33,246 nt of DNA. It comes from a virus. The notes under the pieces were generated by a model. The model did no database searches. It worked only from the letters and a program-made list of their open reading frames with translations, and was not told the DNA's origin. A program made the position numbers and the translations under genes. Where the stretch lies: positions 1-33,246 of IMG/VR virus record IMGVR_UViG_3300022746_000041; one strand, given 5' to 3'. How positions within the stretch are numbered: the first letter of the stretch is position 1; each line of letters starts with the position of its first letter. Below, piece after piece: positions 1-33,246 of the stretch.

Positions 1-12
1 GTTGCGACGACT
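1..12. repeat. left copy of 12-bp terminal direct repeat (candidate cos overhang)
   Basis: GTTGCGACGACT at the extreme left end is repeated exactly at the extreme right end (33235-33246). It lies about 40 bp upstream of the small terminase gene, the position of cos in lambda-like phages, where the cohesive overhang is also 12 nt. The repeat is directly visible. Its reading as a filled-in cohesive end rather than an assembly overlap is inference. Confidence 0.6.
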
Positions 13-45
13 GCCGTCAATTTCTTGAGTGTGGCCCCGTAGTAG

Positions 46-534
46 TTGCGTCCTATGGCTAGACCAGTAAACCACGACGTTAAGAGGGCTATGGCGGCTA
101 CGGGCAAATCCCGTGCGACCGTCTACCTTCAGCGCAAGAAGGCGGAGGCGCAGCCGCTTGTGAAGGCGAAGGGCGGGGGATTGGACGTCGAGATCCAACG
201 GCTTGAGGATCTGGCGGCCAGCCTTGGGGAATCGGCAAAGGACGACACGCGGGCAGATCGCTCCGAGCTGATCAGTAACTACACAAAGCTGGTCGAAGCA
301 CTGCGCAGGATGAAGGGCGACCGGCCAGACATTGATCAGGCAGAGGGCACGATGGTGCCAGTCGATGAGGCCGATAAGATTTTGGCCGCAAGGGATAACG
401 CTCTGATCCCGCTACTTAAAGGAATGGCAAAACGGTTGGCCCCGATCTGCGCCAACAGGCCAGCGGTTGAGGTTGAGGCAGAGGTGGAAAACGAAGTGGG
501 ACAGATCATGCGTCAGGTAGAGGCGGCACTGTGA
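46..534 (+). CDS. terminase small subunit (putative)
   Basis: A 162-aa protein placed directly before the large terminase and overlapping it by 4 nt (GTGA), which is the usual place of the DNA-recognition subunit. Residues about 8-32 (HDVKRAMAATGKSRATVYLQ) look like a short helix-turn-helix of the kind that binds cos/pac DNA. The middle is helical and charged. The C-terminal third (PVDEADKILAARDNALIPLL onward) resembles the oligomerisation tail of Nu1-like subunits. The ORF opens with TTG at 46, and ATG at 55 is an equally good start; no clear Shine-Dalgarno sequence precedes either. The assignment rests mainly on position and fold pattern. Confidence 0.7.
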   Translation: MRPMARPVNHDVKRAMAATGKSRATVYLQRKKAEAQPLVKAKGGGLDVEIQRLEDLAASLGESAKDDTRADRSELISNYTKLVEALRRMKGDRPDIDQAEGTMVPVDEADKILAARDNALIPLLKGMAKRLAPICANRPAVEVEAEVENEVGQIMRQVEAAL

Positions 535-2261
535 CCAAAGCGCAGTCGGAACTGCATCGAAGGGCGCGACTGCGTTGGCACTACGAAAAGCCGCCAGGGG
601 TGATCGAGTGGGCGGAGAAAAACATTCAACTGGATAGCAGGCTTACGGCTCGCCCAGGCCTTTACAGTACAACGTGGACGCCTTACGTGCGGGGAGTGCT
701 GGAAGCATTAGCCGATCCTGGCGTGCACACCGTCACGCTTTGCTGGGGATCACAAACAGGAAAGACACTAACGCTTGCGGTCTGGCTTGCGTACAGAATC
801 GCAAACGATCCAGCCCCCGCGTTGCTGGTAATGCCAAACGCGGATCTGGCTAGATCGTACAGCGAGACGCGATTGGCTCCACTGTTCCAAAAGTGCAAGC
901 CAGTAAAGGCACTGTTTCCCGTGGATATGAATGATTTTAAGATAATGGAAATGCAGTTTGCTACCTGCACGTTAAGTTTGGTTGGCAGTAACTCACCTGC
1001 GAATCTTAGTTCACGCCCGATTTGCGTTTGCGTTTTGGACGAATTGGACTCTTTTGCTCCACCATCAGAAAAGGACGCGGCCGCTTACTCTCTAGCGTTG
1101 GAGCGCACTAAATCTTTCCCGCAACGTAAGCACGTTCTTACAAGCACCCCGACGCTTTCTACGGGCGACATCTGGATTAACTATCAAGCAGGATCTCAAG
1201 AAACATTCCACGTCCCGTGCTATGCGTGCGGAGAATTTCAAGCGATGGAGTTCGGGCAGATAAGGTGGGATGAAACGGCACGATCGCAGGATGGAAAATG
1301 GGACATGCGCAAGGTTACTGAAACCGCAACTTACCACTGCACAAAGTGCGACGCCAAGTGGAGCGAGAGGAATCGCAGACAATCGATTGAAAAAGGCAAG
1401 TGGATTGCTGGCAATCCTAACGCTGAGATAGGGCGCAGATCGTTTCGCCTGCCGTCTTGGTATTCAAGCACGCTGGGATTTGCTGACGCGGCTAAAAAGT
1501 TTTTAACTGAAAAGCACTATCTGCACGGGTTGCAAGGATTTGTGAACGGGTGGAGCGCGATGCCTTGGGAGGATCAGTTTGATGATAACGAGCTGAACAG
1601 CATTCCCCCTGGAGCGTTTGCAAAGAAGCAGGAGTGGGAAACTGATCACATTAAACTAGCGGCAATCGATAGACAGATAGACGGCTACTGGTTTGTGGTT
1701 CGTGCGTTCGCTAGGGATGGATCAAGCCGACTGATTGAGGAAGGACACAGACGAACGATCGAGGACATTGCGCAGACGCTTCAAGATCTTGGAGTGAAGC
1801 CACGCCATACCTGCATTGATTCAGGTTATGAGGCTCAAGATTGTTATCGAATAGCAGCTCGTTACGGTTTTCTTGCAATCAAGGGCGAAGAGCGGCCGCA
1901 CTATCTGATCGAAATAAACGGAACACGAATTAAGAGCGTCCACAGCTCCGAACAAACTACCGACGCAGGCTGCCACCTGCTCCTTCTAAGCTCGCCAGCG
2001 TGCCAGGATTTGCTCGCTTGGTTGCGTCGAGGGCAGGGGCCGCTGTGGGAAGTGGCGCACGACGTAAGCCCAGATTACCGGGAGCACATGGCAAGTCATC
2101 GCAAGGCTCATCGAATTAACCGCAAAACTGGCAAAGACGTGTATGAGTGGATTCGGATCAAAAGCCGACAAGATCACTTATATGATTGCGAAACATACCT
2201 GGCTGGCCTTGCCGTTTACGGGAAGGTCATTGCGGCAGAGGCGACGCTTACGCAGGTATGA
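531..2261 (+). CDS. terminase large subunit, lambda GpA family
   Basis: ATP-driven DNA packaging motor and nuclease of 576 aa, a normal length for GpA-type terminases. The N-terminal ATPase has a Walker A GSQTGKT at residues 73-79 and a Walker B ending LDELD at 169-173. A zinc-knuckle insertion with CxxC pairs at 230/233 and 270/273 is characteristic of the GpA family. The C-terminal nuclease half contains acidic blocks around AAIDRQIDG, CIDSGYE and YDCETYLAGLA. GTG 531 overlaps the terS stop, suggesting coupled translation. GpA-type enzymes usually cut at cos and leave cohesive ends, which fits the 12-bp terminal repeat. Confidence 0.95.
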   Translation: MTKAQSELHRRARLRWHYEKPPGVIEWAEKNIQLDSRLTARPGLYSTTWTPYVRGVLEALADPGVHTVTLCWGSQTGKTLTLAVWLAYRIANDPAPALLVMPNADLARSYSETRLAPLFQKCKPVKALFPVDMNDFKIMEMQFATCTLSLVGSNSPANLSSRPICVCVLDELDSFAPPSEKDAAAYSLALERTKSFPQRKHVLTSTPTLSTGDIWINYQAGSQETFHVPCYACGEFQAMEFGQIRWDETARSQDGKWDMRKVTETATYHCTKCDAKWSERNRRQSIEKGKWIAGNPNAEIGRRSFRLPSWYSSTLGFADAAKKFLTEKHYLHGLQGFVNGWSAMPWEDQFDDNELNSIPPGAFAKKQEWETDHIKLAAIDRQIDGYWFVVRAFARDGSSRLIEEGHRRTIEDIAQTLQDLGVKPRHTCIDSGYEAQDCYRIAARYGFLAIKGEERPHYLIEINGTRIKSVHSSEQTTDAGCHLLLLSSPACQDLLAWLRRGQGPLWEVAHDVSPDYREHMASHRKAHRINRKTGKDVYEWIRIKSRQDHLYDCETYLAGLAVYGKVIAAEATLTQV

Positions 2262-2268
2262 TTGACAC
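2262..2268 (+). promoter_or_regulatory. TTGACAC boundary heptamer
   Basis: TTGACAC follows the terL stop codon directly and ends 12 nt before the GTG at 2281. The same heptamer stands in the same relation to later late genes (9652, 13447, 20473). No matching -10 box follows, so a promoter is doubtful. Confidence 0.3.
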
Positions 2269-2280
2269 GATTTTGGCGAT

Positions 2281-2610
2281 GTGGAGCGAGGTTTGCTTTT
2301 TTCCCTTTGGATACAGTCGGCAAAAGATCCGGTTGCGACACGTCTTGCACTTGAAGCAATCGCCGCGAATCAATACAGCACTTTTAATAACGGAGGTCGC
2401 GTGATGATGAGCGCATCTGTTGCTGGAAAGTCTTTTAGCTATCAAATGCAACCGGGCGTCAGCCCATCCAACATTGCGCAAGCTGCCTATGAACTTTGGA
2501 CAAAGGTAAAAGATTTTACCACCACATCTGATCTTGAAAACTTCCTCACAAAATCAAACGGCCAGATGAGCTATCCTAACTTTGGCGTAATGTCGCCAAT
2601 CAATACATGA
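2281..2610 (+). CDS. gpW-like head-tail connector (putative)
   Basis: A small protein between terL and portal, exactly where lambda W lies in the order A-W-B. Predicted topology also fits W: an N-terminal helix (ATRLALEAIAANQYSTF), a beta hairpin around GGRVMMSASVAGKSFSYQ and a second helix (SNIAQAAYELWTKVKDF). The start is uncertain. GTG 2281 gives 109 aa; TTG 2293 follows a GGAG; ATG 2404 has the best ribosome site (GGAGG at 2392-2396) but would lose the first helix. The internal site could make a 69-aa short form. The stop overlaps the portal start (ATGA). Sequence identity to W is not obvious, so the call rests on order and topology. Confidence 0.55.
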   Translation: MERGLLFSLWIQSAKDPVATRLALEAIAANQYSTFNNGGRVMMSASVAGKSFSYQMQPGVSPSNIAQAAYELWTKVKDFTTTSDLENFLTKSNGQMSYPNFGVMSPINT

Positions 2611-4223
2611 GCTTGGGTTCTTGGTTTGGTCGCATTGTTAGGGCAGGTGCTCAGGATTACACGAAGCGGCAGCACATCTACGTAACTCCGCAGGATACAC
2701 GCACTGACGTATCCAATCAAAGCCGCAAGCAGGTTCTAGGGTTGGCTCGCTATTGGTTTTACAATAGCCCCGTCGTCCGTGGTGCAATCGATTGCATGGT
2801 TCGCAATTCGATTGGCCCTGGCATCAAAATGCAATCCCGTACAAGCGACGAGGGATGGAACAAGGCGACCGAGGAATGGCTGGAGAATTGGGGCCGTGCT
2901 TGCGATATCCGTGGCCTTTTGGATTGGAGCACCATTCAGCAAATCGCCACCCGCACCTGCCTACGCGATAACGAAGTCTTTATTTTGCTAACCGATAACG
3001 GTGACGGCTGGCCAATGCTTCAGATGGTCGAGGCGCACCGCTGCGAAACTCCAGACTACTTACAAGGCGAGAAACGGGTGATCGATGGCGTGCGGGTGAA
3101 TGCCCAAGGTCGACCGCTCTCCTACTACATCAACACGGGCGACGCAGATAAGTATTCAGAGATTCAAGCCTCCAATCTAATCGTACTGGCAGAACGCGAC
3201 AGAGCTGACGAGCTGCGCAGCCTTTCACGATTAGTCACATGCTTAAACCTAATCCAAGACCGCGAAGAAATTTTGAGCAACACAATGGTCAGCGTGAAGC
3301 GATCCAGCGCGATCGGATTAGCATTGGAAGGCGAGGGAAGTGCTGGATTCTTTGGCCCTGAATCAACCAACTCAGAAGGAATCACGACAGACCGCGTGTT
3401 CGGATCGGGCGCGATCTGGAACGTTCCAAACGGTCGCAAGATTCGCGAGATCAAAGACGATCGGCCTAGCCCGAACTTGACTGAGTTTATGGATCAGTTT
3501 TTGCGAGCCGTAGCCTCTGGCCTTGGCTTGCCTTACGAGTACCTATGGAAAGCGGATCTCTCTGGCCCATCGCAGAGATTCGTTCTGGCACAAGCCCAGC
3601 GCAGATTTGATGAAATTTCGCAAACCGTAATCAATCAGCTCGTGTCTAGGGTTCGCCTTTGGGCACTAGCCAAAGCAATCAAACGCGGTGATCTGATTCC
3701 TCCGCGTGGAATGGATCGGTGGTGGCAAGCGACCTATCACACACCTCGTCAGACCACGATTGATGCAGGCAGGGACAGCGCAGCCGATCGTGAGGATTTG
3801 AAACTTGGCCTAACCACCTATGCGGATATTTACGCCGCTAGGGGAGAGGATTGGCAGGACGCGATTGATCAGAAGATTGCGGAACAAGCCTACATCCGAT
3901 CAAAGTGCGAAGCCGCTGGGATTCCAGTTAGCGAAGTGCAATTCATTCCAAACCAATCGCAAGCCGAGCCAGCCGTAACTCCTCCCAGCGCAGTTCCGGC
4001 AGATGAAGTGCCAGCACAGGCTCCAGTTCCAGAACTTTCAGCGCCTACTGAGACTATGACTCTGACTGCTCCTGTTGAGGCGGCACCTGAGCCTGTAGCT
4101 AAGACCCAAACTTTTACTATGAAGGACGACGCCGACTTTAACCTATCCTCTAAAGAGCTGGATATGGTGGCGAAAAGCCTTGGCCTGAAAGACAAAAAGC
4201 CCCGCAAAAAGAAAACGAGTTGA
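2607..4223 (+). CDS. portal protein, lambda gpB family
   Basis: A 538-aa protein forming the dodecameric DNA entry ring at one capsid vertex. The family is recognisable from the N-terminal block (RYWFYNSPVVRGAIDCMVRN, then SIGPGIKMQS), the central stretch reading out into LLTDNGDGWPMLQMVEAHR, and GLPYEYLWKADLSGPSQRFV, a hallmark of the phage_portal_2/lambda group. The last ~100 residues are a low-complexity Pro/Ala/Glu tail ending in a lysine-rich patch, a likely disordered region inside the capsid. It overlaps the upstream gene by 4 nt and is followed closely by the protease gene, as in lambda B-C. Confidence 0.93.
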   Translation: MSLGSWFGRIVRAGAQDYTKRQHIYVTPQDTRTDVSNQSRKQVLGLARYWFYNSPVVRGAIDCMVRNSIGPGIKMQSRTSDEGWNKATEEWLENWGRACDIRGLLDWSTIQQIATRTCLRDNEVFILLTDNGDGWPMLQMVEAHRCETPDYLQGEKRVIDGVRVNAQGRPLSYYINTGDADKYSEIQASNLIVLAERDRADELRSLSRLVTCLNLIQDREEILSNTMVSVKRSSAIGLALEGEGSAGFFGPESTNSEGITTDRVFGSGAIWNVPNGRKIREIKDDRPSPNLTEFMDQFLRAVASGLGLPYEYLWKADLSGPSQRFVLAQAQRRFDEISQTVINQLVSRVRLWALAKAIKRGDLIPPRGMDRWWQATYHTPRQTTIDAGRDSAADREDLKLGLTTYADIYAARGEDWQDAIDQKIAEQAYIRSKCEAAGIPVSEVQFIPNQSQAEPAVTPPSAVPADEVPAQAPVPELSAPTETMTLTAPVEAAPEPVAKTQTFTMKDDADFNLSSKELDMVAKSLGLKDKKPRKKKTS

Positions 4224-4238
4224 CGCGGCTTGGCCGAT

Positions 4239-5201
4239 ATGGCCGAAAAGAAATTTAAAGGAATTAGCGTCATCACTGCTGGCCCAGCTTTAGGGCACGG
4301 AATGGTGATCGATGCGGATACTCTCACACAAGTGGTCGAACGCGGAAACGAAGCTGGGCAGGTAAAGGTACTCAGCGACCACAGTTCCAGCATCTCAAAT
4401 ATCATTGGGTATCTTGAAAACTTTAGCCTCGATGGCGGTCGCGTTCGTGCGGATCTAACTCTCTTTCAAAGCCACGACGGCTTTTCCTACTTTAGCGAAC
4501 TCATCAGCACTCTTCCTGGGCAGATTGGGTTTTCCATTAGCTTTTCTGGCATCCCGCGCGAAGCGGCCGATGGCACGATGCTGGCCGACGTCCAAAACCT
4601 ATTCAGCGTTGACCTCGTTTTATCGCCCGCAGCAAACCCGACAGGAATTTTTCACGCACGGGTTGACAGCAATCAAAAAGCCATGAACAAAAACGTTCCG
4701 GCTCAAGAAGCCAAATTAGAAGCGTTGGCAGAAGCCGCGCCCGTTGCACCGGCGGCCCCGGTAGAGGAAGCGGTGAAAGCTGCTGAACCAACCCTCTCTG
4801 ACATCAACGCAAAGCTGGACGCGATCATGGCGATGCTGACGGCTGATGCGGTCAGCGATGTGGTTGAAGAACCCATGGCCGCCAAGGTTGAAGAAACCAA
4901 TCTTTCCGAACCCGAAGTAAAAGAGGAAGAAGTCAAAGCTGAAGAGCCAGCCGTCAAGGTTGAGGCCAAAGCCAAGATTGAAGAAGTGAAGCCAGAAGCA
5001 CCCGTGGCTAACGAAGCCGCTGCTTTAAAGGCCGAACTTTCCGCAAAGGTGATTGAGCTTGAAGCCTCCCGTGGCATTAAGCCGATCGAAGTAGAAACTT
5101 CCAAACAACTTTCTCGCGTAGAATTGCTGGCGCAGTTCAACGCAGAAAAGAATCCCCGTCGTGCGGCGGAGATTTTTAAACAAATCAAGTTCGCACGATA
5201 A
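4239..5201 (+). CDS. prohead protease fused to a scaffold-like C-terminus
   Basis: The N-terminal ~150 residues look like a herpesvirus/HK97-type prohead serine protease. A histidine lies in LSDHSSSISNIIGYL (about residue 48) and the nucleophile serine in GQIGFSISFSG (about residue 100), followed by the conserved SVDLVLSPAANPTGIF segment. The rest, from about MNKNVPAQ on, is Ala/Glu/Val/Lys-rich and predicted coiled coil, like an internal scaffold. Protease and scaffold therefore share one reading frame, as in lambda C/Nu3. An internal ATG at 4683 could start a scaffold-only product, but it has no clear ribosome site. TTG at 4230 is an alternative start three codons upstream of the ATG at 4239. 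Confidence 0.78.
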   Translation: MAEKKFKGISVITAGPALGHGMVIDADTLTQVVERGNEAGQVKVLSDHSSSISNIIGYLENFSLDGGRVRADLTLFQSHDGFSYFSELISTLPGQIGFSISFSGIPREAADGTMLADVQNLFSVDLVLSPAANPTGIFHARVDSNQKAMNKNVPAQEAKLEALAEAAPVAPAAPVEEAVKAAEPTLSDINAKLDAIMAMLTADAVSDVVEEPMAAKVEETNLSEPEVKEEEVKAEEPAVKVEAKAKIEEVKPEAPVANEAAALKAELSAKVIELEASRGIKPIEVETSKQLSRVELLAQFNAEKNPRRAAEIFKQIKFAR

Positions 5202-5225
5202 CCCACCACAGGAGATACAAAAACC

Positions 5226-6098
5226 ATGGCTAACACACTCGGCTCGGTCTCTAACGGCAAGGCCATTGCGCAACGCGCACTGACCACGCTTGTTGATTCC
5301 CTGCCTTTCCTAACCAAAGCGGTGACGGACTTCTCAGATGTCCCGGCCCGCATGAACGACACCATCACAACCCACCTCGTGACCGTAGGAACCGCCGGTG
5401 CTTATAGCACAACGGCTGGATACGTTGCCCAGGATCGCACTCAGACTGATGCCACCATCAGCTTGAGCAACTTAATCCACAGCACCTACGCCATCCGCGA
5501 TGACGAGAAATACAGCTCCTCGATCGACCTGATCAACCGCTTTGCTTCCTCGGCAGCTTATGCCTTGGGCAAATCGATGGCCGACAAGATGCTTGACCTC
5601 GTCACATCCACCTACGCCTCGACCCTCACGGTTGCGGCCGGTGCGTTGAGCTATCGTGGCGTGGTAAGCTTGGGCTATACGCTCGATAACAACAAAGTTC
5701 CGTCGAACGACCGTTATGCGATCGTTTCCCCGGATAACAAAGCCAGCCTCCTGAACGATAGCAGCATTGTTGCTAATGCTCAGATCCAAGGCGATACGGT
5801 GAAAACCGGCTCCATTGGAATGGTCAACGGCATTGAGGTGTTTTCCTACACCGCGCTTCCCTCGGCAGTGTCCAAGGGTTTTGCGGCTCAGAAAGAAGCC
5901 CTCATCGTCGCGGCTCGCGTGCCCGAAGCTCTCGACAACTATCCTGGCAGCCAGGATGTAGTGACCGATCCTTCCAGCGGCCTTTCCTTGGCCGTCAGGG
6001 AGTTCGTGAATCCGACCCTCGGAACCACTAACCGCAGCTACATCTTGCTGTTCGGCGTGGGACGTGGATCGACCAGCTCACTGGTTCGCTTGGTCTAA
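5226..6098 (+). CDS. major capsid protein
   Basis: A 290-aa protein directly after the protease/scaffold gene and preceded by a GGAG ribosome site 11 nt before ATG, in the position of lambda E. It is of the right size for an HK97-fold coat protein. Features include an N-terminal helical segment, a long middle helix (SIDLINRFASSAAYALGKSM), a YAIVSPDNKASLLNDS segment typical of P-domain loops, and a C-terminal beta-rich stretch (REFVNPTLGTTNRSYILLFG). Codon choice is GC-richer and more regular than in its neighbours, which fits high expression. I see no separate decoration protein gene. Family membership is inferred from context and secondary-structure pattern. Confidence 0.85.
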   Translation: MANTLGSVSNGKAIAQRALTTLVDSLPFLTKAVTDFSDVPARMNDTITTHLVTVGTAGAYSTTAGYVAQDRTQTDATISLSNLIHSTYAIRDDEKYSSSIDLINRFASSAAYALGKSMADKMLDLVTSTYASTLTVAAGALSYRGVVSLGYTLDNNKVPSNDRYAIVSPDNKASLLNDSSIVANAQIQGDTVKTGSIGMVNGIEVFSYTALPSAVSKGFAAQKEALIVAARVPEALDNYPGSQDVVTDPSSGLSLAVREFVNPTLGTTNRSYILLFGVGRGSTSSLVRLV

Positions 6099-6118
6099 GT
6101 TACAGAATCATTCGGGTG

Positions 6119-6148
6119 GCTCGGACGCATCGGGGGGTGCGTCCGAGC
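6119..6148 (+). terminator. strong hairpin after the capsid gene
   Basis: A perfect 11-bp stem, GCTCGGACGCA (6119-6129) pairing with TGCGTCCGAGC (6138-6148), with an 8-nt G-rich loop, 20 nt after the capsid stop. It is followed by TTTCCC, so the U-tract is short. It may be a partial terminator or an mRNA-stabilising 3' structure for the capsid message. Confidence 0.6.
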
Positions 6149-6163
6149 TTTCCCACCTAAAAA

Positions 6164-8299
6164 ATGAAAACCCCCCTTGTCTCAATCGCCCTCATCGCCG
6201 GCCCCGGCGAGGGGGCGATTTTGCGTAGACTGATTGAATCGTCCCGTGGCCTATGGGATCAAGTCGTAGTCGTTCCGGCAGTAGGCGCAAATGATGCGCA
6301 AAACGTGCGCCAATGCGCTCAGGAAGCCGCAGGCGAGGCTTTAGTGTGCGAGGAGTACCACAATAGCCCTGAGTTTAAGGATTGGCCTCATATCGATAAT
6401 TTTGCAGCCGCTAGGAACAAGGCTTTTGGCCTAGCCACGGGTAAGTACGTGATCTGGGCAGATTGCGACGACATCTTCGAGCCGGGTCAGGCAGAGGCAC
6501 ATCGGCAAGCCATTATGGCCAGAGAGGCAGGCAAAACGGAGTGGGATATTCTGGTAACCACTTACGACGTCCAGAACTCAGGAATGAGGAACAATCGAAG
6601 AGAGAGAATATTCCGCAGAATGAATGACGGAAAACTCCCGGCTTATTGGGAGCGACAGATCCACGAACGAGTAACCCCAGCAAAAAACGCAAAGATTGCA
6701 GTAGCGGAGCACCTTAAAATTCTGCATGCCCCTAACGGGCCAAAGATATCCAGCGCAGAACGGAACAAACGGATCATTGCAAGCCGTATTAACGGCATCG
6801 GCATGGAGTGGTACTACCTAGCGCAAGAGCACTTTCTAAAAAACGAATATCAGCAAGCTATCGGGCCTTGCCTGTTGGCGTTGGAACACGCAGATCTCGG
6901 CCCAGCCGAGCGTTACCAGCTCCACACCCAAGCCTCCATGATGCTTTCCGATCGTGCAAAGCGATTAGAGCACATAGGCAAAGCCATTACGCTCTGCCCA
7001 CTACGCCGTGAGGCGCACGGATTGCTGGCGGCAGATAGAATGGATCACGAAGATTTTGTCTCCGCTTATCACATTTTAAAAATGGTTGATTCAATGCCTC
7101 ACACAACGGATTGGAATCAGGAGAATCGTTGGTACAAACATTTGCCTCGGCAGTTCATGGCGCAATGTTTGCGGGCAAACAAACAAAACCTAGATGCTGA
7201 TGTTATGGTAAGGGAAGGTTTCAGAACAGCTTGGGGTAGAATTACTGTGCTACACGCTGGAGAGCCTGAAGAGTGTTTACGATCACTAGCTCTGTATACA
7301 GATACGGCAGACGATCCTGCGGCAATTCAGCACATGCTGATAACGCAACGCGGGAACAAGCAGGCGGATCGCCATCGCATCGTTCACTCAGCCGATGAAG
7401 CGATTGGAGCAGCGGCTGGAGATATTTTGCTTACCGTTACCGCAAAGAACGTGCAAATGCCCGGACTACGCTGGGATCTGGATTTGATTGAAAACGGCAT
7501 TGTTCCACAAGGTGCGGAAAGACTGCCAGATCCTATTGATCGCGCAGGTCGCGTCATCGTTGGCTTAACTACAACGCCAAAACGTATTGGCACAATTCTT
7601 CCGACAATAAAAAGCCTGCTTAAACAATCACGTTCAGCAGACCAGATCATTCTATCCGTTCCTGAAAAACTTGCGCGAACAGGGGAACGCTTTGGGAGTA
7701 TTCCAAAAGAGATACAAGAGCTGGCTGATTCTGGTAAATTACAAATTCACCGCACAAAGGATTACGGCCCTGCGACAAAGTTTATCGGCCCGCTGGAAGT
7801 CGGCGGCGATCCCGACGATATGATTTGCTGGCTGGATGACGACATTCTCTACAGCCCGCGACTTTTGCAGACCCTCGCTGAAGAACTATACAACAGACCA
7901 AAAACGGCGCTCGGAGTCTGCGGATTTTTTATGACAGGCAATAATGGCTACGCAGAAGCAATAGATCACGGCGGGTACGCTGAGATTTTGGAAGGGTTTG
8001 GCGGCGTTATGTGTCGACGCTCGGACATGCCGAGAGCCGATCTATGGCCTGCCGTTGCAGCCAATGATTTTGCCGGGTTAAGTCCCGTAGCTCGCGCTCG
8101 CTTTTTAGCTGATGACTACATGATCACCACGGAGCTACGTAAAGCAGGAGTGGCTACATTGGTTTGCTACACATCAGATCTAAATCGAAAAAACGGAATG
8201 AAGATTCGCCAGGAGGGGTTAGGGCCAGATGCGCTTCAAAATAACAAAGGCACAGGCGGCAATCTTGCTGCCTACGCCTTGCTAAAAGAGGCCGCGTGA
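6164..8299 (+). CDS. two-domain glycosyltransferase (GT2-like, TPR-like middle, second GT-like domain)
   Basis: A 711-aa protein. Residues 1-130 form a GT2-type nucleotide-sugar fold: PLVSIALIAG strand, the NFAAARNKAFGLATGKYVIW helix-strand and an acidic DCDD motif at 100-103 that would bind metal and sugar nucleotide. A helical, TPR-like middle (about 205-400) follows. The C-terminal part (from about residue 462, GRVIVGLTTTPKRIGTILPT) carries a second transferase-like domain with LDDDILYS near 556, another metal-binding acidic triplet. It probably glycosylates a virion protein or a host surface polymer in the cytoplasm. It sits between the capsid and head-tail genes and overlaps the next transferase gene (GTGA). 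Donor and acceptor cannot be read from sequence. Confidence 0.8.
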   Translation: MKTPLVSIALIAGPGEGAILRRLIESSRGLWDQVVVVPAVGANDAQNVRQCAQEAAGEALVCEEYHNSPEFKDWPHIDNFAAARNKAFGLATGKYVIWADCDDIFEPGQAEAHRQAIMAREAGKTEWDILVTTYDVQNSGMRNNRRERIFRRMNDGKLPAYWERQIHERVTPAKNAKIAVAEHLKILHAPNGPKISSAERNKRIIASRINGIGMEWYYLAQEHFLKNEYQQAIGPCLLALEHADLGPAERYQLHTQASMMLSDRAKRLEHIGKAITLCPLRREAHGLLAADRMDHEDFVSAYHILKMVDSMPHTTDWNQENRWYKHLPRQFMAQCLRANKQNLDADVMVREGFRTAWGRITVLHAGEPEECLRSLALYTDTADDPAAIQHMLITQRGNKQADRHRIVHSADEAIGAAAGDILLTVTAKNVQMPGLRWDLDLIENGIVPQGAERLPDPIDRAGRVIVGLTTTPKRIGTILPTIKSLLKQSRSADQIILSVPEKLARTGERFGSIPKEIQELADSGKLQIHRTKDYGPATKFIGPLEVGGDPDDMICWLDDDILYSPRLLQTLAEELYNRPKTALGVCGFFMTGNNGYAEAIDHGGYAEILEGFGGVMCRRSDMPRADLWPAVAANDFAGLSPVARARFLADDYMITTELRKAGVATLVCYTSDLNRKNGMKIRQEGLGPDALQNNKGTGGNLAAYALLKEAA
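6184..6222 (+). terminator. candidate attenuator hairpin inside the start of the glycosyltransferase gene
   Basis: AATCGCCC (6184-6191) pairs with GGGCGATT (6213-6220), and within it TCGCCGG (6195-6201) pairs with CCGGCGA (6204-6210). The structure is a nearly continuous 15-bp GC-rich stem ending in TTTT (6219-6222). It lies in codons 7-20 of the glycosyltransferase gene, just after the first hairpin. Confidence 0.45.
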
Positions 8300-8919
8300 A
8301 AGCCGCTGTATTTACAAGCGTATCTAAGAACATTAGCGAGCTGGCTCGGCTAACGATTGCCAATAAGGCCGACTACTGCCTACGCCACGGATACAGTTTG
8401 ATCGCAGACAACTTGCCATACCACGAGGCTGCCGTTTCTACGAACCGCTTGGCAAATTTACTAGAAGCAAATTACGACATCATTTGGACGTTGGATGCAG
8501 ACACAGTCATCACCGATATGGATCGACCTTTTCACGATCTGGCTTGCCTTGGGCCGCACGTCACCGTGTGCGAAGAGGGGATTATTGAGTGGAATAAAAT
8601 TAACTGCGGAAGTCTAATTTGGAAAAATACATTTCGCACCCGTTGGCTGCTTAATGGAATTACTGCAAACCCAGAGATCTGGTCGCCATTGCCAGGCGGT
8701 TGGCAATTTTGGCTGGCGATTTTGGCTAAGGAAATGGGAGATCTTGTAACGATTGCTCCGCTACGCTCCTTTAACTCTTGCGAATGGACGCATCCCAATG
8801 GGCAAGAGGGAACGCCTGGATCGCACTGGCAGCCGGGTGACTTTCTCTATCACCCTTGCGGCGTTTTTCCGCCAGCAGAACGACTCCGTCGGATAAGAGA
8901 AAAGCTAGCTTTGACATAA
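8296..8919 (+). CDS. glycosyltransferase, GT34-like (galactosyl transferase GMA12/MNN10 type)
   Basis: A 207-aa, single-domain enzyme. It starts with a strand-helix block (AVFTSVSKNISELARLTIAN), then HGYSLIADN, and the metal-binding DAD at 67-69 in IIWTLDADTVITDM. The C-terminal WQPGDFLYHPCGVFP resembles the GDF.xH.aG block of GT34 transferases, which move a hexose from a nucleotide sugar. GTG 8296 overlaps the stop of the upstream transferase, so the two are probably made together and act on the same acceptor. It ends in TTGACATAA, followed by a ribosome site for the first head-tail joining gene. Confidence 0.75.
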   Translation: MKAAVFTSVSKNISELARLTIANKADYCLRHGYSLIADNLPYHEAAVSTNRLANLLEANYDIIWTLDADTVITDMDRPFHDLACLGPHVTVCEEGIIEWNKINCGSLIWKNTFRTRWLLNGITANPEIWSPLPGGWQFWLAILAKEMGDLVTIAPLRSFNSCEWTHPNGQEGTPGSHWQPGDFLYHPCGVFPPAERLRRIREKLALT

Positions 8920-8929
8920 AGGAGACATC

Positions 8930-9238
8930 GTGACCGAGCTGGAACAACTTATGACCAGCGGCCTTTCTGACGCGATTGCAGCCGCACCCGTTACCGCCTC
9001 TATTGGCGGGGTAATTGTCACAGGCTTTTATGCTGCAAACGAACAAACGAGCCAGCTTGGATACGGCGGCATGGTTGATCCACAAGGCAGTGAATTCGTC
9101 TATGTAAGCGCAGGCGTTACCACGCCTAGCCTAATGAGCGTCATAACAGTTGCTGGAGTTCGCAAGAGGGTATCTGGAATTAACAGAGATAGCGGCACCA
9201 CTAGCCTTACGTTGAACAGCCCAGAGGATGTGAGATGA
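8930..9238 (+). CDS. head-tail joining protein (putative)
   Basis: A 102-aa protein with strong AAGGAG ribosome site and GTG start, first gene after the glycosyltransferase insert. An N-terminal helix (TELEQLMTSGLSDAIAAAPV) is followed by beta strands (ASIGGVIVTGFYAA, FVYVSAG, GVRKRVSGINRDSGTTSLTL). This is the build of head-tail stopper proteins such as lambda FII. The stop overlaps the next gene (ATGA). Assignment is from position, size and fold pattern, not from a recognised family motif. Confidence 0.5.
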   Translation: MTELEQLMTSGLSDAIAAAPVTASIGGVIVTGFYAANEQTSQLGYGGMVDPQGSEFVYVSAGVTTPSLMSVITVAGVRKRVSGINRDSGTTSLTLNSPEDVR

Positions 9239-9651
9239 GCTTACGCCTAGACTTTGAAAATGCCCTAACGAGCTACTTAACCACCGTCAGCCCGTCCAAG
9301 CCTAGCGGCCTAAACATTCAAGCGGGGCATCGGATCGACGATCTACAGGTACCAGCTCTGATTATTCATGCTGAATCGGCAGAGCCGATATCCGACGGCA
9401 ATCCTGGCGCGGATAGAAAGATAAGAATCGATGCGACCGTGATTACGCCTATGCAGGAAACTGGAACTACGGTCAGCCATTCAGCCTTCTACCTTTGGAC
9501 TTGCGAAAGACTTAGAAACAACTCGGCCATCTGCTCCGCAATTACTTCTGGAATGACGGTTTATGGCTCTTATATTGCCGACGAAAAAAGCTCTGGCAAC
9601 GAACAAGCCATGGGCGACACGGTTTCAGCATTCTTTTTTGTGACACGTTAA
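9235..9651 (+). CDS. tail terminator / tail completion protein (putative)
   Basis: A 138-aa protein with an N-terminal helix (RLDFENALTSYLTTV), a strand carrying VPALIIHAESAEP, a long strand DRKIRIDATVITPMQ, a helix (SAFYLWTCERLRNN) and a final strand (GDTVSAFFFVTR). This alpha/beta order is typical of the gpU/gp17-type tail terminator that caps the tail tube. It overlaps the preceding gene and precedes the tail tube candidates, the usual order of siphovirus tail modules. The family is inferred, not recognised. Confidence 0.5.
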   Translation: MSLRLDFENALTSYLTTVSPSKPSGLNIQAGHRIDDLQVPALIIHAESAEPISDGNPGADRKIRIDATVITPMQETGTTVSHSAFYLWTCERLRNNSAICSAITSGMTVYGSYIADEKSSGNEQAMGDTVSAFFFVTR

Positions 9652-9658
9652 TTGACAC
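9652..9658 (+). promoter_or_regulatory. TTGACAC boundary heptamer
   Basis: TTGACAC directly follows the stop codon of the terminator-like gene and ends 15 nt before the next ATG. The gene it precedes has no Shine-Dalgarno sequence. No -10 box is seen at promoter spacing. Confidence 0.3.
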
Positions 9659-9673
9659 GGAATATTCCCGCGT

Positions 9674-9961
9674 ATGGCATACACCTACGGAACAACCGCA
9701 AGCGCTAACGTCACCGAATCAGTAGTAACGACCAATGAACTTGCTCCAATCGTTGGGGCAACTGGCGCTGTTGTTACTGTTTTTCAGAAGTACGCAAGGG
9801 GGGAGGCAACCATAGAAACCGTTGGTAGCGCATCTTTGCCGACGCTTTTTACCGGGTCAATGGGAACTACCGCCAGAATCACATCGTACGAATACAGGGA
9901 AAGCCCTGTTGAGCCAAATAGGCTAACAACTAACACTACGCAACTGACAACCATTTCATAG
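9674..9961 (+). CDS. small beta-rich tail protein, possible tail tube subunit
   Basis: A 95-aa Thr/Ala/Val-rich protein, predicted almost wholly beta, in the position of the major tail tube protein. I do not recognise its family. It has no Shine-Dalgarno sequence and is preceded by TTGACAC 15 nt upstream. One nucleotide separates it from another small beta protein of nearly equal size, so the two may be co-subunits of the tube or one may be tube and the other a cap or decoration. Confidence in it being a gene is high; in the role, low. Confidence 0.45.
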   Translation: MAYTYGTTASANVTESVVTTNELAPIVGATGAVVTVFQKYARGEATIETVGSASLPTLFTGSMGTTARITSYEYRESPVEPNRLTTNTTQLTTIS

Positions 9962-9962
9962 T

Positions 9963-10256
9963 ATGGCATTCTCAGGAACAGTAAATGGGTTGGCTTTAAC
10001 AAACGTATCTATTAGCGGCTCAGTAGATACATCCATTGTTGAGTCAGGAACTGCAAACACAGCTCCAGTAGTTGCGGAAGCATACAACAAAAAACTGGAT
10101 ATCAGTATTGAGGGCATTGATGACGGCTTTTCTGCAAGCACATCTGTAACCTACAAGGGAAAAACCTTCCTAGTAACCAGCACAGAAACAAAGCGCACCG
10201 CTGGAGACGTTAAAAAAATCTCAGTTCGCGGCACTGCATACGATTACGCGGTTTAA
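9963..10256 (+). CDS. small beta-rich tail protein, possible major tail protein
   Basis: A 97-aa protein with alternating strands (VNGLALTNVSISGSVDTSI, KKLDISIEGIDDG, TSVTYKGKTFLVTSTET, KKISVRGTAYDYAV), reading like a small beta-sandwich or tube protein. It starts one nucleotide after the stop of 9674-9961, so it is surely co-translated. The last part, a TxxAGDVKKISVRG-type strand, is reminiscent of tail tube subunits that close a barrel. No family was recognised. It is followed by TTGATAC, a one-base variant of the boundary heptamer, 15 nt before the next gene. Confidence 0.45.
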   Translation: MAFSGTVNGLALTNVSISGSVDTSIVESGTANTAPVVAEAYNKKLDISIEGIDDGFSASTSVTYKGKTFLVTSTETKRTAGDVKKISVRGTAYDYAV

Positions 10257-10283
10257 AACGATTGATACGCTGGGGCATATCTC

Positions 10284-10841
10284 ATGTCCCTAGATTTAAA
10301 GTTTGCTGAGAGTGTTCTTAATCTGGATCACCACGTACTCGGAAAAAGACTAAAGCCTTTTTCGCTTTGGCACGCTCTACTTCTTGAGGCCATTCAATCG
10401 CCAATCTGGCTAGGCCAGGGAAAACTTACTCTGGCTGATCTCCATTCCGCTGTGGCGATTTGTTCAAATGAGTGGCCAACATTCAACCTTAAAGCAGACG
10501 CTTTCACAATTCTGCGAAACACCTTTTTAATAGGAGAGCGATTAGAGAAAGAATCTAAAAAACTTGTAGCCTATTTTAACGACTACAATGCAGTTCCAAT
10601 GCTTTGGACAGCCGATAAGACTGACAAAAAAGAGGCGCCAAAATGCCCGCTACCCATGGCGCTAGATCTTGTCGCTTGGCTTGTTCGCCACGGATTTGGC
10701 GAAACCAGATCGTGGAATATGCCGATAGGATTAGCCCATTGGTACTACATTGCGTGCGCAAAACAGAGGGGGTCTGATATCGATCTTGTTAGCCCGGAGG
10801 AACAGCTTGTAATTGATCGGGTAAAGGCAGGGCAAAAATGA
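10284..10841 (+). CDS. tail assembly chaperone-like protein (by position)
   Basis: A 185-aa, mostly helical protein between the tail tube candidates and the tape measure, where siphoviruses encode tail assembly chaperones. Visible parts are FAESVLNLDHHVLGKRLKPF, a helix with SIWLGQGKL-like spacing (SPIWLGQGKLTLADLHSAV), and a C-terminal helix pair (IGLAHWYYIACAKQRG, SPEEQLVIDRVKAGQK). Lambda and HK97 make such chaperones through a -1 frameshift. Here the end is only CAA AAA TGA overlapping the next ATG, a poor slippery site. The function is inferred from order alone. Confidence 0.4.
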   Translation: MSLDLKFAESVLNLDHHVLGKRLKPFSLWHALLLEAIQSPIWLGQGKLTLADLHSAVAICSNEWPTFNLKADAFTILRNTFLIGERLEKESKKLVAYFNDYNAVPMLWTADKTDKKEAPKCPLPMALDLVAWLVRHGFGETRSWNMPIGLAHWYYIACAKQRGSDIDLVSPEEQLVIDRVKAGQK

Positions 10842-11641
10842 GATTGCAGCCCGTCTACATGCGGGTGGACGATTCTCGACTTCAGCAAGCACTTAAACAA
10901 TGGATGGCGCTGAAAGGAAAAAACGTTTCAGAAGCCTTAAAAAAAGCAACTCGTCTAATCTGCGTAAATCTTGCTTATCAGACACAGCCGTTTGGAGATG
11001 AGCAGGGCAGACTGCAAGGCATGAGGGCAATCGCTAGGGATCTAAACTATATTTTTGTGAGCCTTAATTCACAAAGTATGGCTTATTTCAAAGAGGTTAT
11101 GGGCGGAACAAATAAACGCTTAGTATTAACACGCAAAGACGGCACGGTTTGGATTACTGATACCGATACTTATATGACAAAAAGTCAGATGAAAGCTTTT
11201 CATCAAACGATGAGAACGCCGGGGCGTGGGAATGTTAAGAACGCAAACTCCAAACGTCAGACAAAGGACGTGGGCAGGCATCAGGAGCGGCCGCGAGGCG
11301 TGGTTTCAGAATCCGATTTAACATCCTACAAGCAGAACGTATGGAAAAAGTCAGGCATAGCCAAGGGAGGTTGGGCTGCATGCGCCAAGATTTTGGGTGG
11401 ATCTAGGGGCATACCACAGTGGGTAACTAGACACGCTGGGAAACGAGCTGGCGGCATGGTCAACGATCAAAGCATGCGAAAAAAAGATCCGCGCATTACC
11501 TTCACAAACATGGTTCCGTGGGTGTCGAAAGTATTGTCGCCAAGCCAAGGTCAGCACGCTCTTGACATAGCCAAGTACAAGATTGTGAAAGAGATCGATA
11601 TAGCCATTAAGCATTCTTCCAAAGTCGCGGGGTTTAAATGA
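10838..11641 (+). CDS. tail protein of unknown function upstream of tape measure
   Basis: A 267-aa basic protein (many Lys/Arg in the C-terminal half) overlapping both neighbours by 4 nt. An N-terminal helix-rich part (DSRLQQALKQWMALKGKNVSEALKKATR, split by a Gly-Lys-Asn turn) resembles the opening of HK97 gp10/minor tail proteins, whose first helices also read LxxALxxW...A.KA. The middle is a Lys/Gly/Asn-rich linker, and the C-terminus ends with a long amphipathic helix (HALDIAKYKIVKEIDIAIKH). It could be a tail completion or virion morphogenesis protein; I do not recognise a certain family. Confidence 0.45.
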   Translation: MRLQPVYMRVDDSRLQQALKQWMALKGKNVSEALKKATRLICVNLAYQTQPFGDEQGRLQGMRAIARDLNYIFVSLNSQSMAYFKEVMGGTNKRLVLTRKDGTVWITDTDTYMTKSQMKAFHQTMRTPGRGNVKNANSKRQTKDVGRHQERPRGVVSESDLTSYKQNVWKKSGIAKGGWAACAKILGGSRGIPQWVTRHAGKRAGGMVNDQSMRKKDPRITFTNMVPWVSKVLSPSQGQHALDIAKYKIVKEIDIAIKHSSKVAGFK

Positions 11642-12729
11642 GTGAAGTAAAAGTATCGGTAGGACTTGAGACGACGGCATTTGAGACTGGATTTGCCAGG
11701 CTACAAAACTCTGCGGCACGATTTAAGCATGAATTGATGGCTGGCCTTGCAGGCGTGTTTGGTTTGGAACGCCTAGCGGCTGGATTTGAGGGGGCTATTA
11801 GTAAGGCGTCTCGCCTTGTCGACGTAGCTAAGAGATTTGGAATTCCATCCGATGAGCTGCAGAGAATGGCAAACGCAGCAGAGTTGTCTGGAGTGGATAT
11901 GGAAACACTCGCAAGAGCAATGCAACTTATGGAGGCCAACGCTCAAAAAGCATTTAATGGAACAGGGGAAGAGGCAGCAAAAATGCGTGAAGAATTTAAG
12001 GCAGTAGGAATATCTGGTAGCGAACTTGTAACAATGACTCCTACTGAAAAGCTAATGAAATTTGCCGACGCACTTCATAGCGGCGCATTGGCTGGAAAGG
12101 ATTTTGCATTAGCAAAAGACCTAATGAGCCGTGGAGGCCCTGGTATGCTTGCCTTTTTGGGGCAGGGTGCTGAATCCATACGTGAAGAAGCAGACAGCAT
12201 GCGTTCTTTCTCCACAGAGACAGCAGGTGCGCTTAAGGGGTTAGAGGATGAGTTTATTCGGATTAAAAACAATATCACGGATCTGTTTGGAGATATTGCC
12301 GCCAAGTTTGGCACGCCTATGTTGCGACTGTTTGCTCAACTTCAAGCAGTAGCTTACGAATTCGGCGGCCAGATTGCTGACCTACTGGCAGGGAACGTAA
12401 AGGAACTAATGAACGGGCCACAGAAGATGATCGACGCATTCCAAAGAGGTGGGCAGGAATTTGATCAACGGATGGCAATATCGGCAAACCCAGGAAACAG
12501 GGCGATGCCTAACATGGATGCGATAGCTGCACCTTTAAAGGGCGACAACAAACTCACCATTCTTGCGGACGCATTGCAGAAAGTTGGAGGTGGCGGCCAA
12601 TTCGCACGAATCGGCGGACAGGATTATACAAAAGACATTTACGGCGGATTAGCGTCTGGAAAATTCAAAGTAAAAGCCGAGATTGTTGACGGCATACCAG
12701 GATTCGGCGCATCACAAGGAGCACAATAA
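11638..12729 (+). CDS. tail tape measure protein (short)
   Basis: A 363-aa protein with long helices and the tape-measure style opening SVGLETTAFETGFARLQNSA, followed by a hydrophobic LMAGLAGVFGLERLAAGF segment and the FGIPSDELQRMANAAELSGV motif common in phage tape measure proteins. The C-terminal part has LRLFAQLQAVAYEFGGQIAD and a Gly-rich tail. Tape measure length sets tail length at roughly 1.5 Angstrom per residue, so a tail of only about 55 nm is predicted. It overlaps the upstream gene (ATGA) and the downstream gene (TAATG). Confidence 0.85.
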   Translation: MSEVKVSVGLETTAFETGFARLQNSAARFKHELMAGLAGVFGLERLAAGFEGAISKASRLVDVAKRFGIPSDELQRMANAAELSGVDMETLARAMQLMEANAQKAFNGTGEEAAKMREEFKAVGISGSELVTMTPTEKLMKFADALHSGALAGKDFALAKDLMSRGGPGMLAFLGQGAESIREEADSMRSFSTETAGALKGLEDEFIRIKNNITDLFGDIAAKFGTPMLRLFAQLQAVAYEFGGQIADLLAGNVKELMNGPQKMIDAFQRGGQEFDQRMAISANPGNRAMPNMDAIAAPLKGDNKLTILADALQKVGGGGQFARIGGQDYTKDIYGGLASGKFKVKAEIVDGIPGFGASQGAQ

Positions 12730-13442
12730 TGGCATATTACGAACAGCCGGGCCGCACGACTTCTGTTGATAAAGACGGCAAACAGACAATTACAATTACT
12801 TATGTTGGAACTGAGGAAGCTCCTCAACCGTCAGGCATTAACGGTACCATAAGATCCAGGTCTGTCACAAAATCAGAAGCCGGGCAAATCCGTACGCAGT
12901 ATCAAATTGAGACAGATTTAACTGCTTCAGGAGGCACAGGCTTTACGGGGCAAGGCTCTGCTTTAAACACTGGAACATCCTATGAATATGTTTCTGCCGT
13001 TCGCACTGTACCAATAGAAGCGCATCCCAACTTTGGCGGATCGCAAATCTCTACGGGCGGATTTATTAAGCCTGAAGATATAAAGTTAATTAAGGATACA
13101 GTTCAAACGCCTGGCAAAACATTTGACGATATTTCCGATTCCCTTGTTTCTGGGGATATTGGCAGATGCAGAAGTCTATATGGGTATCTTGCGAAAGGCG
13201 TAGAATCATACTACGTGCCTTCTATGGTGGTGCGAAAAACCTACCAAGCATCTTCGCCGCCTTCAGGAAAACAAGTAGGCAAGATATCCTCGCCAGGAGG
13301 CGCTGTGCCAGGAACTCCCAATGGCGCAACATTTTTGCTGATCAATGTATCCGCAAGGGGCGCGAGTGGAGCCTACACAGTCACTGAAGAGTACGAGATG
13401 AGCGGGGAGGGTGGTTGGGACACGTACCTCTACGGATCTTGA
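12729..13442 (+). CDS. tail-tip protein of unknown family
   Basis: A 237-aa protein, beta-rich, starting at the TAATG overlap with the tape measure stop. This is where siphoviruses encode the distal tail or tail-hub protein. Its first 110 residues are strand-rich (TITITYVGTEE, RSVTKSEAGQIRTQYQIETD); a helical insert covers DDISDSLVSGDIGRCRSLYG; the end reads FLLINVSARGASGAYTVTEE followed by a Trp/Tyr-rich tail. I recognise no family. A tail-tip role is inferred from position only. Confidence 0.45.
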   Translation: MAYYEQPGRTTSVDKDGKQTITITYVGTEEAPQPSGINGTIRSRSVTKSEAGQIRTQYQIETDLTASGGTGFTGQGSALNTGTSYEYVSAVRTVPIEAHPNFGGSQISTGGFIKPEDIKLIKDTVQTPGKTFDDISDSLVSGDIGRCRSLYGYLAKGVESYYVPSMVVRKTYQASSPPSGKQVGKISSPGGAVPGTPNGATFLLINVSARGASGAYTVTEEYEMSGEGGWDTYLYGS

Positions 13443-13446
13443 TCTT

Positions 13447-13453
13447 TTGACAC
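13447..13453 (+). promoter_or_regulatory. TTGACAC boundary heptamer
   Basis: TTGACAC lies 4 nt after the upstream stop and 19 nt before the ATG of the large fibre-like gene at 13473. That gene lacks a Shine-Dalgarno sequence. Confidence 0.3.
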
Positions 13454-13472
13454 CTCAGTAAGCTAAAATCCT

Positions 13473-15761
13473 ATGCCTCACCTTTACGTAGATTTAGACA
13501 ACAATAAGCTGATCACAGGATCATCCAGCACGCAGATTGCAGCTACGCCCAGCTTATATCAGGGAGACAAGCCAACCCTAGAGCTGGAATTGCTTACGAG
13601 GACTACTGGCGTGATGGCTCAATACACATCCGCAGCCAGCGCCGTGAACGTGCGGATCGGAGCGCTGGGATCGTCTAGCGTTGCGTCCGCACTTACCCTT
13701 TCCGTCGTAACGCTTTCGGCTACTGGCGCGGCCACAGTAGGGATCACAAGCCCGGTTACGGCCACCGGCCTTGCGTCTATGCTTGGATCAATTACAGCTA
13801 CAGTAACGGCTAGTCTGAACAGTCCAAGCGTAGTTACCGTAACTCCTGTTTTTTCAACATTCTCGAACGCAAGACTTACGGCAAGAATGCGCAGAATATC
13901 AGTAAATACGATTGAAAATGATGATGCTTATACTGATGGCAAAAGAGGTCTTGGCGTTGATTCAATCGATATTATTGATGCAGGTAATCTTTACGAAACC
14001 GCTCCAACAATCTCATTTTCCTATCCAGCAAGCGTCCTGACAATAGGAAACGGTGAGGGTCAAGGAATAACTGATGGCGTATGGAACAATCTGGGATTTG
14101 ATAATAATGGCTACAATTCTCTTCGTCGCGCAAAAGCAACATGCGAAATAAATGCAAATGGTAACATAGTATCAACAACTGTCATATCTTCTGGATCTGG
14201 ATATTTTGCAAACCCATATGTGTTTGTTGTTCCAGACTTCTCTTTAATGAGTTTTGCTACGCCAACAACAATCACATCAGTCCCAAGTGTATCAGTCTGG
14301 GCTTTAATTAACGGAGCCGCCTCTACAATAACTGCCGGTGGAAGCATTACCACTTTGAGCTATCTTCAAAACGGATTCGGGCATTCAATAGATATTAAAG
14401 TATCCAATGCCTCCGCAATATCTGAAAACACATGGGTATATTTGCATAATTTATACTTGGGAACTGAAACACAATTTACCAATAATTATGGAGATACGGC
14501 TAATAAATTAGGATTAGACAGTCTTAGCGGATACGCTTACGTCAGATCAGTAACCTCAAATACTCTAAATCTTTATTACGACACTAAACTGTATGCACCC
14601 AACGGACTTGGCGCTTACACTACAGTAGGCGGATCAATTTCTATTAGCTCAATCGGAATGTGGGGTGATGTGACCTATATAAATGGAGAAAAAAAATCCA
14701 TTGAAAGTAAAACATACGTCTATCCTCTTCTTCCATACAAAAAACTGATTGGAGCAACAATTCAACAAACAAGCGGAGACTTTTCTTCAGGATCATCAAT
14801 CGCAGTTAATATCACATCTTCAGCCTCATCATCTAGGGCAGCAGTTACTTGCTCAATGCTTCTTACTGCATCCAATACTGGGTATCTTGTTCCTGGGGCA
14901 GTAGTCTGTGCAGGTTATGGAACAAGCTTTGCAAGCAGTGTAACATTAGTCGCATATAAAAAGATAAGCCAAATTACCGTCACATGCGCGGGTTCTGGCT
15001 ATTGGACTACTACGCCAGCCATCACTATTGATTCGTTAAACTATGTTGCAACAGCACCTGGCGCCACGCCAGCCGTTGTCTCTGCTGGTCTGAATGGCGA
15101 TGGCACAATTTCGCTTTCATTGGTATCTGCCGGATATGGATATACCAGCACGCCATCCATCACTATTAGCGCACCCAACAGCGGGGATGGGATTAGAACG
15201 GTGGCCGTTGTTACGCCTGGCGTTGGATATTCTGACGGAACTTTCGCCTGCACGGTATCTGCCGCTCCTGCTGGCGGCGCAACGGCAGTTGTAAACTTTG
15301 TAAAATCTGGGACAAGCCAAAGCTTTAGCGTTGTAAACCCCGGGCGTGGATATACTAGCGTGCCTGGAGTAGTTGTAACAAAACCAAATCTCGGAGGCCA
15401 AATTTCTTCTTTTACCGTTACGTGCAAGGGCGCTGGGTATCTTGTAGCTCCAGCCATTACGTTTACGGGTGGCGGAGGATCTGGGGCCGCCGCACAAGCG
15501 ACAATAAGCAACGGATCTATTACAAGCATTTCAATCACTACTGGTGGTACGGGATACACATCTGTGCCAGACGTTACGATTGATGCGGCTGCCTCGTCCG
15601 TATATTACAAAAAGCAGATCGATCTATCTAGCGCATCAGTCACATCTATCTTGAACGGAAATACGTCAGCCTCTGCCTACCTGCAAATTGAAGAAAAGAG
15701 CGGAACGGATACAACGATTCTGGCTCAAGTGCCAATTACCATTCAAGCACGGATTAGTTAG
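13473..15761 (+). CDS. large tail fibre/adhesin-like protein with Gly-Tyr-Pro repeats
   Basis: A 762-aa Ser/Thr/Ala/Gly-rich, beta-dominated protein. The first ~130 residues form a probable virion attachment domain (LYVDLDNNKLITGSSSTQIA, then TPSLYQGDKPTLELELLT). From about residue 165 a repeated unit G-x-G-Y-x-x-x-P-x-[IV]-x-[IV] recurs, most densely at residues 505-700. Such repeats build beta-helical or beta-sandwich stalks in phage adhesins. The central DNA (about 13.9-14.8 kb) is noticeably AT-rich compared with the flanks, hinting at exchange of the receptor-binding part. A role in host recognition is inferred; no enzymatic motif is seen. Confidence 0.65.
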   Translation: MPHLYVDLDNNKLITGSSSTQIAATPSLYQGDKPTLELELLTRTTGVMAQYTSAASAVNVRIGALGSSSVASALTLSVVTLSATGAATVGITSPVTATGLASMLGSITATVTASLNSPSVVTVTPVFSTFSNARLTARMRRISVNTIENDDAYTDGKRGLGVDSIDIIDAGNLYETAPTISFSYPASVLTIGNGEGQGITDGVWNNLGFDNNGYNSLRRAKATCEINANGNIVSTTVISSGSGYFANPYVFVVPDFSLMSFATPTTITSVPSVSVWALINGAASTITAGGSITTLSYLQNGFGHSIDIKVSNASAISENTWVYLHNLYLGTETQFTNNYGDTANKLGLDSLSGYAYVRSVTSNTLNLYYDTKLYAPNGLGAYTTVGGSISISSIGMWGDVTYINGEKKSIESKTYVYPLLPYKKLIGATIQQTSGDFSSGSSIAVNITSSASSSRAAVTCSMLLTASNTGYLVPGAVVCAGYGTSFASSVTLVAYKKISQITVTCAGSGYWTTTPAITIDSLNYVATAPGATPAVVSAGLNGDGTISLSLVSAGYGYTSTPSITISAPNSGDGIRTVAVVTPGVGYSDGTFACTVSAAPAGGATAVVNFVKSGTSQSFSVVNPGRGYTSVPGVVVTKPNLGGQISSFTVTCKGAGYLVAPAITFTGGGGSGAAAQATISNGSITSISITTGGTGYTSVPDVTIDAAASSVYYKKQIDLSSASVTSILNGNTSASAYLQIEEKSGTDTTILAQVPITIQARIS
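14987..15590 (+). repeat. tandem protein repeat, GxGYxxxPx(I/V)x(I/V) type
   Basis: Within the fibre-like gene the translated units GSGYWTTTPAITI, GYGYTSTPSITI, GVGYSDGTFACTV, GRGYTSVPGVVV, GAGYLVAPAITF and GTGYTSVPDVTI follow each other at about 29-48 residue spacing. Two weaker copies lie upstream (YETAPTISF and GSGYFANPYVFV). The DNA copies have diverged, so this is an old protein repeat and not a recent tandem duplication. Confidence 0.7.
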
Positions 15762-15767
15762 GCCGCT

Positions 15768-16394
15768 ATGGCCAGCGATAAACCCGACAGCTTCCAGTGC
15801 GGGCCGTTTGAGGTAGCCCGTAATCCTGACGTCAGGCAATTCGTAGATAAACTTAATAAGCTGCGAGAGGCGGTAGATCAATCTAGGATTCAGCCAGGTG
15901 TTGGATATGACGTTCAAAGAAGCACGTCTGGGACAACTCTTTCAATACGCGCAAGCGCTGGCGGTGTTTCTTCCCCTATAGAACATCCATTCAAATTAAA
16001 AGTGCGCAAAAAACAGGGATTTACATACGAATTTTGGGCAAATGAAGGGCTTGTGGGTGATAATAAAGTTAAAACAGATAACACTAAAAAGTGGGTTACG
16101 TTTCAAAACGCGGCACGCATCTATCTTGAAGCATCCATATCTGATCTTTCAATTCAAGCTCTTACCATTAAGACTCAAGATTCTAGCAAAGAATTTTTAC
16201 GGACAGAGGTAACAGGCGGGAAACAATCATTTTCTAGAATTTCTCTAGGGCTTTATGTCCCAGAATATGATGGAAGCAACAATTACAAAATCATTCAAAA
16301 CGTAACCACAGACATTATGACTCCGCTTTTCTGTTATTCTGGATATCCAGCTCTGGCATTGACTCAAGAATATGTAAATGCGTACTACGCATGA
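15768..16394 (+). CDS. tail-associated protein, unknown family
   Basis: A 208-aa protein 6 nt after the fibre-like gene. The N-terminus (PFEVARNPDVRQFVDKLNKLREAV) is helical, a frequent opening for proteins that dock to a tail tip, and VGYDVQRSTSGTTLSIRASAG follows. The remainder is beta-rich with a long LKVRKKQGFTYEFWANEG strand pair. No family recognised. It overlaps the next gene by 4 nt (ATGA), so it belongs to the tail-tip operon. Confidence 0.45.
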   Translation: MASDKPDSFQCGPFEVARNPDVRQFVDKLNKLREAVDQSRIQPGVGYDVQRSTSGTTLSIRASAGGVSSPIEHPFKLKVRKKQGFTYEFWANEGLVGDNKVKTDNTKKWVTFQNAARIYLEASISDLSIQALTIKTQDSSKEFLRTEVTGGKQSFSRISLGLYVPEYDGSNNYKIIQNVTTDIMTPLFCYSGYPALALTQEYVNAYYA

Positions 16395-16792
16395 GGCTTG
16401 AAACGCGGCGCATATCGTCCGGGCAACCCATCCAAAGCCTTGTAAATGACGGGCTGCCTATTGGAGATTTTGACCAGAAAGACCCGCCCGATCCGGCTCC
16501 CAGGCTTTATAGGACTCAGGGTGGATGGCGTGTTTTTTACACAAACCACGGATTTGGATCATGCGGTTTGTTAATGCATGATCTGCTCTTGTCTGGTTGT
16601 GACCCGCGCTACGTTATGTACGCATCTATCTACGGATTCTCAACTCGCGTTTCTCCAAAGGCATTACGCCCAGAACCGTGGTGTGTTGCAAAATTCGTGC
16701 ATCAAAACGGCGACATACATCCAGATTGGGTTGCATTCATATCTGAACATGACCGACTGACCAGAGCGCATGTGGATGGAGTGTTATGCTGA
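16391..16792 (+). CDS. hypothetical tail-region protein
   Basis: A 133-aa protein overlapping its neighbours on both sides. It is rich in aromatic residues and cysteines (RLYRTQGGWRVFYTNHGFGS, CGLLMHDLLLSGCDPRYVMY, a C-terminal Cys), with a Pro-rich linker DQKDPPDPAPR. No family recognised. The context between tail-tip genes suggests a structural or assembly role. Aromatic-rich small proteins in such spots sometimes bind carbohydrate, but nothing in the sequence proves that. Confidence 0.4.
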   Translation: MRLETRRISSGQPIQSLVNDGLPIGDFDQKDPPDPAPRLYRTQGGWRVFYTNHGFGSCGLLMHDLLLSGCDPRYVMYASIYGFSTRVSPKALRPEPWCVAKFVHQNGDIHPDWVAFISEHDRLTRAHVDGVLC

Positions 16793-17691
16793 CAGACATT
16801 GGACACCTTAGCCCATGCTTTAGGTATGGGCAGCCTGCCATAAATCCAAGCTGGCTTGCTCAAAATCCAGAGCTTGCAACATTCTGGGCTGCCAGACGTA
16901 GCGTATCCGTACCGATCGATAAATATTTCAACTGGTTATATCAAAGTGTCTGGGATTGCGACGTGACGTTGTCTGGTTCGTATCAGACCGCTCCAGATGG
17001 ACTTGGAATCAGGGAAATTACAACATTCTCAAGTATTTCCAAAGTTGGATCGGTCAGCACTGGTCGCGAAAATAAAACTCCAAAATACAACAGCAACGGC
17101 ACAACCACGCTTATAACAAGCTCAACCTTTAACACTGACCCTTTTCAATACGGTAGGATCCCAGAGGACTGGCTAATGAAACAACGCCACAATCCATGCG
17201 TACAATCAAATACCGCAGCAGTGTATTTTGATGCCAGCTATAGGCGCACGGGGGCGTTAATAGGGACTACCGGATTGGGTGACCCTCCGATTACATCCTT
17301 TAATGCGTCCAGCCAAACATCGGCGATTAACATAACTTCCAGAGTTAAAGACAATACACGCTACTTTTACGCATCCTACACAGTTACATTCGCATTCTCG
17401 CGTACTCTCACCATACAGCCGTCATCGTCCACGCCTCAGTACGGCACCCATTATGATCCAGAAACAAAGACAATATGGCCTATGCTTATTTTTGGCGGAA
17501 CCCCAGCAACCGTAAACTGGCAGGGGTTAGCTCCAAAAGACTCAAATCAACCGTCGACACACCCTACAACCACATCGCTCAGCGTAGACGGGAAAAGCAT
17601 ACCTGCTGGGACTTCCTGGAACGTTGCGGGTGTGTCTGGCAATTTAAACATTAGCACTCGGTGGTTTATTAAGAACAATCGCGATCTTTGA
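16786..17691 (+). CDS. hypothetical tail-tip protein
   Basis: A 301-aa protein, overlapping the previous gene by 7 nt. The first ~70 residues are helical and Trp-rich (PSWLAQNPELATFWAARRSV, FNWLYQSVWDCDVTL); the rest is Ser/Thr/Asn-rich and beta-like, ending ISTRWFIKNNRDL. No family recognised. Its stop is embedded in TTTGACAT, giving a variant of the boundary heptamer 19 nt before the next gene. Position and composition suggest a receptor-contact or tip protein. Confidence 0.4.
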   Translation: MLTDIGHLSPCFRYGQPAINPSWLAQNPELATFWAARRSVSVPIDKYFNWLYQSVWDCDVTLSGSYQTAPDGLGIREITTFSSISKVGSVSTGRENKTPKYNSNGTTTLITSSTFNTDPFQYGRIPEDWLMKQRHNPCVQSNTAAVYFDASYRRTGALIGTTGLGDPPITSFNASSQTSAINITSRVKDNTRYFYASYTVTFAFSRTLTIQPSSSTPQYGTHYDPETKTIWPMLIFGGTPATVNWQGLAPKDSNQPSTHPTTTSLSVDGKSIPAGTSWNVAGVSGNLNISTRWFIKNNRDL

Positions 17692-17713
17692 CATTGGCCT
17701 ATCCGAGATCCAC

Positions 17714-18049
17714 ATGGCCGCTTCTTACAACATTACCATTGAACAGGGTACGGATTGGACTCGCGATCTATTCATAACTACTGCCACTCAAGGGGCAATT
17801 AGCCTTACGGGTCGCACGTTCACAGCTCAGATCCGCCAAATGCCTGGGGGAACGGTAGTCACGCAGATTGCGACAAGCGTGGTATCAGCGGCCGGTGGCC
17901 AGCTCCGCCTTTCCGTCACATCGGCCGCAAGCCTGCTCGTACCGACAGCCGGGGCAAAGTATGACCTAATACAAGTAACTACCGCTGGGATTGCAACTAG
18001 GCTATTGGAAGGCGCTGTGACATTAAGTCCAAGGATAACAGTAATATGA
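17714..18049 (+). CDS. small beta-sandwich virion protein (tail fibre adaptor type)
   Basis: A 111-aa protein opening with YNITIEQGTDWTRDLFITTA and continuing ISLTGRTFTAQIRQMPGG, VVSAAGGQLRLSVTS and ATRLLEGAVTLSPRITV. This pattern (NITIEQG-, then -LTGyt-a-IR-, then a final LeG-v-vsp strand) is widespread in phage tail genes next to fibres and is thought to form a beta-sandwich adaptor. It overlaps the next gene by 4 nt. The enzymatic role is presumably nil. Confidence 0.6.
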   Translation: MAASYNITIEQGTDWTRDLFITTATQGAISLTGRTFTAQIRQMPGGTVVTQIATSVVSAAGGQLRLSVTSAASLLVPTAGAKYDLIQVTTAGIATRLLEGAVTLSPRITVI

Positions 18050-19125
18050 GCGATATTTACCTGCAGATCACCGAAACGCCCACCGTCGTAACATTAAGTA
18101 CACCCGTTATCTCAGGGGCGCTCTCTAGCACTGTGACCGTGGCCAACGTCGTTACAGTTGCGCTAGATTCCAACAGCTTAAATGCGCTGGAAAACGTTAC
18201 TGTGACAGTCGGAGCAGCCGTAACAATTAGCAATTTTCCAGCTACGCAAGTCATCTATGGAACGGTAGACGCAAATGTTATCCAAGGAAGTCTCTCAACC
18301 GTGGAGGCGTTGAGAGATGGGGATGGGAATACGTTTGGATTAGAAAGAGATTTTCCAGTTAGCGGCACTGTGACTGCAAATATTTACGGATATGACCATG
18401 CAAATGGAACTGCTAAACGTATTCCAATCATTCAATGTGCTGATGGAGTAACAGATATTGGAGATGCTGTTCCTGTTGTAGTTGCAAGTGAAACAGGCAC
18501 TGTAAATTCAGCAAATCCGCTGCCCGTCTCTGGCACAGTCACCATCGGCTCTGCTCTTCCTTCGGGTACAAACCGCATTGGCTCTGTAACTGCATCTATT
18601 AGTGGAACAGTGCCTGTATCTGGAACATTCTGGCAAGCGACTCAGCCCGTCTCGCTTACATCCACCACCGTCACGGTTAGCTCGCTGCCTGCTTTGGTCG
18701 CAGGCACGGCGCAAATAGGATCGGTTACGGCAAGCATTAGCGGGACGGTTCCCATCAGCATCTCGTCCGTCACCATTGGCAACAGCGTCACCATTGGCTC
18801 TTGTGTGACTCACGGCGTTACAATTGCCAATACAGTAGTTACATTTACACCGGCTCAAGGCACAACTGTAGCTAACAGTAATTTTACCAGCACAACCGCA
18901 TCTACTTCTCTTGTCTCAGCAGATTCTGGCAGGGAAGTCCTAACAGTGTTTAATGAAGGAGCTGGCAATTTGCACATATCCCCTGGAGGCACCTGCACAA
19001 CCGTGGCTTACCAAGTGCGTCTATCCGCTGGCGATTATTGGGAATGCCCAGCGGGTCAAGTTACGCTGGCTCATACAGCAGTATTCGCCACGGCAGGAAC
19101 GGCCAGAGTAAGTCAAACAAGTTAA
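18046..19125 (+). CDS. repetitive beta-structured tail fibre protein
   Basis: A 359-aa Thr/Val/Ser-rich protein. The central half repeats VSGTVTIGS / IGSVTASISGTVPVSGT / IGSVTASISGTVPISI units, giving a predicted beta-helix or beta-prism shaft with almost no charged residues. The last ~90 residues (SADSGREVLTVFNEGAGNLH onward) form a compact domain common at the ends of such proteins, with YQVRLSAGDYWECPAGQVTL. It overlaps the adaptor gene upstream by 4 nt. A fibre role is likely; receptor unknown. Confidence 0.6.
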   Translation: MSDIYLQITETPTVVTLSTPVISGALSSTVTVANVVTVALDSNSLNALENVTVTVGAAVTISNFPATQVIYGTVDANVIQGSLSTVEALRDGDGNTFGLERDFPVSGTVTANIYGYDHANGTAKRIPIIQCADGVTDIGDAVPVVVASETGTVNSANPLPVSGTVTIGSALPSGTNRIGSVTASISGTVPVSGTFWQATQPVSLTSTTVTVSSLPALVAGTAQIGSVTASISGTVPISISSVTIGNSVTIGSCVTHGVTIANTVVTFTPAQGTTVANSNFTSTTASTSLVSADSGREVLTVFNEGAGNLHISPGGTCTTVAYQVRLSAGDYWECPAGQVTLAHTAVFATAGTARVSQTS

Positions 19126-19135
19126 GGATTAGGCG

Positions 19136-19756
19136 ATGCTGACTAAAGCTGGTAACAAGATTTTTGGGAATATATCAGTTCAATCTCCACAGCTTATTCC
19201 GCCAGTTATTGGGTATGGAAGCTTAGATGGAACTATAAACTTAAACTCTTATTATGCGTATGTTTTGCCATTTTGGACAAACACATCCAAAATAATTTCA
19301 ACAGTAAGTTATGAAGTTGTTACGGCAGCAACTCAAACAAATACGCCAACACTAGAAATCTCAGCATATCAATCTCATTCAAACTTTCTTCAGCCAACAA
19401 CTCAAATAACAAATTCTTACATATCTGGAATATCTACCGCATCTACTGGTGTTAAAAGCGTATCTTTTTCATCTTCTTGGATTCTTCCAGTTGGATTAAG
19501 CCTTTTGGTTGTTAAAACGTATACTGCAAATGGTGCAGGCAATTCTGATTTTACTCTTCGTAGTTTTAATGAGCGCTCTCAAGCGCTGGTAGGTCAGTTT
19601 TATGGGTACGCATCTGCTATTCTAGCATTCGGTATTCCATGTTGGCCTCAATTATACCCAGGCAATGCTGTTCATTTAGCAACTGATTTAACCTCTTCTC
19701 CGCAAAATATTTATCCATATAACAACTGTGCGCTTGGCTTTCATTTAGGACAATAA
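19136..19756 (+). CDS. AT-rich tail fibre tip / hypothetical
   Basis: A 206-aa protein with a beta-rich, Ser/Thr/Asn-heavy sequence (LNSYYAYVLPFWTNTSKIIS, FSSSWILPVGLSLLVVKTYT). The DNA is clearly more AT-rich than its neighbours and uses AT-ending codons, which suggests recent acquisition. It is preceded by an AAGGATTAGG ribosome site. No family recognised. Lying just after the repetitive fibre, it is a good candidate for a variable receptor-binding tip. Confidence 0.4.
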   Translation: MLTKAGNKIFGNISVQSPQLIPPVIGYGSLDGTINLNSYYAYVLPFWTNTSKIISTVSYEVVTAATQTNTPTLEISAYQSHSNFLQPTTQITNSYISGISTASTGVKSVSFSSSWILPVGLSLLVVKTYTANGAGNSDFTLRSFNERSQALVGQFYGYASAILAFGIPCWPQLYPGNAVHLATDLTSSPQNIYPYNNCALGFHLGQ

Positions 19757-19758
19757 TT

Positions 19759-20058
19759 ATGCCATCATTTGAAAAATATAATCATCTTGGAGAGTTAATT
19801 TCTAGGCAAGATACAAGAACATTAGGAGAAGCTATTGCGGAGCGAAAGCAAATATGGGGAGAACTGACTACTAAACTTATCCGTACTAAAGTTACTGAAA
19901 CCGACGAGCGTAATTGTGCCAATGGCATCTATGATGAACAAAAGAAGTTGCAGATCTTGGGATGGATTAATGAGTGCCGTAACAAATATTTAGCTTGTAA
20001 GGCAATGGCTTTAAATTGCACCACAAATGAAGAAGTGGATGCAATTCGGTACGAGTAA
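19759..20058 (+). CDS. hypothetical protein at the end of the tail module
   Basis: A 99-aa, helical, charged protein (EAIAERKQIWGELTTKLIRT, then a helix around DEQKKLQILGWINECRNKYL) starting 2 nt after the previous gene. Its place after the fibre genes is where phages often keep a tail fibre assembly chaperone or a host-range accessory. The composition fits a small cytoplasmic helper and not a virion shaft. No family recognised. Confidence 0.4.
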   Translation: MPSFEKYNHLGELISRQDTRTLGEAIAERKQIWGELTTKLIRTKVTETDERNCANGIYDEQKKLQILGWINECRNKYLACKAMALNCTTNEEVDAIRYE

Positions 20059-20063
20059 AATGA

Positions 20064-20219
20064 ATGACTGCGCCCGACGATCGCAACACGCCTGGCTGGC
20101 GTGAATTTACTGCCAGCCTGCGCTTTTTAGAGGCAGAGGGATTTATTGTTCGCTGGACTGATGCCCAGGGTAACGAGTGGGTGCGTATCGCGGATGGAGC
20201 TGAGAACGCCACCCTATGA
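20064..20219 (+). CDS. small hypothetical protein at head of the lysis cassette
   Basis: A 51-aa ORF. It reads MTAPDDRNTPGWREFTASLR then FLEAEGFIVRWTDAQGNEWV, and its stop overlaps the ATG of the next gene (ATGA). That coupling and the protein-like sequence support it as real. The fold looks like a small helix plus hairpin. Function unknown. An overlapping out-of-frame ATG at 20060 gives only 14 codons and is not favoured. Confidence 0.55.
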   Translation: MTAPDDRNTPGWREFTASLRFLEAEGFIVRWTDAQGNEWVRIADGAENATL

Positions 20220-20476
20220 GCACCGACCAAGTCGCTGAACTTTCAGAGCGGTTGTCAGAGGTAAGAATTTCTGTCGCAAGAATAGAAACCCGACAGTCGG
20301 TAATTTTAGATTTACTAGAACGCTCGCAGGCCAGTCTCGGCGAGTACCACGGCCGCCTAACCAACATGGAACGCGACGCCCATACGATTAAAACAAAACT
20401 GTGGCTAGTGGCGCTAGTATCTGGGGCAGTATTCAGCACGATTTGGGAACTGCTTAAACGCCGCCTGTCGTTTTGA
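20216..20476 (+). CDS. coiled-coil membrane protein, holin/XhlA-like
   Basis: An 86-aa protein with an N-terminal coiled coil (about residues 5-60, ERLSEVRISVARIETRQSVI onward) and one C-terminal transmembrane segment (KLWLVALVSGAVFSTIWELL) followed by KRR. This layout matches hemolysin-XhlA-type and other phage lysis membrane proteins. It is the first of several small membrane proteins ahead of the endolysin. It ends in TTTTGACACC, one of the boundary heptamers. A holin or holin-accessory role is inferred from topology and position. Confidence 0.55.
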   Translation: MSTDQVAELSERLSEVRISVARIETRQSVILDLLERSQASLGEYHGRLTNMERDAHTIKTKLWLVALVSGAVFSTIWELLKRRLSF

Positions 20477-20479
20477 CAC
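20473..20479 (+). promoter_or_regulatory. TTGACAC boundary heptamer
   Basis: TTGACAC contains the stop codon of the upstream gene and ends 12 nt before the ATG at 20492. GGTAGGGG between them could act as a weak ribosome site. Confidence 0.3.
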
Positions 20480-20491
20480 CCCGGTAGGGGC

Positions 20492-20662
20492 ATGGAAACA
20501 ATCATTCCCGCACTACTTAAAATTGACTGGCTTGGCGCCCTTGGCGCAGTTACCGCACTCTTGGCGGCCGTTGCTGCCGTGGCCACGTTTATCCCTGGCG
20601 ATGAGCCAGAACGCACGCTCCAAAAGATCGTCGATTTCCTTTCTAAATTTTCAAAAAAATAA
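20492..20662 (+). CDS. small one-TM protein, candidate holin
   Basis: A 56-aa ORF: METIIPALLKIDWLGALGAV followed by TALLAAVAAVATFI, giving one long Ala/Leu/Val transmembrane stretch, then a charged tail ending KFSKK. The basic C-terminus and position before the endolysin fit a small holin or pinholin. It starts 15 nt after the preceding gene. Confidence 0.55.
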   Translation: METIIPALLKIDWLGALGAVTALLAAVAAVATFIPGDEPERTLQKIVDFLSKFSKK

Positions 20663-20668
20663 CCACTC

Positions 20669-20839
20669 ATGATCGCCGGAATATTAACGGCGTTGGGCGG
20701 GATAATCGGGATCGTGCTCTGGTTCTTAAAACGCAAATCACCGCTTCAGCGTAACTTTGAAGCGATCGAACTTGAACGCCGCAAAAGACAGAGAGACATC
20801 AATGCGTGGTGGACGCATCGCCCTCCTACTGATTCTTAG
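20669..20839 (+). CDS. small N-anchored membrane protein, i-spanin-like (Rz-like)
   Basis: A 56-aa ORF with an N-terminal transmembrane helix (MIAGILTALGGIIGIVLWFL) and a strongly charged, helical tail (QRNFEAIELERRKRQRDINA). The 3' end overlaps the start of a lipoprotein gene in another frame (20802), the architecture of Rz/Rz1 spanin pairs that fuse inner and outer membranes at lysis. The periplasmic part is much shorter than in lambda Rz, so the spanin reading is tentative. Confidence 0.5.
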   Translation: MIAGILTALGGIIGIVLWFLKRKSPLQRNFEAIELERRKRQRDINAWWTHRPPTDS

Positions 20840-21050
20840 CCTGGCACTGGCATCCTGTGCGACCACGTCCCAAACGCAGGACGGCCCGCCGCCAAGCCCG
20901 GACAGCATCTCGTACTTCATCTACGCCTGGGACAAAGCGGAACGAACAAATCCACCCTGCCCACAAGCTTACAGAGATTTGTTTGCGGAATCGCTCAAGG
21001 CGTTATCTGACAGCTTGGCAGAAACTGAAAGAGAGCGAGCGAGGCAGTGA
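20802..21050 (+). CDS. outer-membrane lipoprotein, o-spanin-like (Rz1-like)
   Basis: An 82-aa lipoprotein. The signal peptide MRGGRIALLLILSLALAS ends in the lipobox LASC with Cys19 for lipidation. It is followed by a Pro-rich stretch (DGPPPSPDS) like that of Rz1, and a helical C-terminus. The ATG at 20802 is chosen over an in-frame TTG at 20757 because it puts the signal peptide at the N-terminus and has AGAGAGA just upstream. It overlaps the i-spanin-like gene by 38 nt and the endolysin gene by 4 nt. Presence of a lipobox outer-membrane protein argues for a diderm host. Confidence 0.65.
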   Translation: MRGGRIALLLILSLALASCATTSQTQDGPPPSPDSISYFIYAWDKAERTNPPCPQAYRDLFAESLKALSDSLAETERERARQ

Positions 21051-21568
21051 CCAGCCTCTCTGAGGCCAGCTCCCGCACCTTGCGGGCGATTGATTCACTA
21101 GACGCCAGCTTTCAAAAGCAGGTGAGGGGATGGGTAAATGAGATGGTCACGAGCCGAATCGAGCCGCTGATCTACTGCGGAAGGCGAACGATGGAGGAGC
21201 AGGCCGCGCTTTATGCGAAAGGCAGGACGGATGGCAGTAGCAAGATCGTGACTAAGGCCAAGCCAGGGGAAAGTTATCATAACTATGGGCTGGCGTTCGA
21301 CTGGGTGCCGTTAAAGCAATCTGGCAAAAACGCGGATCTGTGGATCGCAGACTGGGACAACGAGACGGCTTTCCGCCTTGGCGAGCACGTGGGAATTACA
21401 TTCCACTTGATCGGCATTAGCTGGGAAACAGGTCACTTGCAAAGCAGCGACTACAAGAGCTGGCGTGACATTCCACGCGAGGGTGTGGAACAAGTAGTGG
21501 CCAAGGACATCCGCAAAAAGAGCAAAGCCACAAGCCTAGTCAGCAACAGGCCGTGGAGTTCGCGGTGA
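21047..21568 (+). CDS. endolysin, M15 family peptidase (L-Ala-D-Glu / D-Ala-D-Ala type)
   Basis: A 173-aa enzyme that cuts peptide bonds in peptidoglycan. Zinc-binding residues are visible in the SxHxxGxAxD motif SYHNYGLAFD (H78, D85) and in ETGHLQ (H130), as in phage T5 and A500-type endopeptidases. The N-terminal RTLRAIDSLDASFQKQVRGW and the R-T-M-E-E-Q-A-A-L-Y-A-K-G-R segment match the VanY/L-alanyl-D-glutamate family. There is no signal peptide, so release would need a holin. There is no separate wall-binding domain. The GTG start overlaps the lipoprotein stop. Confidence 0.9.
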   Translation: MTSLSEASSRTLRAIDSLDASFQKQVRGWVNEMVTSRIEPLIYCGRRTMEEQAALYAKGRTDGSSKIVTKAKPGESYHNYGLAFDWVPLKQSGKNADLWIADWDNETAFRLGEHVGITFHLIGISWETGHLQSSDYKSWRDIPREGVEQVVAKDIRKKSKATSLVSNRPWSSR

Positions 21569-21879
21569 CGCCAGAACACGAGAAGCATCTGGCTGGCATT
21601 GTACGCGATTTAACCAAGGATCTGGACGCTAAGTACCGCAAGGGACAAGAGGAACACGGTGGAGCGCTTTGGCGTAGGCCCGTGTGGAAAGATGCGTGGG
21701 AGGAAGTGCTAGATCTATGTACCTACGTGCACACCCTAAAGATGCAGCTATCCGTCATAGCCGAGATAGCGCTGATCGGGGCGAGCGACGAGAGCGTGGT
21801 GGCAGCACAATCGCGGGAAAGTTGCCGTCAAATCTTAGCCGTGCTGGAAGGATTCCCGTCGGCCGCTGATAAGAAATGA
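21565..21879 (+). CDS. MazG-like NTP pyrophosphohydrolase domain protein
   Basis: A 104-aa all-helical protein. KYRKGQEEHGGALWRRP followed by AWEEVLDLCTYVHTLKMQL resembles the MazG-like/all-alpha NTP-PPase pattern in which Glu and Asp side chains bind magnesium. It may hydrolyse a non-canonical or signalling nucleotide. I favour the GTG at 21565 (GTGA overlap with the endolysin stop) over a GTG 12 nt upstream. It overlaps the next gene (ATGA). Substrate unknown. Confidence 0.6.
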   Translation: MTPEHEKHLAGIVRDLTKDLDAKYRKGQEEHGGALWRRPVWKDAWEEVLDLCTYVHTLKMQLSVIAEIALIGASDESVVAAQSRESCRQILAVLEGFPSAADKK

Positions 21880-22622
21880 AAGTCATCCGCAAGTGGAAGC
21901 GGTGGTTGGCCGTGAGCTGTAGCCACGGACACCTAGCGAACGCGGCCGCGTGCAAGGCTGCTCTAGAAATGAAACGACGATGGAATCCAGATACCACTCT
22001 ACACCTTGGCGATTTTGTTGATCTCTCCGGGCTGATGGGTAGCGCAAGGAAAGATCCAGATTCTCCCGAACGCAGTTCGTCTATCCGCGAGGACTTTGAT
22101 GCAGGGGTTAATTTTGTTCGAGAACTTGCGCCACGTTACATCTTTGAGGGAAACCATGAACACCGCCTAACGGCTCTACAATACTCTCCTAGTGCAATCG
22201 TGGCGCACTGTTGCACGTCGGCTAAATCGGAGATCTATAACATGTGCAAGGATCTAAAGGCGAAGTATGTGCCTTACGACATTGAAACAGGCTGGCACGA
22301 CCTGGGCGGGACGGCATTCGGCCACGGATTTATGTATTCAGAGTCCAGCGCGGTACGCGACCACGTTGAAATGCTACGCAAACCTGTCGTCATGGGGCAT
22401 CTGCACCGCGTGGATCGGACGGCTGGCCGCAGCATCGGCGCACCCGTGGGCTGGTCGATCGGTTGCCTAGCGGATATTCCGAGCATGCACTACGCCAGGA
22501 GAATGCGATCCGTTACTAGGTGGCAGCACGGAGTTGCCTGGGGCGAATACGTAGAAGGGGGGCAGGGGTGCACGGTTAACGTCTTGTCGCCAGTAGGAGG
22601 AGTATGGCGGTATCCGCTGTAA
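21876..22622 (+). CDS. calcineurin-like metallophosphoesterase
   Basis: A 248-aa phosphoesterase with most of the conserved metal-site blocks: LGDFVDL (D46, D49), EGNHEHR (N93, H94), FGHGFM (H150) and GHLHR (H175, H177). The first block, normally D-x-H, reads C-S-H (C15-S16-H17), so one metal ligand is replaced by cysteine. It could still bind metals or act only on one metal site. Possible substrates include nucleic acid ends, cyclic nucleotides or phosphoproteins. It overlaps the MazG-like gene by 4 nt and the next winged-helix gene by 19 nt, forming a small unit downstream of lysis. Confidence 0.85.
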   Translation: MKVIRKWKRWLAVSCSHGHLANAAACKAALEMKRRWNPDTTLHLGDFVDLSGLMGSARKDPDSPERSSSIREDFDAGVNFVRELAPRYIFEGNHEHRLTALQYSPSAIVAHCCTSAKSEIYNMCKDLKAKYVPYDIETGWHDLGGTAFGHGFMYSESSAVRDHVEMLRKPVVMGHLHRVDRTAGRSIGAPVGWSIGCLADIPSMHYARRMRSVTRWQHGVAWGEYVEGGQGCTVNVLSPVGGVWRYPL

Positions 22623-22909
22623 AAGATTGGGCGGTCGCTCTTGAGGAGTTTGTCGAGCGAAGGGCTGTGGCTGTTCCGCCTGACTTTAAAAGTGCCGCTC
22701 AAATTGCAAAAATATGGGGCTACACACAGTCGCACGCCAGCAAGATGCTGAACTCCATGGTGAGGAATGGCCGAGCTGAAATGCGGAAGTTTGCAGTTAT
22801 GGTAGATACGTCCAACAAAAACAAGTATGGCCCTCGTCGCAGCTATTCCCGCCTGACGCCCTACTACAAAATTATCACTCCAGCTCTACGTCGGCGTAGC
22901 GATTCTTAA
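22604..22909 (+). CDS. winged-helix DNA-binding protein (putative)
   Basis: A 101-aa protein with strong GGAGGAG ribosome site. The helix-turn-helix reads SAAQIAKIWGYTQSHASKML, then NSMVRNGRAEMRKFAVMVD as recognition helix and wing, typical of small phage or archaeal-type winged helices. It is the last rightward gene of the late unit, and its 3' end overlaps the leftward secreted-protein gene tail to tail by 35 bp. It could regulate late genes or the adjacent immunity region; the target is unknown. Confidence 0.55.
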   Translation: MAVSAVKDWAVALEEFVERRAVAVPPDFKSAAQIAKIWGYTQSHASKMLNSMVRNGRAEMRKFAVMVDTSNKNKYGPRRSYSRLTPYYKIITPALRRRSDS

Positions 22910-23357
22910 ACTGAATTAAATTAGATTCGGTAACTTCCTTTTTGTCGAAAAAATAGTAAAGGCGCCTGCCTTGAAAATCGTCTCGAATCGGCCCTGCAAC
23001 TACAATGCACTTTGCTGTTTCACCCACTGCAATGCGGGAGGCATCTGGATGATTGGCCACAAGATAAGTAGTGCCTTCTTCGCCTTCGTCGGTTTTTTTA
23101 ACGTATGTAATTTCAAGTATAATTTCATCTTCGATCTTATGCCTTGCTACTACACTACCTGGAGTAACCCAGACCATTTTTGAAGTCATACCGATTGGAG
23201 TTTCTCTCTGTTGCTTCATTCTTTGCATCTGGGCATCTGTAGGAAGTCGCACTGAATAGCCACCGCCACCCACCTTTTGCATAGAATCACCGCTGATTTG
23301 AGAGTGACTGAAAGAACATAACCCCAAAAACAAACAAACAATGAGCCGTGTTTGCAT
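22875..23357 (-). CDS. secreted protein of the immunity operon, candidate lysogenic-conversion factor
   Basis: A 160-aa leftward protein with a clear N-terminal signal peptide (MQTRLIVCLFLGLCSFSHSQ, cleavage probably after SHS). LGLC lacks a proper lipobox. The mature part has a Gly-rich linker (KVGGGGYSV) and a beta-rich domain with EDEIILEITYVKKTDEGEEG and YLVANHPDASRIAVGETAKC. No family recognised. It starts 4 nt after the RHH repressor-like gene and should share its promoter, so it would be made in lysogens. Superinfection exclusion or change of host envelope are possible roles, both inferred. Confidence 0.55.
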   Translation of the reverse strand: MQTRLIVCLFLGLCSFSHSQISGDSMQKVGGGGYSVRLPTDAQMQRMKQQRETPIGMTSKMVWVTPGSVVARHKIEDEIILEITYVKKTDEGEEGTTYLVANHPDASRIAVGETAKCIVVAGPIRDDFQGRRLYYFFDKKEVTESNLIQFKNRYADVELE

Positions 23358-23361
23358 CTAG

Positions 23362-23547
23362 TTATTTTTTATTCGTCTTGGTAAAAATAGCAAGATTGCC
23401 TTTGATCCGCCCTTCCGCGATGGCGCATTCCCGCAGAATTAACTGCGTGATATATGCCGAAAGGGATAAACCACCCTTATTGGCCAAATCAAAAGCTTTT
23501 CTTTTAATGTCTGCTGGCAGATAAATGTTCGTTCTCTGCTTATTCAT
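23362..23547 (-). CDS. ribbon-helix-helix repressor (leftward, candidate prophage repressor)
   Basis: A 61-aa RHH protein (Arc/CopG/MetJ fold). The DNA-reading strand is QRTNIYLP, followed by helix A (ADIKRKAFDLANK) and helix B (SLSAYITQLILREC), plus a basic tail ending TKTNKK. The ATG at 23547 is preferred over an upstream Met because a consensus promoter ends 6 nt before it. The mRNA would then start at or next to the ATG (leaderless). It is paralogous to the rightward RHH protein (17 of 38 aligned residues identical). It is cotranscribed with the secreted-protein gene. Confidence 0.75.
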   Translation of the reverse strand: MNKQRTNIYLPADIKRKAFDLANKGGLSLSAYITQLILRECAIAEGRIKGNLAIFTKTNKK

Positions 23548-23553
23548 AGACGC

Positions 23554-23582
23554 ATAATATGCGCTAGTTGTGCGCAATGCAA
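23554..23582 (-). promoter_or_regulatory. leftward promoter of RHH/secreted-protein operon
   Basis: On the minus strand TTGCAT (23582-23577) and TATTAT (23559-23554) are separated by 17 nt, a very good sigma-70-type match. Six nucleotides then lead to the ATG at 23547, so transcription should begin at the start codon. A copy of TTGTGCGC (23568-23575) lies in the spacer. The -10 sits in the palindrome CGCATAATATGCG (23551-23563). Confidence 0.65.
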
Positions 23583-23610
23583 GATCAAAGAAAAAAATAA
23601 TAGAAATCTG

Positions 23611-23638
23611 TTGACGCATTACATTGTGCGCACATTGT
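23611..23638 (+). promoter_or_regulatory. rightward (lytic) promoter of RHH/xis operon
   Basis: TTGACG (23611-23616), 16-nt spacer, then CATTGT (23633-23638), a weak -10. Six nucleotides separate it from ATG 23645, the same geometry as the leftward promoter. Even the sequence before the start matches (GCGCCTATG here, GCGTCTATG there). The tandem operator repeat covers the -10. Confidence 0.5.
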
Positions 23639-23642
23639 GCGC
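23621..23642 (+). repeat. 11-bp tandem operator repeat (ACATTGTGCGC x2)
   Basis: ACATTGTGCGC is repeated exactly twice in direct orientation at 23621-23631 and 23632-23642, one helical turn apart. It extends over the rightward promoter to 2 bp before the start codon. TGTGCGCACA within it is palindromic. RHH dimers typically bind cooperatively to tandem boxes, so this is the probable operator. A third TTGTGCGC lies in the opposing promoter. Confidence 0.7.
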
Positions 23643-23644
23643 CT

Positions 23645-23800
23645 ATGGCACGAGCGATAGAAAATGAGCAAACTAATCTCTATTTGCCGCTTGATGTAAA
23701 AAAAGCCGGATTCAAACTTGCAGACGATCGCCGACTTTCCTTTTCGCAGTTAGTCACGCAACTCATCGAGGCCCAGCTCGAAGAAAAGGATAAGCAATAG
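23645..23800 (+). CDS. ribbon-helix-helix regulator (rightward, Cro-like partner)
   Basis: A 51-aa ORF. The strand EQTNLYLP, helix A (LDVKKAGFKLADD) and helix B (SFSQLVTQLIEAQL) mirror the leftward RHH protein. The DNA-contact strand is nearly the same (TN-Y-LP), so both should read the same operator, while the tails differ (acidic EEKDKQ here, basic there). The promoter and start codon geometry predicts a leaderless mRNA. The gene is followed after 7 nt by the likely excisionase. It probably plays the role of Cro or Mnt/Arc in the lysis-lysogeny choice. Confidence 0.72.
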   Translation: MARAIENEQTNLYLPLDVKKAGFKLADDRRLSFSQLVTQLIEAQLEEKDKQ

Positions 23801-23807
23801 TACCTCT

Positions 23808-24173
23808 ATGAGCTCGGTGCGTCTCAACGATAGTGCAATGAAACTCCGCCAGGAGAACCGAGCTCTTTCCCTACGCCAATTAGGCGCCGCTTACGGGCTG
23901 GGCTACGTAAGGATTAAGCAAATGCAGGCGTTGCCTGGATTCCCGTTGCTCGCGGGAAAGGTAATCCCGAGTGACTTTGATCGGTGGAGGTTGATGCAGA
24001 CTGGCCTAAGTTCACTGCATCGCGGAGATCGTCTACGCAGTGCCGTTGGTAAAGTTCATGCACTAGAGTCGAAGAATGGTTTACGAGTCTCATGGCTACA
24101 GATTGCGAACACCCTGAAAGCCTCAATCGAGTCACGCGGGTTACCCGAAGGGAATGAAAACAATGACGTTTAA
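23808..24173 (+). CDS. excisionase-like (AlpA/Xis-type) DNA-binding protein overlapping int antisense
   Basis: A 121-aa ORF. The N-terminal half contains a helix-turn-helix (LRQENRALSLRQLGAAYGLG) followed by LPGFPLLAGKVIPSDFDRW, the FP...-to-W wing seen in AlpA/excisionase-type proteins. The C-terminal ~58 residues are antisense to the integrase gene and look less protein-like, so the functional part may end near residue 65. The gene is 7 nt behind the rightward RHH gene, so it would be made when the lytic promoter fires. Role: steering integrase to excision. The identification is by motif and context. Confidence 0.6.
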   Translation: MSSVRLNDSAMKLRQENRALSLRQLGAAYGLGYVRIKQMQALPGFPLLAGKVIPSDFDRWRLMQTGLSSLHRGDRLRSAVGKVHALESKNGLRVSWLQIANTLKASIESRGLPEGNENNDV

Positions 24174-25011
24174 GGCCGCATATATCGAGCAGGCGACGCC
24201 AGCAAAGCGAGGCTCGCGTGCGGGGCACGATACAGGTGACCTCGCGTCCCTCGGCCTTCATCTTGGCGAGCATGGGTTCGATTGCGGCCGGAATGGGAAT
24301 GCTGAAGGATTTGCCCGTGCCACCCTTGGGGCAGGGGAACGTAAGGATGCGATTCTTCAGATCCACGCAGTCGAGCGGGATCTGTGTCTCACGAAGGCGA
24401 CAGCCCGTAGCCAGGGCGATCTCAAAACTTACCTTCATCCATTCGGGCACACCTTCCACAGCGAGAGCCTTCCGGGTGATTTTAACTTCATTATCCGAAA
24501 AAATGGGTTTAACGCGGAAGATCGGCCCCCTCTTAATTCTGTAATCCAGAAGAGCGACAGAATCCATCTTTCCAAGCAGTCGCCCTTGCCTGTGAATCCA
24601 TTTCAGAATCTTCAGATCTTGGCACGCTTGGTTCCTGCCAGCCTTGCCGCCGGACGTGCGTGGGAGGCTTTGGCGCCACTTCAAATAAATTTCACAATCG
24701 GATGGAGAAAACGCTTGCAGAGTTATTTTTTTCTCACTAATAAAACGAGCAAGATGACGCCAGCAATTCCGGTAATACACTTTTGTCAGAGGAGAAACTG
24801 GGTGATTTTCAATCAAATCGTGAACCCAATCGCTGCCGCTATCTTTACGTTTTTCATTAACGCCAAGTCGAGCGGCCTCAGCCGTTGCCTTGGCGCGGTG
24901 AAGGGTATTATCAATTCGGTAGCGGGTGCTTTTCGTGCGCCACTTGCCGGTGGGATCTTTAAAGCGAATATAAAACCACGGATTTCCTTTTTTAATGTAG
25001 GAATAGGCCAT
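23914..25011 (-). CDS. int: tyrosine recombinase / phage integrase
   Basis: A 365-aa integrase. The N-terminal arm-binding part (YIKKGNPWFYIRFKDPTGKW) and a SAM-like core-binding domain (residues 62-150) precede the catalytic domain. Visible catalytic residues are R205 in TGCRLRE, K229 in the beta hairpin, H286 and R289 in FHSLR, H312 in LVNHSS, and the nucleophile Y321 in ELYQRH. All the expected residues are present, so it should be active. About 44 residues follow the tyrosine, and the last 28 overlap the antisense excisionase-like gene. The start lies 93 bp from the tRNA-derived attP. It should insert the phage into a host tRNA gene. Confidence 0.95.
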   Translation of the reverse strand: MAYSYIKKGNPWFYIRFKDPTGKWRTKSTRYRIDNTLHRAKATAEAARLGVNEKRKDSGSDWVHDLIENHPVSPLTKVYYRNCWRHLARFISEKKITLQAFSPSDCEIYLKWRQSLPRTSGGKAGRNQACQDLKILKWIHRQGRLLGKMDSVALLDYRIKRGPIFRVKPIFSDNEVKITRKALAVEGVPEWMKVSFEIALATGCRLRETQIPLDCVDLKNRILTFPCPKGGTGKSFSIPIPAAIEPMLAKMKAEGREVTCIVPRTRASLCWRRLLDICGLKRHCFHSLRVTRVTRLRLSGCSQSVAMRLVNHSSTLVHELYQRHCVDDLRDAVNLGQSASTSTDQSHSGLPFPRATGIQATPAFA

Positions 25012-25012
25012 A

Positions 25013-25046
25013 GTTACAAGGGTAACATTTGCTTAATTTAAAGCAA
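25013..25046. promoter_or_regulatory. two inverted repeats upstream of int
   Basis: GTTAC-AAGG-GTAAC (25013-25026) lies immediately upstream of the int start codon. TTGCTTAATTTAAAGCAA (25029-25046), with 6-bp arms, follows. Both lie between int and attP and could be operators for int or arm-type sites for integrase/excisionase. No convincing promoter was found here for either strand. Confidence 0.4.
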
Positions 25047-25061
25047 TAACACACAGCAACC

Positions 25062-25319
25062 ATGCAAAGCATAATCAATCAAATCAAAGAAGGAAATAGA
25101 TCCGTGGGTTCAAATCCCACCCCGTCCGATGCTTATCCCTACAATGACTTACGCCGAAACAGTAACACGGCGGTAATTACTGGGCCTAAAAAGGCTCACT
25201 ACCAGCAACTTAATTTAAATTCGCGCGGCGGGTACGATTTGACCCCCGAAGCGTTCGTTTATCACCCTAACCCCGCCGTGTGCCGTATGTGGCACGCCCA
25301 GCACGAGGCCAGCAAATGA
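25062..25319 (+). CDS. hypothetical protein gene crossed by attP, first gene of the early operon
   Basis: An 85-codon frame whose stop overlaps the next gene's ATG (ATGA at 25316), which supports coding at least at its 3' end (YDLTPEAFVYHPNPAVCRMW). The 5' part runs through the tRNA-like attP core; SVGSNPTPS is simply its translation. ATG 25062 has no ribosome site. GTG 25104 has AAGGA (25090-25094) 9 nt upstream, and that GTG is the first base of the tRNA T stem. In a prophage everything before attP would be replaced by host tRNA sequence. No family recognised; the N-terminus is uncertain. Confidence 0.4.
   Translation: MQSIINQIKEGNRSVGSNPTPSDAYPYNDLRRNSNTAVITGPKKAHYQQLNLNSRGGYDLTPEAFVYHPNPAVCRMWHAQHEASK
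25104..25128 (+). other. attP: attP core: 3' end of a tRNA gene
   Basis: GTGGG-TTCAAAT-CCCAC forms a perfect tRNA T arm, followed by the acceptor 3' strand CCCGTCC and discriminator G, with no tRNA 5' half upstream. This is the standard footprint of integration into a tRNA gene, where the phage core restores the tRNA 3' end. The host tRNA should begin with GGACGGG. Its identity cannot be told from this part. It lies 93 bp upstream of the int start. Confidence 0.8.
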
Positions 25320-25468
25320 TCTCGTGGGAAGTCATGCGGGATCTTGCTCAGGTATCGGTTTTAATCCTTGGCTGGCTACTGGCGATCGGTTGCGGAATCA
25401 CTGGCCTGACGATTGGCGCGGCGATCTTTTTTTGGGTCGTTGATTTTATCCGCAAGGAGTTGCTGTGA
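25316..25468 (+). CDS. small two-TM membrane protein, unknown
   Basis: A 50-aa protein (start at the ATGA overlap with the upstream gene). MISWEVMRDLAQVSVLILGW opens a hydrophobic region that continues through GLTIGAAIFFWVVDFI, making one long or two short membrane helices, and ends RKELL. No family recognised. It is the second gene of the early operon and overlaps the next one by 4 nt. Small early membrane proteins can act in host takeover or exclusion, but that is speculation. Confidence 0.5.
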   Translation: MISWEVMRDLAQVSVLILGWLLAIGCGITGLTIGAAIFFWVVDFIRKELL

Positions 25469-25728
25469 TTTACGCCAAGGACAACGGTGCCCCCGCACTT
25501 GAAAGCCAAGGCGGCGTGGCCGAGACGTTCAATTCGTCTGCGGCTACTGTGAGAGACTTAGAGGCAGAGGGGATTCTGCCCGTTTCCATATCGCAATCCT
25601 ACGGATCGGCCCAGCTCTCTCAGACGACTGCTTTAATCGATCTGCAAACCAAGTATCGCAAATTGCGTAATGACCTAGACGGCATTCAAGAGGTTGTTGC
25701 AAGCCTGCTGAAGAGGGCGCAATCGTGA
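25465..25728 (+). CDS. hypothetical early protein with C-terminal coiled coil
   Basis: An 87-aa protein starting with GTG 25465, with AAGGAG 7 nt upstream and a 4-nt overlap with the gene before. The N-terminal half has a helix-turn-helix-like run (GVAETFNSSAATVRDLEAEG) of the type found in MerR-like or terminase-like adaptors, followed by a helical segment (LIDLQTKYRKLRNDLDGIQE) predicted to be a coiled coil. This suggests a small DNA-binding dimer, with modest confidence. It overlaps the nuclease gene downstream. Confidence 0.45.
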   Translation: MIYAKDNGAPALESQGGVAETFNSSAATVRDLEAEGILPVSISQSYGSAQLSQTTALIDLQTKYRKLRNDLDGIQEVVASLLKRAQS

Positions 25729-26060
25729 GCGCATTAGCCAGCAAATTTCTAGTGTTGTGGAAGGTAGCTGGCGGCCCGGAGCTGGTGGCCGAGCACACGT
25801 TCCACCCGACCCGCAAATGGCGTTTCGACTTCGCCTGTAAATCCGCCCGCTGTGCGATCGAGCTGGACGGTGGGGCGTTCCTGCCGTTTGGCGGTCGTCA
25901 CGGGCGAGGGATGGGGATGGTGAAAGACTGCGAAAAATACCGAGCAGCCGCCGACCTGGGCTGGCGCATCTGGCGTTTCACAACCAAGTGCCTAACGGCC
26001 GAAGCAGTGGCGATGACTGCCCAATCGTTCCGCATGGCCATCAAGGAGAAAAAAAAATGA
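25725..26060 (+). CDS. PDDEXK/VSR-like phage endonuclease (putative)
   Basis: A 111-aa protein. The pattern HPTRKWRFDFA, then CAIELDGG, GGRHGRGMGMVKDCEKY, and GWRIWRFT is that of a small PD-(D/E)xK/VSR-like nuclease family widespread in phages. D35 and E46 or D48 are candidate metal ligands. Roles could be Holliday junction processing, host DNA breakdown or repair. The GTG start overlaps the upstream stop, and the stop overlaps the next gene (ATGA). Confidence 0.7.
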   Translation: MSALASKFLVLWKVAGGPELVAEHTFHPTRKWRFDFACKSARCAIELDGGAFLPFGGRHGRGMGMVKDCEKYRAAADLGWRIWRFTTKCLTAEAVAMTAQSFRMAIKEKKK

Positions 26061-26197
26061 GCGAATTAAAGGAACCAACCGAATTTAACAACGAAAAGCC
26101 TGACTATGAAAACGAAGTCTATGAACGTGAAAAGGCTGACTCTGATTACCAGTTTCAGCGCTTCTGCGACTACTACGGCAACAACCGTCGGGGCTGA
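26057..26197 (+). CDS. small acidic hypothetical protein
   Basis: A 46-aa protein with AAGGAG ribosome site 8 nt before ATG 26057 and a 4-nt overlap with the nuclease gene. It is very acidic and tyrosine-rich (KPDYENEVYEREKADSDYQF), ending in NNRRG. Acidic small phage proteins often mimic DNA or inhibit nucleases, but nothing beyond composition supports that here. The longer in-frame ORF upstream is not favoured. Confidence 0.5.
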   Translation: MSELKEPTEFNNEKPDYENEVYEREKADSDYQFQRFCDYYGNNRRG

Positions 26198-26222
26198 TTA
26201 AGGCAAAAGAAAATAAATAAGG

Positions 26223-26495
26223 ATGAAAAATAAAATACCACAAAAGCTAAGCAAATATCCTACTGAAAAACTAGAACTGCACACAGATACAAAGCTTCAC
26301 TTTTTGCATTACGGGCAAAATCGTCGCCTTCACTTACAGGGCTTTACACTTTTTTGGATTCCTAATTTACACAAGTCCCTTTTGTCGGCTTTAAAGGCAT
26401 TAAATAAGAGACAAAGCAGCGCGGAACTAACCTACGCCATTACTTGCGTTAAGACGTACATGAAAATGATCAAAGAATACGGGTTAATTAGATGA
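26223..26495 (+). CDS. hypothetical early protein
   Basis: A 90-aa basic protein with a TAAGGA ribosome site just before ATG. The first half is charged and beta-like (LELHTDTKLHFLHYGQNRRL), the second helical (LLSALKALNKRQSSAELTYA, then a helix ending MKMIKEYGLIR). No family recognised. It overlaps the following gene by 4 nt. The DNA is more AT-rich than the flanking genes. Confidence 0.45.
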   Translation: MKNKIPQKLSKYPTEKLELHTDTKLHFLHYGQNRRLHLQGFTLFWIPNLHKSLLSALKALNKRQSSAELTYAITCVKTYMKMIKEYGLIR

Positions 26496-26707
26496 CCGAT
26501 CTGACGAAATTCCGCCTGATCGAAAACATTGAAGTAATGGCCTGCCGCAATTCAGCCGAGCGGGTTGTAAAGGCGCTAAACCGAGGCGAGATCGACCAAG
26601 CTAAGCAACTGGCCCGCAAGCACGAGATCGCTTGGCACTTAGCTGACCGTGAATTTCAAGATCTAAATCAACCGCACCGAAACAACGATTTTTGCGACGA
26701 CGAGTAG
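26492..26707 (+). CDS. hypothetical helical early protein
   Basis: A 71-aa protein, mostly alpha-helical (KFRLIENIEVMACRNSAERV, EIDQAKQLARKHEIAWHLAD), with an acidic end FCDDE. It overlaps the preceding gene (ATGA) and is followed by 46 nt without a gene before the SSB-like gene. No family recognised. Confidence 0.45.
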   Translation: MTDLTKFRLIENIEVMACRNSAERVVKALNRGEIDQAKQLARKHEIAWHLADREFQDLNQPHRNNDFCDDE

Positions 26708-26753
26708 TCGGAGCAAATCCAAGAAACCCAAACCAAGAAAGCAAAATAAAAAT

Positions 26754-27236
26754 ATGCCAATAGTAGCAAGCAGAGGGGGGTCATACACGCCAGCCCCGGA
26801 AGGGAATCACGACGCAGTGTTCTGCGACGTTGAGGATCTCGGCGTGGTGGAAACGCAGTACGGTAAGAAGCATCAGATCCGCCTGGTGTGGCAGATTGCT
26901 GAGAAGATGGAGGACGGGCGGCCGTTCACCATCGGCCGGCGTTACGGACTAAGCCTGCATGAGAAATCAGCTCTGTTCAAAGATCTGAAATCCTACGCCA
27001 AAAAGGCGCCACCGCAGAATCTGGATCTGGAAACGCTTATCGGTAAGCCGTGCCAGATCCTCGTGACACATGCGGAACGTGATGGTTCAACCTACGCTAA
27101 TGTGCAGGCCGTCCTGCCGGCGGGTGCAACGAAAATCAAAGTCGATAAGGATTTTGTCAGGAAGTGTAATCGTCCTGGCGCTCCTAAACCAGCAGTAGTC
27201 GAGCTGGATGCCGACGGAACACCCGTACCGTTCTAA
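26754..27236 (+). CDS. ssDNA-binding-like protein (SSB, phage type)
   Basis: A 160-aa protein. APEGNHDAVFCDVEDLGVVE, then KHQIRLVWQIAEKMEDGRPF, RRYGLSLHEKSALFKDLKSY and IGKPCQILVTHAERDGSTYA form an OB-fold pattern typical of phage single-strand binding proteins. The acidic/Pro-rich C-terminus ends VVELDADGTPVPF, a short tail like those that bind replication partners. It lies just upstream of a RecB/Cas4-like nuclease, matching other phage recombination modules. A stable hairpin follows the stop. Confidence 0.7.
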   Translation: MPIVASRGGSYTPAPEGNHDAVFCDVEDLGVVETQYGKKHQIRLVWQIAEKMEDGRPFTIGRRYGLSLHEKSALFKDLKSYAKKAPPQNLDLETLIGKPCQILVTHAERDGSTYANVQAVLPAGATKIKVDKDFVRKCNRPGAPKPAVVELDADGTPVPF

Positions 27237-27242
27237 CCACAT

Positions 27243-27273
27243 TGGCCGGGGTGGGCAATTCCCACCTCGGCCA
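27243..27273 (+). terminator. hairpin after the SSB-like gene
   Basis: TGGCCGGGGTGGG (27243-27255) pairs with CCCACCTCGGCCA (27261-27273) over 13 bp with one G-U pair and loop CAATT, 6 nt after the SSB stop. There is no U-tract, so it is more likely a partial terminator or a 3' stabiliser for the SSB message. Confidence 0.5.
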
Positions 27274-27285
27274 GAAAGACCCCCC

Positions 27286-27381
27286 ATGGAAATTCTAACT
27301 TTAGTAATTCAAATCGTGTTTCCAACCACCGCAGTCGTGCTGGCCCTTATGACCATGCGACTGATTAAGGATTGGCAGTAA
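27286..27381 (+). CDS. 31-aa single-TM peptide
   Basis: MEILTLVIQIVFPTTAVVLA followed by LMTMRLIKDWQ: one hydrophobic helix with a charged end. Its TAA stop overlaps the ATG of the nuclease gene (TAATG), which supports translation. It has no clear ribosome site. Function unknown. Confidence 0.4.
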   Translation: MEILTLVIQIVFPTTAVVLALMTMRLIKDWQ

Positions 27382-28181
27382 TGGCTGCGTTAATTGCCAC
27401 GGCGCAGGCCGAAAACTCGCACTACTACACCCGCCTAGGTGAACCAGTGCACGGAACACTGCGAGAAGCGAGAAAAGTGAATGCTTTACCGAGCGTGACT
27501 AACGGCATGAGCATTCTAGCAAAGCCTGGGCTAATTTATTATCTGCAAGAAACCGCCATTCTGTCGGCAATCTCGCTGCCAAAAGAAGAAAATGAAATTG
27601 AGAGTGATTTTGTTAAACGGGTAGTCCTAGACACACGCAAAGAAGTTGAGGCAGCGGCAGAGCGGGGAACATACACGCATAGCCTTTGCGAAATCCTTGC
27701 AGATGGTGGAGAAAGGCCAGCGGATCTTCGCAAAGGATTCGAGCCACATTGGGAAAATCTTAAGAAGTGGTTTTCAAAGGTTCACGAAATCCACTCGTCA
27801 GAGCAGGTATTAGTAAATGAGGAGGTTGGATACGCAGGCCGAGTGGATTTAATTGCTGAGATCTATGACAAAGACCCTTTTTCTAGGATGCCTCGCATTG
27901 AGGTGATCGATTTTAAAACCCGCAAATTTAAAAAGGACAAAAAGGGGAATGCAAAGGCCGATAGTTACAGCACGGATCTTTACCAGTTAGCAGCCTACTG
28001 TTTTGCCCAATTCGACGAACCGACATGGTGCCGGAACGTTTATATCGAGCCGGTGACGGGTGAGATTAGCGAAAAGGAGTGGAGTCCAGAGGAAGTCGAG
28101 GCCGCCTTTGAAGTGTTTAAGGCCATCTGCGTGATCTGGCAGGCCGAGAAAAAATACAACCCAACGGTAGAAGCAAAATGA
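27381..28181 (+). CDS. RecB/Cas4-like PD-(D/E)XK exonuclease
   Basis: A 266-aa nuclease. H100 in GTYTHSL, E148 and D156 in GYAGRVDLIAE, D177 and K179 in VIDFKTR, and Y201-Q202 in LYQLAAY form the active-site set of the RecB/Cas4/lambda-exo-like clan (PDDEXK_1 type). It should resect or cleave DNA during replication or recombination with the SSB-like protein upstream. ATG 27381 (TAATG overlap) is chosen over an upstream TTG. The stop overlaps the next gene (ATGA). No Fe-S cysteine cluster of Cas4 type is seen. Confidence 0.82.
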   Translation: MAALIATAQAENSHYYTRLGEPVHGTLREARKVNALPSVTNGMSILAKPGLIYYLQETAILSAISLPKEENEIESDFVKRVVLDTRKEVEAAAERGTYTHSLCEILADGGERPADLRKGFEPHWENLKKWFSKVHEIHSSEQVLVNEEVGYAGRVDLIAEIYDKDPFSRMPRIEVIDFKTRKFKKDKKGNAKADSYSTDLYQLAAYCFAQFDEPTWCRNVYIEPVTGEISEKEWSPEEVEAAFEVFKAICVIWQAEKKYNPTVEAK

Positions 28182-28330
28182 TTGAGATCCTACCCGAACA
28201 ATCCACGCACGAGCAGTTGCTAAACCGCGTGCGATCGCTGGCCCGTGAGCTTGCGGAGGCGAAGGCTGCGCTGGCGGCTGCGGAAGGTCGTGAGAACGAT
28301 CTGATTGATCGCATAAGGGCAGGGCTATGA
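28178..28330 (+). CDS. short coiled-coil protein
   Basis: A 50-aa ORF overlapping both neighbours by 4 nt. The sequence is one long helix (LLNRVRSLARELAEAKAALA and on), a predicted coiled coil that would form a dimer or bind a partner. Function unknown. Confidence 0.5.
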   Translation: MIEILPEQSTHEQLLNRVRSLARELAEAKAALAAAEGRENDLIDRIRAGL

Positions 28331-28755
28331 GAGCGCTTTGCAACCTTGTGCTGACGTTTCTGGCGTTCTTTGGGTTCCCCGCCACGCAGGCGTCGAACGT
28401 GATGATCGACATGCGGCCGGACGCCAAAAAGATCGACGTAAAGAAAATTAAAGTGCGCATCACTGGCTACTGGCCGGGCGAGGATGAGTGGAGCAGTCGC
28501 TATCAGTCGAGCACTGGCACTAGGTTGCGTGCCGGCCGTCACTGCGCCGTTGATCCAGACATCATTCCACTGTGGTCAAAGATTCGCGTGATGGGCGCGA
28601 AGCGGGAGTGGGTGGCCGTGGATACTGGCACGGCAGTAAAAAGCAAGAAGGCCAGCGGTGGCAAGTTGCCGGTAATCGACGTGTTTGCTTCGAGCGAAAA
28701 GCAGTTTAACGCGATGCGTCTGCCGAAAGTGGCGATGGTGGAGGTGATAAAGTGA
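28327..28755 (+). CDS. exported 3D-domain protein (double-psi beta-barrel, MltA-like)
   Basis: A 142-aa protein with a likely signal peptide (MRALCNLVLTFLAFFGFPAT, cleavage near TQA-S). The mature part has TGYWPGEDEWSSRYQSSTGT, then the three aspartates of the 3D domain in CAVDPDIIP, AVDTGTAVKS and VIDVF. Such barrels occur in lytic transglycosylases and germination factors and act on peptidoglycan. It is unusual for it to sit among replication genes and not in the lysis cassette. The stop overlaps the next gene. It may help DNA entry or remodel the wall early; both are inferred. Confidence 0.72.
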   Translation: MRALCNLVLTFLAFFGFPATQASNVMIDMRPDAKKIDVKKIKVRITGYWPGEDEWSSRYQSSTGTRLRAGRHCAVDPDIIPLWSKIRVMGAKREWVAVDTGTAVKSKKASGGKLPVIDVFASSEKQFNAMRLPKVAMVEVIK

Positions 28756-29033
28756 GCACGAAAGCTGCCACGTTCGCATCTAAACGCAATCGGGCCGCTG
28801 GCCTTGGCGATACACGCCCTACGTTCCGCCGCCTAGGCGTGATCGCTGGAATGTTGCGCCGAGATATGACACTGCCGAGCTGTGCCAGGTTGGGCGTTAA
28901 GCTCGAATGTAGCTACAAGACGATCCAGCGAGACATCGATCTGCTGCGTGACTTCTTTGGTTATCCGCTGGAATACGATCGCAACAAGTACGTCTACAAA
29001 TTGGCGGGGCCGCTGCCAAAGGCGGTGCTGTGA
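28752..29033 (+). CDS. WYL-family-like helix-turn-helix regulator (N-terminal domain only)
   Basis: A 93-aa protein matching the N-terminal winged HTH of WYL/DeoR-like regulators: RRLGVIAGMLRRDMTLPSCA, then LECSYKTIQRDIDLLRDFFG and the wing PLEYDRNKYVYKL. The WYL ligand-binding domain is absent, so it is a stand-alone DNA-binding unit. It likely controls early or late transcription. The GTG start overlaps the 3D-protein stop (GTGA) and its stop overlaps the next small gene. Confidence 0.7.
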   Translation: MSTKAATFASKRNRAAGLGDTRPTFRRLGVIAGMLRRDMTLPSCARLGVKLECSYKTIQRDIDLLRDFFGYPLEYDRNKYVYKLAGPLPKAVL

Positions 29034-29158
29034 GCCTAGCCGATCTCTTGACCATGTTCTCCGCCCGCATTATCTGCACCTACACGCCGGAGGAGTACGC
29101 CAACTGTGTGCGAGAGGCCCGTGCTAATCGCATGCGTTGGGGGATGGGGCAGTGGTGA
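29030..29158 (+). CDS. 42-aa hypothetical protein
   Basis: GTG at 29030 overlaps the upstream stop. The sequence reads MSLADLLTMFSARIICTYTP, then EEYANCVREARANRMRWGMG and QW: two short amphipathic helices. Translation is supported by the overlap. Function unknown. Confidence 0.45.
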   Translation: MSLADLLTMFSARIICTYTPEEYANCVREARANRMRWGMGQW

Positions 29159-29172
29159 GAGAGGAAAATCAA

Positions 29173-29628
29173 ATGAAACATCCATCAGACGCTATGCTTG
29201 CAATCTTAAAAATCCAAAACACTGATGAGGTTAATTTAATAAACGAATCTGAGCTGTCATTAATTCTGCGAGAATGTGAGCGACTGACGTTAATTATTGA
29301 GCAGTTAAAAGACCGAGCAAGAAAACTGCTAAAAGATGGTAGCACAATAAATGGATGGCGAGTCGAGACACGGGACAAGCGAGTAATTAATGACCATCAA
29401 AAATGTTTTAAAAGAATAGCCAGTGTCTTTGGCTCTGAAATCGCAATATCGTCGAGCAAGGTAAATCTAACTACTGCGGCCAAGCTAGTGGAGCAACTTC
29501 GTGCTGTTACGCCAGAAAAGGCTACCACTTTAATCAATAGCGAGCTTGCTGGGCTTTTCGATATTTGCTCAACGGATTACTTGCTAAAAGTCCGTAAATA
29601 TACAGCCGGAAAGTGGTGTGTTCGATGA
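29173..29628 (+). CDS. hypothetical protein, helical
   Basis: A 151-aa protein starting at ATG 29173, which has AGAGGA 7 nt upstream; GTG 29155 (GTGA overlap) is an alternative. A coiled-coil start (LILRECERLTLIIEQLKDRA) is followed by GSTINGWRVETRDKRVIND, similar to the GxxIxGWKLVExRxxRKW segment found in DUF2800-type phage proteins, and then helices. The resemblance is weak. It overlaps the next gene (ATGA). Confidence 0.45.
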   Translation: MKHPSDAMLAILKIQNTDEVNLINESELSLILRECERLTLIIEQLKDRARKLLKDGSTINGWRVETRDKRVINDHQKCFKRIASVFGSEIAISSSKVNLTTAAKLVEQLRAVTPEKATTLINSELAGLFDICSTDYLLKVRKYTAGKWCVR

Positions 29629-29801
29629 GCGTAAAACGCCTCACCTGGCATCTCGCCGTGCTCGAACGTGCGAAGAAGAATTTGCTGAAGAAGCAGTACG
29701 ATGCAGTGCGTACTCGGCTTGATCTGGCCGTTCTTATGGCGAGCGAAATGCTTAAGCAGGCCGAGGGCTATAAGGCCAAGGCGATGGAGGCCAAAAAATG
29801 A
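29625..29801 (+). CDS. small basic helical protein
   Basis: A 58-aa protein (ATG at the ATGA overlap; a longer in-frame start at 29613 is not favoured). It is almost entirely helical and lysine-rich (LERAKKNLLKKQYDAVRTRL, EMLKQAEGYKAKAMEAKK). It could bind nucleic acid non-specifically. No family recognised. Confidence 0.45.
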   Translation: MSVKRLTWHLAVLERAKKNLLKKQYDAVRTRLDLAVLMASEMLKQAEGYKAKAMEAKK

Positions 29802-29977
29802 AACTGCTTTCAATCCTGTTCTATTACTTAGGAGACATGGTCAGCCACACGATCGCCCGGTGGAGCTGGGGCGGGTGGCTGTATCAGCGGTTGATGTTGT
29901 TGTCCGTGGATTGCGACAAGGACTTTGAAATTTGGAAAGAAGTGAAGCCACGCAAAAAGAGGAGAAAACGTAAATGA
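29798..29977 (+). CDS. small conserved-type phage protein with basic tail
   Basis: A 59-aa ORF: MKLLSILFYYLGDMVSHTIA, then RWSWGGWLYQRLMLLSVDCD and KDFEIWKEVKPRKKRRKRK. The GDxxS.....W..Y...mLxSxDxDxxxxIWK pattern is one I know from many small phage proteins of unknown function. It overlaps both neighbours by 4 nt. Confidence 0.55.
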   Translation: MKLLSILFYYLGDMVSHTIARWSWGGWLYQRLMLLSVDCDKDFEIWKEVKPRKKRRKRK

Positions 29978-30165
29978 AGGATCTAGGCAAAATTACTTTT
30001 GGTAAAGCACGCCCTGCACCGAAGCAAGTTCTAGTCGACGTAAGCTATGACGCTCGGACGGCCAAGGCGTTGCACGCATTTGGACTGAAGCAGTTAAAAA
30101 AAGATCAAGAAGCAGTGATTGAGTACGTGATTAAGAAAGCGTTGGAAGGATTGGTCAAAAAATGA
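29974..30165 (+). CDS. small hypothetical protein upstream of primase
   Basis: A 63-aa protein with a beta-like start (KQVLVDVSYDARTAKALHAF) followed by a helix (QEAVIEYVIKKALEGLVKK). VDVSYDARTAKALHAF-to-AVIEYVIKKAL could be a strand-helix-helix (RHH-like) fold, but the pattern is loose. It overlaps the primase gene by 4 nt. Confidence 0.4.
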   Translation: MKDLGKITFGKARPAPKQVLVDVSYDARTAKALHAFGLKQLKKDQEAVIEYVIKKALEGLVKK

Positions 30166-32132
30166 TCGCACCCCTACCACCCGCAATCGAAGCCATCCAT
30201 CGGAACGGGGCCGCTGAAGGTGAGCGCAACACGCAGCTCTTTAAGCTGGCATGCCAGTGGCGCGACCAAGGGCTGACGGAGTTCGACGCAACGACCAACG
30301 CAGAAGAGTGGGCGTTTAAGGTAGGGCTGTCGCAGAATGAGGCCGTCAGTGCTGTTAGATCCGCGTTTAGTAAGCCAGCCAGGGAGGCGTGGAAGCCAAA
30401 GGCCAAGTATACTTATCAGAACGGGGCGATCGTGCGTGAAGATCTGCCGGTGCCGCCTATGCCGATCAGCGTGGAGAGTGGGCCAGTAGATAAGTTTTTG
30501 ACCACATGTTTCGACGTGGGTGATTACATAAATATCTGCCGATCGATTAAGGATAAGGACGGCCGAGAACGCCCGGACGGTGCAGGCGAGACCCGAAGCC
30601 GTGAGGAATGGCTAGAGCTGTTTAAGGGCGACGGATTGAAGGAGTGGCAAGGGGATGCAGTAGGCGTCTATGTGTCGATCAACGCTAACAACGGAAAGAA
30701 TCGTAAAGCGGAGTCGATCGTGAAGTACCGCCACTGCCTGATTGAGTTCGATGAAAGCACAATGGCTGAACAGTGGGCGATCATTAAGCGCAGTGGGTTG
30801 CCTACGTCGTCCATCATTAAGAGCGGATCACGAAGCCTGCACGCTTGGGTGGAGATTCGGGCAGCCAATGCCAAGGAGTTCGCTGAACGTGTGGACTTTA
30901 TTTACAAGCACCTAGAACACTCGAAACCTGATCCAGCAAACAAAGACGCTGGCAGGTTGTCGCGGTTGCCAGGGGCGATGAGGACGGCCACAGGTTTGCA
31001 GCAGGAGTTAGTCGAGTGTGGCGCACCGACTTTGACTTATATGGAATGGCAGGAGCGCACGATCTACGGTGATATTCCAGAGCCGTATAGCTGGGAGCAG
31101 TTAGTCAATTTCAAGGAGGATGCCGACATCACGCAACTGCTAGGCAAGCGGTGGATATGCCGTGGCGGCTCAGCGTTGTGGGTTGGCAGCAGTGGACTTG
31201 GCAAGAGCGTGCTGTGTATGCAGGCCGCAATCACCTGGGCAATCGCTGAGTCGTTCTTCGGTATTAACCCGCACGGCAACGGGCTGAAGTCGCTAATCAT
31301 TCAAGCTGAGAACGACGAGGGAGACGTGGCCGAATCGATTCAAGGCGTGTTTAAGGCGATGAATCTAACCGAAAAGCAGAAAGCGTTAGTTATGGCAAAC
31401 GTGACCATCGTGCGTGATTGCACATCGACCGGGGAGAAGTTCGTGGATCGTGTTCGCCGCTTAGTCGAGAAGCATAAGCCCGACCTAGTCTGGATCGATC
31501 CCTTGCTGGCGTTCATTGGAGGCGATCTATCCAGCCAGGAGACGGCAAGTGCTTTCCTGCGCAATATGCTTAATCCGCTATCCCTGTCGGCTGGGTTTGC
31601 GTGGATGTTAATCCATCACACCCCGAAGCCAGTACGAGAAGGCAATGGGTACCAAGGCGCAGACAAGGCATATAGCGGATTTGGCTCAAGCGAGCTGACT
31701 AATTGGGCAAGAAGCGTATTAATTCTTGCGCCTTGTGGCGACGATGCCGAAGGAAAGCGTATCTATAGGCTTGAGGTAACCAAGCGAGGCAAGCGGTCTA
31801 ATCTTAATTCTAAAGGCATTATAGCGCAAAATGCTGTTCAGCCGCACGTGAACTTGCGTCACAGCGATGTAGGGCTGGCGTGGATTGAGGCTGATGAACC
31901 AGAACGAAAGACGGCTGGCAGGCCGGAGATTGTGGTTAATTTTGAGGATTACAAAAAGGCCATATCAAAAGGAATTAGTGCTGGCGATTTGCAAAGCTAT
32001 ATCCGCAATAAATCAAAGGTTGGACATACAAAAAGCCGCGACTTGACGGCGACTTGGGAGCAAGAGGGTCTGATTAAAAATACGGGCACTGAAAAGGCTA
32101 AAAAATACGTACTAAATGAGGATCAAAAATGA
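30162..32132 (+). CDS. primase-helicase (PriCT/AEP-like N-terminus with RecA-type ATPase)
   Basis: A 656-aa replication protein. Residues 15-75 resemble a PriCT-type helical domain (TQLFKLACQWRDQGLTEFDA). Residues about 120-300 look like an archaeo-eukaryotic primase-type fold with CLIEFDE, SIIKSGSRSLHAWVEI and RLSRLPGA. The RepA/DnaB-like ATPase follows, with Walker A GSSGLGKS (342-349), Walker B DLVWID (441-446) and LIHHTPKP. The C-terminus has a winged-helix-like segment (GDLQSYIRNKSKVGHTKSRD). It would prime and unwind DNA at the origin. The candidate origin lies just downstream. Confidence 0.8.
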   Translation: MIAPLPPAIEAIHRNGAAEGERNTQLFKLACQWRDQGLTEFDATTNAEEWAFKVGLSQNEAVSAVRSAFSKPAREAWKPKAKYTYQNGAIVREDLPVPPMPISVESGPVDKFLTTCFDVGDYINICRSIKDKDGRERPDGAGETRSREEWLELFKGDGLKEWQGDAVGVYVSINANNGKNRKAESIVKYRHCLIEFDESTMAEQWAIIKRSGLPTSSIIKSGSRSLHAWVEIRAANAKEFAERVDFIYKHLEHSKPDPANKDAGRLSRLPGAMRTATGLQQELVECGAPTLTYMEWQERTIYGDIPEPYSWEQLVNFKEDADITQLLGKRWICRGGSALWVGSSGLGKSVLCMQAAITWAIAESFFGINPHGNGLKSLIIQAENDEGDVAESIQGVFKAMNLTEKQKALVMANVTIVRDCTSTGEKFVDRVRRLVEKHKPDLVWIDPLLAFIGGDLSSQETASAFLRNMLNPLSLSAGFAWMLIHHTPKPVREGNGYQGADKAYSGFGSSELTNWARSVLILAPCGDDAEGKRIYRLEVTKRGKRSNLNSKGIIAQNAVQPHVNLRHSDVGLAWIEADEPERKTAGRPEIVVNFEDYKKAISKGISAGDLQSYIRNKSKVGHTKSRDLTATWEQEGLIKNTGTEKAKKYVLNEDQK

Positions 32133-32141
32133 GGCTAAAAA

Positions 32142-32267
32142 CCCTATCACCACTTATTCATGTTCTATCACCGTTAATTGGTAGAACTCCTATTGATGGA
32201 TATCCCCCCTTTAAGGGGATATCCATTGATAGGGTTCGTAGTTTCCATCCATTGACCATCGATAGGG
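32142..32267. other. candidate replication origin: iteron-like repeats and large hairpin
   Basis: The 151-nt gap between primase and the next gene is packed with repeats. CTATCACC occurs at 32144 and 32165, 21 bp apart. ATCCATTGA occurs at 32221 and 32247. GATAGGG occurs at 32228 and 32261, with its complement CCCTATC at 32142. A 45-nt inverted repeat, 32189-32207 with 32215-32233 (17 Watson-Crick pairs plus two possible G-U pairs), is centred on CCTTTAA. Position behind the primase-helicase supports an origin; it could also be a regulatory hub. Confidence 0.5.
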
Positions 32268-32283
32268 GCGATTTCCGTTCATT

Positions 32284-32766
32284 ATGATGGATCAAGAAAT
32301 GATCGAAAAGATGCCGGGGAAAAACACTCACCCGGCCATGATGATCGATAGCCTGCGGGACTTGGTAAACGAGGCTTATGCAACGATCACAGTAAGCACA
32401 TGCGGGATCACTAATACGGTCAATGTGATTGAGTATTTAATGGCCAAGGCTCCAGAGCATCCAGCAATGCAAAACATGACCGATACGCTGGATCACAGCA
32501 TCCTAGCGATCGTTCTAAACCGCTCTACCGAATCTATGACCAGCCTTGCGAAGCGGTTCAAGATAACCAAGCAGGCGGTCAGTAAGAAGGCTTTGGACGT
32601 ATCGGACAGGCTTGGAATCAGGTTTAGGGCAGGCAAGAGCGAATCGGCTAGAAAGTCTTACGAACAGCGGGCAAGGCGTCATCACGAAAAGCGTCGACGT
32701 GAAACGCCTAAATTTAAAATCGGCGCACTAATGAAAGGGGTCAAATGCAAACACTCAAACAGATAG
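32284..32766 (+). CDS. helix-turn-helix protein, sigma/RepB-like (putative)
   Basis: A 160-aa basic protein. The HTH reads SMTSLAKRFKITKQAVSKKA with recognition helix around KQAVSKKALDVSDRL, preceded by a helical domain (LRDLVNEAYATITVSTCGIT). The C-terminus is Arg/Lys/His-rich (QRARRHHEKRRRETPK). It lies directly downstream of the repeat cluster, so it may bind it as an initiator or autoregulator. No ribosome site was seen; ATG 32284 and 32287 are both possible. It overlaps the next gene by 22 nt. Confidence 0.5.
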   Translation: MMDQEMIEKMPGKNTHPAMMIDSLRDLVNEAYATITVSTCGITNTVNVIEYLMAKAPEHPAMQNMTDTLDHSILAIVLNRSTESMTSLAKRFKITKQAVSKKALDVSDRLGIRFRAGKSESARKSYEQRARRHHEKRRRETPKFKIGALMKGVKCKHSNR

Positions 32767-33206
32767 TCAAGGAACTCAATACAAGGCGGGAAGAAACGCT
32801 TACAGCCGTTGGCGAGGTGATCAGCCTCGCCGCAATGGCAGGAGGCATTATAAGCAAAGCTAGGAGCAACGGTGATGATCTAGGCAAGCTGCTGGAATCT
32901 GCCGGACTAACAGACGAGCAAGGTAAGCGGTTAGAACGTGTGGCCGCACATCAGCACAAGCTGGCCAGCGGTGAGCCAGGCGTGGTCAGACAGATTATGC
33001 TGTGGGCTGAGATGCTACCCGATCCTATAACAACCAGCACACCTACCGATCCTAAGCCATTCTTGTGGCCAGTAATTAAAGTTAGTCAGTGGTTATCTAA
33101 CAAGGGCATGCGGTACGTGAAGCAGAACGATGGACTGCGTAGCCAGTTCCTGACCGAAGCGGAGCCTATCGTGCGGGCCTATAAGGAGCTAGGCGGACGT
33201 GCTTAA
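32745..33206 (+). CDS. hypothetical protein before cos
   Basis: A 153-aa protein, helical at the N-terminus (TLKQIVKELNTRREETLTAV, GKLLESAGLTDEQGKRLERV) with a Pro/Thr linker near DPITTSTPTDPKP. The VxEVISLA...ISKARSNGxDLGKLLE stretch recalls DUF3102-type phage proteins, weakly. It is the last full gene before the right end and might be expressed with terS once the ends join. Confidence 0.4.
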   Translation: MQTLKQIVKELNTRREETLTAVGEVISLAAMAGGIISKARSNGDDLGKLLESAGLTDEQGKRLERVAAHQHKLASGEPGVVRQIMLWAEMLPDPITTSTPTDPKPFLWPVIKVSQWLSNKGMRYVKQNDGLRSQFLTEAEPIVRAYKELGGRA

Positions 33207-33246
33207 GGAATCTTTTGAACGGAAACAGATCGAGGTTGCGACGACT
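33199..33246 (+). CDS. partial ORF that continues across the joined ends
   Basis: GTG 33199 overlaps the stop of 32745-33206. The frame is open to the right end and, if the 12-bp terminal repeats are merged once, continues to TAG at position 40-42 of the window: VLKESFERKQIEVATTAVNF plus LSVAP, 25 codons. The open frame is consistent with a real junction but too short to prove a gene. Confidence 0.25.
   Translation, partial: MLKESFERKQIEVATT
33235..33246. repeat. right copy of 12-bp terminal direct repeat
   Basis: GTTGCGACGACT, identical to positions 1-12. See the left copy for the cos interpretation. Confidence 0.6.

Follow-up and report, generated by a model that had tools for sequence, protein, structure and literature searches.

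In the integrative and conjugative element ICEHptfs4, a promoter and an operon lie on opposite sides of the att site and come together only when the element has been excised as a circle (PMC6586827). The same circularisation-dependent promoter design is attributed to Tn916, as cited in that article. Both are conjugative elements, and the operons concerned consist of transfer genes. Bacteriophages offer a related arrangement, since in BPs-type mycobacteriophages the attP core lies inside an open reading frame (ORF), in some of them at a tRNA gene (PMC4557955, PMC9934374). There, the interrupted frame encodes the repressor, which loses its C-terminal tag upon integration. In archaeal viruses with suicidal integrases of the SSV1 type, integration likewise splits a viral gene, in that case int itself (PMC8371274). 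Finally, ambigrammatic narnaviruses keep the reverse frame of a gene open by avoiding the codons UUA, CUA and UCA, and translation itself has been proposed as the function of such frames (PMC8316113).

The locus considered here belongs to a virus record of 33,246 bases (IMGVR_UViG_3300022746_000041), analysed over its whole length and called the window below. Twelve bases are common to both of its ends, and in 14 IMG/VR loci a gene in the position of a small terminase lies behind the replication genes, about as far away as joined ends would predict, so that the genome is probably near complete and either circular or circularly permuted. In the Phage GenBank collection, the region as a whole, the integrase gene int and the ORF around attP are all without a match. 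We consider it probable, on the gene anatomy, the identity of the core with attB, a kept antisense frame and the conservation of these features, that the locus is the lytic operon of a temperate phage of freshwater Verrucomicrobia (subdivision 6) and is cut by its own integration site: integration would break the operon, and excision would rejoin it. An earlier note on this DNA had read, rightward, a lytic promoter, a ribbon-helix-helix (RHH) gene, a xis-like gene, antisense int, attP and early/replication genes. This gene order is present in the window, with a further, leftward RHH gene at its head, and kept in IMG/VR relatives, in which RHH1 is found in 66, RHH2 in 61, the xis-like gene in 70, int in 75, the attP ORF in 71 and the gene after it in 70.

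RHH1 (23362–23619, minus strand) encodes an Arc-like protein and probable repressor (phrog_582 Arc-like repressor, E 6e-5), and its true start, read from the sequence, is likely at about 23547. A repeat search found two direct 11-bp copies of ACATTGTGCGC at 23621–23642, in the divergent promoter region, which are putative RHH operators. RHH2 (23645–23800, plus strand; phrog_582 E 0.0097, RHH_5 E 0.04) is the first gene of the putative lytic operon. Across 23362–23800, the median identities of the two RHH proteins among relatives are only 46% and 57%, against 91% for int, as if immunity types had been exchanged. The small helix-turn-helix (HTH) gene that follows (23808–24173, plus strand) overlaps the 3′ end of int and is called xis-like. 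Its product has no match in Pfam or PHROG profiles and is 38–41% identical, over about 44 aa, to ORFs that stand beside int in elements of host metagenome-assembled genomes (MAGs).

The attachment core, which the earlier note had placed at 25104–25128, is real and slightly longer, as flank comparison gives a 28-bp identity between 25102–25129 (plus strand) and the 3′ end of a tRNA-Ser(CGA) gene. Exact copies of the 26-mer at 25104–25129 are present in 11 GTDB contigs. The titles of ten name Verrucomicrobia, Verrucomicrobia subdivision 6 or Akkermansia, the eleventh is titled only 'bacterium', and in all 11 the 26-mer forms the 3′ end of such a gene. The core therefore equals a host tRNA 3′ end, as in temperate phages with a tRNA attB. 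In five relatives the core is instead the 3′ end of tRNA-Met(CAT), and in one that of tRNA-Pro(TGG), with the reading frame kept; both tRNAs are present in the same host order. Because of the tRNA-Ser match in Verrucomicrobia contigs and of these alternative cores from the same order, the host and the att site are well supported by sequence comparison. No other attachment site was found, and the orientation of tRNA-Ser is such that the early genes would come to lie right behind the host tRNA, as the earlier note had expected. The host tRNA 3′ end can also pair with a trailing GGACGGGG into a hairpin, and similar T-arm-like repeats occur nearby, downstream of tRNA-Ser (L084, L077 and others). 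Integration would shift the native tRNA-Ser trailer to the int end.

As had been claimed, attP separates xis and its putative promoter from the replication operon, but it does not occupy an intergenic gap. The core lies in frame inside a small plus-strand ORF of 85 aa (25062–25319), the first gene of the early chain, which is open in 72 of 72 core-bearing loci (the window and 71 IMG/VR loci). To the right of the core, this attP ORF has an omega of 0.33 across all 66 unique in-frame sequences and of 0.28 in an ungapped, equal-length subset of 46, in which the shifted frames give about 1.5 and are full of stops; this pattern clearly points to protein-level selection. The 14 codons on the left have an omega of about 0.9 and thus no protein-level constraint. 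The start codon always stands 45 or 51 nt upstream of the GGT of the core, which places it and the first 15–17 codons on the int side. Its ATG has no clear Shine–Dalgarno sequence, and in 67 of the 72 loci translation could instead start at a GTG within the core. The remaining five, all of the tRNA-Met type, have no start codon within the core or soon after it, so that translation there must begin on the int side. Whichever start is used, this layout implies that the region upstream of the attP ORF stays on the int side after integration. The stop of the attP ORF overlaps the next start (ATGA), and GTGA, GTGA and ATGA overlaps link the later genes. From the sequence, ORFs and PHROGs, these early genes (25316–26060, plus strand) encode a small membrane protein, an 87-aa protein and a phrog_503 protein (E 7e-24). 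They are followed on the same strand by replication genes (26754–32132) for an SSB-like protein, an exonuclease and a primase/helicase, assigned by PHROGs and Pfam.

Between xis and attP lies int (23914–25011, minus strand), with its start codon about 90 nt from the core. Its product is a tyrosine integrase (phrog_1 E 4e-29, PF00589), in which the R, HxxR, H and Y motifs can be read. Antisense to int and codon-aligned with it runs an open frame of 295 codons, termed asORF (24154–25041, plus strand). It is fully open in 63 of 69 relatives, which are not independent of one another, and the other two plus-strand frames average 12 and 18 stops. Among the six exceptions, L018 and L065 have a stop just two codons earlier; in the other four, all close relatives (L025, L049, L062, L074), the open frame is not fully kept. 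An ATG or GTG start at 24154 is found in 67 of 69 and overlaps the xis-like stop at 24173. At the other end, the stop at 25039–25041 is TAA, TGA or TAG in 71 of 71 IMG/VR loci and lies 15–21 nt before the attP ORF.

The reverse frame is open by avoidance of TTA, CTA and TCA, as in an ambigrammatic gene. In int codons 1–280, these codons make up 1.3%, 0.2% and 0.6% of their own families, or 11 of the 2,397 codons of the three families, compared with 39%, 28% and 17% in the primase. Over the same stretch, 54–68% of the Lys, Glu and Gln codons end in A. For the int of the window alone, a calculation from the codon usage of ten other window genes puts the chance of such an open frame at 6.5e-6. 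The codon varies in 36 of the 38 Leu/Ser columns of the int alignment, so stops had ample opportunity to arise. The asORF products are on average only 65% identical, against 91% for int, and since their amino acids are poorly conserved, what is kept is openness itself. The simplest interpretation has ribosomes travelling behind the polymerase over int, which would spare a long transcript from termination. This would be, to our knowledge, the first DNA case in which a long antisense frame over an integrase is kept open. The kept frame is the best argument for one transcript across int and attP. More broadly, the region from xis across int and attP carries the marks of one translated transcript, a reading supported by the open antisense frame, the overlaps of gene ends and a layout that recurs in distant relatives.

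Where such a transcript would start is less clear, as a sigma-70 scan gave 2 promoter-like sites against 3.6 in shuffled sequence, which leaves the lytic promoter of the earlier note a guess only. Two results agree with its proposal: no terminator-like site was detected on the plus strand from the xis-like gene to attP (24173 to 25062), and no promoter-like site was detected by the sigma-70 scan of 25130–25320, downstream of attP. One terminator-like site farther downstream, at 25419–25442, is no more than chance would give. Nor was a terminator detected that could halt read-through from the tRNA into the early genes of a prophage.

Three near-full-length records of 33.7–34.0 kb, L194, L195 and L196, bear on the side from which the early genes are transcribed. 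Both RHH genes and xis are missing from them, as are most of int, attP and the left end of the ORF, and they are probably int-minus, virulent descendants. In them, the conserved right part of the attP ORF is fused in frame (at about 2870–3360) to a 196-bp piece of int, corresponding to 24633–24828 (plus strand), which is the only piece of int, xis or the left side of attP that all three have kept. In 100-column windows, this piece is 96–100% identical among the three, against 55–94% for most upstream windows. It coincides with the part of int, 24650–24850, in which synonymous change among relatives falls to 0.63–0.84 of that expected, which hints at an overlapping signal, perhaps an early promoter or leader. 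The piece is a candidate early promoter inside int, possibly the second such promoter to the left of attP. A specific sigma-70 candidate inside int (TTGCAG-17-TAATAA) fits the consensus poorly and was set aside; a function of the segment is supported solely by its conservation and retention. To judge from their gene content, these derivatives show that the right part of the attP ORF and the early genes matter without lysogeny.

The same derivatives are central to the foremost alternative, in which the position of attP is incidental and the early genes are served by a promoter of their own to the right of it, under repressor control only, as in ordinary temperate phages. In many phages attP adjoins the early genes, and L194–196 keep theirs without RHH, xis or the left side of attP, which neither proves nor excludes such a promoter. 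However, the kept int piece comes, nearly identical, from the left of attP, and 25130–25320 holds no promoter-like site. An incidental attP also gives no reason for the kept antisense frame over int, and we regard this alternative as unlikely.

A little less likely still is that asORF is a real protein gene, and that its protein rather than transcript escort keeps the frame open. The kept start and stop codons would fit a protein, as would the reduced synonymous change at 24650–24850. Against this stands the low identity of the asORF products relative to int, together with synonymous change in int that is near that of other genes, from which it follows that the amino acids of asORF are little constrained.

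The arrangement with a kept antisense frame is not confined to the close group. In G055:C16, a contig from a genome of the host order, int is 54% identical and the arrangement is repeated; an ORF runs across the core there, and its GTG immediately follows the antisense stop. More distant int relatives (27–39% identity) from the same host order include integrated elements: in G050, a 36-kb prophage sits at what is, by an anticodon read from the sequence, a tRNA-Phe gene, and in G041 a 3.6-kb element sits at tRNA-Gly. The tRNA arm lies 94–119 nt from the int start in these integrated relatives. An antisense frame is open along int in six distant homologs (G055, G041a, G022, G044, G050 and G303), where the xis-like HTH gene overlaps its start by 14–23 nt in three and lies just upstream in two. 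The chance of openness, given each homolog's own codon usage, is below 0.001 for G022, about 0.15 for G044 and about 0.08 for G050, so that for the last two, which are G+C-rich, an open frame could have arisen by chance. The frame is not open in three other distant homologs and only partly open in one. Replication-initiator-like genes (PF23343, RepSA; scores just under the curated cut-offs) stand first after attL in G041 and as the first complete ORF of the G044 contig. Elsewhere in this int family, L261 (G044:C31) combines a Rep-like gene with a C-5 cytosine methylase and a restriction-endonuclease-like gene. In L092 (G057:C22), two tRNA-end-like sequences in direct repeat flank a stretch of about 2.8 kb with int and a xis-like gene, probably a minimal integrative element without an open antisense frame.

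For the close group itself, searches of viral contigs for attL or attR (tRNA-Ser plus core; core plus host trailer) gave none, and no integrated copy was seen in 62 host-order genomes, mostly incomplete MAGs. An int search of genome contigs returned nothing, while the host-order genomes searched yielded one attP-type contig (G055:C16) and the distant integrated relatives, and a sample of 388 genomes of the phylum one further distant relative. The lack of attL and attR, with attP intact in 72 of 72 core loci, would suit a phage that uses int and attP for occasional integration only and forms no stable lysogeny, as has been described for T7-like cyanophages (PMC8776855). Nevertheless, viral contig collections are biased against host-flanked prophages, the locus has a xis-like gene and an RHH repressor-like pair, and the same int family includes integrated relatives, which makes this possibility improbable.

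It is very improbable that the attP ORF, although it does hold attP, is a repressor or antirepressor altered by integration, given that Pfam and PHROGs profile searches found no DNA-binding domain, that its predicted structure is poor and mostly unstructured (pLDDT 51), that integration takes off the start rather than the tail, and that the RHH genes are the regulator candidates. The likeness to mycobacteriophage integration-dependent immunity, drawn in the earlier note, therefore stands insofar as attP lies inside a gene and fails insofar as this gene is a repressor. Integration-dependent immunity of that type was rejected on account of the split ORF, which does not resemble a repressor; attP is outside both RHH genes, and the original start of the ORF would not be retained. 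In BPs the interrupted frame loses its end, while in the window it heads an early operon and would lose its beginning.

The probable reading, a lytic operon cut by its own integration site, can be followed through the life cycle. In circular DNA, transcription would begin at an RHH-controlled promoter, and possibly also at a second promoter inside int. The transcript would run through RHH2 and xis, then antisense over int, with ribosomes on the open frame following the polymerase, and would read through attP inside the first early gene into the replication genes. The chain of RHH2, xis, asORF, attP ORF and early genes spans attP, and for this reason integration should break the operon and excision should restore it. 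Upon integration into tRNA-Ser, the RHH genes, xis and int would be left at one end of the prophage. The early genes, deprived of promoter, start codon and first codons, would lie at the other end behind the tRNA. During induction, xis would be expressed first, excision would rebuild the operon, and only then would the replication genes be made. A fuller version is offered more tentatively, as a proposal that may well need revision: the integrase would be ambigrammatic in order to let ribosomes escort the lytic transcript, and, because integration breaks a translated operon, excision would act as a licence for replication, in Verrucomicrobia phages and in other mobile elements of this phylum.

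Circularisation-dependent switches of conjugative elements are a closer match to this proposed design than mycobacteriophage immunity, since the gene that is split cannot be recognised as a repressor. As in ICEHptfs4 and, so far as it is cited, Tn916, a promoter side and an operon side flank the att site in the same orientation, which here is given by gene order and strands, the promoter being putative. The present case differs in that it concerns a phage, that attP lies inside the first ORF, and that an open antisense frame over int joins both sides. Unlike in SSV1, int stays whole. The codon signature is the same as in ambigrammatic narnaviruses, but there it marks the polymerase of an RNA virus and here the integrase of a DNA phage, within an operon.

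The layout may thus be viewed as a variation on a known circularisation-dependent design, in which the new elements are the position of attP in the first ORF and the kept antisense frame. If the proposed switch is true, this phage would make its replication conditional on a rearrangement of its DNA, a kind of checkpoint for which the cases described so far are conjugative elements. Translation as a means of transcript protection would also become testable. That distant elements at other tRNA genes share the layout hints that it is the rule throughout this integrase family.
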